NCBI RefSeq assembly: GCF_030553075.1
Contig: NZ_CP130701.1
Coordinates: forward strand, 2,294,001 to 2,358,000
Length of the DNA stretch: 64,000 nt
Reading direction: 5' to 3'
From: Halomonas sp. I5-271120
Lineage (GTDB): Bacteria > Pseudomonadota > Gammaproteobacteria > Pseudomonadales > Halomonadaceae
The stretch's first letter is position 1. Every line of letters starts with the position of its first letter. The notes under the pieces are model-generated. The model saw only the letters and a program-made list of their open reading frames with translations. It did no database searches and was not told the origin of the DNA. Below are positions 1 to 64,000 of the stretch, one piece after another. The position numbers and the translations under genes were made by a program.

Positions 1-98
1 TCGAGTATCCGCTGATGTGGGGGCTGGTGGCGCTGGGCATCTTTCTGCGCGGCGGTGATCGCTTCTCGCTGGATGCCAGGTTTGGCCTCAAGATCTAA
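1..98 (+). CDS. DoxX family membrane protein, C-terminal fragment
   Basis: Only the last 31 codons are in the window; the frame starts at base 3 and ends with TAA at 96-98. The peptide begins EYPLMWGLVALGIFLRGG and continues to RFSLD, which resembles the last transmembrane helix and tail of DoxX-type quinone-associated membrane proteins. The start lies outside the window, so neither length nor the other helices can be checked. Assignment rests on this short stretch and is moderate. Confidence 0.55.
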   Translation, partial: EYPLMWGLVALGIFLRGGDRFSLDARFGLKI

Positions 99-107
99 CA
101 AGGCATC

Positions 108-180
108 CTTGAGCGTCACTTCCTATCTTGAGCGTCACTTCCTATCTTGGGCTCACCCCTATCTTGAGCTCACCTCTTAT
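108..180. repeat. four tandem copies of a 17-19 bp unit
   Basis: Two identical 19-bp copies (CTTGAGCGTCACTTCCTAT, 108-126 and 127-145) are followed by two diverged copies of 17 bp (146-162) and 18 bp (163-180). The array lies between the end of the DoxX gene and a strong hairpin. The pattern is read directly; no function is known to me. Confidence 0.75.
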
Positions 181-218
181 CGCCGCAGAGCCAGCTTCGA
201 TGAGCTGGCCCTGCGGCG
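181..218 (+). terminator. long hairpin, probable terminator
   Basis: A 16-bp stem with one mismatch (181-196 with 203-218) around a 6-base loop, rich in GC. It lies just downstream of the DoxX gene and its repeats and just before the dioxygenase ribosome-binding site. There is only a short T run after it, so it may act as an attenuator or RNA-stabilising structure instead of a classical terminator. Confidence 0.5.
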
Positions 219-251
219 ATGTTTCCTCCCTCGAGTCACGGAGGTTTGACC

Positions 252-1076
252 ATGACCCTTTCTGCTTCTTCCACTTCCTTGCCAGCAGTGTTTCTGCCCC
301 ATGGCGCCGGGCCCTGCTTTTTCATGGACTGGCAGCCGGCCGGGCTCTGGGATCGCATGGCCGCCTGGTTGAGCGGTTTAACCGAGGCGCTGCAGGTGAA
401 GCCACGAGCGATCTTGGTCATCTCCGCGCACTGGCAGGCTGAAACCTTCACCGTCAATGCCCAGGCGTCACCATCGCTTTACTACGACTACTACGGCTTT
501 CCCGATCACACCTATCGGCTGAGCTGGCCGGCGGCTGGGGATCCTGAACTTGCTGCGGCGGTGCGCGAGCGGCTGACCGAGGCAGGCCTTTCCTCTGGCC
601 AAGAGCATCAGCGCGGGCTCGATCATGGCGTCTTCATTCCGCTCAAGCTGGTCTTCCCCGAGGCCGAGGTGCCGGTGGTGCAGCTGTCGCTGAAAGAGGG
701 GCTCGACCCCGCCGAGCATCTGGCCCTGGGGCGCGCCCTGGCCCCGCTTCGCGAGCAGGGTGTGCTGATCATCGGCAGCGGTATGAGTTATCACAATATG
801 GCGCGCTTGAGGCGTGGCGGTGCGGCTGTCGATCCGGACTCCCGCGCCTTTGATACCTGGCTCGGCGAGACCGTAGCGCTCCCCGGCGCGGCCCGCTCGT
901 CACGTTTGCAGGACTGGACGTCAGCACCCGGCGCCCGGGCATCCCACCCGGAAGAGGAGCACCTGCTGCCGCTGTTTGTGGTGGCTGGTGCCGGCGGTGA
1001 CGCCCCCGGTAAGAAGGTCTTCGAGGACGAGGTGATGGGCAGCGTACAGTCGGCCTTCGTGTTCGGTGCACCCTGA
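252..1076 (+). CDS. ygiD: DODA-type extradiol aromatic ring-opening dioxygenase (YgiD-like)
   Basis: Encodes 274 residues related to the LigB superfamily of metal-dependent extradiol dioxygenases; E. coli YgiD opens the ring of L-DOPA. Conserved histidines that would bind the metal are seen in LPHGAGP near the N-terminus, ISAHWQ, GLDHGVFIPL and SYHNM. The length matches the family (about 260-275). The start at 252 is chosen because GGAGG at 240-244 is well spaced from it; an upstream ATG at 219 lies inside the hairpin region and lacks such a site. The gene stands alone. The substrate cannot be read from sequence. Confidence 0.82.
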   Translation: MTLSASSTSLPAVFLPHGAGPCFFMDWQPAGLWDRMAAWLSGLTEALQVKPRAILVISAHWQAETFTVNAQASPSLYYDYYGFPDHTYRLSWPAAGDPELAAAVRERLTEAGLSSGQEHQRGLDHGVFIPLKLVFPEAEVPVVQLSLKEGLDPAEHLALGRALAPLREQGVLIIGSGMSYHNMARLRRGGAAVDPDSRAFDTWLGETVALPGAARSSRLQDWTSAPGARASHPEEEHLLPLFVVAGAGGDAPGKKVFEDEVMGSVQSAFVFGAP

Positions 1077-1415
1077 CCGGTGCACGTGTAGGCAGAGATC
1101 GAGGGCCGGTAGAGAGATGGTAGAGGTCTGATAGAGGATAAAGCCGGACGTGCAGCCGGAAGTGCTCCGGGAAATACCCGAGGGTGAAAGAATGAGGCGA
1201 AAGAACGCAGTGGAAGAACGAGGCAAAAGGAGCCGCGAATGCTGCATCGAAGGTCGGCTTGGCCGGGGCACGGCCGGCGCCTAATATAGTGCCCTTCTAT
1301 CGCGTCCTCGGTTATCCATCCAGCTATGGCCGGGGGCAAGTTTGCCTGGATAAGGCGTTGCCAAGGAGGGCGGCCGGCAAGGATTTGCTGCCAGCCATGA
1401 AATAAGGAGATGTTC
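1077..1415. other. intergenic region, 339 bp
   Basis: A purine-rich stretch with many GAAAGAA and GAGG runs follows the dioxygenase stop. No convincing gene is seen. The second half holds a promoter candidate (see 1259-1287) serving the LysE-family exporter. Confidence 0.5.
1259..1287 (+). promoter_or_regulatory. candidate sigma70 promoter for the LysE/RhtB exporter
   Basis: TTGGCC at 1259-1264 and TAATAT at 1282-1287 are separated by exactly 17 bp. The -10 is strong and the -35 weak. It lies about 130 bp upstream of the exporter start. Prediction from pattern only. Confidence 0.35.
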
Positions 1416-2024
1416 ATGCCGTTGACCCTGTGGCTGTCGCTTGCGGCAGTCTGCGCGATGGGGGCCATGTCGCCCGGGCCGAGCCTCGCGCTGGTGTTGC
1501 GCCATACCCTGGGCGGGGGTCGTCTGCCCGGCGTGGCCGCGGCGCTTGCGCATGCGCTGGGCGTGGGGCTCTATGCGCTGTTGACCGTCTGGGGGCTGGG
1601 TGCAGTGATCGCCCGCCATACGCAGCTGTTCCAGGTCATCACCTGGGCCGGCGCAGCCTATCTCGCCTGGCTTGGGGTGAAGGCGCTGCGGGCCGGCCAG
1701 GCATCAGCACTGCAGGCCAGTGGTGTGGCCACGACCCGGGCGCAGGCCGCCCGAGACGGAGTGCTGGTGGCGCTTGGCAACCCCAAGCTGATTCTGTTCT
1801 TCGTCGCGCTGCTCAGTCAGTTCGTCAGCCCTGATATGAGCGCGTCGGCCAAGGCCTTGATCGTCGCTACAGCGATGATCATCGACGGTGGCTGGTACGT
1901 GCTGGTGGCCGTTGCGCTATCGCATTCTGCAGTGCTGCCATGGCTTCAGGCCCGGGCTCACTGGCTCAATCGTCTTACCGGGGTGATCCTGCTGGGGTTG
2001 GCCGTACGGGTACTCATCGGATAG
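1416..2024 (+). CDS. LysE/RhtB family amino-acid exporter
   Basis: A 202-residue inner-membrane protein of the LysE/RhtB (threonine/homoserine efflux) superfamily, which exports amino acids or their derivatives. Visible marks are the N-terminal MSPGPSLALVLRHTLGGG, the GNPKLILFFVALLSQF segment, and about six hydrophobic stretches over the usual 200-residue length. The start at 1416 is chosen because AAGGAG at 1404-1409 is 6 bases upstream; the ATG at 1410 directly abuts it. It stands alone with its own candidate promoter. The specific substrate is not evident. Confidence 0.85.
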   Translation: MPLTLWLSLAAVCAMGAMSPGPSLALVLRHTLGGGRLPGVAAALAHALGVGLYALLTVWGLGAVIARHTQLFQVITWAGAAYLAWLGVKALRAGQASALQASGVATTRAQAARDGVLVALGNPKLILFFVALLSQFVSPDMSASAKALIVATAMIIDGGWYVLVAVALSHSAVLPWLQARAHWLNRLTGVILLGLAVRVLIG

Positions 2025-2083
2025 CGCAGTCATTTATACGCTAATCGCTTAGTTGGTCGTATCAGTTGGGTGTATAAGTGAGG

Positions 2084-2102
2084 GGCCAGGCTCCCTCTGG
2101 CC
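2084..2102 (+). terminator. small hairpin between exporter and regulator genes
   Basis: GGCCAG (2084-2089) pairs with CTGGCC (2097-2102) around a 7-base loop. There is no T run, so it may be only a weak terminator or a leader element of the next gene. Confidence 0.3.
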
Positions 2103-2132
2103 TAGCGACAACTTAATTGTGTGAGAGCTCTC

Positions 2133-3392
2133 ATGCTTCTGGATACTGCGCCACTGGCCGTCGTCGTCGACAAGGATCCAGGTGTTTTGGCCGACCTGAC
2201 TCAACTATTTCGCACTCTGGGGCTCGACACTCACCACCAGCCTACTGACCTACAAGCTTGCCTTACTCACCTTAGACCTCGGCTAGTGATCCTCGATCTG
2301 GAAATCGACGGGGTCGAGGGAATCGACACCCTGCGCTATCTGGCGGACGTCGGCTATCGAGGCTCGGTGATGCTGCTCAGCGCCGTGGACCCCAAGGTAA
2401 TGCGGATCGCCGAACGGATGGGTCATACCCTTGGCCTGAACATGCTGGATTCGCTGAGCAAGCCGTATGAACTGAATGCCCTGCACGACAGCCTCGATGG
2501 ACTGCGGATGCCGTCCCAGAGCGAAGCCGCCGGCAAGCACGGTAAAGAATGGGGCCGCGAGGAGATCGTTCGCGCCCTGAAAGAGCAGGAGCTGGTGGTT
2601 CATTACCAGCCCCAGTTTGATTTGACTTCCCAGACCCTCAGCGGTGTCGAGGCGCTGGTGCGCTGGCAGCATCCCGAGTGTGGGCTGATCTGGCCGAGCC
2701 ACTTCCTGAAGCTGATGACCCAGGAGCAGACGCGGCTGATGACGCGCCAGATCGTGGCGCAGGTGGCTCGTGACTCTCAGCTCTGGCGGGTGTCAGACCA
2801 GCAGCTGTCGGTGTCGATCAACATTTCTCCCAATGAACTGCTTCACGATGAGCTGGTCCCGCTGATGGACGAACTGCAGCAGTCGCTGGGGTGTCGGCTG
2901 TCGCTGGTGCTGGAAATCACCGAAAACGATGCCATGCATGATGAGCTGTTAAGCAGCGAGGTGGCGGCACGGCTGCATCTGCTTGGCATGGAGCTGTCGG
3001 TTGACGACTTCGGGATTGGCTTTTCGTCTCTGGCACGTCTGCAGCTGTTGCCGATCAGTGAAGTGAAGATCGACCGAAATTTCGTTCGCCACCTCCACGA
3101 CAACTCCGAGGATGCGGCTATCGTCGAAGCCGTGGCATTGCTCGGTCAGCGCCTCGGCATCCGGGTGGTGGCCGAGGGCGTTGAGACGCTGGAGAGCCTG
3201 GCGCAGTTGGCACGTTTTGGCTGCACCCATGCTCAGGGCTATGCGCTGGCGAGACCCATGCCGGTCGAGGGTCTGCTGGCGCTGATCGCGAGTCTGGGCA
3301 GCTGTCAGCCCGCGGCGTCCGATCCCGCCACGCCCCAGACCTATCAGTTCTGGATGCCACGCAACGCCAAGCCCGCCAGTAGCGCGCCCTGA
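2133..3392 (+). CDS. response regulator with receiver and EAL phosphodiesterase domains
   Basis: Encodes 419 residues: an N-terminal receiver domain (about 8-120) and a C-terminal EAL domain (about 140-385), an arrangement that hydrolyses cyclic di-GMP under phosphorelay control, as in PvrR/RocR-type proteins. The receiver keeps the acidic pair (Asp13, Asp15), the phospho-acceptor Asp55, Ser83 and Lys110. The EAL domain keeps VEALVRW, NISPNELL, LEITEND, DDFGIGFSSL, KIDRNFV and VAEGVET, so it is probably active. The start is taken at ATG 2133, preceded by GAGAG; an in-frame GTG at 2121 lacks a ribosome site. No histidine kinase is adjacent. It acts in the cytoplasm. Confidence 0.85.
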   Translation: MLLDTAPLAVVVDKDPGVLADLTQLFRTLGLDTHHQPTDLQACLTHLRPRLVILDLEIDGVEGIDTLRYLADVGYRGSVMLLSAVDPKVMRIAERMGHTLGLNMLDSLSKPYELNALHDSLDGLRMPSQSEAAGKHGKEWGREEIVRALKEQELVVHYQPQFDLTSQTLSGVEALVRWQHPECGLIWPSHFLKLMTQEQTRLMTRQIVAQVARDSQLWRVSDQQLSVSINISPNELLHDELVPLMDELQQSLGCRLSLVLEITENDAMHDELLSSEVAARLHLLGMELSVDDFGIGFSSLARLQLLPISEVKIDRNFVRHLHDNSEDAAIVEAVALLGQRLGIRVVAEGVETLESLAQLARFGCTHAQGYALARPMPVEGLLALIASLGSCQPAASDPATPQTYQFWMPRNAKPASSAP

Positions 3393-3466
3393 TCGAGGCA
3401 CTGCTGCTTTTCTGGCCACGCGTGGTGTACTTGTCTTGGCGGCAGCGGACGCTTCCTCCGTGGCGC

Positions 3467-5119
3467 TCAGGGCGTGATTCGCTCGAGGATCGCGGCCAAG
3501 GGGGCATCCACGGGAAGTACACCATAAGCCGGGCTCGGCGCCTCGCCGAGCCGCGTTCGGCAGAAGGTATCGGCCACTGCCGCCGGGGCGAAGCGCAGCA
3601 GCAGAGCGGCCTGCAGGGCCTGGGCCATGCGCTGGGCCAGCCAGCGTGCGCGCAGGGTCAGGGTCTCGCTGGGCTGCGTCAGCGCCTCGTCGAGCTCGAC
3701 CAGGGCACGGTCGAAGTCGGCCTGCTGACCGCGCGCCGCCCTGAGCTCGTTCACCAGCGCCTGGATGCTCTCCGGATGGCGCGCCATCACACGCAGCACA
3801 TCCAGGCAAATGACGTTGCCCGACCCCTCCCAGATCGAGTTCACCGGCGCCTCTCGGTATAGCCGGGCCAGCGGCGTTTCCTCCACGTAGCCGATGCCGC
3901 CCAGGCATTCCATGGCCTCGGCCATGAAGCCGGGCCCGCGTTTGTTGTGCCAGTACTTGGCAAGCGTCGGCAGCAAGCGTGCCAGGGCTCGCTCGTGGTC
4001 GCTGCCGCTGGCTTCACCATCGAAGGCGCGGGCGGCGCGCAGACTCAGCGTCACGCCGGCCTCGACTTCTAGCGCCAGGTCGGCGATCACCATCCGCATC
4101 AGCGGCTGCTCGGCGAGCGGCCGGCCAAAGGCGTGGCGATGGCGTGCGAAGCGCCATGCTTCGCGCAGGGCCTGTCGCATCATGCCCACCGGGGCCACGG
4201 CAGCGTCGAGTCGGGTCTGCTGGACCATCTCGAGGATGGTGGCGATGCCGCGGCCCGGCGAGCCGATGGGCTGCGCCCAGGCGTGACGGTACTCGATCTC
4301 GGCGGAGGCGTTGGCGCGATTGCCGCACTTGTCCTTGAGACGCTGAATCTCGATGGGATTGCGGCTGCCGTCGGGCTGGAAGCGCGGCACCAGGAAGCAA
4401 CTGAGACCGTCTGGCGTCTGAGCCAGGGTCAGGAAGGCATCCGACATCGGCGCGCTGCAGAACCACTTGTGGCCGGTCAGCCAGTTGCCGTCGTTGTCGG
4501 CCTTGGCGCGGGTGGTGTTGGCCCGCACGTCGCTGCCGCCCTGTTTTTCGGTCATCGCCATGCCCAGCGTCACCGCTGCCTTGTCATTGAGTGGCAGCGC
4601 TCGCGGGTCATAGTCCCAGGTCAGCAGCCGCGAGCCCCAGTTGTCCAGCATCCAATCGTCCTGAGCCAGCACCGGCATGGCGGCATGGGTCATGGTCAGC
4701 GGGCAGCAGACGCCGGGTTCCGCCTGGGTCATCAAATAGAGCGCGGCAACATGCGCCTGATGGCCGCCGCGGCCTTCTTCCTGCCAGGCCACTGCATGCC
4801 AGCCGTGGTCGAAGGCTTCGTGCATCAGCTCATGGTAGGCGGGGTGGTACTCGACCTCGTCCAGACGACGTCCATGCCGATCGAAGAGCCGCAGGCGCGG
4901 CGGGTGCTGGTTGGCGGCCTCGCCCAGCGCCTGCAGCCGCCGGCTGCCTACCGCCCGGCCGAGCGCGGCGAGGCGACCGGCGACCCAGGTGGGGGCTTCA
5001 CGCGCCAGCGCCTCGCGCAGCGGGGTGTCGTCGGCCAGCCAGTCCTCGTCTTCGGGCGGCGGCGGCTGGTTGATGACCTCATGGGTGGCGAGGTGTTCGC
5101 GGGGGGCGCTATCGGCCAT
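3467..5119 (-). CDS. aidB: AidB-type acyl-CoA dehydrogenase
   Basis: Encodes 550 residues, close to E. coli AidB (about 541), a flavoprotein of the acyl-CoA dehydrogenase fold induced by alkylating agents and thought to protect DNA; its true substrate is unclear. Diagnostic stretches are MTEKQGGSDVRANTTRA, LTGHKWFCSAPMSD, the family segment ECLGGIGYVEETPLARLYREA and NSIWEGSGNV near the C-terminus. GGAG precedes the ATG by 8 bases. It runs convergent with the receiver-EAL gene and divergent from the NUDIX gene. No ada/alk genes are adjacent. Confidence 0.9.
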   Translation of the reverse strand: MADSAPREHLATHEVINQPPPPEDEDWLADDTPLREALAREAPTWVAGRLAALGRAVGSRRLQALGEAANQHPPRLRLFDRHGRRLDEVEYHPAYHELMHEAFDHGWHAVAWQEEGRGGHQAHVAALYLMTQAEPGVCCPLTMTHAAMPVLAQDDWMLDNWGSRLLTWDYDPRALPLNDKAAVTLGMAMTEKQGGSDVRANTTRAKADNDGNWLTGHKWFCSAPMSDAFLTLAQTPDGLSCFLVPRFQPDGSRNPIEIQRLKDKCGNRANASAEIEYRHAWAQPIGSPGRGIATILEMVQQTRLDAAVAPVGMMRQALREAWRFARHRHAFGRPLAEQPLMRMVIADLALEVEAGVTLSLRAARAFDGEASGSDHERALARLLPTLAKYWHNKRGPGFMAEAMECLGGIGYVEETPLARLYREAPVNSIWEGSGNVICLDVLRVMARHPESIQALVNELRAARGQQADFDRALVELDEALTQPSETLTLRARWLAQRMAQALQAALLLRFAPAAVADTFCRTRLGEAPSPAYGVLPVDAPLAAILERITP

Positions 5120-5282
5120 GGCGGGGCTCCAGGCGGTGTCTCGAGGCAGGCGCTTATGACCGGTCTCAAGGCATGAGTCCTTTGAGCATGGTCAGCGCCC
5201 GGTAATCGGTCAAACGCCTTGAGGCTGGCCCCGACCCGGTGGACTGGTTAGGCTAAAAGGCTGATCCGATAGGGAGAGTCCG

Positions 5283-5822
5283 ATGACCGCCGATGATTCC
5301 ACGCTGCCGACGCCGGTGATCGCCGAAGAACACATTCAGTTGGTCGATGCCCGCAATCGCCCCTGCGGCAGTGCACCCCGGGCGCTGATGCGCCGCTTCC
5401 ACTTCTGGCACCGGGCCACCTACATCGTGGTGCGCAACTCAAGGGGAGAGATCTGCGTGCAGCGTCGCACCCTGATCAAGGAAGTTTTCCCCGGCGGTGA
5501 TGATCTGGCCGCAGGCGGGGTAGTCGGCGCCGGCGAAGCGGTACACCTGGCCGCCCGCCGCGAACTTGCCGAAGAGCTCGGCATTCGCGGCCAGCCGCTA
5601 CGCGCCTGTGGCGGGTTTCGCTATTCAGAAGGCGGCAATCATATCTACGGCAGCGTCTATCTGGTTGATTACGATGGGCCGCTTTGCCTGCAGCCCGAAG
5701 AGGTCGATTCGGTGCGCTGGATGCCGCTCAGGAAGGCACTGGCCCTCGACACCGCCACGCCGGATACCCGCTGCGCGCTGGGCATGCTATATGCGGGTGG
5801 CTGGCTCAAGGAGGTGGCATGA
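5283..5822 (+). CDS. NUDIX hydrolase (YfcD-like)
   Basis: A 179-residue protein with a complete Nudix box at residues 79-101 (GX5EX7REXXEEXG pattern, with the REL-EELG core), which binds magnesium and hydrolyses nucleoside-diphosphate-linked compounds. The flanking sequence resembles the YfcD/isopentenyl-diphosphate-isomerase-like branch. GGGAGAG lies just before the ATG. Its TGA overlaps the ATG of the MoxR gene, so it appears to be the first gene of the NUDIX-MoxR-DUF58-transglutaminase operon. Whether it has a shared role with those genes is unknown. Confidence 0.85.
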   Translation: MTADDSTLPTPVIAEEHIQLVDARNRPCGSAPRALMRRFHFWHRATYIVVRNSRGEICVQRRTLIKEVFPGGDDLAAGGVVGAGEAVHLAARRELAEELGIRGQPLRACGGFRYSEGGNHIYGSVYLVDYDGPLCLQPEEVDSVRWMPLRKALALDTATPDTRCALGMLYAGGWLKEVA

Positions 5823-6748
5823 ACCAGCTCTCGCAGCGCCAAGCAAGCTTCAATGAGGTCATTGCGGCGCTGTCGACGGTGGTGCGCGGCAAGCCGCGCG
5901 AGGTGCGGCTTGCGCTGTGCTGCCTGCTGTGTCGCGGCCATCTGCTGATCGAGGATCTGCCGGGGCTGGGTAAGACCACGCTGGCCCAGGCGCTGGCCAG
6001 GGTCACCGGGCTCGACATGCAGCGGCTGCAGTTCACCAGCGACCTGCTGCCCGCCGACGTGCTCGGCGTCTCGGTGTTTGACCCGGGGCAGGGGCGCTTT
6101 CATTTTCATCCTGGCCCGGTCTTTCATGGCCTGGTGCTAGCCGACGAGGTGAACCGCGCCACGCCCAAGACCCAGAGCGCGCTGCTCGAGGCGATGGAGG
6201 AAGGACAGGTGACCGTCGAGGGCGAGACCCGGGCGCTGCCGGATCCGTTCTTCGTGATTGCCACCCAGAATCCACAGGATCAGGCCGGTACCTTTCCGCT
6301 ACCCGAGTCCCAGCTCGACCGCTTCCTGATGCGCCTGTCGCTTGGCTACCCCGAGCGCCAGGCCGAACGCGAGATTCTGCGCGGCGAAGCCGGGCGCTCG
6401 CGCCTCGATGAGCTGCCGGTGCTGCTCGATGCGGCTACCCTGCAAGACATGCAGGCACGCCTGGCAGGCCTGCATGTCGCCGAGCCATTGCTCGACTACG
6501 TGCAGGCGCTGGCGGCGGCCAGCCGCAGTCATCGCGACCTGCCCTGGGGGCTCTCCACCCGCGGCGTGCTGGCGCTGCTACAGGCCAGCCGGGGCTGGGC
6601 GCTGCTCGAGGGTCGGGATCATGTCTTGCCCGAGGATATTCAGGCGGTGTGGGTGCCCGTTGTCGCCCACCGGCTTAGCAACGGCAGTCGCGATGCCGAC
6701 GAGAGGGTGGCACGCGACCTGCTTGCCGCCGTGCCGGTGCTGGGCTAG
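5819..6748 (+). CDS. MoxR-family AAA+ ATPase
   Basis: Encodes 309 residues of the MoxR group of AAA+ chaperone-like ATPases, which commonly help assemble or activate partner proteins encoded beside them. Walker A is GLGKTT at 49-54, Walker B LVLADE at 105-110, and the sensor-1 asparagine is in IATQNPQ near 151. The start at 5819 overlaps the NUDIX stop in an ATGA junction and is preceded by AAGGAGGTGGC. It sits directly ahead of DUF58 and TgpA-like genes, the standard MoxR-DUF58-transglutaminase arrangement. Confidence 0.92.
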   Translation: MNQLSQRQASFNEVIAALSTVVRGKPREVRLALCCLLCRGHLLIEDLPGLGKTTLAQALARVTGLDMQRLQFTSDLLPADVLGVSVFDPGQGRFHFHPGPVFHGLVLADEVNRATPKTQSALLEAMEEGQVTVEGETRALPDPFFVIATQNPQDQAGTFPLPESQLDRFLMRLSLGYPERQAEREILRGEAGRSRLDELPVLLDAATLQDMQARLAGLHVAEPLLDYVQALAAASRSHRDLPWGLSTRGVLALLQASRGWALLEGRDHVLPEDIQAVWVPVVAHRLSNGSRDADERVARDLLAAVPVLG

Positions 6749-6751
6749 CCG

Positions 6752-7924
6752 ATGAAAAAGCGGGGCGCCCCCTTGGCTGGGCCGCTGACTCGTGGCTGGG
6801 CGCGGCTGCGTCACTGGAGCTGGACCCGGCGTTCAACCCCAGCCGATGCGCCGCTTTCCCAACATCGGCTGTTCGTGGTGCCGACTGGCTTCGGCCTGGC
6901 CTGGGCGGGCCTGATACTGATCCTTTTCCTGTTCGGCACCAACTATCAGAACAATCTGGCCTATGGCCTGTCCTTTTGGCTGCTCGCCATTGCCCTGGTG
7001 GCGCTGTTTCGCGGCTGGCGCAACCTGCTGGGCGTGCGTCTGACGATCACCCCCGAGGGCGAGGCCTTCGCCGGCGGCGAGGCGCGGCTTCGGGTGCGGC
7101 TCGCTGCCTCCCGGGATCGCCAGGCGCTGGCGGTGTGCCTCGGGCGGCGGCTCGGTCGCAGGGCAGGTCGACGGGCAGGCCGCAGTGCAGGTCGCCGCGT
7201 CGGGCGACACCCTGAAGGTCACCGCGAGGTGGTCGATCTCGTCGGTGGCGAGGCCAGCCTGACGCTTGGCTGGCCGGTCACTGTGCGGGGCGATCAGCCA
7301 CTGCCGCGACTGCGTCTGGAAAGCGACTGGCCGCTGGGGTTGGTGAGGGCGCTGGCCTGGGTCGATAGTGCCGAGACGCTGCTGGTCTATCCGACGCCCT
7401 GGTCGAGTACCGATGCCGCCATTCCCGAGCCCCGTTCGCTGGATGAGCCGGCGCCCCAATCGGCAGCGCCGAAAACGCCGCGTGAGGCGCAGGACTTCGC
7501 CGGGCTTCGGCGCTACGTGCCAGGGGATGCCCCTTCGCGGCTTGCCTGGAAGCAGTGGAGCCGCACCGGGGTGCTCGCCACCAAGCACTTCAGCGAGCCC
7601 CCCGCGGCGCCTACCTGGCTCGACTACGCTGCGGTGATGGGCGATGTGGAAACGCGTTTGTCGTGGCTCTGCTATCAGGTGAGCGCCTATCACCGCCGCG
7701 GCGAGTCCTTCGGCCTGCGCCTGCCCGGCCTCACGCTGCCGCCCGCCAGCGGTTCCGTTCAGCGGCGCCGCGCGCTTACCGCCCTGGCGCGCTTTTCTCT
7801 GGAAAACGCCGCGTTAGAAGGCCCTGTCCATGGCGCTTTAGAAGACGCTTTCCGCGACAATGACTCGCCCGCTGCGCCTGACGCGGGTGCACCGGGTGGC
7901 GAGGCACGCGAGGTGGGCGCATGA
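6752..7924 (+). CDS. DUF58 domain membrane protein
   Basis: A 390-residue protein with two hydrophobic segments near residues 45-62 and 72-87 and a C-terminal DUF58 region containing the RPYVPGD-like motif (here RRYVPGDAPSRLAWKQWSRTG), typical of the partner encoded between MoxR ATPases and transglutaminase proteins. It starts 3 bases after the MoxR stop and its end overlaps the next gene. Unusual: residues 130-152 are an Arg/Gly-rich run of repeated GRR-type tetrads (7139-7207) placed in the extracytoplasmic or cytosolic loop after the membrane segments. Biochemical role unknown. Confidence 0.88.
   Translation: MKKRGAPLAGPLTRGWARLRHWSWTRRSTPADAPLSQHRLFVVPTGFGLAWAGLILILFLFGTNYQNNLAYGLSFWLLAIALVALFRGWRNLLGVRLTITPEGEAFAGGEARLRVRLAASRDRQALAVCLGRRLGRRAGRRAGRSAGRRVGRHPEGHREVVDLVGGEASLTLGWPVTVRGDQPLPRLRLESDWPLGLVRALAWVDSAETLLVYPTPWSSTDAAIPEPRSLDEPAPQSAAPKTPREAQDFAGLRRYVPGDAPSRLAWKQWSRTGVLATKHFSEPPAAPTWLDYAAVMGDVETRLSWLCYQVSAYHRRGESFGLRLPGLTLPPASGSVQRRRALTALARFSLENAALEGPVHGALEDAFRDNDSPAAPDAGAPGGEAREVGA
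7139..7207 (+). repeat. in-frame 12-bp repeat coding for GRR tetrads
   Basis: Five to six imperfect 12-base units of the form GGTCGCNGGGCA encode LGRR, AGRR, AGRS, AGRR, VGRH in the DUF58 gene. The pattern is visible at both DNA and peptide level. It is a probable slippage-prone tract. Confidence 0.7.
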
Positions 7925-10293
7925 GCGAGTTTTCCGCGCCTGTCCTGCTGGCCGACGGTGAGAGCCTCTCTGCGGCCATGCTGCGTCGGCTGTTCATCGG
8001 TCAGTGTCTGGTGCTTGGCATGCATCTGGCGTTCATGCCGCTGTGGCTGCTGGCGGTGGCCGCGCTGGTGGCTTGGCGTCGTCATCGCCAGCTCATTAAA
8101 CGTGCGCCCCGGGCCGGCGTGGCCCTGCGCCTGGTCTCGATTGCGGCGCTGCTGGGTGCGCTGTGGGTCCAATACGGTGGCTTTGGCGATCTCGAGGCGC
8201 TGCTCGGGATGCTGATCGGCATCTACCTGCTGAAGCTTCTGGAGGCTCGCACCCGGCGCGACGCGCGGGTGGTGGTCGGTATCGGCTTCGTGGCCCTGGC
8301 GGCGAGCTTCCTGCATGACCAGAGCATCGTGATGGCGCTGGGCGCGGTGGTGGCGGCGACCTGGCTGGTGCAATCGCTGGTCGCGCTGTCGGGAGGTTCG
8401 CAGGCCCACGCCAATCGCGTCGCCTGGCGTGAGACCGCCTGGCTGGTGGGCCTGTCGGCGCCGCTGATGGTGGCGCTGTTTATTGTCATGCCGCGGTTCG
8501 GGCCGCTATGGAGTCTGCCGACACTTGAGCGTGCCTCGACGGGGCTCACCGACAGCATGGCGCCCGGCGAGATTGCGAGGCTGTCACGAAGCGATGCGAG
8601 GGCCTTTCGTGTCAGCTTCGAGGGCCCGGTGCCGCCGCCAGCCAAGCGCTACTGGCGGGTCTATACCCTGACGCACTTCGACGGTGAGCGCTGGTCGCGG
8701 GAGACGCCGGAGGCACTGGCGACGACCCTCGAGCGACCGCTCAGCGACTTCGCCAGGACCTCGCGGCGCAATCCCTTTGCGGCAGATACGGCCACGAGGG
8801 CGGCCTCTGGCCTATCCGGCGACGTATCCAGTTCCCGCTCGAACACCAGTTCGAACTCAGGCTCGAACTCAGGAGCGAGCTCAGGCGACATTCCGCGCTC
8901 GCCACACTATCGCACGGAATTCCTGCTGGAGCCGGACAGCCGCCCCTGGCGTCCAGCGCTGGGAACGCCGCTTGCAAGCCCGGAACGACAGCGCTTTCTC
9001 GGCGATGGCACCCTCGAGGGGCTGACGGCGCTTTCCTCACGCGGCCTGGTCACCCTCGAAAGCAGCGGCCAGGCGCCGGCCTTCTCAGACCCGGCGGGAC
9101 GTGCCTGGCATACGCTGCTGCCCCGAGGGCGCAACCCTCGCACCCTGGCGCTGGCCAAGCGGCTGTGGCGGGGCGCCGAGGGCGATCCGCAGGCCTATCT
9201 GGCCGCCGTGATGGCGCGCTTCGGCGAGGCGCCATATCGCTATACCCTGGAGCCGCCGCGGCTCACGGGTGAGCACCGCGTCGATGCCTTCCTGTTCGAT
9301 AGCCAGGCCGGCTACTGCTCTCATTACGCCTCGGCTACCGCCGTGCTGGCGCGGGCGGTGGGCATCCCGGCGCGAGTGGTGGCCGGCTTTCAGGGCGGCG
9401 AGCGCCACCCGGATGGCCACCTGACGGTGCGTGATTACGACGCCCACGCCTGGGTCGAGGTCTGGCGCGACGGGGCCTGGCATCGGCTGGATCCCACATC
9501 GGTGATCGCGCCCGAGCGCATCGAGCAAGGCACCGCCGCCCTGACGGCCGGGAGCGAGGCCTTCCTGGCCGATGCCGGCCTGTCGCCGCTGCGCTTTCGC
9601 GATGTCGCCTGGCTGAACCGTGCAAGGCTTGCCTGGGAGCGGCTCGAGTATCGCTGGCAGCGACAGGTCGTGGGCTATGAGAGTCGTGATCGTGAGGCAC
9701 TGCTGACGCGCTTGCTGCAGGTGCTGGAGACACCTTGGCAGGCGCTCAATACGCTCAAGGAGCGTGCGTTGTCACTGATGTCGAACGGCGGCTTCGGTGC
9801 CCTGCGCATGGGCGCTGAGATACTGGGCGTGCTGATGCTCGCGGCGCTGTTCGGCTTCGGCCTGAAGGAGGGAGTCCGACGCTGGCGCCGACCGTCGACG
9901 CTACGCGAACTGCTGCTTGCCGACGCGGCCTGGCTTGCGCGTCATGGCTATCCGGCACGGCCCGGGGAATCGCCATCGGCGCACTTGCGTCGCCTGGCGG
10001 CAGCGTGGCCATGCGGAGGGTCGTCATGTGATGAGCCGGGCTTGGCCGGCGGGCGGGTGCCTGATGTGCTGAAGCATCAGCGAGACCTCGCGGCGGCCAG
10101 CCAAGCCCTGGCCGAGGCCATCGAGCGGCTCTATTACGCGCCTCTCGACGAAAGCGAGCGACGCCGCTGGCGGCAGTACTTCCATGCGCGGCGCCGACAC
10201 TGGCGAGGCGTTTTTCGCCGTGTGAGCCGATGTCGCTCGGGAGATGCCGGCAGGCTGGCGCGTTGGCGACAGACATGGCATCTTGGACGCTAA
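7921..10293 (+). CDS. tgpA: TgpA-like transmembrane transglutaminase protein (DUF3488/transglutaminase/DUF4129)
   Basis: Encodes 790 residues. The first about 200 residues hold several membrane helices (DUF3488), followed by a periplasmic transglutaminase core with the catalytic triad Cys466 (GYCSHYASA), His509 (DAHAWVEVW) and Asp524 (RLDPTS). A further membrane helix lies near 630-645 and the C-terminal DUF4129-like tail is cytosolic. P. aeruginosa TgpA, of the same layout, is essential there. A Ser/Asn-rich insertion at residues 301-323 looks like a flexible linker. It overlaps the DUF58 gene by 4 bases and closes the operon. Confidence 0.9.
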   Translation: MSEFSAPVLLADGESLSAAMLRRLFIGQCLVLGMHLAFMPLWLLAVAALVAWRRHRQLIKRAPRAGVALRLVSIAALLGALWVQYGGFGDLEALLGMLIGIYLLKLLEARTRRDARVVVGIGFVALAASFLHDQSIVMALGAVVAATWLVQSLVALSGGSQAHANRVAWRETAWLVGLSAPLMVALFIVMPRFGPLWSLPTLERASTGLTDSMAPGEIARLSRSDARAFRVSFEGPVPPPAKRYWRVYTLTHFDGERWSRETPEALATTLERPLSDFARTSRRNPFAADTATRAASGLSGDVSSSRSNTSSNSGSNSGASSGDIPRSPHYRTEFLLEPDSRPWRPALGTPLASPERQRFLGDGTLEGLTALSSRGLVTLESSGQAPAFSDPAGRAWHTLLPRGRNPRTLALAKRLWRGAEGDPQAYLAAVMARFGEAPYRYTLEPPRLTGEHRVDAFLFDSQAGYCSHYASATAVLARAVGIPARVVAGFQGGERHPDGHLTVRDYDAHAWVEVWRDGAWHRLDPTSVIAPERIEQGTAALTAGSEAFLADAGLSPLRFRDVAWLNRARLAWERLEYRWQRQVVGYESRDREALLTRLLQVLETPWQALNTLKERALSLMSNGGFGALRMGAEILGVLMLAALFGFGLKEGVRRWRRPSTLRELLLADAAWLARHGYPARPGESPSAHLRRLAAAWPCGGSSCDEPGLAGGRVPDVLKHQRDLAAASQALAEAIERLYYAPLDESERRRWRQYFHARRRHWRGVFRRVSRCRSGDAGRLARWRQTWHLGR

Positions 10294-10312
10294 AGCCGGA
10301 CCGGTGCTCGCC

Positions 10313-10807
10313 ATGCATATCCACGACATAGACTGTCAGACTGCCGCGGGCGACCCCTTCAACCTGCTGGCCCTGCGCGGGCAGGTACTGCTGGTAGTCA
10401 ACGTCGCCAGCCGCTGCGGTTTTACTCCCCAGCTCAAGGAGCTCGAAAGTCTCTATCGGCGCTATCGCGACCGGGGCTTTACGGTGCTCGGCTTTCCCTG
10501 CAACCAGTTTGCCCATCAGTCGCCGGAATCGGCAGGCGCCTTCTGCACTTTCGGCGAGCAGGAATTCGGGGTGACCTTCCCGCTGCTCGAGAAGGTCAAG
10601 GTCAACGGCGCTGGCGCCCATCCGCTGTTCATTGAGCTGCGCCGCCAGGCGCCGGGGCTGCTGGGCACCAAGATGATCAAGTGGAACTTCACCAAGTTCC
10701 TGGTGGGTCGAGAGGGCCAGGTGCTTTGCCGCTTCGGCCCCCGGGACGGCGCGCGGGAGATCCGCGTGGCGCTGGAAGCGGCGCTGGATGCGCCTTTTTC
10801 TGCCTGA
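10313..10807 (+). CDS. glutathione peroxidase (cysteine type)
   Basis: A 164-residue thiol peroxidase of the glutathione peroxidase family, reducing peroxides in the cytoplasm. The active-site Cys lies in NVASRCGFTPQ, with the second Cys in LGFPCNQF and the WNFTKFLV block near the C-terminus; it uses Cys, with no in-frame TGA. The start at 10313 gives the usual family N-terminus (MHIHDI); the ribosome site is weak. It begins 20 bases after the transglutaminase gene and could be transcribed with it. Confidence 0.9.
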   Translation: MHIHDIDCQTAAGDPFNLLALRGQVLLVVNVASRCGFTPQLKELESLYRRYRDRGFTVLGFPCNQFAHQSPESAGAFCTFGEQEFGVTFPLLEKVKVNGAGAHPLFIELRRQAPGLLGTKMIKWNFTKFLVGREGQVLCRFGPRDGAREIRVALEAALDAPFSA

Positions 10808-10841
10808 GGCACCTTTTTAGCCCGAGGCGTCTTTTTAGCCC
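10806..10841. repeat. two tandem 18-bp copies at the peroxidase stop
   Basis: GAGGCACCTTTTTAGCCC (10806-10823) is followed at once by GAGGCGTCTTTTTAGCCC (10824-10841), 16 of 18 bases identical. The array starts inside the stop codon of the peroxidase gene. It looks like a small local duplication. Confidence 0.75.
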
Positions 10842-10863
10842 GAAGCTGCGCCGCTGGGGCGGG

Positions 10864-11259
10864 TCAGCGCGAGTCGGGTGTTTCCCCGCGCGCCACCATC
10901 ACCCGCATCATCAGCTCGTTCCAGCGATGGCGGGTCATCATGGTGGTCAGTCCCGAGAACAGCATCCACATCTTCTTGCGCCAGCCGGAGAGCCGCTTGT
11001 AGTGCGCGACCAGCTGGCCTACCAGCTTACGGTCATCGAAGCGTCGCCACTCTCCGGCTACCGATAGCTGGTGGCGCGCCAGGACCGGCGCCAGTTCCAG
11101 GCGAAAGATCCACTCCAGCTCCTTGAGCGTCAGATCGTGGCGCTCGATCTCCTCGACCATGCGCGCGTAGTCGCTCTCGCGGGGCTCGCGTTCGAGCCAC
11201 AGCGGGGCCAGGGCGAGCCAGAGTTCGGCACGCAGGTCGACCAGGGTTTGGGTGTCCAT
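10864..11259 (-). CDS. conserved-looking small soluble protein, family not recognised
   Basis: A 131-residue protein rich in Leu, Arg, Glu and Trp, without signal peptide or clear membrane helix, and predicted mainly helical. The start at 11259 ([20 protein letters not shown]) is chosen because GAGAGGA lies just upstream; an upstream in-frame start would run into the fabV leader. It diverges from fabV with about 140 bp between the starts. I do not recognise a domain and propose no function. Confidence 0.6.
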
Positions 11260-11398
11260 GGTTATCCTCTCGGTTGAGGAGAGCATCTTCGGTGATGGGC
11301 GCAGCCGACTCAAGGGGCGGACACTCGCGCGCCAAGTCGCTAGAATATGCACCACTGTCATTTTGCTTGCACTTTATCACCGACTGTCGAGGTTGCCT

Positions 11399-12598
11399 GT
11401 GATCATCAAACCCAAGGTTCGCGGTTTCATCTGCACCACCACTCACCCCGTCGGCTGCGAGAAGAACGTCCTCGAGCAGATCGAAGCCACCAAGGCGCGT
11501 GGTCTTGACAAGGCGAGCGGACCCAAGAAGGTGTTGGTGATCGGGGCCTCCAGTGGCTATGGCCTGGCGGCACGTATCACCTCGGCCTTTGGCTACGGCG
11601 CCGACACCCTGGGCGTGTTCTTCGAGAAGCCCGGTACCGAGAAGAAGACCGGCACCGCCGGCTGGTACAACTCGGCGGCCTTCGACAAGTTTGCCAAGGC
11701 CGAGGGCCTGTACAGCAAGTCGATCAACGGCGATGCCTTCTCTCATGAAGCCCGCGAGAAGGCCATCGAGCTGATCAAGGAGGATATGGGGCAGGTCGAT
11801 CTGGTGGTCTACTCGCTGGCATCCCCGGTGCGTAAATTGCCGGACAGCGGTGAGATGAAGCGCTCGGTGCTCAAACCGATCGGCGATACTTATCGTGCCA
11901 CCGCGATCGACACCAACAAGGACGCCATCATCGAGGCCGAGGTCGAGCCGGCCACCGAGCAGGAAATCCAGGACACCATCACCGTGATGGGCGGTGAGGA
12001 CTGGGAGCTGTGGATGAACGCCCTCGACGAGGCGGGTGTGCTGGCCCCGGGCGCCAAGAGCGTGGCCTTCAGCTATATCGGCACCGAGATCACCTGGCCG
12101 ATCTACTGGCACGGCGCGCTGGGCAAGGCCAAGGAAGACCTGGACCGCGCCGCTCACGCCATCGACGCCAAGCTCAAGGCGACCGACGGCGGCGCCAACG
12201 TGGCGGTGCTCAAGTCGGTGGTCACTCAGGCCAGCGCCGCCATTCCGGTCATGCCGCTCTACATCGCCATGGTCTACAAGGTGATGAAGGAGCAGGGCCT
12301 GCACGAGGGCACCATTGAGCAGCTCAACCGTCTCTACGGCGAGGCGCTCTACTCGGGTGCGCCAGCGGCCACCGACGAAGCCGGACGCCTGCGCCTGGAC
12401 GACTGGGAGCTGCGTGATGATGTCCAGAAGGCTTGCCAGGAGCTGTGGCCGCAGGTCACCACCGAGAACCTGTTCGACATCACCGACTACGCCGGCTACA
12501 AGCACGAGTTCCTCAAGCTGTTTGGCTTCGAGCGTGACGATGTCGATTACGAGGCCGATGTGGATACTGTCGCCGATTTTGATGTCGTAACACTGTAA
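11399..12598 (+). CDS. fabV: trans-2-enoyl-CoA/enoyl-ACP reductase FabV
   Basis: Encodes 399 residues, the size of FabV, the NADH-dependent enoyl-ACP reductase that finishes each round of type II fatty-acid elongation and is resistant to triclosan compared with FabI. The N-terminus [16 protein letters not shown], the nucleotide-binding [29 protein letters not shown] and the family catalytic pattern Tyr236-X8-Lys245 ([10 protein letters not shown]) are all present. The start is GTG at 11399, preceded by GAGG; earlier in-frame codons do not match the family. It stands alone, divergent from a small unknown gene. It is a housekeeping gene if no FabI exists elsewhere. Confidence 0.96.
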
Positions 12599-12663
12599 GA
12601 GGCCTTTGGCGCACAGCCTGACGGTCTCTGATGCCAACGAATCAGCGATCGCGGAGGTGCGTG

Positions 12664-12867
12664 ATGGACACACGAACCAGTCAGAGTTCCGAGGAAGAGC
12701 TTGAGCATCTCAAGGAGGTCAGCCAGCCCGAGGACTTCAAGCATCCGGAGCCCGACGCAAGTCAGCCCGAGGCGCTGGAGCCGGCTCATGGCCTGCACTG
12801 GGTGCTGCCGATCGTGGTGGTCCTGGTGTTGGTCGCGGGCGTGGCCTTCGTACTGCTGAAAGCCTGA
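12664..12867 (+). CDS. small single-pass membrane protein, unknown
   Basis: A 67-residue protein with an acidic, charged N-terminal 43 residues (EEELEHLKEV, QPEDF repeats) and one C-terminal hydrophobic helix (LPIVVVLVLVAGVAFVLL) ending in KA. GGAGG precedes the ATG at 12664. It lies 65 bp after fabV and before a strong terminator, so it may be co-transcribed with fabV. No family recognised. Confidence 0.65.
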   Translation: MDTRTSQSSEEELEHLKEVSQPEDFKHPEPDASQPEALEPAHGLHWVLPIVVVLVLVAGVAFVLLKA

Positions 12868-12906
12868 GTGGCGCCCACGCCACCCGTCGGTGACATGTCT
12901 GTTCGC

Positions 12907-12965
12907 ACGGCCGCCTCGCGGCGGCCGTCGTTCTCGTAACGCCCGTCCTCGCTCGGGCGTTTTTT
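12907..12965 (+). terminator. rho-independent terminator after the small membrane protein
   Basis: Two consecutive hairpins: ACGGCCGCC...GGCGGCCGT (12907-12928), then AACGCCCG (12938-12945) paired with CGGGCGTT (12954-12961) and followed by a run of six T. The second is a classical intrinsic terminator. Confidence 0.85.
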
Positions 12966-13068
12966 CATGCTGGCACCGCTAGTTTCATCCTCGCTCCGCC
13001 GAGCTGTCGGCGGGACGGCGATGCCCTATGATGTGCTTCCCGCGCTGGATAGATGATGGCGATCCGCA

Positions 13069-14043
13069 ATGCATGACCTTTCTGTTGATCCTTCGGCTCA
13101 GCCGCCGCGTCAGGTGGGGGTGCTGCTGCTGACCGGTTTCTCGCTGCTGGCCCAGGCCTGTGCCCTGGAACCCCTGGCGGTGGCCAGCCAACTGGCCGGC
13201 CGGCGGCTCTATGCGCCGGTGGCCTTCGGCCTCGATGCCCGGGCGGTGACCAGCGCCGCCGAGCTGTCGCTTTCGCCGCCGCTGGTGCCTGGCGACGACG
13301 ACCGGGAGCTCGACGTGCTGCTGGTCTGCGCGCCGAGCCCGCTGGCCGCCGCGCTGCCGGCGAGCCTCGCCGACTGGCTCAAGCGCCTGGCGGGGCGAGG
13401 CGTGGTACTGGGCGGCATCGCCGGCGGCGCCGAGGTACTGGCCTGGGCGGGGGTGCTGGATGGCTACCGGGCGACGCTGCCCTGGCAGCGGGTCGATGCC
13501 GTGGGGCAGGAACATCCGGGCATCAATCTGTCGCCGCAGCTCTTCGAGATCGATCGAGACCGGCTGACCTGCGGCGGCGGCACCTCGGCCATGGACATGG
13601 TGATGACCCTGATCGGCATGCACCACGGCCAGCGACTGGCCGAGAAGGTGTCCGAACACTTCGTCTGTGAGCGTATCCGCATGGCCGACGAGCCTCAGCA
13701 CGTGCCGCTGCGCTCCCGGCTTGGTCATGCCCCGCAGAGCCTGATCGACGCCGTGTCGCTGATGGAGGCCAACATCGAGGAGCCGCTGACCACCCACGAA
13801 CTGGCCGAGCACCTGGGTATCTCCCGGCGCCAGCTCGAGCGGCTCTTCAAGAAGTACCTGCAGGCGGTACCGAGCCGCTACTACCTGGACCTGCGCCTGC
13901 AGGAGGCGCGCAAGCTGCTGCGCGAGAGTGATCGCGCGGTGGGCGACATCGCCCTGCAGACCGGCTTCTCTTCCGGCGCCCACTTCTCCACCGCCTATCG
14001 TAACCACTTCGGCATGACGCCCCGGGAAGAGCGCTTGGCGTAA
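13069..14043 (+). CDS. GlxA-family AraC-type regulator, possible ArgR of arginine catabolism
   Basis: Encodes 324 residues: an amidotransferase-like (DJ-1/PfpI) sensor domain (about 15-200) and a C-terminal AraC DNA-binding domain (about 225-320) with two helix-turn-helix units, including LAEHLGISRRQLERLFKKYL and IALQTGFSSGAHFSTAYRNHFGMTP. This is the layout of Pseudomonas ArgR, CdhR and GbdR. It lies about 3 kb upstream of the aru operon on the same strand, so a role as the arginine-responsive activator of that operon is plausible; this is inference from context. No clear ribosome site is seen before the ATG. Confidence 0.85.
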   Translation: MHDLSVDPSAQPPRQVGVLLLTGFSLLAQACALEPLAVASQLAGRRLYAPVAFGLDARAVTSAAELSLSPPLVPGDDDRELDVLLVCAPSPLAAALPASLADWLKRLAGRGVVLGGIAGGAEVLAWAGVLDGYRATLPWQRVDAVGQEHPGINLSPQLFEIDRDRLTCGGGTSAMDMVMTLIGMHHGQRLAEKVSEHFVCERIRMADEPQHVPLRSRLGHAPQSLIDAVSLMEANIEEPLTTHELAEHLGISRRQLERLFKKYLQAVPSRYYLDLRLQEARKLLRESDRAVGDIALQTGFSSGAHFSTAYRNHFGMTPREERLA

Positions 14044-14245
14044 CGGCCGCGGCGGCGTGTCCGAGCAGGATGACAGGGCAGAGCGCCTGAACGGTATAGC
14101 CGAAAGCCGGCCATCTGCCGCCGCCGCTGGGCGCGGGCGGCCCGGGACGCTACCATTGGCCGACATTCATGCACGCAGGATGCGGCGACCATCGAGCCCT
14201 GTCTCGACGCCCGTGTCATGCCCTCGACTCTCCACGGTTTCCCCC

Positions 14246-15409
14246 ATGGCACTCGACGCAAGCGATACCCGCCTCAACAAGTTCATCAGCGAAACCGGCA
14301 TCGTGTCGCGTCGCGAGGCCGACCGGCTGATCGAAGAAGGGGCGGTCAAGGTCAACGGTCGCCGCGCCGAGATGGGCATGCGGGTGACCGACGCCGACCG
14401 GGTCACGGTGCGCGGCAAGCCGCTGCGGGCCAAGCCCCGGCCGGTCTACCTGCTTTACAACAAGCCGGTCGGCGTGACCTGTACCACCGATCCCGCCGAC
14501 CCCACCAACATCGTCGATGCGATCAACTACCCCGAGCGGATCTTTCCCATCGGGCGGCTCGACAAGCCCTCCCAGGGGCTGATTCTGCTGACCAACGATG
14601 GCGATATCGTCAACAAGATCCTGAGGGCCGGTAACGCCCACGAGAAGGAATACCTAGTGCGGGTCGATCGCCCGATCGATCAGAGCTTCATCGAGCGCAT
14701 GGGCGCGGGCATTCCGATTCTCGGCACCGTGACCCAGCCCTGTCCGGTCCGACAGACCGGACCCAACAGCTTCACCATCGTGTTGACGCAGGGCCTCAAC
14801 CGCCAGATCCGTCGCATGACCGAGTACCTGGGCTATGAGGTCACCTACCTCAAGCGTGTGCGGCTGATGAATATTCATCTGGACAGGCTGTCGTCCGGCC
14901 AGTGGCGCGAGCTGAGCGATGATGAGATGGCCACCCTTGAAGGTATGCTCGGCGATTCGCGCAAGACCGAAGATGCCTCGCTGCCCAAGCGCAAGGCCAA
15001 GCCCGCTAAGCAAGGGGCTGGGAAGACAGGCGCTGGTAAACCAGGCTCCGGCAAATCGGCCGCGGCCAAGCCCGGCGCCAAGCGCACCGCCGAGCCCGGG
15101 AAGCGTAAGCCCGGCCAGAGTAAGCCGGGTCAGAATAAGTCAGCGCAGGGTAAGCCCGCCGCCAAGCCCAAGCGGGCGATCAAGCAGGCGGCCAAACCGG
15201 GGGACGGCAAGCCCGCAGGCAAGGGCGGTCAAGGCAAGGCGGGATTCAATAGCAAATCGCCGACCAAGTCAGGCAGCAAGCCAGGGGCTAGCAAGGCAGA
15301 CAACAGGACAGGCAGCAAGAAAGGATTCAGTAAGCCAGGATCCAGCAAGCAAGGGCCGAACAAGGCCGGTGGCGGGTCCGCTAGGCGCTCACCGCGCGGG
15401 CGTTCCTGA
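14246..15409 (+). CDS. rluF: 23S rRNA pseudouridine synthase RluF with long basic tail
   Basis: Encodes 387 residues. An N-terminal S4 RNA-binding domain (about 8-60, RLNKFISETGIVSRREADRL) is followed by the RsuA-type catalytic domain with the aspartate in GRLDKPSQGLILLTNDGD, and GLNRQIRRM. E. coli RluF modifies U2604 of 23S rRNA. The family is about 250-290 residues; here residues from about 250 onward form a Lys/Gly/Pro/Ala/Ser-rich low-complexity tail made of KPG-type repeats. Its end overlaps the convergent methyltransferase gene by 21 bases. The start fits the conserved N-terminus, though the Shine-Dalgarno site is poor. Confidence 0.9.
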   Translation: MALDASDTRLNKFISETGIVSRREADRLIEEGAVKVNGRRAEMGMRVTDADRVTVRGKPLRAKPRPVYLLYNKPVGVTCTTDPADPTNIVDAINYPERIFPIGRLDKPSQGLILLTNDGDIVNKILRAGNAHEKEYLVRVDRPIDQSFIERMGAGIPILGTVTQPCPVRQTGPNSFTIVLTQGLNRQIRRMTEYLGYEVTYLKRVRLMNIHLDRLSSGQWRELSDDEMATLEGMLGDSRKTEDASLPKRKAKPAKQGAGKTGAGKPGSGKSAAAKPGAKRTAEPGKRKPGQSKPGQNKSAQGKPAAKPKRAIKQAAKPGDGKPAGKGGQGKAGFNSKSPTKSGSKPGASKADNRTGSKKGFSKPGSSKQGPNKAGGGSARRSPRGRS

Positions 15410-16021
15410 CTTTCGCGCCAGCAGGGCGCGAAACAGCTCGCCCATCATCACCGGCTCGTCGTTCTCGATCACGAAGCCGGCGCCGTCCAGCAGTGGCTGG
15501 GCCTGGCGGGTAATATCGGTGGCGATGGCGCTGGTCACCAAGTTCAAGGCCCGCCTTACTGCGCCTGCCGGGCGGTGATCGGGCTGGAACTTGTCCAGCA
15601 CGCAGAGCTGACCGTCATCGGCCAGCACCCGGTAGGCCTCACGCAGGCCCTGCTGTGGCTGCGGCATGACCGCGAGTATCAGGTGCATCACCACCACATC
15701 GAAGTGAGCGTCCGGGTAGTCGAGGTGCTCGGCGTCCATGACCCGGGCGCTGGCATCGATGCCCAGGCGGTCTGAGCGTGCCTGAAAGCGGCGCACCATG
15801 GCCGGGGAGAGATCGGTGCCATGCAGCTCGATGCAGCGGGGCAGCCAAGGCAGGTCGAGCCCGGTGCCGGCGCCGACGATAAGCACTCGCTGGCCGGTTT
15901 GCCAGTCCACGGCGGACAGCGCCTGGCGGCGGGCGCGGCGAAAGGCGCGTTCGGCGACCAGGTCATAGGCCGGGGCGTAGAGGGTATAGCGCAGTCGGTT
16001 CCAGCCGGTGGTATTGAACAT
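15389..16021 (-). CDS. class I SAM-dependent methyltransferase
   Basis: A 210-residue methyltransferase with the SAM-binding VLIVGAGTGLDLPWL (motif I), an acidic residue in ELHGTDLSPAMV, and FDVVVMHLILAVM. The layout (YAPAYDLVAERAFRRAR at the N-terminus) resembles bacterial phospholipid N-methyltransferases of the PmtA/UbiE-like group, so phosphatidylethanolamine is one possible substrate, not established. AAGGGAG lies upstream of the ATG. It overlaps rluF tail to tail. Confidence 0.75.
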   Translation of the reverse strand: MFNTTGWNRLRYTLYAPAYDLVAERAFRRARRQALSAVDWQTGQRVLIVGAGTGLDLPWLPRCIELHGTDLSPAMVRRFQARSDRLGIDASARVMDAEHLDYPDAHFDVVVMHLILAVMPQPQQGLREAYRVLADDGQLCVLDKFQPDHRPAGAVRRALNLVTSAIATDITRQAQPLLDGAGFVIENDEPVMMGELFRALLARKSGTPAR

Positions 16022-16112
16022 CGCGATGTCTCCCTTGGGCTCACCTGGCCGCTTTTGGCTCCATGCATGTCTGCATCATGCGCCAGTCTCGCAAAGCTGA
16101 GAAGAGCCCCGG

Positions 16113-16138
16113 GCCTTGCCATCAACCAATGGCAAGGC
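16113..16138 (-). terminator. perfect 10-bp hairpin after the SDR gene
   Basis: GCCTTGCCAT (16113-16122) pairs perfectly with ATGGCAAGGC (16129-16138) around a 6-base loop. It lies 40 bp beyond the SDR stop on the minus strand and upstream of the methyltransferase start. It is probably a terminator for the SDR gene, although the T tail is poor. Confidence 0.5.
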
Positions 16139-16179
16139 GGATCTTTCCGACTGCTGTAGCTGCTGCGCCCCGGGATCGC

Positions 16180-16974
16180 TTAGGCCATGGTGTCCACGAT
16201 GCCACCTTCCACCCTGAGCGCCGCGCCGGTGGTGGCGCTAGCTTGGGGCGAGGCCGCGTAGACGCTCATGTTGGCGACTTCCTCTGGCGTTGCCAGGCGC
16301 TGAATGATCGAAGAGGGACGGTTCTCCTGCACGAAGCGGGCTTCCATCTCTTCTTGGGAGATGCCCGCCTCATCGGCGGCCTGCTTGAGCATCTTGATCA
16401 CGCCTTCGGAACGGGTCGGCCCCGGCAGGATGGCGTTGACGGTGACGTTGGTACCGGCGAGCACCTTGGCAAGTCCGCGGGAGATCGACTGCACCGCGCT
16501 TTTGGTCATGCCGTAGTGGACCATTTCGCTGGGAATGTTCAGCGCCGACTCGCTGGACAGGAACTGGATCCGCCCCCAGTCGCGCTCGCGCATGCCCTTG
16601 GCGTAGTGGCGCGACAGACGCACCGCGCTCATGACGTTGACGTCGAAGAACTGCTGCCAGGTCTCGTCGTCGGTCTCGAAGAAGTCTTGGGGGGCGAAGA
16701 TGCCCACGTTGTTGATCAGAATATCGGTTTCAGGCTTTGCAGCGATCAGCGCCTGACAGCCTTCAGCAGTGCCCAGGTCGGCGGCGACCCCCGTAATGCT
16801 CGCCTGAGGAAGCGCCTTCTTCAGGCTTGAGATGGCGTCATCGACGCGGGACTGGGTGCGCCCGGTGATCACCACCTCGGCGCCGGCTTCGGCGAGCCCA
16901 CTGGCGATGGAATAGCCGATGCCGGCGGTGGAACCGGTGACGATGGCATGCTTGCCGGATAGATCGATATGCAT
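16180..16974 (-). CDS. SDR family NAD(P)-dependent oxidoreductase
   Basis: A 264-residue classical short-chain dehydrogenase. The cofactor motif TGSTAGIG is near residue 12, the NNVG motif appears in ILINNVGIF, and the catalytic Ser and Tyr-X3-Lys are in LSSESALN and YGMTK. The start at 16974 follows AAGGAG; in-frame codons upstream lack it. It is divergently transcribed from aruC with about 260 bp between. The substrate cannot be inferred. Confidence 0.85.
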   Translation of the reverse strand: MHIDLSGKHAIVTGSTAGIGYSIASGLAEAGAEVVITGRTQSRVDDAISSLKKALPQASITGVAADLGTAEGCQALIAAKPETDILINNVGIFAPQDFFETDDETWQQFFDVNVMSAVRLSRHYAKGMRERDWGRIQFLSSESALNIPSEMVHYGMTKSAVQSISRGLAKVLAGTNVTVNAILPGPTRSEGVIKMLKQAADEAGISQEEMEARFVQENRPSSIIQRLATPEEVANMSVYAASPQASATTGAALRVEGGIVDTMA

Positions 16975-17179
16975 GTGGCAGACTCCTTGTGGAATAGGCC
17001 CTGGTGGGCTCGTCAAAAAGCCCTGGCGGGGCAGGAGATGTCTTTAGCCTGCTAAAAAGATGGGGCGCTCGCCGGATTCTTCAAGGGCCGTCTTCAAGGA
17101 TGGTTATCGACGCCGATGGCCTGATGGCCGCCCGCCGCTTTTCATAATTCGCCGTCCCATCGCTGAAAGCCGAGCGTGA

Positions 17180-18448
<1,269 letters not shown>

Positions 18449-18513
18449 GCGCGACCATGACGGCCTCAGCCCAAGGTTCAGCCCCCACTCATGGCCACGA
18501 TGGAGGACAGCCC

Positions 18514-19578
18514 ATGCTGGTCGTTCGTCCTGCTCGCTCGGCGGACCTGCCGGCCCTTGAGCGCCTGGCCGGCACCGCCACGCCGCGCCTGACCAACCTG
18601 CCGGCTCACCGCGATCGTCTGGAAGAGCGGATCACCCGCTCCCAGCGCTCCTTTGGTCGCGCGGTCGACTTTCCCGGCGATGAGCACTACACCTTCGTGC
18701 TCGAGGACCGGGAACGCGGCGAGGTGGTGGGTACCGCCACCATTCGCGCTCAGGCAGGGGCGGTGGACGCGTACTATACCTATCGCCAGGAAACCCTGAT
18801 CCACGCCTCGCAGCAGCTCAACGTGCGCCGTGAGGTGCAGACCCTGTCGCTGTCCCACGAGGTCTCCGAGGCGTCGCTCTTGTGCGCGCTGTCGCTGGAC
18901 CCGCGCTACAAGGGCACCAGCGCCGAGAGCCTTCTGCGTCGGGCGCGGCTGATGTTCATCGCCCAGTATCCGGAGCGCTTCGCCGACCTCTTGGCGGTGG
19001 CCTTCCCGGGCTTTCTCGATGAGGCCGGTGAGTCACCGTTCTGGGCGAGCGTCGGCGAGCACTTCTTCCAGCGCGGCTATCAGGAGATCAACCACATCGC
19101 CGGAGTGCGCTCGAAAAGCTTCATCGCCGAGGTGATGCCGCAGTTCCCGCTCTATCTGCCACTGCTCACGCCGCCGGCGCGGGCCGCTATCGGTCGCGAG
19201 CACCCGGATCACGAGGTGGCGCTCGAGGAGATGCTGGCCGAGGGCTTTGTGCGTAGCCGACATGTCGACATCTTCGATGCCGGCCCGGTGATCAAGGGCG
19301 AACGTGACCGCCTGGAGACCTTCCGTCGCGCCAGCTGGCATCCGGTGCGGATTCGCCCGGCGTCGTCGCTGCCCGATGCGGAGCCGGCGATGATCGCCAA
19401 CCAGAAGCTCGGCGAGTTCCGCTGCGTGGTGGCCCGCTATGCCCTGTCGCCCACTGGCCAACTGATGCTGTCCCCCGAGCACGCCGAGATCCTCGGCGTC
19501 GAAGAGGGCCGCGCCGTGCTGGCCGCGCCGCTTGCGCTGCCCGACGCCATCGATGCCCTCGACGAAGGAGAACTGTGA
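18514..19578 (+). CDS. aruF: arginine/ornithine succinyltransferase, alpha subunit
   Basis: A 354-residue protein of the AstA family, which transfers a succinyl group from succinyl-CoA to the alpha-amino group of arginine or ornithine. As in Pseudomonas, two related genes follow each other, so this is taken as the AruF-type subunit of a hetero-oligomer. Shared blocks include LSLDPRYKGTSAESLLRRAR, KSFIAEVMPQFPLYLPLL and VDIFDAGPVIKGERD. GGAGG at 18502-18506 sets the start at 18514; an in-frame ATG overlapping the aruC stop at 18445 would add 23 residues of unrelated sequence. Confidence 0.9.
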   Translation: MLVVRPARSADLPALERLAGTATPRLTNLPAHRDRLEERITRSQRSFGRAVDFPGDEHYTFVLEDRERGEVVGTATIRAQAGAVDAYYTYRQETLIHASQQLNVRREVQTLSLSHEVSEASLLCALSLDPRYKGTSAESLLRRARLMFIAQYPERFADLLAVAFPGFLDEAGESPFWASVGEHFFQRGYQEINHIAGVRSKSFIAEVMPQFPLYLPLLTPPARAAIGREHPDHEVALEEMLAEGFVRSRHVDIFDAGPVIKGERDRLETFRRASWHPVRIRPASSLPDAEPAMIANQKLGEFRCVVARYALSPTGQLMLSPEHAEILGVEEGRAVLAAPLALPDAIDALDEGEL

Positions 19579-20636
19579 TGCGCATTCGTCCGATTGCCCG
19601 CGGCGACCTGGACGGCCTACAGGCCCTCTCCCGACAGACCGGCGTCGGTTTCACCTCGCTGCCCGATAATCGCGAGTTTCTTGCCAGCAAGATCGAGTCG
19701 GCGGCGCGCGCCTTCGAGGAACGCACTCCGGTCGATGACCGCCTGTACTTCTTCGTGCTGGAAGACGAGGACAGCGGCGAGCTGGCCGGCTGCTGCGCCA
19801 TCGAGGCCCAGGTGGGGCGCGAGGTGCCGTTTTATCACTACCGGCTCGGCACCCTGGCGCACTCCTCGGTGCAGCTCGATTTGCACCGCACCATCGATAC
19901 CCTGTTCCTGAGTTCAGATCACACCGGCGATGCCGAGGTGGCCTCGCTGTTCCTGCGTCCTGAATATCGCGGCGCGGATCGTCGCCACGAGCGCAACGGA
20001 GCCCTGTTGTCCAAGGCGCGCTGGCTGTTTATGGCGCAGTTCCGCGATCGTTTCCCGGACAAGGTGCTGGCCGAAATGCGTGGCGTCTTCAACGAGGAGG
20101 GCGTGAGCCCCTTCTGGGAGAACCTGGGTAGCCACTTCTTCCCGCTCAATTTCAACCAGGCCGACCGCCTGACCGGCCTTGGCCAGAAGAGCTTCATCGG
20201 CGAGCTGATGCCCAAGTTCCCGATCTACACCACCTTCCTCTCGAAGGAAGCGCAGGCCTGCATCGGCGAGGTGCACGAGCACACCCGCCCGGCGCTCGAG
20301 ATGCTCAAGAAGGAAGGGCTGCGCTGGGAAGGCTATATCGACATCTTCGATGCCGGTCCTACCGTCGAGGCCTATATCGACGACGTACGCGCGGTGCGCA
20401 ACTCGACGCTCTGCCAGGTTGAGGTGAGTGCCGAGCTCACCACTGAGACCGGGGACAAGAGTGAGGGTGAGCGCGGCGAGCGTCCGGAATGGCTGGTATC
20501 GACCACCGCGATGGTCGGCTTCTGCGCCTGCTGGGTGGGCCGTGGCCCCGAGGGCGAGGTCATCACCCTGAGCGAGACCGAGGCCCGTCGCCTTGGCGTC
20601 GGCGCCGGCGACACCGTGCGGGTGCTCAGCACCTGA
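19578..20636 (+). CDS. aruG: arginine/ornithine succinyltransferase, beta subunit
   Basis: A 352-residue AstA-family paralogue of the preceding gene, corresponding to AruG. It shares LFLRPEYRG, KSFIGELMPKFPIYTTFL and YIDIFDAGPTVEAYIDD with it but is clearly diverged. Its ATG shares a base with the TGA of aruF, with AAGGAG 7 bases before it, so the two are translationally coupled and probably form one enzyme. A Glu/Gly/Lys-rich insertion (TETGDKSEGERGERPE) lies near residue 295. Confidence 0.92.
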   Translation: MRIRPIARGDLDGLQALSRQTGVGFTSLPDNREFLASKIESAARAFEERTPVDDRLYFFVLEDEDSGELAGCCAIEAQVGREVPFYHYRLGTLAHSSVQLDLHRTIDTLFLSSDHTGDAEVASLFLRPEYRGADRRHERNGALLSKARWLFMAQFRDRFPDKVLAEMRGVFNEEGVSPFWENLGSHFFPLNFNQADRLTGLGQKSFIGELMPKFPIYTTFLSKEAQACIGEVHEHTRPALEMLKKEGLRWEGYIDIFDAGPTVEAYIDDVRAVRNSTLCQVEVSAELTTETGDKSEGERGERPEWLVSTTAMVGFCACWVGRGPEGEVITLSETEARRLGVGAGDTVRVLST

Positions 20637-20644
20637 GCCGCTGA

Positions 20645-23562
<2,918 letters not shown>

Positions 23563-23606
23563 GCCGCTGCCTCGAGGGCTTGTCCTTTGAGGCATGGCAA
23601 TGCGTC

Positions 23607-23646
23607 GCCCCCGTCGGCCTCCCTGGCTGGCGGGGGCATTTTTTAT
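23607..23646 (+). terminator. rho-independent terminator of the aru operon
   Basis: A 13-bp stem with two GU pairs (23607-23619 with 23625-23637) around a 5-base loop, followed by ATTTTTTATT. It lies 45 bp after aruB. Confidence 0.92.
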
Positions 23647-23669
23647 TCTGGTAGCCTTAATTGCTGCTC

Positions 23670-23774
23670 CGACGCTGGCGCTTTTTATAGTGCCCCCACG
23701 CCGGCACCTTCTGCCGTGCCGCTTTTTACCTTGCCGCGAGGCTGGCACTTTCTACCGAGCCCCGACGCTGGCAC
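23670..23774. repeat. degenerate repeats of about 26 bp ahead of zapE
   Basis: Imperfect copies of the form CGACGCTGGCRCTTTTTAnngTGCCC begin at 23670, 23697, 23737 and 23763, with an extra half unit at 23721. The array fills the leader between the aru terminator and zapE. No function known to me. Confidence 0.55.
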
Positions 23775-23803
23775 AGTAACGCCTCTTCAGATTTCCTTTC
23801 ACG

Positions 23804-24967
23804 ATGCAGGCCCTGCCGATGACCTTCTCGCCGCTTGAAGCCTATGAGCACGCCCTTGAGAACGGCTTTGTCGAGGACGCTGCCCAGCGCCAGGCTGCCG
23901 AGGCGCTGGACGCCTGCGTCGCGGCGCTGCACAGAGCGAACTCCCAGGGATCAGGAGCAGGGACAACGTCCCCACGGGCAGAACGCGCCAGGGGCCTCTA
24001 CCTCTGGGGGCCGGTGGGGCGAGGCAAGACCTGGCTGATGGATCGTTTTGTGGCCTCGCTTGAGGTGCCGGCGCGCCGCCAGCATTTTCATCACTTCATG
24101 CGCTGGGTGCACCGGCGCCAGTTCCAGCTGATGGGTACCGCCGACCCGCTGGGCCAGCTGGCGGCTGAGCTTGCGGGTGAGGTGCGGGTGCTGTGCCTGG
24201 ATGAGCTCTACGTCAACGACATCGCCGATGCCATGCTGCTGGGCGGTGTGCTGATAGCGCTGTTCGAGCAGGGCGTGGTGCTGGTTACCACCTCCAATCA
24301 GGCGCCGGATCAGCTCTACGCAGACGGCTTCAACCGCGAGCGCTTCCTGCCGGCCATCGCCGCCCTTGAGCGGCATCTTGAGGTGATTCACCTCGACGGC
24401 GGCCAGGACCATCGCCAGCATCCGGGCGAGGCGCATGAGCGCTATTGGGTGGTCGAGCCCGGCACGCCGAGCCCGCTGCCGGCAGTCTTCGAGGAATTGG
24501 CAGCAGGGCAAACGACCACGCGCGAGCCCATCACCCTTGGCCACCGTGAGATCGACGTGAATCAGCGAGGCGAGGACGTGCTCTGGTGTCGCTACGCCAT
24601 GCTCTGCGAGCAGCCGCTGTCGGCGCTGGATTTCATCGGCCTGTGCGACCGGTTTCGGTCCATCCTGCTGGATGATGTGCCGAGCCTGGGCGGCGAGCCC
24701 GAGGCCGCGCGCATCGCCCGCGGCACCGAGGACGGCGTGGAGCGGGTGGTGGCAGGCGACCGGACGCTGCCCGCGCTCTCGCCCCAGGACGACGGCGTGC
24801 GCCGCTTCATTGCCCTGGTCGATGAGTGCTACGACCGGGGCATTCCTCTCTACCTCGCCGCCCGCGTGCCCCTCGAGGCGCTTTACTCCAAGGGGCACCT
24901 GGCCTTTCCGTTCCGGCGCAGTCTGAGTCGTCTGCAGGAGATGCAGCTTCGCCGCTTCGGTGCCTAG
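23804..24967 (+). CDS. zapE: cell division ATPase ZapE (AFG1-like)
   Basis: Encodes 387 residues of the AFG1/ZapE ATPase family; E. coli ZapE associates with the division ring and destabilises FtsZ polymers under stress. Walker A is GPVGRGKTW with the typical LMDRF after it; Walker B is LCLDELYVNDIADAM (more often CFDEF). TTSNQAPDQLYADG and RFLPAI are also family signatures. The start is uncertain: ATG at 23804 or 23819, neither with a clear ribosome site. It is separated from the aru operon by a terminator and repeats. Confidence 0.9.
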   Translation: MQALPMTFSPLEAYEHALENGFVEDAAQRQAAEALDACVAALHRANSQGSGAGTTSPRAERARGLYLWGPVGRGKTWLMDRFVASLEVPARRQHFHHFMRWVHRRQFQLMGTADPLGQLAAELAGEVRVLCLDELYVNDIADAMLLGGVLIALFEQGVVLVTTSNQAPDQLYADGFNRERFLPAIAALERHLEVIHLDGGQDHRQHPGEAHERYWVVEPGTPSPLPAVFEELAAGQTTTREPITLGHREIDVNQRGEDVLWCRYAMLCEQPLSALDFIGLCDRFRSILLDDVPSLGGEPEAARIARGTEDGVERVVAGDRTLPALSPQDDGVRRFIALVDECYDRGIPLYLAARVPLEALYSKGHLAFPFRRSLSRLQEMQLRRFGA

Positions 24968-25022
24968 GCAGCGGCCGATCGGTGCTGAATGACCGGCCGT
25001 ATAAGGACGAGGAGGGATTCGC

Positions 25023-26411
25023 CTAGCGAGAACCGCTCGCTGCTTCGCTGGCCGCCGCGCGCTTGTCACCGCGCAGCCCGTCGATGGCCAGCAGAACCAG
25101 CAGGCTCACTCCCAGCACCGGCATGCCAACCCCCAGTCCCAGGGCGATAACACCAAGCGCGAGCAGCGTGGCCGGCGGCAGGCGGCGCAGCAGCGGCCAC
25201 AGGGCCTGCCCGGTGTTTGGCTGACGGCGCCGCCACCACATCATGTATCCCCAGCTCACCATGACGATGATGCCGATCCCGAGCCCGGCTAACAGTAGTT
25301 GGTTGGGCAGGCCGAACAGCACGCCCATGTGGGCATCGATGCCCCAGCGGGTCAGCTTGGCCGGCAGCGAGTAGTCGCCAAAGCGTACCTGATCGAGCAC
25401 CTCAAAACTGTGTGGGTGGATGGCCACCTCGTCGACCTGTGAGGGCCAGCCGCGGTCGATCTCGCGCACCTTCCACGCTTGATCAGGGCCGGGCACCCTT
25501 AGCTCAATCTTGCCGGCATCCAGGCCCGCGTGGCGGGCCACGGCCAACACTCGGTCGATATCGCCCGTATTCAGAAGGGCCGTCCCGGCGTGCGAGGCCT
25601 GATGCTCCGCGTGGGCATTTGCGGCGGTGGGCGTACCGAGATCGAGCGACACCCTGGGGGTGCCCCAGCCACCGGCCTTGAGCAGGGTGAAGAAGTTGCC
25701 GCCTGCCCATTGCGACCAGGTCATGCCGGTGGCGGAGAGGGCAAGCATCCCTACCAGCAGCACCAGGCCCAGCAGGCTGTGGCGGCGGCGAGTGCGCAGG
25801 CGCTTGGCCGTCCGGGTCTGCTTGCGCGAATCGACCTGGGGCGTTGGTGAGAAGGCCCAGATGGCCAGGCCGCCGAGGGCCGCGAGCCACAGCCAGGACG
25901 CTGCCAGCTCACTGTAGAGCCGGCCGATATCGCCCTGCATCAGGTTGCGATGCAGCTGGTCGATGAAGCGTCGCAGTGGCAGCACACCGCTGGTGCCGTA
26001 GACCGTCAGGTCGCCGCGCACCGCAAGGCTCGTTGGGTCGATGAAGATGGCGCGATGCTCGCCGCCCTCGAGGCTTGGGTCGTTGAACATCACCCGGGTG
26101 GTGGTGCCGGGCTCTGGGGCCGGGCGCACGGCGCTGGGCGTGCGGTCATCCTCTATATAGGCCTTGGCCGCGGCGATCTGCTGGGCAAGCGGCGCTGGTA
26201 AGGCGCCCCCCGCGCTTTCTGCGGGATCAGTGGTCAAGGCCTCATGATAGATCGCCCGCTCAAGCGCCGGCGTCAGGGCATAGAGGGTGCCGGTCAGCGC
26301 CGCGAACAGGATGAAGGGGCCTACCATTAGGCCGATACAACCATGCAGGCGGATGATCAGCGCCTTGAGGGTGCTGGCGGTGCGCGGGGAAGCCGTCGCG
26401 GATTCGGTCAT
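25023..26411 (-). CDS. PepSY-associated transmembrane protein (iron-regulated PiuB type)
   Basis: A 462-residue membrane protein with an N-terminal helix (LHGCIGLMVGPFILFAALTGTLYAL), central helices near residues 170-190 and 215-240, and several C-terminal helices, with PepSY-like stretches between. Proteins of this type are often encoded with siderophore receptors or metal-uptake genes and may act as membrane reductases. It follows a DUF2946 gene on the same strand by about 100 bp. No TonB receptor is adjacent. Confidence 0.82.
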   Translation of the reverse strand: MTESATASPRTASTLKALIIRLHGCIGLMVGPFILFAALTGTLYALTPALERAIYHEALTTDPAESAGGALPAPLAQQIAAAKAYIEDDRTPSAVRPAPEPGTTTRVMFNDPSLEGGEHRAIFIDPTSLAVRGDLTVYGTSGVLPLRRFIDQLHRNLMQGDIGRLYSELAASWLWLAALGGLAIWAFSPTPQVDSRKQTRTAKRLRTRRRHSLLGLVLLVGMLALSATGMTWSQWAGGNFFTLLKAGGWGTPRVSLDLGTPTAANAHAEHQASHAGTALLNTGDIDRVLAVARHAGLDAGKIELRVPGPDQAWKVREIDRGWPSQVDEVAIHPHSFEVLDQVRFGDYSLPAKLTRWGIDAHMGVLFGLPNQLLLAGLGIGIIVMVSWGYMMWWRRRQPNTGQALWPLLRRLPPATLLALGVIALGLGVGMPVLGVSLLVLLAIDGLRGDKRAAASEAASGSR

Positions 26412-26510
26412 CGGGCGTCTCTGATGTATGGAGCGATGTCCTGCGGATCAGTGCAGGGCACAGGCCTGTTCGGCAGGCGGCCATGGCCGCCTGCCGTCAG
26501 GGGAGTGGGG

Positions 26511-26960
26511 TCACGACATCAGGGAGCGCGGCGGGGCGCGGGGCGCGAACGCCGGATAAGAGGCTTCGGAGTGCGCCAGCGGGAGACTGGCCACCGGACG
26601 TGCGCGGGTGGGTGGTGGCGTCGTTGCCAGTGGTGCCAGCGTCGGCACCAGCCCCGGAGTGTGGGCGAACAGCACGCAATAGCCGCAGGCGGCCAGGGCA
26701 TCGGCGTGGTGACGCATCCCGCCGTGGTCGGCGGGCTCATGGGTCTCAGTCACGCTCGTAGCCTGAGCCTGAGCCTGAGCCATGGGCATGTCGGGCTGCT
26801 CATGCACCAGCAGGCGCTGCGATTGGCTGATCAGCGGGCCGACGAATACCAGCAGCATGGCGACCAGCGCCAGCCAGGCCAGGCGGCGGTCGGGTCGTAT
26901 CCGCGGGCCGGTGTCGCCATGCGGGCGGTGGACGCGGGAGTGACGTACAGGCCTTGGCAA
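26511..26960 (-). CDS. DUF2946 family protein
   Basis: A 149-residue protein with one hydrophobic helix (LAWLALVAMLLVFVGPLIS), a His/Met-rich middle (HEQPDMPMAQAQAQAT, HGGMRHHAD) and the motif ACGYCVLFAHTPG, which is the DUF2946 signature. The His, Met and Cys residues suggest contact with copper or another metal, an inference. The only in-frame upstream start is TTG at 26960; the true start may be elsewhere in the first 30 codons. It is upstream of the PepSY gene, a frequent pairing. Confidence 0.7.
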   Translation of the reverse strand: MPRPVRHSRVHRPHGDTGPRIRPDRRLAWLALVAMLLVFVGPLISQSQRLLVHEQPDMPMAQAQAQATSVTETHEPADHGGMRHHADALAACGYCVLFAHTPGLVPTLAPLATTPPPTRARPVASLPLAHSEASYPAFAPRAPPRSLMS

Positions 26961-27282
26961 GAGAGCGGATATCCGAAGTGAAAGGAAGAAAGGAAAGAAG
27001 CGGGCCCAGGAGCGACGCTCGCCTGAGGATGATATAGCGCACTATAAAACAGCGGCCCTATGTCGCCTACCGGCGACATAGGGCCTATTGTCGCAGGGCT
27101 CGGTGCGGCGCTTGCGACAGGAGGGTGATAGTGAGGGTTGGCCTTGAAGGCAAGTCCTGGCGCGAGCTTGCCGACGCGCTCTGACAGCCGGTGGCTAATG
27201 TTCAGAGCTCAGGAAGTAGAACCCAGGGCCTGGGCTTTCAGCATTCCACTTAGGCATCGATGGCCTTGCCAACGAGCATGGC
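26961..27282. other. intergenic region, 322 bp, with large palindrome
   Basis: Between the DUF2946 start and the end of the SPFH gene, both on the minus strand. It holds a perfect 14-bp inverted repeat (27054-27085) and the small palindrome TATAGCGCACTATA at 27033-27046. No gene is supported in the rest. Confidence 0.6.
27054..27085 (-). terminator. perfect 14-bp inverted repeat
   Basis: GGCCCTATGTCGCC (27054-27067) and GGCGACATAGGGCC (27072-27085) are exact inverse copies around a 4-base loop. On the minus strand it is followed by GCTGTTTT, so it can terminate transcripts from the SPFH gene; it could instead be an operator for the DUF2946/PepSY genes downstream. Confidence 0.65.
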
Positions 27283-28332
27283 TCAAGAGCCGCTGCTGGC
27301 CCCGCCCAGCATGCCGCTGCGCAGGCCGGACTGGCTGGCATTTGAGTTGAGATGCTGGCGCACGCTGTCTTCCGGGGAGCCGGCCATCTCGCGGAACATG
27401 CCCATCGAACCGAGCAGCGCCGAGGACTCGTAGGGCACGAAGACCCGCTCGCCGTCCTTGGCCATGGTCGGCAGGGCCTTGATGTAGCTCTGACCGAGCA
27501 GGTAGCCGACTACGGTGCGCTTGTTCTCCTCGCTCTCGCCGATGGCGTTGAGCACCAGCTTGATCGATTCCTGCTCGCCCTGGGCGCGCAGAATGGCGGA
27601 CTCCTTGTCGCCTTCGGCGTTGAGGATCGACGACTCGCGCTGACCCTGGGCCATGGCGATGGCGGCGGACTTCTCGCCCTCGGCTTCGGTGACGGTGGCA
27701 CGACGCTTGCGCTCGGCGGCCATCTGCAGGCGCATCGCGGACTCGACCTCTTCGGGCATGGCGATGTCCTGCACCTCGACCCTTGAAATCTTCACGCCCC
27801 ACTTTGAAGCCGGTTCTTCCATCGAGGCCTGGATCTCGTTGTTGACCTCGGCACGGGACTCGAACAGCTTGTCGAGTTCCATCTTGCCGACCACCGAGCG
27901 CAGGGTGGTCTTGGCCAGCACCTCGACTGCCTGGCTCATGTTCTCGACTTCGTAGACCGCCCGCTTGGGATCGATGATCTGATAGTAGAGTGCGCCGTTG
28001 ATGGTCACGGTGACGTTGTCGGTGGTTACCACCGGCTGGCCGGGGAAGTCCATGACCGTTTCACGGCGGTCGATGCGAACCTCGTCGCTGGTCAGCGGCA
28101 GGTATTCCTCCCCCATCTTCTTGTAGCGGATCATGGTGATGGCGCGGGGCTGTTCGATGAAGGGGATGATGATATTGATGCCGCTCTCCAGCACCCGATT
28201 GAACGAGCCCAGCCGCTCGATGACCATGACCTCGGACTGGCGCACGATCACCAGCCCCTTGGCGATGACCACGATACCCATGACGACCACGATCAGGCTG
28301 AGAATCAGCCCCGGGCTCAACGGAAATTCCAT
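27283..28332 (-). CDS. qmcA: SPFH/stomatin family membrane protein (QmcA-like)
   Basis: Encodes 349 residues: one N-terminal membrane helix (LILSLIVVVMGIVVIAKGLVIV), an SPFH/Band 7 domain to about residue 190 and a charged coiled coil rich in Ala/Glu (RKRRATVTEAEGEKSAA onward). Such proteins form large rings in the inner membrane around FtsH/HflKC-like complexes. The start at 28332 has AGGAG 8 bases upstream; a GTG 6 bases earlier is too close. It begins 2 bases after the NfeD stop, the standard NfeD-SPFH pair. Confidence 0.9.
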   Translation of the reverse strand: MEFPLSPGLILSLIVVVMGIVVIAKGLVIVRQSEVMVIERLGSFNRVLESGINIIIPFIEQPRAITMIRYKKMGEEYLPLTSDEVRIDRRETVMDFPGQPVVTTDNVTVTINGALYYQIIDPKRAVYEVENMSQAVEVLAKTTLRSVVGKMELDKLFESRAEVNNEIQASMEEPASKWGVKISRVEVQDIAMPEEVESAMRLQMAAERKRRATVTEAEGEKSAAIAMAQGQRESSILNAEGDKESAILRAQGEQESIKLVLNAIGESEENKRTVVGYLLGQSYIKALPTMAKDGERVFVPYESSALLGSMGMFREMAGSPEDSVRQHLNSNASQSGLRSGMLGGASSGS

Positions 28333-28334
28333 TT

Positions 28335-28808
28335 TCACTGCTCCTGTGATGATGCGCTGGCGGATGCCAGCGTGACGATGGCGGTGGTGCCATCGAATTC
28401 CTTGAAGATGACTTCGGTGCCCGGTGGCAGACGAGTGGTGGTGCTATTGGCAACACGCAGGCGGTAGAAGTCGCCATTGATCTTTAGGCCGCTGGCGCCA
28501 TCGAAGTCGCGGTCCAGCGTCAGGTAATGTCGCCCCTGCTCGGCGCCGCTGCCTGTGGTGCCATAGGCCACACCCTTAGGCGAGAAGCGTGGCCGAATCA
28601 CCTTGATGGTCAGCGGAACCAGCACCCCGGCCAGCACGCCCATGGCGAGCAGTTGCCCGCTAACGGGTAGCCCGAGGGCGGCGGTGGTCGCCGCGGTCAG
28701 GGCGGCGGCGATGGCGAGTGCCAGCAGCAGCAGAGTGCCGGATGTTAGCTCGGCCAGACCGAGCACCAGGGCGGCGGCGAGCCAGAGCATCGCGGGGGTC
28801 CATTCCAT
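28335..28808 (-). CDS. NfeD-like membrane protein
   Basis: A 157-residue protein with several N-terminal hydrophobic helices followed by a C-terminal OB-fold domain (from about residue 90, RHYLTLDRDFDGASGLKINGDFYRLRV), the NfeD layout. NfeD proteins partner with the SPFH protein encoded beside them. AAGGAA lies upstream of the ATG. First gene of the pair. Confidence 0.88.
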   Translation of the reverse strand: MEWTPAMLWLAAALVLGLAELTSGTLLLLALAIAAALTAATTAALGLPVSGQLLAMGVLAGVLVPLTIKVIRPRFSPKGVAYGTTGSGAEQGRHYLTLDRDFDGASGLKINGDFYRLRVANSTTTRLPPGTEVIFKEFDGTTAIVTLASASASSQEQ

Positions 28809-28914
28809 GACGGTTCCTTGTGGGCAGGCCGGCTAGTCGCCGGTGTTATGCCGAGTACAGTGTTTCAGGCGAGGGTATCCGTGCCATTATCCGTGCGCTG
28901 CGTCGCTGAGGGGG

Positions 28915-29124
28915 TCAGCGCGGCGCGTCGGAAATCGCGCGGGGTTCACCGGTTTCATCGAGGATCACGCCCGGCGAGTAGGGCGTGGGCGTCTCGTCGC
29001 CAGGCGCACCGAGCACGGTCTCGCGGTGTCCATCCGGGTAGGTGTTGATGGTGCAGCCGGTGAGCAGCATCGCGAGCAGGAGGCCGGCAATAAGCGGCAG
29101 GGCGCGCAGACGTGGGTGTGGCAT
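28915..29124 (-). CDS. small lipoprotein
   Basis: A 69-residue product with a signal peptide (MPHPRLRALPLIAGLLLAML) ending in the lipobox LTGC, then a short polar mature part (TINTYPDGHRETVLGAP). It should be lipidated on the Cys and anchored in the outer or inner membrane. AGAAGG precedes the chosen ATG. No family recognised. Confidence 0.65.
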   Translation of the reverse strand: MPHPRLRALPLIAGLLLAMLLTGCTINTYPDGHRETVLGAPGDETPTPYSPGVILDETGEPRAISDAPR

Positions 29125-29309
29125 GGCGATGAGCCTTCTACGGATAGCACAAGATCGAAGCGTAATGCCGTGATCATACCCCGCCATTATGCCTGGTGAC
29201 ATCTTCGTGACCGCTCTCTTGGTGTCATATCATCGAACGTCATCCGCCTCTACCATGAAGGGACTGGCCGCTATCATGGCTATTGCCCCTTATCGAGGAG
29301 ACACGCCGC

Positions 29310-30653
29310 ATGTCGCAGCCCCTGACACGCCATAACCGACCCCAGCAGGTGCTCGATGCCATCGATGCCGCCAACGCCAGCCTTTCCGATGCCGACCGGG
29401 AGGCCAAGTTCGCCAAGCTGGCACAGTCGCCGTACCGCTTCTTTCGTGGCACCAATCATCTCTACTGGGACGATGTCTGGCACGATTGGCGCTTCGCGCT
29501 GTTCGGTGGCCTGCCCGAGACCCAGACCTGGCTGCAGGGCGATGCCCATGCCTACAATTTCGGCGCCTATGGCCACCACGACGATGCGGTGCGCTACGGC
29601 ATGGATGATTTCGACGATGCCCTGATCGGCGACTATCAGTACGATCTTTGGCGGCTGGCCATTAGCCTGGTGCTCGACGCCCGCGAGAACGTCGGCCTGT
29701 CGCGCAAGGGTATCCGCAAGGCATTGAAGAAGCTGCTCGAGAGCTACCACGACGAGCTGGCCGGCCACGTGCGCGGCGAGGCGCCGATGGCCGTGACCCT
29801 CGAGACCGCCAAGGGACCGCTGGCGCCTTTCCTCGAGAAGGTGACCCGCAAGGAAAGCCGGGCCAAGATGCTCGACAAGTGGACCACTCTCGACGAGACG
29901 GGGCGGCGCTTCGCCGTCGAGGACCGCCCAGAGAAGCTGGCCCGGTTGCCTGCACACCTGGGCAGCCAGCTGCGTAAGGCCATCGAGGAGGAATACCGCA
30001 ATACCCTGGGCGGGGCGCGCGCCGAGGCCGAGGAGGATCACTTCCGGGTCAAGGACATGGCGCGGCGTCTCGACGCCGGCACCGGCTCGCTGGGGCTCGA
30101 GCGCTATTACGTGCTGATCGAGGGCGGACGCAGGCTCGAACACAAGCATGAGCACGACGACGTGATTCTCGATGTGAAAGAACAGACGCCCCCTGAAGGC
30201 TGGCGCAAGATGAATGCCGCCGAGAAGCGTGCCTGGAAGGCCACCTTCCCCCATGAAGGCACACGTCATGCCGCCGCCTTCAGCGCCATCGCCGAGTATC
30301 CCGATCTCTACCTGGGCTGGCTGCACCTGGGCGAAAGGGTGTTTTCGGTGCGCGAGCGCTCGCCGTTCAAGGAAGACTTTCCCACCCACAAGCTCGACGG
30401 CGCCAAACCCTACCGTCAGCTGGTCAAACAGTGGGGGCGGATTCTCGCTCGCGAGCACCTGCGTGGCGCCCGTGCCCTTAACCAGGATGACCCGGCGCGC
30501 TTTGCACGCAATGTTTGCGAGCGACTCGATGGCCGGCTGGAGCCGTTCGTCGAGGTCGTCAGCACCCTGGCGGTGACCTATGCCGACTGCGTGGCACAGG
30601 ATTACCGGGTCTTCGTCGAGGCCCGTATGCCCGGCTATTCGGACAAACCCTAG
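29310..30653 (+). CDS. DUF2252 family protein
   Basis: Encodes 447 residues of the DUF2252 family, which has a protein-kinase-like or aminoglycoside-phosphotransferase-like fold by distant similarity; the function is unknown. Blocks seen are YRFFRGTNHLYWDD, QTWLQGDAHAYNFGAYG and the acidic MDDFDDALIGDYQYDLWRLAISL, the family signature region. GAGGAG lies 9 bases before ATG 29310. It ends 57 bases before cysK, which has its own promoter candidate. Confidence 0.82.
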   Translation: MSQPLTRHNRPQQVLDAIDAANASLSDADREAKFAKLAQSPYRFFRGTNHLYWDDVWHDWRFALFGGLPETQTWLQGDAHAYNFGAYGHHDDAVRYGMDDFDDALIGDYQYDLWRLAISLVLDARENVGLSRKGIRKALKKLLESYHDELAGHVRGEAPMAVTLETAKGPLAPFLEKVTRKESRAKMLDKWTTLDETGRRFAVEDRPEKLARLPAHLGSQLRKAIEEEYRNTLGGARAEAEEDHFRVKDMARRLDAGTGSLGLERYYVLIEGGRRLEHKHEHDDVILDVKEQTPPEGWRKMNAAEKRAWKATFPHEGTRHAAAFSAIAEYPDLYLGWLHLGERVFSVRERSPFKEDFPTHKLDGAKPYRQLVKQWGRILAREHLRGARALNQDDPARFARNVCERLDGRLEPFVEVVSTLAVTYADCVAQDYRVFVEARMPGYSDKP

Positions 30654-30666
30654 CCGGTGCTATGAT
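30638..30666 (+). promoter_or_regulatory. candidate extended -10 promoter for cysK
   Basis: TGCTATGAT at 30658-30666 fits an extended -10 (TGN plus TATGAT), with TTCGGA at 30638-30643 as a weak -35 17 bp upstream. It straddles the stop codon of the DUF2252 gene and lies 45 bases before cysK. Confidence 0.4.
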
Positions 30667-30710
30667 CGGCAGATATTCAATTTCACACATATATCCCCAG
30701 GGAAGGACTC

Positions 30711-31682
30711 ATGGCCAATATCCACAACGACAACTCGCTGTCTATCGGTAATACCCCGCTGGTGCGTCTGAACCGGGTAAACGCAGGCGCGACCATCTGG
30801 GCCAAGATCGAGGGCCGCAACCCGGCCTATTCGGTGAAGTGTCGGGTCGGTGCGGCGATGATCTGGGACGCCGAGGAACGCGGTCTGCTGACGCCGGACA
30901 TGACCATCATCGAGCCAACCAGCGGCAATACCGGCATCGCACTTGCCTTCGCCGCTGCCGCTCGCGGCTACAAGGTGATGCTGACCATGCCAGCGTCGAT
31001 GAGCCTGGAGCGGCGCCAGGTGCTCAAGGCACTGGGCGCCGAACTGGTGCTGACCGAGCCCGCCAAGGGCATGCCGGGGGCCATCGCCAAGGCCGAGGAA
31101 ATCGCCGCGTCCGCGCCTGAACGCTACTTCATGCCCCAGCAGTTCAATAACCCGGCCAATCCGCGCATCCACGAGACCACCACCGGCCCCGAGATCTGGA
31201 ACGACACCGACGGCGCGGTGGATGTGTTCGTTGCTGGGGTGGGCACCGGCGGCACCCTGACCGGTGTTTCGCGCTACATCAAGCAGACCCAGGGCAAGGC
31301 GATTACCAGCGTGGCCGTCGAACCCACTGACTCGCCTATCATCACCCAGACCCTGGCCGGCGAGCCCTTGGCCCCCGCGCCGCACAAAATTCAGGGGATC
31401 GGCGCCGGTTTCGTGCCCAAAAACCTCGATCTTGAGATGATCGACCAGGTCGAGCAGGTCAGCAACGAAGACGCCATGGCCATGTCGCACCGGCTAATGC
31501 TCGAGGAAGGCATCCTCTGTGGCACCTCCTGCGGAGCCGCCGTGGCCGCTGCCGTGCGTGTCGGCCAGCAGCCCGAACATCGCGGCAAGAATATCGTCGT
31601 GGTGCTACCCGATAACGCCGAGCGTTATCTGAGTTCCGCGCTCTTTGCCGACCGCTTTAGCGAACAGGAAACGGTGCAGTAA
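30711..31682 (+). CDS. cysK: cysteine synthase A
   Basis: A 323-residue PLP enzyme making L-cysteine from O-acetylserine and sulfide in the cytoplasm. The PLP lysine is Lys43 in [11 protein letters not shown], the substrate loop TSGNTG is at 70-75, and the phosphate-binding [10 protein letters not shown] lies near 180. Length matches CysK (about 320) more than CysM. GGAAGG lies before the ATG. No other sulfur genes are adjacent. Confidence 0.95.
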
Positions 31683-31738
31683 GGCCGATTGATGCAAGGC
31701 TCACGTCATCGGCAACGACGAATCATAAGGGCAGAAGC

Positions 31739-33793
31739 ATGACGCTTGATCCAAGAATGATGGCTACGCTGGCGGCCATGGTGGCCTTCGTGCTGGGGGC
31801 GCTGGTGACTTCTGTGTTGGCCCGTCGACGGCGCCGTGAGGCGCTCAAGCAAGCCCAGGCCGAGGCACTGTCGCAGGCTGAGTCGCTGCGCGAGGCGTTG
31901 GCCCATCAGGCTGAGACGCTGGAAGCGCGTGACGCGATGCTTGCTGAGCGGGAGACGGCGCTGGTCGAGAAAGGCGAAGCGCTCTCTCAGGCCGAGCTTG
32001 CAAGGGCGCGTCTGGAGACCGAGCTTTCAAGTCTGCGAGAGAGGCTCACCGCCCGCGAGCAAGAAGTCGAGCGGCTTACTGATGCGCTTACCGAGTCTCG
32101 AGAGCGGGCTCAGGCGCTAGGCGAAGAGAAGGCGACGCTGACCGAGTCGCTGGCTCGGTTACGCGAGCACCAGACGGCACTCTCGGACGGTTTCCATGAG
32201 CGGTTGGTGGAGCGTGAGGAACGGCTCGAGCGGGCCGAGTCACAGCGCGTCAGGCTCGAGCAGGCGCTCGAGGAGAGCCAGGAGAAGGTCGCCGACCTGC
32301 GCGAGAATCTCCGCTCGGCAAGCACCCAGCGCGACGAGAAGCAGGCAGCGCTGGTCAACTATCAGGCCTGGTGGGAACGCGAGAAGGCTGCCCGCGAGAC
32401 GCTGGCCGAAGAGCTTGCGAACCTGAAGACCACTCATGGCGAGCTGACCAGCACGCTCTCCCAGAAGCAGCAGCACTTCGACGAACAGCTGACGCTGATC
32501 AAGGAGAGTCGCGATCAGTTGAAGCAGGAGTTCGAGAACCTTGCCAATGAGATCCTCGAGCGCAAGGGCAAGGCCTTCTCGGACATGTCTCAGCAGCGCC
32601 TGACCGGCCTGCTGCAGCCGATCCAGAGTGAGATGAAGGGCTTTCGCGAGAAGGTTGAGTCCATCCATCAGCAGGAGAGCGAGCAGCGCGTGCAGCTGCG
32701 CACCGAGCTCAAGCACCTGCAGAGCCTGAACCAGGCGATCACCGATCAGGCCGACAAGCTGACCAACGCCCTGCAGGGCCAGAAGAAGATCCAGGGCAAC
32801 TGGGGCGAGCTGATGCTCGAGAACGTGCTGGATGGTGCCGGCCTGCGCCGGGGCAAGGACTATGACCGCGAAGTCAGCTTCACCACCGAAGACGGTCGTC
32901 GCCGTCCAGATGCCATCGTCTACCTACCCCAGCAAAAACATTTGGTGATCGACGCCAAGACGTCGCTTGCCGCCTATACGCGCTATGTGAACGGCGACAG
33001 CGACGGCGAGCGGTATCAGGCACTTGCCGAGCACTGCAAGGCGGTGGGCGATCGCATCAACGAGCTCTCCGATCGCCACTACTATGATCTGCCGGGGCTC
33101 AACTCGCCGGAAGTGGTGGTGATGTTCATTCCCGTTGAGTCCGCCTACGTCGAGGCCCTCAAGCACGACGAGAGCCTCTATCAGCGTGCTATCGAAAACA
33201 ACGTCCTGGTGGCCACCCCGACCACGCTGCTGACCAGCCTCAATATCGTGCGTCAGCTTTGGCGCTTCGAGGATCAGAGCCGACACTCGGCGGAGCTTGC
33301 CAGCCGTGCCGAAAAGTTCTACGACAAGCTGCGTGTGTTCCTTAACAGCATGGAAGACGTCGGCAAGAAGCTCGACGGCGCTCGCCTGAGCTTTGATAAG
33401 GCCATGAATCAGTTAAGCGCCGGCAAGGGCAACCTGATCAAGCAGACCAACGAGTTCCGCGAACTCGGCGTGGCGGTGAAGAAGGAACTGCCGCGGGAGA
33501 TTACCGAGCGAGCGCGGCTGGAACTGGAGCCTGGCGGCATGGATAGCGGCGAGGTGGATAAAGGCAAGATCAATGACGATACGGTCGATGGCGGCGAAGA
33601 GGCTGAAGCGCCGGCCAAAATAGAGCAGGGCGAAGACTCGCATGGCGCGGCGCCGAACACCTCTGATCAAGCTGCCCCCGGCCAAGAAAACTCTGGCCAG
33701 GAAAGCTTGGCTCAAGAGAGCACTCATCATGAAGATTCAGGCGATGCGTCGTCACGGCCGACACTTGCCTGGGACTCCGCGGAGCGCCCATGA
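31739..33793 (+). CDS. rmuC: RmuC-type DNA recombination protein
   Basis: Encodes 684 residues: an N-terminal membrane helix (MMATLAAMVAFVLGALVTSV), a long Glu/Arg/Leu-rich coiled coil to about residue 330, and the RmuC nuclease-like domain (about 355-600) with GNWGELMLENVLDGAGL and the PD-(D/E)XK-like RRPDAIVYLP...LVIDAKTSLAAY. RmuC limits inversion and recombination at inverted repeats in E. coli. The acidic C-terminal about 75 residues are extra. The stop codon TGA lies inside the 8-bp target duplication of the IS element that follows, but the reading frame is unaffected. Confidence 0.93.
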   Translation: MTLDPRMMATLAAMVAFVLGALVTSVLARRRRREALKQAQAEALSQAESLREALAHQAETLEARDAMLAERETALVEKGEALSQAELARARLETELSSLRERLTAREQEVERLTDALTESRERAQALGEEKATLTESLARLREHQTALSDGFHERLVEREERLERAESQRVRLEQALEESQEKVADLRENLRSASTQRDEKQAALVNYQAWWEREKAARETLAEELANLKTTHGELTSTLSQKQQHFDEQLTLIKESRDQLKQEFENLANEILERKGKAFSDMSQQRLTGLLQPIQSEMKGFREKVESIHQQESEQRVQLRTELKHLQSLNQAITDQADKLTNALQGQKKIQGNWGELMLENVLDGAGLRRGKDYDREVSFTTEDGRRRPDAIVYLPQQKHLVIDAKTSLAAYTRYVNGDSDGERYQALAEHCKAVGDRINELSDRHYYDLPGLNSPEVVVMFIPVESAYVEALKHDESLYQRAIENNVLVATPTTLLTSLNIVRQLWRFEDQSRHSAELASRAEKFYDKLRVFLNSMEDVGKKLDGARLSFDKAMNQLSAGKGNLIKQTNEFRELGVAVKKELPREITERARLELEPGGMDSGEVDKGKINDDTVDGGEEAEAPAKIEQGEDSHGAAPNTSDQAAPGQENSGQESLAQESTHHEDSGDASSRPTLAWDSAERP

Positions 33794-33797
33794 AAAA
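33790..33797. repeat. 8-bp target site duplication, left copy
   Basis: ATGAAAAA directly precedes the left end of the IS and is repeated at 34812-34819. It contains the rmuC stop codon. Confidence 0.9.
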
Positions 33798-34811
33798 GGC
33801 TATGTACCCGTTACGTGTTGTATGTGACGCCCGACCGCTTCCTGAAGACAGTGAACGGGCTGTATCGCCTTGGCATAGCGCTCCAGCATGCGTCGCCAGC
33901 CGAGATAGTTGACCAAATACTTGGTGGCGACCCCATGGAAACGGCCCATCCAGCGCTTCAACCGGCTGTGGTAGGCAAAGCGCCCGCCCGGACTCGCTGC
34001 CCGGGCTTGGCATGCACCACCTGGTGGGTGATGCCGCAGTCTCTGGCAAAGGCCGCGTATACACTGGCACTGTCCGAGCACAACACGGACTCGCGATCAA
34101 CCAAGGGCTGGAGCGCCTCCCGCACATGACGGGCATCGAGCTTCTTCAACTGGAAATCGGCCGTGTGGCCGGCTCGGTCGCGAACGACCATAGCCGGAAT
34201 CTGGTCCGGTCCTGTGCCTCGTGTCGCCCCGACACCCCCTCGCTTGCGCGATGGTCGTGGCAGGCGACGTTGGCCTTTGAAGGATTCCAGGAAGAAGGTT
34301 TCGTCCGCTTCGATGATGCCGGTTTCGCGTGTGTCGCTATGCTCGGCGACCCGCGCCAGAAAACGATGTCGCCATCGGAAGGCCGTATTCTTGCTGATCC
34401 CACAGCGTCGCGCTGCCTCTCTTACCGTGAGCCCCTCGATCAGTGCCTGGGCATAGCCCAGCCAGCACTCGACCTGACGGAGACGCGCCAGTGGTGTGGC
34501 CGTCAAGGCATTGCAGGTACGACGGCACTCCCGTCACCGGTAGCGGCGCAACCCGCGGCTCCAACCCCATGGGGCTAACTGCGCGGCACCGGCCGCACAG
34601 TGCGGGCAGGCCTGGAGCGTCGGCAAGGTATCGTGGAGTGCGTCCTGCTGGGGTCGCTTTTGAAGCTGACACCGAAGAAGGTTCTTTTGTCTGGTGTTGA
34701 GTTGGGTCAGTTGACCAAGCCAATGCTGGAAGGCGTGGGCATCCATGAGCAGGTACCTCTCAAGGCATCTATCAACAGGATAGCTGTCCAACACGTAACG
34801 GGTACATAGCC
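33798..34811. mobile_element. IS1595-family insertion sequence (inactive), 1014 bp
   Basis: The element is bounded by perfect 23-bp inverted repeats beginning GGCTATGTACCCGTTACG (33798-33820 and, inverted, 34789-34811). It is flanked by an 8-bp direct repeat, the duplication size of IS1595. It carries one transposase gene on the minus strand that is broken twice. The intact ends and duplication argue for a fairly recent single insertion; the broken gene means it cannot move by its own enzyme. Confidence 0.93.
33800..34746 (-). pseudogene. IS1595-family (ISXO2-like) transposase, disrupted
   Basis: The start ATG at 34746 (MDAHAFQHWLGQL) is followed by a zinc-ribbon region (CPHC...). An in-frame TGA at 34536-34534 replaces what should be the third zinc Cys codon (RYR-stop-REC). 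Reading continues in the same frame through TFNALT-like [13 protein letters not shown], a helix-turn-helix ([21 protein letters not shown]), and catalytic-type acidic residues in IIEADETFF and CSDSASVYA. Near 33970-34000 the frame is lost and resumes as [22 protein letters not shown], with the usual VQNVN segment missing, so a short deletion is likely. Ends at TAG 33802-33800. Confidence 0.9.
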
Positions 34812-34819
34812 ATGAAAAA
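34812..34819. repeat. 8-bp target site duplication, right copy
   Basis: ATGAAAAA, identical to 33790-33797. Confidence 0.9.
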
Positions 34820-35001
34820 AGGGCAGGCAGGCTAGCAGCCTTAAACGTCATGCCTTTGGCTGTTGGAGAGCGACTGTCAGGATGCTCCGCCACGCCCTTC
34901 GATGGTTGTCATCACCCGCCAGGGGGCGGGCAGCATCGGCTGACGGGCGTGCCGATTGAGCTCCACGTTATCGCAGTCGACGTCTGAAATATCCTGACTC
35001 A

Positions 35002-35034
35002 AAATGCCCCGCGCTCATGCGCGGGGCATTTCGT
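35002..35034. terminator. bidirectional rho-independent terminator
   Basis: A perfect 13-bp stem AAATGCCCCGCGC (35002-35014) with GCGCGGGGCATTT (35019-35031) around TCAT, with A and T runs on both sides. It probably ends transcripts from rmuC or the IS before malE. Confidence 0.9.
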
Positions 35035-35075
35035 TTCTGGGTCGCTTGGCCCTTATGAGCTATAGCCTTTTGGCT

Positions 35076-35125
35076 TACGCCCTATTGCTACGCCGGGGGG
35101 GATGCGACGGAGGATGAGCCGTTCA
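35076..35125 (+). promoter_or_regulatory. malE control region: paired TACGCC elements and MalT-box-like sites
   Basis: TACGCC occurs at 35076 and 35089 (spacing 13), followed by GGGGGGATG at 35095-35104 and GGAGGATGAG at 35113-35123. MalT in E. coli recognises GGGGA(T/G)GAGG, so these are candidate MalT sites, about 80-110 bases before the malE start. Confidence 0.5.
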
Positions 35126-35203
35126 GGGTGAAGATTGACGAGGCTATCCATATCCACCATCAGCTGATCAATTAACGTCATAACAATGAAGAGGTCCGTT
35201 CGC

Positions 35204-36388
35204 ATGTCACTACGCCAAGCGTTCACCGCTATGCTCATGCTGCCGCTCGCAGCCAGCGTGGCCCTGCCGGCCATGGCTTTCGAGGATGATGGCCTGACTA
35301 TCTGGATGGGCGACAACAAGGGGCCCGAGGGCATCCGCGAGGTGGCCGACAGGTTCGCCCAAGATACTGGCATCGCCATTAACATCGTCAATCCTGACAA
35401 TCTCACCGATCGCTTTCAGCAGGCGGCGGGCAGCGGCCAGGGCCCCGATATCGTGATCTGGGCTCACGACCGCATGGGAGAGTGGGCCAAGAGCGGGCTG
35501 CTGAAGCCGTTGGCGCCTAGTGAGGACTTCCGTGATCGCTACTTCGACTTCACTTGGGATGCGATGATCTGGAACGGAGAAACCTATGGCTATCCTATCT
35601 CGGTGGAGTCCTTGGGCCTGATCTACAACAAGGCGCTGGTCGGCGAGGTACCACAGAGCTTCGACGAACTCGCTGATCTTGATGCCAAACTCTCCCCTGA
35701 GGGCAAGAAGGCTATCCTCTTTGACTATGGTGAACCGTACTATGGCTGGTCTCTGCTGGCCGCAAACGGTGGCTACCCCTTCAAGCGCACAGCCGATGGC
35801 TTCGACGTCAATGACATCGGCGTCAATAATGCCGGCGCCGTAGAGGGGGCAAAGCGGTTGCGGGCATTGATCGAAAGCGGTGTGCTTCCTGAGGGTACCG
35901 ATTACAGCGTCATGGACACACGCTTCAACCAGGGGGAAGTGGCCACCATGATAAGTGGGCCCTGGGCCTGGAATAACCTGCGCCAGAGCGGTATCGACTT
36001 CGGTGTGGCCCTGCTGCCCAAAGTCGGTGACGCCCGTGCCAAGCCATTGTTCGGTGTGATGACAGCGATGATCAATTCGGCCTCACCCAATGACTTCTTG
36101 GCCACCGAGTTCCTCGAGAACTATCTGCTCAGTGAGCCGGGTCTCCGCACTTTCAACAGTGATGGCTCGTTGGGAGCGGTAGCCCACAAGGTGTACCAGC
36201 AAGACTTGGAGAGCGATCCCAAGATTGCAGCCACCCTAGCCAACGCCGAAGTCGGTGAGCCGATGCCTAATATCCCTGAAATGGGCGCCTTCTGGTCGGC
36301 CATGGAACCAGCCCTGCAGAACATCGGTAGCGGTCGGCAATCACCCGAGGATGCTCTAGACGCCGCCGCGCGGCGCATGCGTCAGTAA
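35204..36388 (+). CDS. malE: maltose/maltodextrin-binding protein MalE
   Basis: Encodes 394 residues with a signal peptide (MSLRQAFTAMLMLPLAASVALPAMA), then a type 1 sugar-binding protein close to E. coli MalE: DGLTIWMGDNKG, GPDIVIWAHDRMGEWAKSGLL, NGETYGYPISVESLGLIYNK, FNQGEVATMISGPWAWNNL. It captures maltose and maltodextrins in the periplasm for MalFGK2. The start at 35204 has AAGAGG 9 bases upstream; ATG 35186 has none. First gene of malEFG. Confidence 0.95.
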   Translation: MSLRQAFTAMLMLPLAASVALPAMAFEDDGLTIWMGDNKGPEGIREVADRFAQDTGIAINIVNPDNLTDRFQQAAGSGQGPDIVIWAHDRMGEWAKSGLLKPLAPSEDFRDRYFDFTWDAMIWNGETYGYPISVESLGLIYNKALVGEVPQSFDELADLDAKLSPEGKKAILFDYGEPYYGWSLLAANGGYPFKRTADGFDVNDIGVNNAGAVEGAKRLRALIESGVLPEGTDYSVMDTRFNQGEVATMISGPWAWNNLRQSGIDFGVALLPKVGDARAKPLFGVMTAMINSASPNDFLATEFLENYLLSEPGLRTFNSDGSLGAVAHKVYQQDLESDPKIAATLANAEVGEPMPNIPEMGAFWSAMEPALQNIGSGRQSPEDALDAAARRMRQ

Positions 36389-36472
36389 CGCCACCTCACC
36401 CATCGGAGCCCCGGGCTCCTTGGTCGGCCCCAGAATCATGCCGGGGCCGGCCTGTCGAGCAGGATCAATTGC

Positions 36473-38026
36473 ATGTATACGACCAATGCTACGCGGGGTC
36501 TGCCGCGACATCGTTCCCGCGACCTGCGAGAGCGTTACTCCCGCTGGACAATGCGTGCGCTGCTTGTAGTGCTGATACTCGCCACACTTTGGCTTGTGGC
36601 GGCCTTCCATCTGCAGGGACAGTGGATGTTCGCGCTACTTTTCCTGGTACTGGGCACGTCGTTTGCCATCGTCTTCTTCAAGCGCTCGCTGATGAGCCAT
36701 CGCTATATCTTTCCGGCTCTGGCCGGGATGGGCGTGTTCGTTATCTTTCCGTTGCTCTATACCATCGGGATCAGCTTCAGCAATTACAGCTCCAGTAACC
36801 TGCTAAGTGAGGAGCGGGTCCGCGATCAACTTCTGGATATGCGTTATCAGGCCGAAGGTGGCGCCTTCGATTTCTCGCTCTATGAAGAAGACGGTATGGC
36901 CAGGCTCTATCTTGAAGGGGACCCCAGCCTGGTCAGCCCACCGCTCAACCTGGCCAATTCGGAACCGCGCAGGGTGGGGCTCGACCGTGCGTCTGAGCCG
37001 CCCGCAGGCAAGCCGCTGGCGATGCGCGAGGTGATCCGTCAGCGCACCCTGCTGCAGGGCCTTACGCTGCAGACCCCTGATGGTGTAGAGCTACGCATGG
37101 CCGGACTCCGCCAGTTTGCACCGTTGTTGCCGCGTTACTCACAACTGGCTGAAGGGCGACTTCTAGACGAGCGAGATGGGGGAGTACTGACGCCGGATGA
37201 AGAGATCGGCTTCTTTGTCGATGAGAGCGGCCAGAGGATCAACCCGGGCTGGCCGGTAGCGGTTGGATTGGATAACTATAAGAAGATCTTCACCGACCCG
37301 GCCATCCGCGGTCCCTTCATGCAGATATTCGTATGGACCTTCGTTTTTGCCGGATTGACGGTGGTCTTCACTCTGGCGGTGGGGTTCATCCTAGCCACCC
37401 TACTGCAGTGGGAGCAGCTCAAGGGCAAGGCTGTCTATCGTACCCTTTTGATTCTGCCCTATGCGGTGCCGGCCTTTATCTCGATCCTGATCTTCAAGGG
37501 CATGTTTAACCAGAACTACGGTGAGATAAATCTGATCCTTGAGAACCTTTTTGGCATCAGTCCTGATTGGTTTACGGATCCGGCTCTGGCCCGAGCCATG
37601 CTGCTGATCGTCAACACTTGGCTGGGCTACCCCTACATGCTGTTGCTGTGCATGGGGCTGATCCAATCTATTCCTCGTGATCTATACGAAGCCTCGGCGG
37701 TGGATGGAGGTGGGCCGCTCACCAACATGATGCAGATCACCTTGCCATTGATCCTCAAACCGCTGACGCCACTGTTGATCGCCGCTTTCGCTTTCAATTT
37801 CAATAACTTCGTTTTGATTGCACTGCTTACGGGTGGAAGCCCCGACATACTGGGTGCGAGCACGCCAGCGGGTACCACCGATTTGCTGGTGAGTTACACC
37901 TATCGCATTGCCTTTCAGGATGCCGGCCAGAACTTTGGCTTGGCAGCGGCCATCGCCACCCTGATTTTTCTGCTGGTGGTTGGCTTATCGCTGCTCAATC
38001 TGCGCTTGTCGAAGGTCAAGGTCTAG
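36473..38026 (+). CDS. malF: maltose ABC transporter permease MalF
   Basis: A 517-residue inner-membrane permease, the length of E. coli MalF (514). There are three N-terminal helices, a large periplasmic loop (about residues 100-260), then the transport core with the EAA motif [23 protein letters not shown], which contacts MalK. LNF-type segment [17 protein letters not shown] lines the sugar site. It lies 84 bp after malE and 13 bp before malG. Confidence 0.95.
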
Positions 38027-38039
38027 AAGGATTTGTCTT

Positions 38040-38930
38040 ATGGCTATGGTTCAACCCCGTTCGATCCGCGCCCGCAAACTAGGCGCACACCTCGCCTTGC
38101 TAAGCTTTGTCGCGCTGGTGGTGTTTCCGCTGCTGTTGGTGATCTCAATTTCCTTTCGCGAGGGCAATTTTGCGACCGGTAGCCTGATCCCCGAGCGTTT
38201 CGCCCTTGAGCATTGGGCATTGGCGCTGGGCATTCCTTGGGAGCGTGCCGATGGCAGCGTGGTGCAGCCGCCATTTCCTGTTCTGCTATGGCTATGGAAC
38301 TCGATCAAGGTGGCGGTGGTGTCCTCGTTGATGATCCTGCTGCTCTCCACCACCAGCGCTTATGCTTTCGCCCGAATGCGCTTCAAAGGCAAGGCGCCGA
38401 TTCTCAAGGGCATGCTGATCTTTCAGATGTTCCCAGCGGTACTCTCGCTGGTGGCTCTTTACGCCCTGTTCGACCGTCTGGGGCAACTGGTTCCCTGGCT
38501 CGGCATCAATACCCATGGTGCGCTCATCGTCGCCTCATTGGGGGCGGTGGCGCTACATATCTGGACCATCAAAGGCTACTTCGAGTCTATCGACGGTTCG
38601 CTTGAGGAAGCCGCCATGGTTGACGGAGCCAGCACCTGGCAGGCCTTTTGCCATATTCTGCTGCCGTTATCGGTTCCGATCCTGATGGTGGTGTTCATCC
38701 TCGCCTTCATCATGTCGATCATGGAGTATCCGATGGCCTCGGTGCTTCTGCTCGACGAAGACAAGCTGACCCTGGCAGTTGGTGCCCAGCAATACCTGGC
38801 AGATCACAACCAGCGCTGGGGGGACTTCGCTGCAGCGGCGGTGCTTTCTGGCCTGCCTATTACGGTCATTTTCCTGCTTTGCCAGCGCTGGATCGTCGGC
38901 GGTCTGACCTCCGGCGGGGTCAAAGGCTGA
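38040..38930 (+). CDS. malG: maltose ABC transporter permease MalG
   Basis: A 296-residue permease paired with MalF. Six helices and the EAA motif [26 protein letters not shown] are visible, as is the C-terminal [10 protein letters not shown] tail that in E. coli MalG enters the nucleotide-binding subunits. AAGGA precedes ATG 38040; ATG 38046 is an alternative. Last gene of the operon, followed by a strong terminator. Confidence 0.95.
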
Positions 38931-38973
38931 ACTCGCTTCGGCCCTTTGATGTGATTTCAAGCTTTGCTGCATT

Positions 38974-38999
38974 CCCCGCCTTTCGGCGGGGTTTTTTTC
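38974..38999 (+). terminator. rho-independent terminator of malEFG
   Basis: CCCCGCC (38974-38980) pairs with GGCGGGG (38985-38991) around TTTC, followed by seven T. Confidence 0.95.
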
Positions 39000-39021
39000 T
39001 TACACGCTCGACCTTTTATGA

Positions 39022-40470
<1,449 letters not shown>

Positions 40471-40506
40471 CTCTCAGCGCTCGCGATCGATAGGTCCTTT
40501 ATGCTT

Positions 40507-40532
40507 GCCGGCTCCTCTGGGGCCGGCTTTTT
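40507..40532 (+). terminator. hairpin with T run between lamB and malM
   Basis: GCCGGCTCC (40507-40515) pairs with GGGGCCGGC (40519-40527, one GU pair), followed by TTTTT. It likely reduces transcription into malM relative to lamB. Confidence 0.8.
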
Positions 40533-40569
40533 GGCTTCACAGGTGGGGCGAAGCCCCTAGGAGATGCAG

Positions 40570-41436
40570 ATGTACGCCGATAAATGGTTGGCCATGGGTC
40601 TACTCGCCACGCTGCTTTCCGGCTGCGCTTTGGCACCCGAGCCAGTCGAGGAGGGGCACGTGGTGTCGACGGACTGGCTGGCTCAGTCACCCGACTGTTG
40701 CCAAGGTCTCGCGGATCTGCCGCCAACCGCTATGCAGTTGGAGACCCGTCAGGTGCTGGTTTTTGATGCCGATACGCCGGTACATGCCTTTGCCAGCGGC
40801 AAAAGCCCCTTTCATGCTCTGGACCTGCCGACCGATGTCGGTCCCGTGCAAGTCGAGGTGACGAGCGAGGTCATGCGGGACAGGCGCGGGTCCCTGGAGG
40901 TTATCGCGCCTACCCTGCTGTTGCTGGATCGCGAGGGCCGCGTGCAGCGGCGACTAGACTGGCAGGCCTTCGATTATCGACCTTCACGCGGCTTGGCTCC
41001 CGACCGCTTGACGGCATCACTCGGCATTAATCCTTCAGTCGAGGCGGCACGACTAGTGGTTCTGACCACGTCCGAGGCACTGGCGGCCACCACCGAGGTT
41101 CTGCATCCGTCCAGGGCCCGTGCTCAAGCCCGCCACCTGGCCGACCCTGCGTTGACCAATCCCCGGGCGCGCCATGTGGCTAGGGGTGAGGTGGTTCTTC
41201 GGGTGAGTGTCTTGGGAGAGCAAGGGCGCTGGAGTAAAACGCGACCCGCCGGGGCTTCACTTCCGCCAGCAGTCACCGAGGGCTCGGCTCTGGATGGGCT
41301 CGCCATCCGGCGCCTGATCCGGGCGGCACTCAAGGCCGATGACATCGACCTTGCCATGGCACTGGCTGAGCGCGCCGAAGGTGCTGGTGAGACCGGAACC
41401 CGAGCATGGCTCGCCGAGCAGTTGCGGGTACGCTAA
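40570..41436 (+). CDS. malM: maltose operon periplasmic protein MalM
   Basis: A 288-residue lipoprotein or periplasmic protein with the signal MYADKWLAMGLLATLLSGC (lipobox, Cys19) followed by a MalM-like region: CCQGLADLP, FDADTPVHAFASGKSPFHAL, LEVIAPTLLLLDREGRV and YLADHP-like repeats toward the C-terminus. MalM is of unknown function but is always in maltose operons. AGGAG lies 6 bases before 40570; the ATG at 40564 directly abuts it. Downstream of lamB through a terminator-like hairpin. Confidence 0.88.
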   Translation: MYADKWLAMGLLATLLSGCALAPEPVEEGHVVSTDWLAQSPDCCQGLADLPPTAMQLETRQVLVFDADTPVHAFASGKSPFHALDLPTDVGPVQVEVTSEVMRDRRGSLEVIAPTLLLLDREGRVQRRLDWQAFDYRPSRGLAPDRLTASLGINPSVEAARLVVLTTSEALAATTEVLHPSRARAQARHLADPALTNPRARHVARGEVVLRVSVLGEQGRWSKTRPAGASLPPAVTEGSALDGLAIRRLIRAALKADDIDLAMALAERAEGAGETGTRAWLAEQLRVR

Positions 41437-41463
41437 ACACGCCTAGCAGTATGGCTCAATGAG

Positions 41464-41493
41464 AAGGCCCCGACGCCTGCGTCGGGGCCTTTG
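41464..41493. terminator. bidirectional terminator between malM and malK
   Basis: AAGGCCCCGACG (41464-41475) pairs perfectly with CGTCGGGGCCTT (41480-41491) around CCTG, with T after it. It sits between convergent malM and malK. Confidence 0.92.
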
Positions 41494-41531
41494 TCATGGG
41501 GCTAAGCGAGAAGTTGCTGGGTAAGGCGGGA

Positions 41532-42647
41532 TCAGCGTGTAACGCCGGGAACCTCGACCTGGCGGGGGCAAGCATCGCCGTTGGCAGCGAACAGGTGGCA
41601 ATGCGCCCCTGATAGTCCGAGATTAACCCACTGGCCTTCTTTTAGCTCCGCGAGGCCGTCCAGACGCTGGGTCATGGGTGCCTCGACCCCCTCCACGGAG
41701 AGGTGCGCCAGACTTTCATAGCCTAGCTTTTCGGCAACCACCAGCCGTGCTTCGAGGGTGGCATCGGCCCCCTCGGCTGCGACGAAGTCTTCGGCACGTA
41801 CTCCTAACGTGGCTGTGTCGCCAACCTGTAAGCCTCGGCCGTCAACTGCTACGGCCAGGGTTTCTCCGGAGGGCAGGCGCACGCTTGTGTGCTTTGCTCC
41901 GGGGTCGATCACGGTCACTGGCAGGGTATTGATACGCGGCGAACCGATGAACTCAGCGACCTCAAGTGTATGCGGGAAGTGATAGAGCGACAGTGGGGCG
42001 CCCACCTGGGCGATACGACCGCTCGAGAGCAGCACGATGCGGTCGGCCAGGGTCATGGCCTCGACCTGGTCATGGGTCACGTAAACCATGGTCGCGCCGA
42101 GCCGTTTATGCAGCGCGGCGATCTGCACCCGCATCTCCACTCGCAGTGAAGCATCGAGGTTGGATAATGGTTCATCGAACAGGAACACCGCCGGCTCTTT
42201 GACCAGGGTCCGGCCGATCGCCACCCGCTGCCGCTGACCGCCGGATAGGTCCTTGGGCTTGCGCTCGAGCAGTGGCGTCAGCCGTAGAATCTCGGCCGCA
42301 TGCTGGACGCGGCGCTGGATTTCGGACTTGTCGGTGCGGGCGAGCTTGAGGCCGAAGGCCATGTTTTCCGCCACCGTCATATGCGGATAAAGAGCATAGG
42401 ATTGGAAGACCATGCCGATATCCCGCTCCTGAGGCGGTATCTCGTTGATACGCTCGACGTCTAGGCACATCTCTCCTTGGCTGATGTCCTCGAGCCCGGC
42501 GATCATGCGCAGCAGGGTTGATTTACCGCAGCCCGAGGGGCCGACGAAGACCACGAATTCACCGTCCTCAATGGTCAGGTCGATATGTCGCGAGATCTCG
42601 ACGCCGTCGTAGTCCTTACCGATGTCATCGAGTGTCAGACGTCCCAT
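41532..42647 (-). CDS. malK: maltose/sugar ABC transporter ATP-binding protein MalK
   Basis: Encodes 371 residues, the length of MalK. Walker A GPSGCGKST is at 36-44, the signature LSGGQRQRVAIGRTL near 130, Walker B VFLFDEPLSNLDA, and a C-terminal regulatory OB domain with GVRAEDF. It energises MalEFG; in E. coli it also represses MalT. GAGGAGG precedes the ATG at 42647. Its start lies 13 bases inside the end of the GH13 gene, so the two are coupled. Confidence 0.93.
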   Translation of the reverse strand: MGRLTLDDIGKDYDGVEISRHIDLTIEDGEFVVFVGPSGCGKSTLLRMIAGLEDISQGEMCLDVERINEIPPQERDIGMVFQSYALYPHMTVAENMAFGLKLARTDKSEIQRRVQHAAEILRLTPLLERKPKDLSGGQRQRVAIGRTLVKEPAVFLFDEPLSNLDASLRVEMRVQIAALHKRLGATMVYVTHDQVEAMTLADRIVLLSSGRIAQVGAPLSLYHFPHTLEVAEFIGSPRINTLPVTVIDPGAKHTSVRLPSGETLAVAVDGRGLQVGDTATLGVRAEDFVAAEGADATLEARLVVAEKLGYESLAHLSVEGVEAPMTQRLDGLAELKEGQWVNLGLSGAHCHLFAANGDACPRQVEVPGVTR

Positions 42648-44320
42648 TGTGCATCCTCCTCGTCGTTTTGCGGGCAGCGGGCGATGGCGATGCCGAAGGC
42701 TGGCAGGGTGAGGGAGGCGTCCTGCCAGCGGCCATTGACCATCGATGGCGCATCATCGATGGCCTTGGCTGCACGGGGAGCCGGAAGCTCGCGTGCCTGG
42801 TCGGAGAAGTTTAGTGCTACTAACAGACGTTGATCGGGATCGCTGGCCGCATGGCTGCGCTCGAAGCAGAGCACGTCGTCATGCACCGGATGGTAGCGGA
42901 TGTCGCCCTTGATCAGCGCCGGTTGAGTGCGCCGGAAAGCTAGGAAGGAGCGATAGTGGTTGAGCAGCGAGTCAGGCTCATTGTCCTGCTGGTCGACGGC
43001 AAGCCCCAAGTGACTTTCTGGCATCGGCAGCCAGGGCATGGCGCGGGAGAAGCCGCCGTGAAGGGTATCAGCCTCCCACGGCATAGGTGTTCGGCAACCA
43101 TCACGCCCCTTGTAAGCTGGCCAGAACGCGATGCCGGCGGGGTCGACCAACTGCTCGAAGGTGAGCTCGGCCTCGGGCTGGCCCAGTTCTTCGCCCTGAT
43201 AGAGGCAGATGCTGCCGCGCTGGGTGAGCAGGAAGGCCAAGTAAAGGCGCAGTGCAGCGTTATTGCCCTCGGCCTGCCAGCGGGTGGCGAGGCGAGTCAC
43301 GTCGTGGTTGCCCAGCGCCCAGCACGGCCAGCCATCGCCGATACGCGCTTCCATCTCGGTCAGGGTCTTGTGCAGGAATGCCGGATCGTGGCGTTCGCCG
43401 AGCAGGTCGAAGGAGTAGGCCATGTGCAGGCGGTTACCGCCCCGCGTGTAATCGGCCATCACGCTCAGCGAGTCATCGTCGCCCACCTCGCCGACGCTGG
43501 TGGAGCCGGGGTATTCGTCGAGTAGTGCGCGCAGCTTTTCGAGGAACACCAGATTCTCTGGCTGAGTTTTATCGTGGAGGTGAAGCTGGAAGCCGTAGGG
43601 GTTGTCGGGCCTAACGCCGATGAAGCCTTCGGCCAACTCCTCTCGGGGCGGGTTGTCTTTCAGCGCTCCGTGGGTGCAGAAATTGATCGCGTCGAGACGA
43701 AAGCCGTCGACGCCTCGCTCCAGCCAGAATCGCACCTCGCCGAGGATCGCCTCGACAACTTCGGGGTTACGGAAATTGAGGTCCGGCTGCTCGACGAGGA
43801 AGTTGTGCAGGTAGTACTGGCAGCGACGGGTATCCCATTGCCAAGCGCTGCCGCCGAAGATTGCCTGCCAGTTGGTGGGTGGGGCGCCGTCAGCCTTGGG
43901 ATCGGCCCATACATACCAGTCTGCCTTCGGGTTGTCGCGACTCGCTCGGCTCTCCTGAAACCAAGCGTGCTGGTCGGAGGTGTGTGAGAGCACCTGGTCG
44001 ATAGTGACCTTCAGGCCGCGGGCATGAGCGGCTTCCACTAAGCGGTCGAAGTCCTCAAGGGTTCCAAACATCGGGTCGACGCTGCGGTAGTCGCTGATGT
44101 CGTAACCGAAATCTAGCATCGGTGAGGTGAAGAAAGGCGACAGCCATATGGCGTCGATGTTCAGTGACGCGATGTAGTCGAGCCGGTCGATGACGCCCTG
44201 CAGATCACCGATGCCGTCGTCGTTGGTGTCCATGAAACTGCGCGGATAGATCTGGTAGATCACCGCGCCGCGCCACCAGTCCGCACCTTGGTTACTGAGC
44301 CGAGAAATGTCGTTGGTCAT
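42635..44320 (-). CDS. GH13 alpha-glucosidase
   Basis: A 561-residue cytosolic enzyme of glycoside hydrolase family 13, hydrolysing alpha-1,4 (or sucrose-type) glucosyl bonds of imported maltodextrins. Catalytic residues: nucleophile Asp210 (GVDGFRLD), acid/base Glu278 (SVGEVGDDDS) and Asp340 (LGNHDVTR). From memory, the sequence strongly resembles the characterised Halomonas alpha-glucosidase. AAGGA precedes the ATG. It is the first gene of a GH13-malK operon, divergent in position from malT by position downstream of its end. No signal peptide. Confidence 0.92.
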   Translation of the reverse strand: MTNDISRLSNQGADWWRGAVIYQIYPRSFMDTNDDGIGDLQGVIDRLDYIASLNIDAIWLSPFFTSPMLDFGYDISDYRSVDPMFGTLEDFDRLVEAAHARGLKVTIDQVLSHTSDQHAWFQESRASRDNPKADWYVWADPKADGAPPTNWQAIFGGSAWQWDTRRCQYYLHNFLVEQPDLNFRNPEVVEAILGEVRFWLERGVDGFRLDAINFCTHGALKDNPPREELAEGFIGVRPDNPYGFQLHLHDKTQPENLVFLEKLRALLDEYPGSTSVGEVGDDDSLSVMADYTRGGNRLHMAYSFDLLGERHDPAFLHKTLTEMEARIGDGWPCWALGNHDVTRLATRWQAEGNNAALRLYLAFLLTQRGSICLYQGEELGQPEAELTFEQLVDPAGIAFWPAYKGRDGCRTPMPWEADTLHGGFSRAMPWLPMPESHLGLAVDQQDNEPDSLLNHYRSFLAFRRTQPALIKGDIRYHPVHDDVLCFERSHAASDPDQRLLVALNFSDQARELPAPRAAKAIDDAPSMVNGRWQDASLTLPAFGIAIARCPQNDEEDAQWDV

Positions 44321-44458
44321 GTGCTTTGTCCTTGCCGTGTGGCTAGAGGCCAGGTGTGACCGCGCATCGGTTCGCGGGGCGCCAGCCTTACGAGAAACGT
44401 ACGGGATATGTTGGCGGCAGTGCCGAAGAGGAACATCCTCCTGGCGTCGATGTGGCAG

Positions 44459-44478
44459 GCGTAGGCGGGGGGAGGAGG
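44459..44478 (-). promoter_or_regulatory. MalT-box-like site between malT and the GH13 gene
   Basis: GGCGTAGGCGGGGGGAGGAGG on the plus strand contains GGCGTA (inverse of TACGCC) and GGGGGGAGGAGG, as upstream of malE and lamB but in the opposite orientation, fitting the minus-strand GH13-malK operon that starts at 44320. Confidence 0.45.
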
Positions 44479-44485
44479 GGAGCGA

Positions 44486-47212
44486 TTACTCCCCCTGAAT
44501 GCGAGCCAGCAGGTCGCCGGCCAGGGCGATGGCCTCTGCACGATGGCGAATGTTCTGCTTCTGGTAAAGGCTGCGGATGTGGGTCTTGATGGTGGTGGGG
44601 GCTACTGTCAGCTGCTCTGCGATCTGCTCGTTGGATAATCCGGCGTGGATCAGTCCCAGTATCTGCCATTCGCGACGTGTCAGCGGCGATGTGCGAATCA
44701 GTTCGGGCACGTCGGGACGGGCGATAATATCGGCGATCTCGGTGTCGTCGAGCATCAGGCGCACCGCGCGACCGAAGTCGCGCTGACGGCCGGCCAGGGC
44801 TATCAGGCGTTTGGCCCGCTCTCGCGCCAGGCCATCGAGCTCATCGGTCTCGAGCAGAGCCGTGAGCATTTCTCTAAGCGGCGTGCCCAGACGCAGGAAA
44901 CTGCCGGTGACGGCCGTGCGCGTGGCCAGTACGAGTGCTTTGGACATATGCGAGAGTGCTGGCCTGCGGTTGCCGCATTGCCATTCCAGAGCCGCCAGGC
45001 ACAGCTGGTTTCGATTGGTGTCTGTGATCAGCCCGAAGCAACGGGTCTGCTGCTCCAGGGTCATTAATAATGTCCGGGCCTGCTCGGTGTGGCCGAGCAG
45101 CATCAGGGCGCGGGCATGATTGCGCACGTTGGCCTGGGCGAAGTGATTGCTGGCGGTGTCGGGTTCAGCGGTGGGCGCTTCTTGCAGCCAGCGGGCAACG
45201 GCATCGAGATCGTCGTTGGAGTGCCACCAGGCGAGCAGGGTGGCATGGGCGTTGGCTCGCCAGTCGATATGGTAGTCGCCATCGGCGAGGATTTTGCGAA
45301 GACGGCGGATGTGGTCGGCACACTGAACCTGGTCGCCGCGGGCCAGAGCGACCTTGGCGAGGCTTACGTGACATTGCAAGGTCCAGGACTCTCCCTGATT
45401 GTCGAGCACGGCGATGCCGTTGAGCGCCGCTTGTTCGGCCTCATCCAGCCGGTGCCATTCCCACAGCAGCTGGCTGCGTATGCGATACAGGAATTCGGCC
45501 ACAGGCAGGCGGTCGAGTCCGCAGTGTTCGATATGAGCGAAGGCTCGCTCCTGGATATCGAATGCCGCCTGCAGGCGGCCTTGGGCCACCAGGGTCTCTG
45601 AATGGTGGCATAGCGCCCAAAGCATCAACTGATCGTCGCCGAGACGCATGGCTTCCTGTTCCACCACATGGATCCGGGTCAGCGATTCTTCCAACTGGCC
45701 TTGGACGAATCGCGCTTCACAGAAGATGGCGGCGGCGGACGCTGGCGTGGAGTCCAGATAGCGTGCGGGCAGCGTTAGTGCCTGCTCAGCCAGCGGGGAG
45801 GCCCGTTCGGCGTTGCCTCGGTTGATCGCTAATTGAGCACGGAGGGTAGCGAACTCGGCGGCGAGCGCTTGCCAGGGCGGTTCTTCGAGCTGTGCCTCGA
45901 TCCAGCCGATGGCCCTCTCGGTTCGGTCGTACTGGTACTGGGCATGGGTGACCCAGCCATAAATCAGGGTCAGGCGCGGCGAAGCACTCAGCTTTGGTTC
46001 GCCGAGGGTGTCCATGGCTCGTGCCAGCAGGGCGAAGTGGCCCTTGGCCAGTAGGTGAGGGCCATGATCCTCGATCAGATCAGCCAGCGCTTCAGGGTGG
46101 TCGGCATTAATGGCCTGGGCAAGCGCCAGGGCTGGTTTGCCCAGAGCCAACCATGCAGTGCCGGCACGGCGGTGCAGCTGGTGCTGGGAGTCAAGGCTCA
46201 TTTCGTGTCGCCGATGGCACAGGTACTGGGAGAACAGGGTATGAAAGCGACACCACTGATCGTCAGGGGTCAGGCGAAGCAGGAACAGGCCGGCCTGATC
46301 CAGGGCCTCTAGACGTTGTGTGACTCGGTCACCTTCCAGCAGTCGTGCCACCAATTGCGGGGAAAAGCGTTCGAGAACACCTAGCTGCAACAAAAGCTGG
46401 CGATCGTGATCATCGAGATGTTCCCTCAGCAGGTCATCAAACCAGGCCACAAAGTCTGGATGCGCGCCGCTCAAACGCTCGAGTAGGGCGTCGAAGCCGG
46501 CACGAGTGGTGGTGCGCTCGACCAGCCAGTTGAGGGCCATGACCCAACCTTCGGTCAGGCGCAGGGCTCGCTCCAGGCTGACCCGGCTCGGCGGGAAGCT
46601 GAGTTGCTCGGCGCAAAGGGTCTGGGCCTCTTCATGGTCGAAGGCCAGTTCCTCGGCGCCGATCTCCTCCAGTTCGCCACGCATGCGCAGCGCCGGCAGG
46701 CCAAGGGCTGGCCAGGTGCGCGAGATCAGTGTCAGCGTCAGCCAGGGGGGCTGGTGGCGCAGCCAGTGAGCGAGTCCTGCCAGGATCTCGGGGGCAGAGA
46801 TGTGCTCGAATTCGTCGATCACCAGCCGGCAGGGAGTAGCCTCGCTAGGCAGTTGTGACAGCCAGGTCTCGATGGCTTCGTCGAAGGCTATATCAGGTGC
46901 TTCGGCGAGGTCGCCCAGGGACGGGGGCGATAGCGCGAGATGCTCATGAAAAAGGGTGCTGAGAGCGGCCTCAAAATAGCGCAGGAAGCGAGTGGGGGTA
47001 TCGTCCTTGGGGTCGAGGCGCAGCCAGGATGCCGGTTGCTCCAAGGCTGGCAAGCGCTCGGCGAGCAGAGTGGTCTTTCCGTACCCTGGTGGAGCATGAA
47101 TGACCTGCACGCGGATGCGTTCATCGAGCATGAAGTGATCATTGAGACGCTCACGAGCGACCGGTGTGGGCGGTAACGGTGGCGGAGTGAGCTTGTCTGG
47201 AATCAGTCGCAT
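44486..47212 (-). CDS. malT: maltose regulon activator MalT
   Basis: Encodes 908 residues, the size of E. coli MalT (901). The N-terminal STAND NTPase has Walker A PPGYGKTTLL at 41-50 and an acidic Walker B (LVIDEFEHI); the middle is helical repeats (TPR-like sensor arm); the C-terminal LuxR DNA-binding domain (about 845-905) contains LTRREWQILGLIHAGLSNEQIAEQL. MalT is turned on by maltotriose and ATP. It is convergent to nothing and divergent from GH32 with 150 bp between. The start ATG at 47212 is weakly ribosome-bound. Confidence 0.93.
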   Translation of the reverse strand: MRLIPDKLTPPPLPPTPVARERLNDHFMLDERIRVQVIHAPPGYGKTTLLAERLPALEQPASWLRLDPKDDTPTRFLRYFEAALSTLFHEHLALSPPSLGDLAEAPDIAFDEAIETWLSQLPSEATPCRLVIDEFEHISAPEILAGLAHWLRHQPPWLTLTLISRTWPALGLPALRMRGELEEIGAEELAFDHEEAQTLCAEQLSFPPSRVSLERALRLTEGWVMALNWLVERTTTRAGFDALLERLSGAHPDFVAWFDDLLREHLDDHDRQLLLQLGVLERFSPQLVARLLEGDRVTQRLEALDQAGLFLLRLTPDDQWCRFHTLFSQYLCHRRHEMSLDSQHQLHRRAGTAWLALGKPALALAQAINADHPEALADLIEDHGPHLLAKGHFALLARAMDTLGEPKLSASPRLTLIYGWVTHAQYQYDRTERAIGWIEAQLEEPPWQALAAEFATLRAQLAINRGNAERASPLAEQALTLPARYLDSTPASAAAIFCEARFVQGQLEESLTRIHVVEQEAMRLGDDQLMLWALCHHSETLVAQGRLQAAFDIQERAFAHIEHCGLDRLPVAEFLYRIRSQLLWEWHRLDEAEQAALNGIAVLDNQGESWTLQCHVSLAKVALARGDQVQCADHIRRLRKILADGDYHIDWRANAHATLLAWWHSNDDLDAVARWLQEAPTAEPDTASNHFAQANVRNHARALMLLGHTEQARTLLMTLEQQTRCFGLITDTNRNQLCLAALEWQCGNRRPALSHMSKALVLATRTAVTGSFLRLGTPLREMLTALLETDELDGLARERAKRLIALAGRQRDFGRAVRLMLDDTEIADIIARPDVPELIRTSPLTRREWQILGLIHAGLSNEQIAEQLTVAPTTIKTHIRSLYQKQNIRHRAEAIALAGDLLARIQGE

Positions 47213-47362
47213 ATCACACCAGATATAGGCTTAATCGTTATAGATGCCTAGTAGTATGCCTAAACTGATGGACCCGCGAGATACCCTGCGACCAAGGTGG
47301 TAGGGTTGGGTCTTTTATTTCGACGCCCCTTCGTTCCACGCTATTAGCGCCGCGAGTCCGTT

Positions 47363-48940
47363 ATGACCGATGCCGTTTCCGCTTCGCCGGAATTTCGTCC
47401 GCTTTTGCACTTCACGCCGCCCAAGGGCTGGATGAACGACCCCAACGGGCTTGTGCATCACGCGGGGCAGTACCATCTCTTCTATCAGTATTACCCGCAT
47501 GACACCGTCTGGGGGCCGATGCACTGGGGACATGCCAGCAGCGGCGATCTGGTGCACTGGACCCATCGGCCGGTAGCGCTCACGCCCGATGAGCATGGTA
47601 TGTGTTTTTCGGGCAGTGCGGTGGTCGACTGGCAGCATGCCTTCGTGCCGGAATGCGAGATCACCACGGCGCCGCGCAAGGCCGAGTGCGGCACCCTGCG
47701 TGCCGACATGATCACGCCCCTGGTGGCCTTCTTCACTCGCCATGTGCCGGGCGGTTCCCCCGAGCGAGACCATCAGTCCCAAGCGATGGCGGCCAGCCGC
47801 GATGGTGGTCGCAGCTGGCAGATGCGTGACGCGGCGATCCTCGACAACCCAGGGCTTCAGGACTTTCGCGATCCCAAGGTGTTCTGGCATGCCGAAAGCG
47901 AGCACTGGGTGATGATTCTCACCGAGGGGCAGGAGCTTGGCATCTATCGCACCCAGGGCGGCGCTGACTGGGAGAAGGTATCGGTGTTCGGTGCCGAGTA
48001 CGGCGCCCACGACGAACTGGCCTGGGAATGTCCCGACCTCTTCCCGTTGCCGGTAGACGGCCGAGGCGGCGCCGATCATCAGAGCGGTGCGGAGAGCCTC
48101 GAGGAGCGCTGGGTGCTGATGGTCGGCGTGCAGCGCGGTGGCCCTGCCAGGGGCTCCGGCACTCAGGTGTTCATCGGTGACTTCGACGGCATTCGCTTCA
48201 CGCCCCATCAGGCCCCTGAGACGGTGACCTGGTTCGATCAGGGCGCCGATTGCTACGCGGCCCAGAGCTGGTCGGATCATCCCGGCGAGCGCCTGGTGAT
48301 CGGCTGGATGAGCAATTGGTTATACGCGCACGAGACACCGACCGGTGACTGGCGCGGGGCGATGACGATTCCCCGGGCGCTGAGCCTTGCTCGTGATGAA
48401 GGAGGCAAGGGCTATGAGCTGCGCCAGACGATTCCGGATCGGGTTCGCGATAGCGCCATGGCCCTCGATGCGCTCGTGGTGCCGCGAAAGCCGGCACCCG
48501 GCAGCGTACTGGAGCTTGGTGAGGCCGAAGCCGCGTTGGCCGAATTCCGGCTCGACCTCGCACCGGGCGCCGCGGTGGTGCTGCGTCCCTTCGGCGATGA
48601 CAGCCTGATCTACCGGTTGGAAGGCTTGGACTCGAGCCTTGCGGTGACCGTTGAGCGCACTGCGCCGCGCGATCTTGGCGGTGATCCTTACGGCGACCCA
48701 TGCGTCAACGACTCGGCCGCGCTGAGCGAGCACTTTCCTCACCGCACCCAGTACCATTTGCCCGCGGGGCCGCGCATCGCCTGTCAGCTGCTGCGTGATC
48801 GCTGCTCGGCGGAGCTGTTTATCGATGACGGAAGGTTGGTGATCACTGAGCTTGCCTTCCCAAACGAGGCTCTGCCGATGACGCTGAGCGTTGAGCAGGG
48901 CGAGGTCGGCCTCGGCGCCGTCAGCGGTCGGCACTGGTAG
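47363..48940 (+). CDS. GH32 beta-fructosidase (sucrose/levan-type)
   Basis: A 525-residue glycoside hydrolase family 32 enzyme that cleaves beta-fructofuranosyl bonds such as in sucrose or levan. The nucleophile Asp26 is in WMNDPNG, the transition-state Asp170 in RDPK, and the acid/base Glu222 in WECPDLF, with a C-terminal beta-sandwich. No signal peptide is visible, so it is probably cytosolic. It starts divergently from malT and is separated from the LacI regulator by a convergent end. No sucrose transporter is in the window; how its substrate enters is unknown. Confidence 0.92.
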   Translation: MTDAVSASPEFRPLLHFTPPKGWMNDPNGLVHHAGQYHLFYQYYPHDTVWGPMHWGHASSGDLVHWTHRPVALTPDEHGMCFSGSAVVDWQHAFVPECEITTAPRKAECGTLRADMITPLVAFFTRHVPGGSPERDHQSQAMAASRDGGRSWQMRDAAILDNPGLQDFRDPKVFWHAESEHWVMILTEGQELGIYRTQGGADWEKVSVFGAEYGAHDELAWECPDLFPLPVDGRGGADHQSGAESLEERWVLMVGVQRGGPARGSGTQVFIGDFDGIRFTPHQAPETVTWFDQGADCYAAQSWSDHPGERLVIGWMSNWLYAHETPTGDWRGAMTIPRALSLARDEGGKGYELRQTIPDRVRDSAMALDALVVPRKPAPGSVLELGEAEAALAEFRLDLAPGAAVVLRPFGDDSLIYRLEGLDSSLAVTVERTAPRDLGGDPYGDPCVNDSAALSEHFPHRTQYHLPAGPRIACQLLRDRCSAELFIDDGRLVITELAFPNEALPMTLSVEQGEVGLGAVSGRHW

Positions 48941-49015
48941 GGCGGGGACCGTCAGGACCAGGATAATTGCAGCGTCGCAGGTCCTGGCCTGCGTCACTGA
49001 GCATTGTTCATAGGC

Positions 49016-50044
49016 TCATGTGCTTTCACCGACCAGCAGCTCGAAGCCGACGTCATGCTGGTCGGGGGTTCGAGCGGCGCCCTCGAGCCTTGCAATCACC
49101 CGGCGGGCGGCCTCGCGACCGATAGCCTCACGCGGTGAGCGGATGGTGGTCAGGCGCGGGGTGATGCGCTGGCCGATCGGCAGGCCGTTGAAGCCGGCGA
49201 TGGCGATCTCTTCGGGCACCCGAATGCCCTGTCGCTGGGCGTGCAGGATGGCGCCGGTGGCCAGATCATCGTTGGCGAAGTGGATCGCCGTGGCCTCCGG
49301 GTGATGGGCGAGCACCTCTTCCAGCGCCTGGGCGCCGGTCTCGAACTGACCCAGGTGCGCCAGATCCAGCAGCGGTGCCGACAGGCCCTTTTCTTCCAGC
49401 ACCTCACGGTGCCCCGCAAAACGCAGGCCGGCGCGATAGTCGCGTTCGAGCTGGGCGGCCACATAGACGATCCGGCGATGGCCGCGCGCCAGCAGGTGGC
49501 TCGCCATGCAGCGCCCGGCTTCGGCATGATCGAGGCCAATGTTCAGGTCGCGAGCTTCGCCGAGCTCCATGATCTCGGCGATCGGGCGCTCCCAGTTCTC
49601 GAGCACGCGCTGGCAGGCCTCGCTGTGACGCAGGCCGGTCAATACCAGCGCCGAGGAAGACCAGCCGAGAAAGGTGCGCACCAGCTCGCATTCCCGGTCC
49701 AGGTCGTAGTCGGTGTTGCCGAGCAGGATCTGGTAGCCGTGGCGCTCGAACTCCGTTTGCAGGCCGGCGATCACCTCGACGAAGACGATATTGGCAAGCG
49801 ACGGCACGATCACCGCGATGAAGCGAGAGTTGGCCGAGGCCAGGCTGCCAGCCAGCATGTTGCGCACATAGCCGACCTTGTCGATGGCCGCCTCGACGGT
49901 GGCGCGCGTCGCGGGACGTACCGCCTGCGGCGAGTTGAGCACCCTGGAAACGGTGATCGATGAGACGCCGGCCTCCCGCGCCACGTCAGCAAGCGTCGGC
50001 TGCATGACACTCTTGCGGTGGCGTCGTTGTTTGTCGCCCGCCAT
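49016..50044 (-). CDS. LacI-family transcriptional regulator (GntR-like)
   Basis: Encodes 342 residues: a LacI helix-turn-helix (PTLADVAREAGVSSITVSRVLN, residues about 16-37), hinge helix, and a periplasmic-binding-protein-like effector domain with FVEVIAGLQTEFERHGYQI. It resembles GntR-type gluconate regulators. AGGAGG precedes the ATG. It is divergent from the ltnD operon, with a LacI-type palindrome in that operon's leader, so it probably represses the operon until an acid sugar binds. Confidence 0.9.
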   Translation of the reverse strand: MAGDKQRRHRKSVMQPTLADVAREAGVSSITVSRVLNSPQAVRPATRATVEAAIDKVGYVRNMLAGSLASANSRFIAVIVPSLANIVFVEVIAGLQTEFERHGYQILLGNTDYDLDRECELVRTFLGWSSSALVLTGLRHSEACQRVLENWERPIAEIMELGEARDLNIGLDHAEAGRCMASHLLARGHRRIVYVAAQLERDYRAGLRFAGHREVLEEKGLSAPLLDLAHLGQFETGAQALEEVLAHHPEATAIHFANDDLATGAILHAQRQGIRVPEEIAIAGFNGLPIGQRITPRLTTIRSPREAIGREAARRVIARLEGAARTPDQHDVGFELLVGEST

Positions 50045-50126
50045 GGGCTTTCCCTCCTGTGATCAGTCCCTGACTGCTGATGGTTCGATGGCTCGTTCCC
50101 TTACTGCTCGCCTCATTCCGTCTCTG

Positions 50127-50175
50127 TCAGCCGCTTTCTCAGCTGCTTTTTTCAGCTGCTCTCTCAGCTTCTTTT
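50127..50175. repeat. four tandem copies of a 12-13 bp unit (TCAGCTGCTYTY)
   Basis: TCAGCCGCTTTC, TCAGCTGCTTTTT, TCAGCTGCTCTC and TCAGCTTCTTTT follow each other at 50127, 50139, 50152 and 50164. The two inner units contain the palindrome CAGCTG. Confidence 0.75.
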
Positions 50176-50327
50176 ATCCGTCTTTCTCCTTTTCTCTCGG
50201 CACCGGGTTTGGCCTTCGATGTGGCCCCCTGCATGGGGCGGTGATCCGGGGCGAGGCGGGTGATTAGACATTGGTCTCGCTTTGTGCGCTGCGTCTTGCT
50301 CTGTCCAGAATCCTACTCTAAGAATGA

Positions 50328-50343
50328 ATGGTAGCGCTAACAT
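50328..50343. promoter_or_regulatory. LacI/GntR-type operator
   Basis: ATGGTAGCGCTAACAT is a 16-bp palindrome with one mismatch, centred on CG. It resembles the ATGTTACC-GGTAACAT-like operators of GntR-type LacI proteins. It lies about 103 bases before ltnD. Confidence 0.65.
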
Positions 50344-50445
50344 CAGCACATCGCCAGAGACAGTCAGCGGCCATTTTTGCCCCACTGTTGGCCCCTCTCG
50401 GCGAGCGGCCTATTCGCTCATGATCAACTCAGGTAGGAGTCTTCC

Positions 50446-51399
50446 GTGTCCCCACAAAACGCCTCATCCATCGGTGTCGTCGGCCTTGGTGCCATGGGTC
50501 TCGGCTCGGCTACGGCCATGCTCGAGGCCGGTCTGCCGGTCATTGGCTGTGATATTTCGGCCAAGGCCCGCGAGACCTTCGAGGCCCGCGGTGGACGCAG
50601 CGTGTCCACCCCCGCCGAGCTTGCCGCCGAGTGCCGCGTGGTGGTGCTGGTGGTGGTCAATGCCGAGCAGGTCGAGAGCGTGCTGTTCGATGCGCCGGCC
50701 CCGGGAGAGGCGGCCCTGGCCGAGCGTCTGGCGCCGGGCAGCCTGGTGATGCAGTGCGCCACGGTGGCACCGAGCTATGCCACGGCGCTCGGTGAGCGGT
50801 TGGCGGCGCTGAACCTCGAGATGCTCGATGCGCCAATCAGCGGCGGCGCCGCCAAGGCGCGCAGCGGCGATCTATCGGTGATGGCCTCCGGCGCCGAGTC
50901 GGCCTACGCCAAAGGCCAAGCGGCGCTCGACGCCATGGCGGCCAAGGTCTATCGCCTCGGCGATGCGCCGGGGCCCGGCTCCAGCGTCAAGCTGGTCAAC
51001 CAGCATCTGGCCGGCGTGCATATCGCCGCGGCCGCCGAGGCGCTGGCGCTGGGCATCCGCATGGGTATCGACCCCGAGGTGCTGTATGACGTGATCACCC
51101 ACTCGGCGGGCAATTCCTGGATGTTCGAGAACCGGGTGCCGCATATCCTCAAGGGCGACTACACCCCGCTCTCGGCGGTCGACATCTTCGTCAAGGATCT
51201 CAACATCGTGCATCAGACCGGCCGCGAGCTGCGTTTCTCGATGCCGGTGGCGGGCAGTGCCCTGCAGCAGTTCACCGCCGCCAGCGGCGCGGGCTTTGGC
51301 CGCGAGGATGACTCGGCGGTGATCAAGGTTTACCAGCGCCTTTCCGGCATCGACCTGCCGGCGGCCAACGACGGCGATGCGGGGGAGGGCCACTCATGA
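50446..51399 (+). CDS. ltnD: L-threonate dehydrogenase LtnD
   Basis: A 317-residue beta-hydroxyacid dehydrogenase oxidising L-threonate at C2 to 2-oxo-tetronate with NAD. Cofactor motif GVVGLGAMGLGSA, substrate loop DAPISGGAAKARSG, and catalytic Lys in VKLVNQHLAG are all canonical. GTG start with AGGAG 6 bases before. First gene of the acid-sugar operon; overlaps otnK in an ATGA junction. Confidence 0.9.
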   Translation: MSPQNASSIGVVGLGAMGLGSATAMLEAGLPVIGCDISAKARETFEARGGRSVSTPAELAAECRVVVLVVVNAEQVESVLFDAPAPGEAALAERLAPGSLVMQCATVAPSYATALGERLAALNLEMLDAPISGGAAKARSGDLSVMASGAESAYAKGQAALDAMAAKVYRLGDAPGPGSSVKLVNQHLAGVHIAAAAEALALGIRMGIDPEVLYDVITHSAGNSWMFENRVPHILKGDYTPLSAVDIFVKDLNIVHQTGRELRFSMPVAGSALQQFTAASGAGFGREDDSAVIKVYQRLSGIDLPAANDGDAGEGHS

Positions 51400-52730
51400 G
51401 GCGTGAGCCTGCTCCCAACATCGTCCTCGGCGCGATCGCTGATGATTTCACCGGCGCCACGGATCTTGCCAACAACCTGGTGCGCTCGGGCATGCGCACC
51501 CTGCAGGTGATCGGCGTGCCGAGCGCTGCTCTGTCGCTGGAAAATGTCGATGCGGTGGTGGTGGCACTCAAGTCACGTTCCTGCCCCGCGGCGGATGCCA
51601 TCCGCGATTCCCTGGCAGCCCTCGACTGGCTTCAGGCCCAGGGCGCCCGCCAGGTATTTTTCAAGTATTGCTCGACCTTCGATTCCACCGATGACGGCAA
51701 TATCGGCCCGGTGGCCGATGCTCTCCTAGATCAGCTGGGCAGCAAGCAGACGGTGATGGTGCCGGCCTTCCCGATCAACGGCCGCACCGTCTATCAGGGC
51801 CACCTGTTCGTCGGTGATCGGCTGCTCAATGACAGCGGTATGCAGCATCATCCCTTGAACCCGATGCGTGACGCCGACCTGGTGCGGGTGCTCGCAGGTC
51901 AGACGTCTCACCAAGTGGGCCTGCTGAATCGGGCGACCCTTGCCAAGGGGGCGCCGGCGGCCAGTGCGCATCTCTCCGACCTGCAGCAGGCAGGGGGCCG
52001 CCATGTGATCTGCGACACCCTGGATGAAAGCGATCTCGAGGTCATCGCCGCGGCTGTGGTCGAGATGCCGCTGGTCACCGGCGGCTCTGGCCTCGGTCAG
52101 GCGCTGCCGGCGGAGTATCGCAAGAAGGGCTGGCTTTCACCGGTCGAGAACGCCGGGCGATTGGCGCCGGCCAGCGGCGCGGCCCTGGTGCTTTCCGGCA
52201 GTTGCTCACGGGCGACGCTTGGCCAGGTCGAGCACTTTCTCGGCCGCCACGAAGGCCTCGCGCTTGACCCGCTGGCGCTGGCCGAAAGCGACGCGCCGAT
52301 CGAAGAAGCCCTTAACTTTGCGCGGGCGCGGCTATCCGGTGCGGCCGACGGCCCGGTACTGATCTATGCCTCGGCGGCGCCGCAGGCAGTGGAAGCCGCC
52401 CAGGCGAGCCTGGGCGCGGCGCGGGCCGGCGAGCTGGTCGAACGGGCGCTGGCCACTATCGCCCAGACGCTGGTCGCCGAGGGCGTGGGGCGGTTGCTGG
52501 TGGCCGGCGGCGAGACCTCCGGCGCGGTGGTCTCGGCGCTGGGCGTTGGCGAGCTGCGCATCGGCGAGCAGATCGACCCCGGCGTGCCATGGACCCAGAC
52601 ACAGGTGGCAGGCCGTGAGGCGCCTCTGTCGCTGGCGCTCAAGTCCGGCAACTTCGGCGGCGTCGATTTCTTCACCCGAGCCTTCGAGGTCCTTAACGAG
52701 CAGTCGGCCGCTCGAGAGGAGGGCGCATGA
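51396..52730 (+). CDS. otnK: 3-oxo-tetronate kinase OtnK (DUF1537)
   Basis: Encodes 444 residues of the four-carbon acid sugar kinase family (formerly DUF1537). The N-terminal domain has GAIADDFTGATDLANNLVRSGM; the C-terminal nucleotide-binding domain has LVLSGSCSRATLGQ and LLVAGGETSGAVVSALG. It phosphorylates 3-oxo-tetronate at O4. Coupled to ltnD and otnC by 4-base overlaps. Confidence 0.93.
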   Translation: MRREPAPNIVLGAIADDFTGATDLANNLVRSGMRTLQVIGVPSAALSLENVDAVVVALKSRSCPAADAIRDSLAALDWLQAQGARQVFFKYCSTFDSTDDGNIGPVADALLDQLGSKQTVMVPAFPINGRTVYQGHLFVGDRLLNDSGMQHHPLNPMRDADLVRVLAGQTSHQVGLLNRATLAKGAPAASAHLSDLQQAGGRHVICDTLDESDLEVIAAAVVEMPLVTGGSGLGQALPAEYRKKGWLSPVENAGRLAPASGAALVLSGSCSRATLGQVEHFLGRHEGLALDPLALAESDAPIEEALNFARARLSGAADGPVLIYASAAPQAVEAAQASLGAARAGELVERALATIAQTLVAEGVGRLLVAGGETSGAVVSALGVGELRIGEQIDPGVPWTQTQVAGREAPLSLALKSGNFGGVDFFTRAFEVLNEQSAAREEGA

Positions 52731-53374
52731 GCACGCGTGATGACAACCGCTTGCGCGAGCAGATCGCGGTCTACGGTAAGTCGCTGTTCGATCGCGGCCT
52801 GACCATGGGCTCCAGCGGCAATATCAGCGTGCGCCTCGATGATGGCGGCTGGCTGATGACGCCCACCAATGCCTGCCTTGGGCGGCTCGACCCGGTGCGT
52901 ATCTCGCGGCTCGACCGCGATGGCCGCCATCTGGATGGCGCCAAGCCGACCAAGGAAAGCGTGCTGCACATGGCGATGTACGGCGAGCGGCCTCAGTCCG
53001 AGGCCATCGTGCACCTGCATTCGACTCACTCGGTGGCGGTGTCCTGTCTGCCCGAGGTCGATCCCTGCGACTGCATCCCGCCGCTGACCGCCTACTACGT
53101 GATGCGGGTCGGCCGGCTGCCGCTGGTGCCCTATCACATGCCGGGCGACCCGGCGCTGGGTGATGCGGTCAAGGGGCTCGCCGGCAAGCACAGTGCCGTG
53201 CTGCTGGCCAATCACGGCCCGGTGGTGGCCGGGAAGTCATTGGAAGCTGCGGTCTATGCCACCGAGGAGCTCGAGGAGACCGCCAAGCTCTATCTGCTGC
53301 TGCGTGGCCAGAACCCCCGCGGCCTGACGGATGAGCAGGTGGCCGAGCTCGAGGCGCGTTTTCCTCGCGATTGA
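52727..53374 (+). CDS. otnC: 3-oxo-tetronate 4-phosphate decarboxylase OtnC
   Basis: A 215-residue class II aldolase-type protein (AraD/FucA fold). Zinc ligands are seen in VHLHSTHSVAV and LANHGPVVAG, with GSSGNISVRL near the N-terminus. It decarboxylates 3-oxo-tetronate 4-phosphate to dihydroxyacetone phosphate, the exit to glycolysis. ATGA overlap with otnK. Confidence 0.9.
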   Translation: MSTRDDNRLREQIAVYGKSLFDRGLTMGSSGNISVRLDDGGWLMTPTNACLGRLDPVRISRLDRDGRHLDGAKPTKESVLHMAMYGERPQSEAIVHLHSTHSVAVSCLPEVDPCDCIPPLTAYYVMRVGRLPLVPYHMPGDPALGDAVKGLAGKHSAVLLANHGPVVAGKSLEAAVYATEELEETAKLYLLLRGQNPRGLTDEQVAELEARFPRD

Positions 53375-53465
53375 CGTAGCCCGCCACTGAACACAATGCG
53401 GCGCCGCTTGCGCCGGGCGAAATGATCGAAAAGATCGACATAACAGAGAGTAAACAGGAATCGAT

Positions 53466-54260
53466 ATGATCCGAGTGGCCGCCAATCTCAGCATGCTGTT
53501 CCCGGAACAGGCCTTCATGGAGCGCTTCTCGGCCGCCGCCGCGGCCGGTTTCCAAGGCGTCGAATACCTCTTTCCCTATGTCTTCGATGCCCGGGAACTG
53601 CGCTCGGCGCTGGATGACAACGGCTTGCAGCAGGTGCTGTTCAACCTGCCGCCCGGGGACTGGGACGCCGGCGAGCGGGGGCTGGCGAGCCTGCCCGGCC
53701 GTGAGGCTGAATTCCGCGATAGCGTCGTTGAGGGTATTCGCTATGCGCAGGCGCTGGACTGTCCGCGGCTACACGCCATGGCGGGCCTGCTGCCTGAGGG
53801 CGCCGATGCGGCGACCCGAGACGCGCACCTGGCCACCTATATCGAGAATCTACGCTTCGCGGCCGGAGAGCTTGAGAAGGTCGGCAAGACGTTGCTGATT
53901 GAGCCGATCAACGGCCGCGACATGCCGGGCTTCTACCTGCAGCGCCAGGGTCAGGCCCGTGAGGTAGTCGAACGGGTCGGTGCCGACAATCTCAAGGTGC
54001 AGTTTGATCTCTATCACTGCCAGATCGTCGAGGGGGACCTGATCCGCAACATGGAGGCGCAGTTCCCGCACATCGGTCACGTGCAGCTCGCCGGGGTGCC
54101 GGAGCGTCATGAGCCGGACCTGGGTGAGGTGAATTACCCGGCGGTGCTCGCCCACCTTGATGCGCTGGGCTATCAGGGCTGGGTGGGCTGCGAATACCGG
54201 CCGGCCGGCGATACCCGCGCGGGACTCGCCTGGGGTCGCGATTATGGCCTGCACGGCTGA
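53466..54260 (+). CDS. otnI: 2-oxo-tetronate isomerase OtnI
   Basis: A 264-residue TIM-barrel protein of the hydroxypyruvate-isomerase family: ANLSMLFPEQAFMERF, GFQGVEYLFPY, LLIEPINGRDMPGFYL, VQFDLYHCQ and GWVGCEYRPAGDT. It converts 2-oxo-tetronate to 3-oxo-tetronate ahead of the kinase. AGGA lies 6 bases before the ATG. It lies 91 bp after otnC. Confidence 0.9.
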   Translation: MIRVAANLSMLFPEQAFMERFSAAAAAGFQGVEYLFPYVFDARELRSALDDNGLQQVLFNLPPGDWDAGERGLASLPGREAEFRDSVVEGIRYAQALDCPRLHAMAGLLPEGADAATRDAHLATYIENLRFAAGELEKVGKTLLIEPINGRDMPGFYLQRQGQAREVVERVGADNLKVQFDLYHCQIVEGDLIRNMEAQFPHIGHVQLAGVPERHEPDLGEVNYPAVLAHLDALGYQGWVGCEYRPAGDTRAGLAWGRDYGLHG

Positions 54261-54314
54261 ATCCTCGGCGATGCTTTTTCACGACACGTTTTTAACAACC
54301 ACCAGGTAGCTGAC

Positions 54315-55277
54315 ATGCACGTTCTGATCACCGGTGCCGCCGGTTTCCTCGGCCAACGCCTCGTCCACGCCCTCGCCACCTGTCGCGAACTGGACGGTGA
54401 GCCGCTCACACGCCTGACCCTGGTCGACCAGGTGGAGGCACCCGCGCCCGAAATTGCAGGCGTCGAGTGCGTCGCTCGGGCCATCGACATCGCCGCTCCC
54501 GGTGCACTGGACTCAAGCCTCGACGAGCACCCGGAGGTCATCTTTCACCTCGCCGCGGTGGTCAGTTCGGCCGCCGAGGCCGACCTGGATCTGGGTATCA
54601 CCGTCAATTTCGAGGCCACTCGGGCGCTGCTCGAGGGCTGCCGGGCCCGCAAGCTATCGGCCACTCGCCTGATCATGGCCAGTTCGGTGGCGGTCTATGG
54701 CGGCGACCTGCCGGATGTCGTCGAGGACATGACCGCGCTGACGCCGCAGAGCTCCTATGGCACCCAGAAGGCGATGTGCGAGTTGCTGATTACCGACTAC
54801 AGCCGCCGCGGCCTGATCGATGGGCGGGTGCTGCGTCTGCCGACCATCGTCATCCGCCCGGGTCGGCCCAATGCCGCGGCCTCGAGCTTTGCCTCGAGCA
54901 TCCTGCGCGAGCCGCTCAACGGCGAGGATGCCGTCTGCCCGGTGCCCACCGATCTCGAGCTGTTCGTGATGTCGCCGCGCCGGGTCACCGAGGCGCTGAT
55001 CCACGGCGCCGAGGTAGCCGGCGAGGCCTTCGGCCCCTCCCGAGCCCTGATGCTGCCGGGCATCACGGTGAGCGTCGCCGAGATGCTCGAGGCGCTGCGC
55101 GAGATCGGGGGCGACGAGGCACTGGCTCGAGTCCGCCACGAGGCTGACCCGCGCATCGAGGCCATCGTCGCCAGCTGGCCGTCTCGCTTCATCAACGCAC
55201 GCGCCCGGGAGCTCGGCTTCCAGGGCGATGCCAACCTTCGCGACATCGTCGAGAGCTATCTCGGCGAGCGTGACTGA
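54315..55277 (+). CDS. denD: D-erythronate dehydrogenase DenD
   Basis: A 320-residue extended SDR (NAD-dependent epimerase/dehydratase fold) with ITGAAGFLGQRL at the N-terminus and the catalytic Tyr-X3-Lys in SSYGTQKAMCE. In this operon context it matches DenD, which oxidises D-erythronate to 2-oxo-tetronate, providing a second entry to the pathway beside LtnD. Confidence 0.87.
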   Translation: MHVLITGAAGFLGQRLVHALATCRELDGEPLTRLTLVDQVEAPAPEIAGVECVARAIDIAAPGALDSSLDEHPEVIFHLAAVVSSAAEADLDLGITVNFEATRALLEGCRARKLSATRLIMASSVAVYGGDLPDVVEDMTALTPQSSYGTQKAMCELLITDYSRRGLIDGRVLRLPTIVIRPGRPNAAASSFASSILREPLNGEDAVCPVPTDLELFVMSPRRVTEALIHGAEVAGEAFGPSRALMLPGITVSVAEMLEALREIGGDEALARVRHEADPRIEAIVASWPSRFINARARELGFQGDANLRDIVESYLGERD

Positions 55278-55336
55278 GTCCTCGATCCCGTCGAGGAACA
55301 CCCCAGCGTGTCTCTGCAACCCAAGAGGTCATAACA

Positions 55337-56338
55337 ATGAAAGCCAAGTTTGCACGCCACAGCCTGTCCGTTGCCATCGGCAGCCTCACCACCGCTGCCC
55401 TGGCGCTCGGCGCCATGAATGCCCAGGCGGCCCAGACCATCAACCTGGGGCATACCCTCTCCGACAGTTCCCACTACTCGGTGGGCGCGGATGCCTTCAA
55501 GGAGACCCTCGAGCGACTGAGTGACGGTGAGTTCGAGGTGGTCGAGCATCCGTCCGGCGCCCTGGGTGGCGAGCGGGCGATGATCGAGGGGCTGCAGATT
55601 GGCACCGTCGATGTGGTCATCACCTCCACCGGCCCGCTGGGCAACTTCGTGCCGCAGACTTATGTGCTGGATCTGCCGTTCCTGTTCAAGGACTACGATC
55701 AGGCCCGCTGCGTGCTGGACGGCGAGATCGGCCAGGATCTGCTCGACAAGATGGGCGAGCATAATCTGGTGGGGCTTGCCTGGTCGGAGAACGGCTTCCG
55801 CCACATGACCAACAGCAAGCGTCCGGTGACATCGCCGGAGGACGCCGCGGGACTGAAGATCCGCACCATGGAGAACAAGGTGCACATGGCGGCCTTCGAG
55901 CAGATGGGTGTGCATCCGACGCCGATGGCCTTCCCGGAGGTCTTCACGGCGCTGCAGCAGGGCACCGTGGACGGCCAGGAGAACCCCATCACGGTGATCG
56001 TGGCGAGCAAGTTCTGGGAAGTGCAGGATAACCTGTCGCTGACCGGCCACGTCTACTCGCCGGCCATCGTGCTCGGCTCGCCGGTGCTGATGGATGGCCT
56101 CAGCGAGGAAGAGCAGGGCTGGTTTGAACAGGCCGCTCAGGCCTCTGCCCAGGCCACTCGCGAGGAAGTGTCGCGCCTCGAGCGTGATGGCGTGGAGATG
56201 CTTCGCGAGAAGGGCATGACCGTCGAGACCGACATCGACAAGGCGCCGTTCCAGGAAGCCGTCAAGCCCGCCTACCAGATCTACACCGACCAGTACGGCA
56301 GCGAGATGCTCGACCGTATCCGTGCCAGCGACTGCTAA
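55337..56338 (+). CDS. TRAP transporter solute-binding protein (DctP family)
   Basis: Encodes 333 residues with a signal peptide (LSVAIGSLTTAALALGAMNAQA) and a DctP-type fold: INLGHTLSDSSHYSVGADAF, LGGERAMIEGLQIGTVDV, GLKIRTMENKVHMAAFEQMG, PMAFPEVFTALQQGTVDGQENP; the Arg in LKIRTM binds the carboxylate in this family. It collects an organic acid, here probably threonate or erythronate, in the periplasm. GAGG precedes the ATG. First of three transporter genes. Confidence 0.92.
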   Translation: MKAKFARHSLSVAIGSLTTAALALGAMNAQAAQTINLGHTLSDSSHYSVGADAFKETLERLSDGEFEVVEHPSGALGGERAMIEGLQIGTVDVVITSTGPLGNFVPQTYVLDLPFLFKDYDQARCVLDGEIGQDLLDKMGEHNLVGLAWSENGFRHMTNSKRPVTSPEDAAGLKIRTMENKVHMAAFEQMGVHPTPMAFPEVFTALQQGTVDGQENPITVIVASKFWEVQDNLSLTGHVYSPAIVLGSPVLMDGLSEEEQGWFEQAAQASAQATREEVSRLERDGVEMLREKGMTVETDIDKAPFQEAVKPAYQIYTDQYGSEMLDRIRASDC

Positions 56339-56390
56339 CGCTGGCGACACCCTGATCCGGCGCCGGGCGGCGCCGGATTTTCCCTAAAGT

Positions 56391-57068
56391 ATGGTGGATG
56401 TGATGGTGGAGCTCTTCCTGCGCTTCGAGCGCCTGACCACCCGGATCGCCCTGCTGGCGGCGATCGCGATGCTGATCATCTCGGTCACCCTGGGCTTCTA
56501 TCAGGTAGTGACCCGCTTCGTGCTGGACGCGCCTTCGACCTGGTCGGAGGTGATCTCCCGCTCGGCGATGATCTGGTGCGTGTTCCTCGGCGCGGCGGCC
56601 GGCTTTCGCGGCGGCTTCATGATGTCTGTCGAGGTCATCTACAAGCTGCTGCCTACGCGTCGACTGATCTGGCTCGAGGCCTTCGTGGCCCTGTGCTGCC
56701 TGATCGTGTTTCTGGTGCTGGTCCAGTACGGCACGTCCATGACCCTGCGCGTGCGGACGCAAATGCTCTCTGGGCTAGAGGTGTCGATCGCCTGGGCCTA
56801 TGCGGCCATGCCGGTCGGGGCGGGTTTCGCGCTGATCGCCGTGCTGGCGCGCCTGCTCGCTCAGGTCACCGGTCGCGAGACCATCGGCCCTGAGGAAAGT
56901 GAGACCCCCAAGGTCGCGGCGCCCACGCCGGACACCCATTCGCGCTCGGTGCATCAAGCCAGCGCTCCTGAATCAAATACTCCTGAATCAAGTGCTACTC
57001 AATCAAGTGCTTCGCGCGATGGCGCGACGGCGCAGACGACCCATCCGCAAGACGAGGTGCGCCCATGA
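56391..57068 (+). CDS. TRAP transporter small permease (DctQ family)
   Basis: A 225-residue protein with four hydrophobic helices (ALLAAIAMLIISVTLGFYQVV; LGAAAGFRGGFMM; LVQYG region; AGFALIAVLARLLAQ), the DctQ layout. The last about 50 residues are a polar tail with three 5-residue repeats. Start is ATG 56391 or 56403; neither has a strong site. ATGA overlap with the large permease. Confidence 0.85.
   Translation: MVDVMVELFLRFERLTTRIALLAAIAMLIISVTLGFYQVVTRFVLDAPSTWSEVISRSAMIWCVFLGAAAGFRGGFMMSVEVIYKLLPTRRLIWLEAFVALCCLIVFLVLVQYGTSMTLRVRTQMLSGLEVSIAWAYAAMPVGAGFALIAVLARLLAQVTGRETIGPEESETPKVAAPTPDTHSRSVHQASAPESNTPESSATQSSASRDGATAQTTHPQDEVRP
56964..57008 (+). repeat. three in-frame 15-bp repeats in the dctQ-type gene
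   Basis: GCTCCTGAATCAAAT, ACTCCTGAATCAAGT and GCTACTCAATCAAGT encode APESN, TPESS and ATQSS in the cytosolic tail of the small TRAP permease. Confidence 0.7.
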
Positions 57069-58339
57069 ATGCGGCCATTGGTCTGTCGTTGATCATCCTG
57101 TTCAGCCTCGGGGTGCCGATCGCCATCTCGATTCTGCTGGCCTCGATCATAGGCATCGAATTCTTCTCGCGTCTGCCGCTGCTGCTGGTGCCGCAGCAGA
57201 TGTTCGTCGGCATCGACAATTTTCCGTTGATGGCGATTCCCTTCTTCATCCTCGCCGGCAACCTGATGGCCGCCGGCGGGATCTCCCGGCGCCTGGTCGA
57301 TCTGGCCAAGGCGATGGTCGGCGGCGTGCAGGGCGGCCTGGCCATGACCTGCGTGCTGACCTGCATGATGTTCGCGGCGGTGTCCGGCTCAAGCGTGGCG
57401 ACTACCTTCGCCATCGGCTCGATCCTGATTCCGGCGATGGTTAAGCACTACTACCCGCGGCCGCTGGCGGCCTCCATCCAGGCCTCGTCGGCCGAGCTCG
57501 GGGTGCTGATTCCGCCCTCGATCCCGCTGATCCTGTATGGCGTCAGCACCGATACCTCGATCGGCAAGCTGTTTATCGCCGGCATAGGCCCTGGGCTTCT
57601 GATCGGCGGCGCGCTGCTGCTGTTTTTGTACCTCTTCTGCAAGATCCGCGGCTATGGCCTGCGGGACCGTGAGGATCGCCACGATCTGCCCACGGCCTTC
57701 AAGCGCGCCTGGGCAGCGATGCTGATGCCGGTGGTGGTGATCGGCGGTATCTACGGCGGCGTCTTCACGCCCACCGAGGCGTCCGCGGTGGCAGTGTTCT
57801 ATGCGGTGATCGTCGGTGGATTGGTGTATCGCGAGCTGAACATGGACGAGCTGGTGCCGATCCTCAAGCAGAGTGTGATTTCCACTGCTGCGGTGATGCT
57901 GATCATTGCGGCCGCAGCCCTGTTCAGCTTCCTGATCAGCCGCTCGGGTCTACCGGCTCAGGTAGCGGGATGGGTGACGCAGGTCTTCGATAGCCCGATC
58001 TCCTTCCTGCTGGCGGTGAACGTGATGCTGCTGATCGTCGGGATGTTCATCGAGACCTCGGCGGCGATCCTGGTGCTGGCCCCGATCTTCACGCCGATTG
58101 CCGTCCAATACGGCATCGACCCGGTGCACTTCGGCCTGATCGTGGTGGTCAACCTAGCACTCGGCATGTTCACGCCACCGCTTGGCGTCAACCTGTTCGC
58201 CGCCTGTGCGGTGGCCAAGCTGTCGATCGACCAGCTGTTGCCCTGGCTGATGCGCTTCGTGCTGGTGGTGCTGGCCTGCCTGATCGCGATTACCTATATG
58301 CCTTGGATCTCGCTCGGCCTGGTCGACCTGCTGTACTGA
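57065..58339 (+). CDS. TRAP transporter large permease (DctM family)
   Basis: A 424-residue inner-membrane protein with about 12 helices, the DctM size. Family blocks: IPFFILAGNLMAAGGISRRLVDLA, ELGVLIPPSIPLILYGVSTDTSIGKLFIAGIGPG, FTPTEASAVAVFYA and LALGMFTPPLGVNLFAACAVA. It forms the sodium-driven channel for the acid sugar. Confidence 0.93.
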   Translation: MNAAIGLSLIILFSLGVPIAISILLASIIGIEFFSRLPLLLVPQQMFVGIDNFPLMAIPFFILAGNLMAAGGISRRLVDLAKAMVGGVQGGLAMTCVLTCMMFAAVSGSSVATTFAIGSILIPAMVKHYYPRPLAASIQASSAELGVLIPPSIPLILYGVSTDTSIGKLFIAGIGPGLLIGGALLLFLYLFCKIRGYGLRDREDRHDLPTAFKRAWAAMLMPVVVIGGIYGGVFTPTEASAVAVFYAVIVGGLVYRELNMDELVPILKQSVISTAAVMLIIAAAALFSFLISRSGLPAQVAGWVTQVFDSPISFLLAVNVMLLIVGMFIETSAAILVLAPIFTPIAVQYGIDPVHFGLIVVVNLALGMFTPPLGVNLFAACAVAKLSIDQLLPWLMRFVLVVLACLIAITYMPWISLGLVDLLY

Positions 58340-58423
58340 CCGCCACCGATCAATCAACGACGAACGACGTAGACATGAGCGCGCAACACTCAGATATAAC
58401 AACAAGCAAAGGAGAGTTAATCG

Positions 58424-59884
58424 ATGCGTGAGCTGCCTATCACGCCTCCTGCGGGCGCCCTGATCGACGGCCGCTGGATGGACATTGCCGAGACGCTGAT
58501 GGTCGAGGCCCCGGCCAGTGCGGAGCCGCTGGCGCGGATTGCCCGCGGTGGCGAGGCCGAGATCGACGCCGCCGTGGCGGCGGCGCGCCGTGCCTTTGAT
58601 GGTGAGACCGGCGACTGGCCTGCCTGGCCAGCGCGCCGCCGCGGGCAGTGGCTCTCGGCTTTCGCAGACGCCATCGAGGCTGATGCCGAGACGCTGGCGG
58701 CCCTCGAATGTGCCGATACCGGCAAGCCGATCAGCCAGGCCCGGGCGGATATCGCCGCCTGTGCTCGCTATTTCCGCTTCTATGCCGGCGGGGCCGACAA
58801 GCTTCACGGCGAGACGATTCCCTTCGAGACCGGCTATGCGGTGATGACGCTGCGCGAGCCCTTCGGCGTCTGTGCGCAGATCATCCCCTGGAACTATCCC
58901 GCCCAGATATTCGGTCGCTGCGTGGCCGCGGCGCTGGCCGCCGGCAACACCGTGGTGTTGAAACCCGCCGAGGATGCCTGCCTGAGCGTATTGCACCTGG
59001 CGACGCTTGCCAGCCGCACGGAGCTGCCGCCTGGGGTGCTCAACGTGGTGCCGGGGCTCGGGCGCGAAGCGGGTGCGGCGCTGGCGGCGCACCCGGGTAT
59101 CGATCATTTATCGTTCACCGGTTCGCCGGCCACCGGGACCCGGGTCAACCAGGCGGCCGCCGAGCACCATGTGCCGGTGACCCTGGAGCTTGGCGGCAAG
59201 TCGCCGCAGCTGGTATTCGCGGATGCCGATCTGGACGCAGCGCTGCCGGCGGTGCTGCGCGGCATTATCCAGAACGCGGGTCAGACATGCTCGGCCGGCA
59301 GCCGCCTGCTGGTCGAGGCGGCCTGCTTCGATGAGGTGGTGTCGCGACTGGCCGATCACTTCGCGGCCCTGCGCTGCGATGCCGGCGAGCGTGATGCTGA
59401 CTGTGGGCCGCTGATCAACGGCCGCCAGCGCGAGCAGCTGGAAACGCGGCTTGCGGCGGCGAAGGCTGACGGCATTCGCGTTGCGGCGGCGGGGCAGCTT
59501 GCCCCGGACGCCCCCGAAAGCGGCCACTTCGTGGTGCCGCAGCTGCTGGTGGATGTGCCCGACGGGCATGCGGTGACCCGCGAGGAGCTGTTCGGGCCAG
59601 TGTTGGTGGTGCAGTCCTTCGAAAGCGAGGCTGAGGCCCTGAAACTCGCCAATGCCACCGACTTCGGTCTCTGTGCCGGCGTCTGGACCCGCGATGGAGG
59701 GCGTCAGTTGCGCCTGGCCAAGGGTATCCGCAGTGGTCAGGTGTTCGTCAATAACTATGGCGCCGCAGGCGGCGTCGAGCTGCCCTTCGGTGGGGTGGGG
59801 CGCTCCGGCCATGGTCGCGAAAAAGGCTTCGAGGGCCTGAAGAGCTATACCCGCCTCAAGACCGTTGCCATCCGCCACGGTTAG
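58424..59884 (+). CDS. aldehyde dehydrogenase family protein
   Basis: Encodes 486 residues of the NAD(P)-dependent aldehyde dehydrogenase superfamily, nearest betaine-aldehyde-type enzymes. The glutamate is in TLELGGKSPQ and the catalytic Cys in NAGQTCSAGSR, with IPWNYPAQIFGR for cofactor binding. AAGGAGAG precedes the ATG. It follows the TRAP genes by 84 bp; it might oxidise an aldehyde precursor of the tetronates (for example erythrose or threose), an inference. Confidence 0.88.
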   Translation: MRELPITPPAGALIDGRWMDIAETLMVEAPASAEPLARIARGGEAEIDAAVAAARRAFDGETGDWPAWPARRRGQWLSAFADAIEADAETLAALECADTGKPISQARADIAACARYFRFYAGGADKLHGETIPFETGYAVMTLREPFGVCAQIIPWNYPAQIFGRCVAAALAAGNTVVLKPAEDACLSVLHLATLASRTELPPGVLNVVPGLGREAGAALAAHPGIDHLSFTGSPATGTRVNQAAAEHHVPVTLELGGKSPQLVFADADLDAALPAVLRGIIQNAGQTCSAGSRLLVEAACFDEVVSRLADHFAALRCDAGERDADCGPLINGRQREQLETRLAAAKADGIRVAAAGQLAPDAPESGHFVVPQLLVDVPDGHAVTREELFGPVLVVQSFESEAEALKLANATDFGLCAGVWTRDGGRQLRLAKGIRSGQVFVNNYGAAGGVELPFGGVGRSGHGREKGFEGLKSYTRLKTVAIRHG

Positions 59885-59960
59885 GCGCACTGACCCCCTT
59901 TTCCAATTTATCCCCCTTTTTATCACGGCCTATTCATCAAGGCTGACAAGGAGCAAGAGC

Positions 59961-60848
59961 ATGACGGATTCCCGACGGGTAGGGCTGATCGGTGTTGGCC
60001 TGATGGGGCACGGAATCGCCCGCAATCTGCTGCGCCATGGCCACGCACTGAGTTTTCTCGATCACCCGGGCAACCAGCCGGTGGATGACCTGATAGCCGA
60101 AGGCGCAACGCGCCTGTCGAGCGCCGCCGAGGTGGCCGCGGCCGCCGATGTGGTGATCCTGTGCGTGACCGGCTCGCCTCAGGTCGAGGCGGTGCTCTGC
60201 GAGGCCAGCGGGGTGCTAGATGGCCTGGCGTCCGGCTCCATCGTCATCGACTGCTCCACGGCGATTCCCAGCTCGACGGTGGCGATCGCCGAGCGGGTCG
60301 TCGCCCGGGGCGGGCGTTTCTGCGACGCCGCCATGACCCGGACGCCCAAGGAAGCCGAAGAAGGGCGGTTGAATCTGATCGTCGGCGCTCCGGATGAGCT
60401 CTTCGCCGAGATTCGCCCCTTGCTCGAAAGTTTCGCCGAGGCGATTACCCACGTCGGACCGGTAGGCAGCGGGCATCGGGTCAAGCTCTTGCACAACTTC
60501 GTCTCGTTGGGTTTCTCGGCGGTGCTTGCCGAGGCATCAGCCGCCGCACGTCGGGCCGATGTCTCGCCGCAGGCGCTGATCGAAGTGCTCGGCAATGGCG
60601 GTGGTGCAGGCGTGGTCTTCGAGCGCCTGAAACCCTTCATTCTTGCCGATGATGCATCGGGCTTTCGCTTTTCGCTCTCCAACGCCGACAAGGATATCGG
60701 CTACTACCAGCAGATGGTCGAGGAATTGGGGGCCAGCCACCAAGCGGCTGATGGCATCGCCGGGCTGTATCGACAGACCATCGAGCAGGGGCACGGTCAG
60801 GCGGCGGTACCGGAGCTTGTCGCCCTGCTGGCCGAGGCATCGCGTTAG
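59961..60848 (+). CDS. NAD(P)-dependent beta-hydroxyacid dehydrogenase, variant substrate loop
   Basis: A 295-residue member of the 3-hydroxyisobutyrate/2-hydroxy-3-oxopropionate dehydrogenase superfamily with GVGLMGHGIARNL and the catalytic Lys175 in GHRVKLLHNF. The usual substrate loop DAPVSGG is replaced by DAAMTRTPKEA (122-132), with Arg127 in place of a Gly. A comparable Arg-Thr loop is seen in sulfolactaldehyde reductase YihU as I recall it. Substrate unknown; possibly a tetronate- or glycerate-related acid. AAGGAG precedes ATG 59961. Confidence 0.8.
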   Translation: MTDSRRVGLIGVGLMGHGIARNLLRHGHALSFLDHPGNQPVDDLIAEGATRLSSAAEVAAAADVVILCVTGSPQVEAVLCEASGVLDGLASGSIVIDCSTAIPSSTVAIAERVVARGGRFCDAAMTRTPKEAEEGRLNLIVGAPDELFAEIRPLLESFAEAITHVGPVGSGHRVKLLHNFVSLGFSAVLAEASAAARRADVSPQALIEVLGNGGGAGVVFERLKPFILADDASGFRFSLSNADKDIGYYQQMVEELGASHQAADGIAGLYRQTIEQGHGQAAVPELVALLAEASR

Positions 60849-60932
60849 GTTTGGTGATGCCCGAAGGTGAATAGACACGGCGCCGTCACAAATCGCGTAT
60901 CCTTACCTGGAACATGAGCAAGGAGCGATGAT

Positions 60933-61679
60933 GTGACGGCGTTGGTCTATTGGATGGACATGGCGGGGGTGATCGTCTTCGCGCTGTCGGGGGTGATTCT
61001 TGCCTGCCGCACGCGCATGGATCCCTTCGGCATGCTGGTGCTGGCGGCGGTGGCCAGCATCGGCGGTGGCACCATTCGAGACCTGGTGCTGGGCGTGCGC
61101 CCGGTGTTCTGGGTCACTGATCCCACCTATCTGTGGGTGGTTCTGGCAACCGTGGGCCTCTCGATTCTCGGGTTTCACTATATTCATCGCCTGACGCGCA
61201 CTTTTCTGCCGGTGACCGATGCCTGCGGGCTTGCGCTGTTCACCGTGATCGGCACTCATAAGGCGCTGATGCTGGGCAGTGCCGGCGTGGTGGCGGTGTT
61301 GATGGGCATGATGACCGGGGTAGCCGGCGGCATGCTGCGCGACGTTCTGGCTCGGCGGGTACCGATGGTGTTGCGCCAGGAGATCTATGCCACGGCGTCG
61401 ATCATTGGTGGCACGGCCTATGTGCTGCTCCTCGAACTCCAGATGAATACTGTCCTTTCGATTGGCCTGGCACTGGGTTTGACCCTCTCACTGCGACTTG
61501 CGGCCATCTACTGGCAACTAAGCCTGCCGACCTTTGCCTGGGTGGTGACGCCACCACCAGAGCCCTCTGATACTGAATCCCGCGACGCCGCGGCCAGCGA
61601 TGCCACGGCCAACGTGCGGCGCCGGCCCAAGGTGAGGGTTAAACTGATCAGCCCCAGAACGACACGCCGCCGCCGCTGA
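60933..61679 (+). CDS. UPF0126/TRIC family membrane protein (YicG-like)
   Basis: A 248-residue protein with two UPF0126 repeats of three helices each, with GGGTIRDLVLG in the first and GVAGGMLRDVLA in the second, typical of the TRIC ion-channel-like family; some members transport glycine. GTG start with AAGGAG 8 bases upstream. The C-terminal tail after about residue 215 is basic (RRRPKVRVKLI, RRRR). Confidence 0.85.
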   Translation: MTALVYWMDMAGVIVFALSGVILACRTRMDPFGMLVLAAVASIGGGTIRDLVLGVRPVFWVTDPTYLWVVLATVGLSILGFHYIHRLTRTFLPVTDACGLALFTVIGTHKALMLGSAGVVAVLMGMMTGVAGGMLRDVLARRVPMVLRQEIYATASIIGGTAYVLLLELQMNTVLSIGLALGLTLSLRLAAIYWQLSLPTFAWVVTPPPEPSDTESRDAAASDATANVRRRPKVRVKLISPRTTRRRR

Positions 61680-61749
61680 GGCATCTTCTGCAGTGAGGCT
61701 ATACTTCGTGCAGCCATGCTGTTCAACCATCTTGTGGTAGGAGGGCGTC

Positions 61750-62832
61750 ATGCGGTCTAGGTCATCTAGGTATGAAGCCTATCATCCAATGCAGAGCCGG
61801 GTGCGCTGGGCTCTGCTATGGCTGCTGTGCTGTCTGGTTGTGGGATGTGCTACTACCTATCCGCTTTCACAGCAGGATATTGCGGCCGAGATTCGCGCAC
61901 GCTATGACACTGCCTTCGACACACTTCCCGTCGCCAACCAGCGCCATTATGCCCAGCGGCTTTATCGTCTTACCGGCGACGACCGGTACTTGCCTCCACT
62001 GCAGGACTACGGCACGCGACTCGTGGCATCTTTGCAAAAGGATATAACCGGCTTGGCCCAGCCGGGTTATGCCGCTCATCGAGCCGCCGGGATGCTAGAA
62101 CGCTATCCTGAACGCACGGGCAAGCAACGCAGACGCAAGCAGATGCTGGGGGAGTGGGGCGAAATGATCTTCGCTAAAACCCTCGCCTTTCGGCTTAATC
62201 AGGCGCGCTTCCATGGCCTGTTGAATGACAAGCAGCTGCCGGAAATCGGTAGGGTGATGGCGTATCTCGAAGACCAGCCGTATCGCGACTTCCTGACGTC
62301 TCCCGAAGTACTCGAGGTCTATGCCGCCCAGGTCGCAAACCTGACCTATGATCTCTATGGGCTGGGGCTAGCTGATCTACGCCATGAGGTCCAGGCGGCC
62401 TTTCGTGATCACTACCCACCGGCCCGCGATGCAGCGCTGTCGCAAGCGTCCTTTCGCAACAAGATCTATGGCATGACGCACTTCGTGATTGCCGCCAGTG
62501 ACTATTATCAGCATCCCGTGTCGGCCGCAGACAACGCCTGGATCCTCGAGGCTTTCGATGCTCAGATCGAGCGTATCCTGGCCGAGACCAAGGAAGACAT
62601 CTACACCGAAGTCGGTATCAGCTTTCAGCTGGCAGGGCTGACCGATCACCCGGTCGTCTCGCATACTCAGCAGGCACTGATAAGGGCCTATGACCCAGAG
62701 GCAAGAATGATCCCCGGGGAGTTCGGCAGCACTGATCTGGCACGGGGCGAGCACCGCAATGTGCTGGCCATCATGCTGCTGGATTGGCCCGAGAGGCTCT
62801 ATCCGGGGCCTATGCTTTTGATAGAAAAATAA
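61750..62832 (+). CDS. lipoprotein, resembling DUF3541
   Basis: Encodes 360 residues with a signal peptide and a lipobox-like LVVGC. The mature part is helical (LRHEVQAAF, YGMTHFVIAASDYYQHPVSAADNAW) and resembles DUF3541 proteins of unknown function. GGAGGG precedes ATG 61750; ATG 61789 would give a shorter signal. It is the last gene of normal base composition before the AT-rich segment. Confidence 0.6.
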   Translation: MRSRSSRYEAYHPMQSRVRWALLWLLCCLVVGCATTYPLSQQDIAAEIRARYDTAFDTLPVANQRHYAQRLYRLTGDDRYLPPLQDYGTRLVASLQKDITGLAQPGYAAHRAAGMLERYPERTGKQRRRKQMLGEWGEMIFAKTLAFRLNQARFHGLLNDKQLPEIGRVMAYLEDQPYRDFLTSPEVLEVYAAQVANLTYDLYGLGLADLRHEVQAAFRDHYPPARDAALSQASFRNKIYGMTHFVIAASDYYQHPVSAADNAWILEAFDAQIERILAETKEDIYTEVGISFQLAGLTDHPVVSHTQQALIRAYDPEARMIPGEFGSTDLARGEHRNVLAIMLLDWPERLYPGPMLLIEK

Positions 62833-62852
62833 GCTTCTTAGGATGACTCATT

Positions 62853-63653
62853 TTAAAGTTTCTGACTGACCGAGATGTGTTCGGCAGGAAGTTTTTCCTT
62901 AATCTGGTTTCTAATGTGTAGGTAGAGAGGGTTAAGCTCTTTCTTGAATTCATTTTTTGCACTTTCGTAGTTTATGTAGAAAGCACCTCTAGTTCCAAAG
63001 TATTCGAATATATCTGTTACCCTTGTAAAATAAAACCCTGAAAATGATAGGGCTCTAGGTAAGTTAGGTTGCATTAATGCAAAGACATGTGGTCTTCCTG
63101 TTAGTCCGACTAAGGCGAAGGTTGCAAGGAAGAGGCTGATCATGATTATTGGAAACAATTCAGACTCTTCGTCTTGGAATTTAAAGTTTTTTGAGCTTTC
63201 AGTTTCTTGGTTTTTGTTCTTCCGGAAAATCTTAGGGATTGCGAACCTTGATACTTCGCACACCTCATTATTAGGAAAGTTTCTTGGGTGAGAGTTGGGG
63301 TGATTAAAAAGTGGTGTGCAAACATCCTCTAGAGGTAGTGATAAATTATCCGAATCACCCTTCACGGGTTTAACTAGCCTCATGCACCCTGCTATCATTC
63401 CAGTTCTTTTATGCGTAATAAAGCAGTGTATAGATGAGTTGTCAAAGCGATCGTATTCAAATTGTTTATCTTTGTCAGCATTAAGCTTGTATTCAAGTTC
63501 TTCGATGAATATTTCATGCCTTAGCCTTCGGAGATTTTCCTCCTCCTTTTGTGTGCTGGCGATGTTGACTTGGAAATACTTGTCGAATAAATAGGCGTTT
63601 CTTCTAGCCGTATATTTTTTTTTGCTTGTCTCTAATTTTTCTTTAGTTTCCAT
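62853..63653 (-). CDS. PEP-CTERM/exosortase-associated acyltransferase
   Basis: A 266-residue protein related to LuxI-like autoinducer synthases (family TIGR03694 as I recall). Visible family marks: a RLRHEIFIEELEYKL segment, EYDRFDNSSIHCF, GCMRLVKPVKG, LPLEDVC and EVSRFAIPKIFRKN, plus the hydrophobic FPIIMISLFLATFALVG. These enzymes occur with exosortases and exopolysaccharide genes, but none is in the window. The gene is much richer in AT than its left neighbours, with Lys/Asn/Phe-rich codons, a sign of transfer. It follows the EAL gene by 15 bp. Confidence 0.78.
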   Translation of the reverse strand: METKEKLETSKKKYTARRNAYLFDKYFQVNIASTQKEEENLRRLRHEIFIEELEYKLNADKDKQFEYDRFDNSSIHCFITHKRTGMIAGCMRLVKPVKGDSDNLSLPLEDVCTPLFNHPNSHPRNFPNNEVCEVSRFAIPKIFRKNKNQETESSKNFKFQDEESELFPIIMISLFLATFALVGLTGRPHVFALMQPNLPRALSFSGFYFTRVTDIFEYFGTRGAFYINYESAKNEFKKELNPLYLHIRNQIKEKLPAEHISVSQKL

Positions 63654-63668
63654 GGGCTTTATTTTCGT

Positions 63669-64000
63669 TCAGGTTGTTTGTTTTCTAAATAGTATTTTTT
63701 TGGCAAGCTCTGGTTTTCCGATATGGAATCCTTGGCCATATTTTATCCCATAACTCTGTAAAGCAATGATGGTTTCTTCGTCTTCGATGAATTCTGCAAT
63801 GGCTTGTTTCCCAAGCCCAGTGGATATATCTGATATGGCTTTTACGATAACTTTGCTATTATTGTTTGAGCATATTTCTCGGATAAATGACCCGTCTATT
63901 TTTATATAGTCAATCGGAAGTTTCTCTAAGTAGTGAAAGCTGCTAAAGCCAACTCCGAAGTCATCAAGTGCAGTTTTGCAGCCTATGTTGCGTAAGGATT
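63669..64000 (-). CDS. EAL-domain cyclic-di-GMP phosphodiesterase, C-terminal part
   Basis: The last 109 codons are in the window (coding 63998-63672, stop 63671-63669); the start is beyond the edge. It contains the EAL-domain blocks LDDFGVGFSSF, IDYIKIDGSFI, AEFIEDEET and YGQGFHIGKPE. The conserved DDFG and KIDG motifs suggest an active hydrolase if the missing part is normal. Same AT-rich composition as the acyltransferase behind it, so both probably form one operon of a transferred island. Confidence 0.9.
   Translation of the reverse strand, partial: SLRNIGCKTALDDFGVGFSSFHYLEKLPIDYIKIDGSFIREICSNNNSKVIVKAISDISTGLGKQAIAEFIEDEETIIALQSYGIKYGQGFHIGKPELAKKILFRKQTT

What the first reader, a model, noticed from the sequence alone, without database searches (positions are those of the whole stretch)
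62840..64000. AT-rich island edge pairing an EAL protein with an exosortase-type acyltransferase
At about 62.85 kb the DNA changes from GC-rich to clearly AT-rich and stays so to the window end. In it an EAL-domain gene runs 15 bp ahead of a LuxI-like acyltransferase of the PEP-CTERM/exosortase type, with no exosortase in view. Coupling of c-di-GMP turnover to a sorting- or polymer-associated acyltransferase in one operon is unusual to me and may open a larger transferred surface-polymer system beyond the window. Composition and gene order are seen; the island is inferred.
Basis: partly seen in the sequence, partly recalled or inferred. Interest (0 to 1): 0.72.

Follow-up and report, generated by a model that had tools for sequence, protein, structure and literature searches.

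The report
Matched acyltransferase and porin signalling operon
The end of this window holds part of a four-gene bacterial sensing operon in which a LuxI-like enzyme and one half of an outer-membrane channel are exchanged together between species, as if the enzyme's unknown product had to fit the channel.

Summary
62853-63653(-) is a TIGR03694 acyltransferase, 15 bp behind a 943-aa dCache_3-PAS-GGDEF-EAL protein cut by the window. Next come a 16-strand porin and a PstS-like protein. The four genes keep this order in all 79 loci examined, of 165 (of 275) family genomes carrying the acyltransferase. No family genome has an exosortase over cut-off (0 of 275); 31 of 31 other sampled order genomes with TIGR03694 do. 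The low GC belongs to the gene, not to an island. New: the acyltransferase and porin residues ~170-340 behave as one haplotype. Species 90-98% identical across most of the operon can carry unrelated acyltransferases (~50% DNA identity) together with unrelated porin middles, while the 2.8-kb sensor gene between them stays; the reverse also occurs. The four genes recur in two other arrangements outside the order, apparently with separately recruited acyltransferases, and with one similar co-change. Best guess: a self-made N-acyl signal or surface lipid is matched to the porin's outer face and read out as c-di-GMP. The pairing is shown by sequence; product and mechanism are inferred.

The parts
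62853..63653 (-). TIGR03694 acyltransferase (LuxI/FeeM-like fold), 266 aa, fourth gene of the operon; the exchanged cassette
   Evidence: TIGR03694 166.7 bits vs cut-off 111.95; Acetyltransf_5 and Autoind_synth over cut-off; AlphaFold pLDDT 93.3, nearest folds AHL synthases and FeeM; R45 E66 D68 R92 E133 S135 R136 invariant in 64 of 64 aligned
63654..63668 (-). 15-bp gap between the EAL gene stop and the acyltransferase start
   Evidence: ORF coordinates
63669..64000 (-). C-terminal part of the EAL domain of the 943-aa dCache_3-PAS-GGDEF-EAL protein. The rest of the operon lies outside the window: whole sensor gene L002:2669-5500(-), porin L002:5553-6773(-), PstS-like gene L002:6742-7203(-); L002 position 1 = window 61001
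   Evidence: Pfam EAL 224.9, GGDEF 139.4, dCache_3 67.8 bits on the whole protein; nine EAL catalytic positions kept in 76 of 76, GGDEF in 75 of 76 (which residues are catalytic is recalled). Porin: AlphaFold pLDDT 79.6, 16 strands, best Foldseek E-value DcaP 6eus, co-variation. PstS-like: profile matches PstS1 4exl E 0.0016; weak PBP_like_2 in two homologues, none in the own protein
61750..62832 (+). Neighbour, not part of the operon: convergent DUF3541 protein (360 aa) that borders the exchanged cassette
   Evidence: PF12060 260.8 bits; same place downstream in 14 of 41 loci, all 6 of the own genus

Best explanation
A four-gene sensory operon: PstS-like protein > porin > dCache_3-PAS-GGDEF-EAL sensor > TIGR03694 acyltransferase. 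The first three form a VpvABC-like trio, a surface channel and binding protein feeding a membrane c-di-GMP enzyme. The fourth is a LuxI/FeeM-fold acyltransferase recruited from the exosortase-linked family. SHOWN (sequence): operon conservation; catalytic-type residues kept in both enzymes; absence of exosortase; acyltransferase allele and porin residues ~170-340 (strands 6-13, loops L4-L7) exchanged together across the constant sensor gene; the same four genes united in other arrangements elsewhere. INFERRED: the acyltransferase joins a fatty acyl group to an amino acid or similar small molecule; the product reaches the outer membrane or the outside; the matching half of the porin binds or admits that product; the PstS-like protein and dCache domain, which hardly co-vary with the enzyme, report it; the GGDEF-EAL output shifts c-di-GMP. 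It would be a private, self-matched signalling (or self-surface) circuit whose specificity lies in the porin rather than in the sensor.
For: Order: 41 of 41 loci and 38 of the 38 ACYL-positive loci among 40 more (L130, L131, L159 with broken or partial genes): 79 examined of 165 positive genomes. All 165 have the PstS-like gene by my reading of both lists (174 positives, 9 without ACYL). Coupling on 76 loci: distance correlation ACYL-porin 0.78 against 0.58-0.63 for every other part; partial r 0.61, others between -0.17 and 0.10; within genus g23 partial 0.91, g8 0.68. Trees: ACYL and porin share 41 of 73 splits, ACYL and sensor 28. Close pairs (core <0.30, n=278): both swapped 184, neither 79, only one 15; 0 of 5000 within-cluster permutations reach the observed r. 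Sharp cassette edges. Reverse cases L136/L137, L043/L135. Elsewhere in the class: 7 of 21 inspected porin loci have ACYL beside the trio, in two other arrangements, in separate ACYL clades, with a co-change in L4/L5 (one event). AHL-synthase/FeeM fold.
Against: The presumed sensors hardly co-vary with the enzyme: PstS-like partial r -0.17, dCache 0.05 (for dCache 8 of 300 restricted permutations reach the observed value, so a weak link is possible). The porin as a whole correlates about as well or better with the core (0.77-0.88) as with the enzyme, because its ends follow the core. Co-varying differences are strongest in extracellular loops and, by a crude assignment, the outer face rather than the pore lining, which also fits surface selection by phages. 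15 of 278 close pairs are discordant, e.g. L043/L140. In small genera the pattern is less specific: in g1 the EAL parts also correlate (0.82-0.83), in g10 all parts do. Two genomes keep the trio without EAL and acyltransferase, so the trio can exist without it. Product, regulation and output are unknown.
Confidence: 0.45

Rival explanations
1. Surface-lipid or biosurfactant output: the acyltransferase makes an N-acyl amino acid lipid that is placed in or released through the outer membrane; the porin co-adapts because the lipid packs against its outer face or leaves through it. The c-di-GMP enzyme controls when this is done, and there is no self-signal.
For: TIGR03694 and the FeeM fold point to N-acyl amino acids; outer-face and loop positions of the porin differ most between swapped pairs (crude facing); the PstS-like and sensor parts hardly co-vary with the enzyme.
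Against: Does not explain why the enzyme is found beside a sensing trio in three arrangements, nor why allele diversity is so high among near-identical operons.
Confidence: 0.25
2. Surface arms race: the porin middle varies because phages or bacteriocins bind it, and the acyltransferase varies because its product alters or shields the same surface; co-inheritance reflects protective combinations.
For: Loops L4-L6 differ most; very high diversity among near-identical operons.
Against: Loops L1, L2 and L8 show little of the effect; homologous porins outside the family without the acyltransferase show a smaller excess in this part (variable minus constant distance -0.05 to +0.12 in 6 pairs, against roughly +0.15 to +0.2 in the family at similar distance), although they too should meet phages (assumption).
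Confidence: 0.15
3. No functional match: mosaic import by transformation brings several fragments from one donor, and the two hypervariable places are merely where imports show.
For: The segments look recombinational, and multi-fragment imports from one donor are known (recalled).
Against: The sensor gene between the cassettes and the ends of the porin stay with the recipient; 263 of 278 close pairs are concordant; a similar co-change occurs outside the order with another gene arrangement (one event in four genomes).
Confidence: 0.1
4. One reading: the edge of a transferred island carrying an exosortase/surface-polymer system.
For: Sharp GC change and a TIGR03694 hit.
Against: No exosortase in the genome or over the cut-off in 275 family genomes; operon conserved in the family; no tRNA nearby; no polymer genes recognised by eye to ~81 kb.
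Confidence: 0.02

Closest known systems
VpvABC system of Vibrio cholerae (PMC12456836: abstract, passages and section 14; PMC8754643: passages)
   Same: One operon with a porin, a periplasmic binding protein and a membrane diguanylate cyclase; predicted three-component signal sensing.
   Different: Here gene order is binding protein, porin, sensor; the enzyme is GGDEF-EAL; a fourth gene, the acyltransferase, is added and is co-inherited with half of the porin. No acyltransferase is mentioned in the passages read; a search for vpvABC + acyltransferase found no paper. Orthology by sequence was not tested.
TIGR03694 PEP-CTERM/exosortase-associated acyltransferases / N-acyl amino acid synthases (FeeM and relatives; Craig et al. 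2011, not held, cited in PMC7293339 and PMC11631085, passages)
   Same: Family model over cut-off and FeeM-like fold.
   Different: No exosortase over cut-off in the family; sits in a c-di-GMP operon instead.
LuxI-type AHL synthases (BjaI, LasI, TofI)
   Same: Fold and catalytic-type residues (residue roles recalled).
   Different: Best AHL-synthase equivalog score 20.9 against a cut-off of 250; no LuxR-type gene among the four; periplasmic sensor architecture.
FadL-mediated uptake of long-chain AHLs in Sinorhizobium (PMC9938287: abstract and passages)
   Same: An outer-membrane channel that handles a long-chain acyl signal.
   Different: FadL belongs to another channel family (recalled) and no co-inheritance with a synthase was mentioned in the passages read; here a porin half is co-inherited with the enzyme, and the barrel is 16-stranded and DcaP-like.

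Membership tests
TIGR03694 acyltransferase family | score above the curated cut-off | tested here: met
   166.7 vs 111.95 bits; six further alleles and lineages 159-207 bits, 6 of 6 over cut-off
PEP-CTERM/exosortase system | exosortase (PF09721) in the genome | tested here: not met
   0 of 1 own genome; 0 of 275 family genomes over cut-off, one sub-threshold fragment; 31 of 31 out-of-family order genomes with TIGR03694 over cut-off are positive
PEP-CTERM/exosortase system | PEP-CTERM target proteins | not tested
   no search made
VpvABC-like module | porin + periplasmic binding protein + GGDEF enzyme in one operon | tested here: met
   binding-protein assignment rests on E 0.0016; co-transcription itself not tested
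VpvABC-like module | sequence orthology with VpvA, VpvB, VpvC | not tested
   V. cholerae sequences were not fetched
AHL synthase (LuxI) | LuxI/GNAT fold with acid and Arg residues | tested here: met
AHL synthase (LuxI) | equivalog-level score to a known AHL synthase | tested here: not met
   20.9 vs 250 and 18.7 vs 292 bits
N-acyl amino acid synthase (FeeM) | FeeM-like fold | tested here: met
   2g0b_D E 1.9e-7, TMt 0.68
N-acyl amino acid synthase (FeeM) | makes N-acyl amino acids | not testable with these tools
   needs LC-MS of extracts
Genomic island | tRNA junction, or locus absent from relatives | tested here: not met
   no tRNA in 60 kb; same operon in all 79 examined family loci with the gene, although 110 of 275 family genomes lack it; integrase not searched

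The most novel reading that the evidence does not exclude
A previously undescribed class of self-recognition signalling: a LuxI-fold synthase paired with a polymorphic porin half as its specificity-determining surface receptor or gate, read out directly as c-di-GMP by a conserved periplasmic sensor, with matched haplotypes exchanged between species (pherotype-like) and apparently assembled more than once.
Probability: 0.35. Interest if true: 0.92.

Novelty: new variant of a known kind. Interest (0 to 1): 0.8.

Why it matters
It gives the exosortase-linked acyltransferase family a second, exosortase-free setting and adds a candidate ligand source to VpvABC-like c-di-GMP modules, whose signal is described as unknown (PMC12456836, passages). 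A non-adjacent enzyme-porin haplotype that swaps around a constant sensor is unusual. It makes a question directly testable: does a porin decide which acyl signal a bacterium hears, or which surface lipid it displays?

Tried and rejected
Island with tRNA junction: no tRNA; an IS30 element lies beyond the operon. Exosortase missed in view: genome and family searched. Low GC as proof of foreign origin: the gene is lower in GC than its locus in 38 of 41 relatives examined. Direct sensor-enzyme co-specificity (dCache or PstS-like as receptor): partial correlations 0.05 and -0.17, with a weak dCache excess in permutation (8 of 300). Pore lining as the matched surface: loops and outer face differ more, but facing was guessed from hydrophobicity parity (ambiguous in several strands) and the segment moves as a block, so no site-level claim is made. 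Generic porin loop hypervariability: out-of-family porins without the acyltransferase show a smaller excess (6 pairs only). The ACYL clade of the family holds 77 of 77 without outsiders; its support reads 0.985 in the unrooted tree and 0.69 after re-rooting in the script, so I treat it as moderately supported. The second clade (6 sequences, 0.999) is firm, but the smallest split holding both clades includes 23 outsiders and has support of only 0.46. Literature: no paper in this library with N-acyl amino acid + c-di-GMP + porin, N-acyl amino acid + diguanylate cyclase, exosortase + acyltransferase + diguanylate cyclase + operon, the NCBI family name, or vpvABC + acyltransferase; most subscription papers are missing. 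A Halomonas c-di-GMP paper (PMC12421958, passages) does not concern this operon as far as the passages show.

Rows dropped: the co-variation set used 76 of 81 family loci; L044, L128, L129, L130 and L159 were left out for missing or broken genes. L131, whose acyltransferase is split over two frames, stayed in with its larger fragment only. ACYL conservation used the 64 loci with a score of 150 or more and a clear start, one of them that fragment.

Full report
OBSERVATION. GC falls to 0.38-0.40 at ~62.85 kb. The 266-aa ORF at 62853-63653(-) hits TIGR03694 with 166.7 bits (cut-off 111.95), 15 bp after a gene with an EAL domain. The window is G000:C1:2294001-2358000; a named record 99% identical over the acyltransferase is Onishia taeanensis. 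Beyond the window (L002, where position 1 = window 61001) the EAL gene is a 943-aa dCache_3-PAS-GGDEF-EAL protein, followed on the same strand by a 406-aa porin and a 153-aa PstS-like protein, then an IS30-type transposase. In window-equivalent coordinates the porin is 66553-67773(-) and the PstS-like gene 67742-68203(-). Genes further on were only read by eye in the ORF list. GC rises gradually back to the host level. There is no tRNA in 60 kb.

NOT AN ISLAND, NOT AN EXOSORTASE SYSTEM. The acyltransferase is in 165 of 275 family genomes, mostly as a single copy. By my reading of the two lists, all 165 also have the PstS-like gene (174 positives; the nine PstS-only genomes are five weak matches, two incomplete genomes, and G221 and G242). 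I examined the neighbourhood of 79 of the 165: own, 40 chosen across genera and 38 more. In all 79 the order is PstS-like > porin > sensor > acyltransferase on one strand; a few copies have broken or partial genes (L130, L131, L159, and the porin of L044). G221 and G242, fetched because they lack the acyltransferase, keep the trio, but their third gene is GGDEF without EAL (Pfam on the G242 copy: dCache_3-PAS-GGDEF): EAL and acyltransferase are absent together. Exosortase PF09721 is over cut-off in 0 of 275 family genomes, but in 31 of 31 out-of-family genomes with TIGR03694 over cut-off in a sample of 390 from the order. From those 31 I opened 20 loci in 16 genomes; none has the trio within about 9 kb. 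Conversely, porin homologues occur in 32 out-of-family genomes of a sample of 381; of these I opened 20 loci in 18 genomes: all 20 have the PstS-like gene upstream, 19 have a third gene matching the sensor or cyclase profile, and 0 have the acyltransferase. So the family joined two things that are separate in the loci seen elsewhere in the order.

THE COUPLED CASSETTES. Distances over 76 loci show that the acyltransferase follows the porin (r 0.78) more than anything else in the operon (0.58-0.63). The partial correlation with the porin is 0.61; all others lie between -0.17 and 0.10. The porin itself correlates with the core at 0.77-0.88, because only its middle follows the acyltransferase. 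It holds inside the two large genera: g23 (27 loci) raw 0.90, partial 0.91; g8 (24 loci) raw 0.72, partial 0.68. In small genera it is less specific: in g1 (6 loci) raw r is 0.85 with the porin but also 0.82-0.83 with the two EAL parts; in g20 (6 loci) 0.94 against 0.75-0.87 for the sensor parts; in g10 (5 loci) all parts correlate equally. Genus-restricted permutations do not reach the observed porin value (0 of 300); for dCache, partial r is 0.05 and 8 of 300 reach it. Gene trees agree: acyltransferase and porin share 41 of 73 splits, PstS-like and sensor 34, and the cross pairs 21-28; at support 0.95 or more, acyltransferase-porin conflicts number 3 of 35 against 15 of 35 for acyltransferase-sensor. 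The linkage groups thus alternate along the operon (genes 1+3, genes 2+4). DNA windows show it directly: L152 against L074 is 0.84-0.98 identical nearly throughout, except a porin segment (0.57) and the acyltransferase (0.50); in L152/L074 and L151/L167 the fitted edges lie near porin residues 152-170 and 343-349 and ~50-75 bp outside the acyltransferase ORF. The reverse occurs in L136/L137 and L043/L135: the porin's later part and the acyltransferase are 0.84-0.99 alike, while the PstS-like and sensor genes are mostly 0.5-0.8 (L136/L137) or 0.5-0.9 (L043/L135), though the upstream flank is again 0.8-0.9. Among 278 pairs with core distance under 0.30, both are swapped in 184, neither in 79, only the acyltransferase in 8, only the porin in 7; in one cluster of eight species the four acyltransferase types and four porin types have identical membership. 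Within-cluster permutation: 0 of 5000 at either threshold (observed r 0.95 and 0.90; permutation means 0.57 and 0.22). In the other larger close cluster (five g8 species) the match is incomplete: L043 and L140 share the porin type but not the acyltransferase. Window analysis places the coupled part at porin residues ~170-330; residues before ~155 and after ~337 follow the core.

STRUCTURE. The porin model (pLDDT 79.6) has 16 strands; the coupled part is strands 6-13 with loops L4-L7; the conserved loop 135-169 is L3 (loop numbering is mine). The best Foldseek match is DcaP, with other 16-strand porins close behind. Between swapped pairs L4, L5 and L6 differ at 61-86% of positions (12-29% in unswapped pairs), L3 at 4%. 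Homologous porins without the acyltransferase show a smaller excess in this part (6 pairs). The acyltransferase model (pLDDT 93.3) matches AHL synthases and FeeM in its first 16 rows. Its acid and arginine residues are invariant in 64 of 64, except D71 at 0.98. Nine EAL catalytic positions (recalled) are kept in 76 of 76, and GGDEF in 75 of 76.

INDEPENDENT RECURRENCE. Of 36 class genomes outside the family with an acyltransferase match (38 of 321 in all), I opened 20 loci in 19 genomes; one carries the trio: L189, outside the order. Among 46 genomes (G893 and relatives), 20 have the porin, at 24 places. Of 21 places inspected (20 plus L189), 7 have the acyltransferase beside the trio: six as PstS-like>porin> <sensor<acyltransferase, and one (L219) as acyltransferase>PstS-like>porin>sensor; one locus (L211) is cut by its contig end. 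The three of these acyltransferases that I tested (L189, L209, L219) are TIGR03694 over cut-off. In the tree they lie apart from the family clade (6 sequences at 0.999; L219 elsewhere), though the deep split is weak (0.46). Inside one genus there, L189/L208 and L209/L210 carry different acyltransferases (0.54-0.58 between, 0.90 within) on 0.92-0.99 identical cores; the porin differs mainly at residues 186-215 and 246-275, which hold L4 and L5. That is one event in four genomes.

MECHANISM. Best-supported: the enzyme's product must fit the outer half of the porin. Whether it is a signal read by the sensor (favoured because of the repeated union with a c-di-GMP sensing trio), a surface lipid, or a shield is not decided. 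That the PstS-like and dCache parts hardly co-vary argues that specificity lies in the porin. [quoted passage not shown] section 14). That TIGR03694 members make N-acyl amino acids is recalled from Craig et al. 2011 (not held; cited in PMC7293339 and PMC11631085, passages).

LIMITS. One genome per species, unnamed; distances are simple; close clusters are few, so the number of independent exchanges (perhaps six to ten by my reading) is not a formal count. Sequence orthology with VpvABC was not tested; co-transcription was not tested.

Noticed in passing
L002:7607-8626 (window-equivalent 68607-69626): IS30-family transposase just upstream of the operon's first gene, divergent from it (NF033563).
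   Followed up: no
L128, L129 (G221, G242): Two genomes keep the trio but lack both the EAL domain and the acyltransferase.
   Followed up: partly
L131 (G219) and L130 (G190): The acyltransferase is split over two frames in one genome and partial in the other, with a partial porin match too: apparent decay of the coupled genes.
   Followed up: no
L108 (G365), oriented 8217-9071: An ORF matching the GGDEF-EAL profile sits directly upstream of an exosortase-type TIGR03694 gene in another family.
   Followed up: no
L122, L123, L191, L194, L195: Pairs of TIGR03694-like genes on opposite strands side by side.
   Followed up: no
L003:17001-20000: Another AT-rich stretch (GC down to 0.41), window-equivalent about 98-101 kb.
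   Followed up: no
window 61750-62832: DUF3541 protein beside the operon: convergent downstream in 14 of 41 loci and upstream in 4; function unknown.
   Followed up: partly
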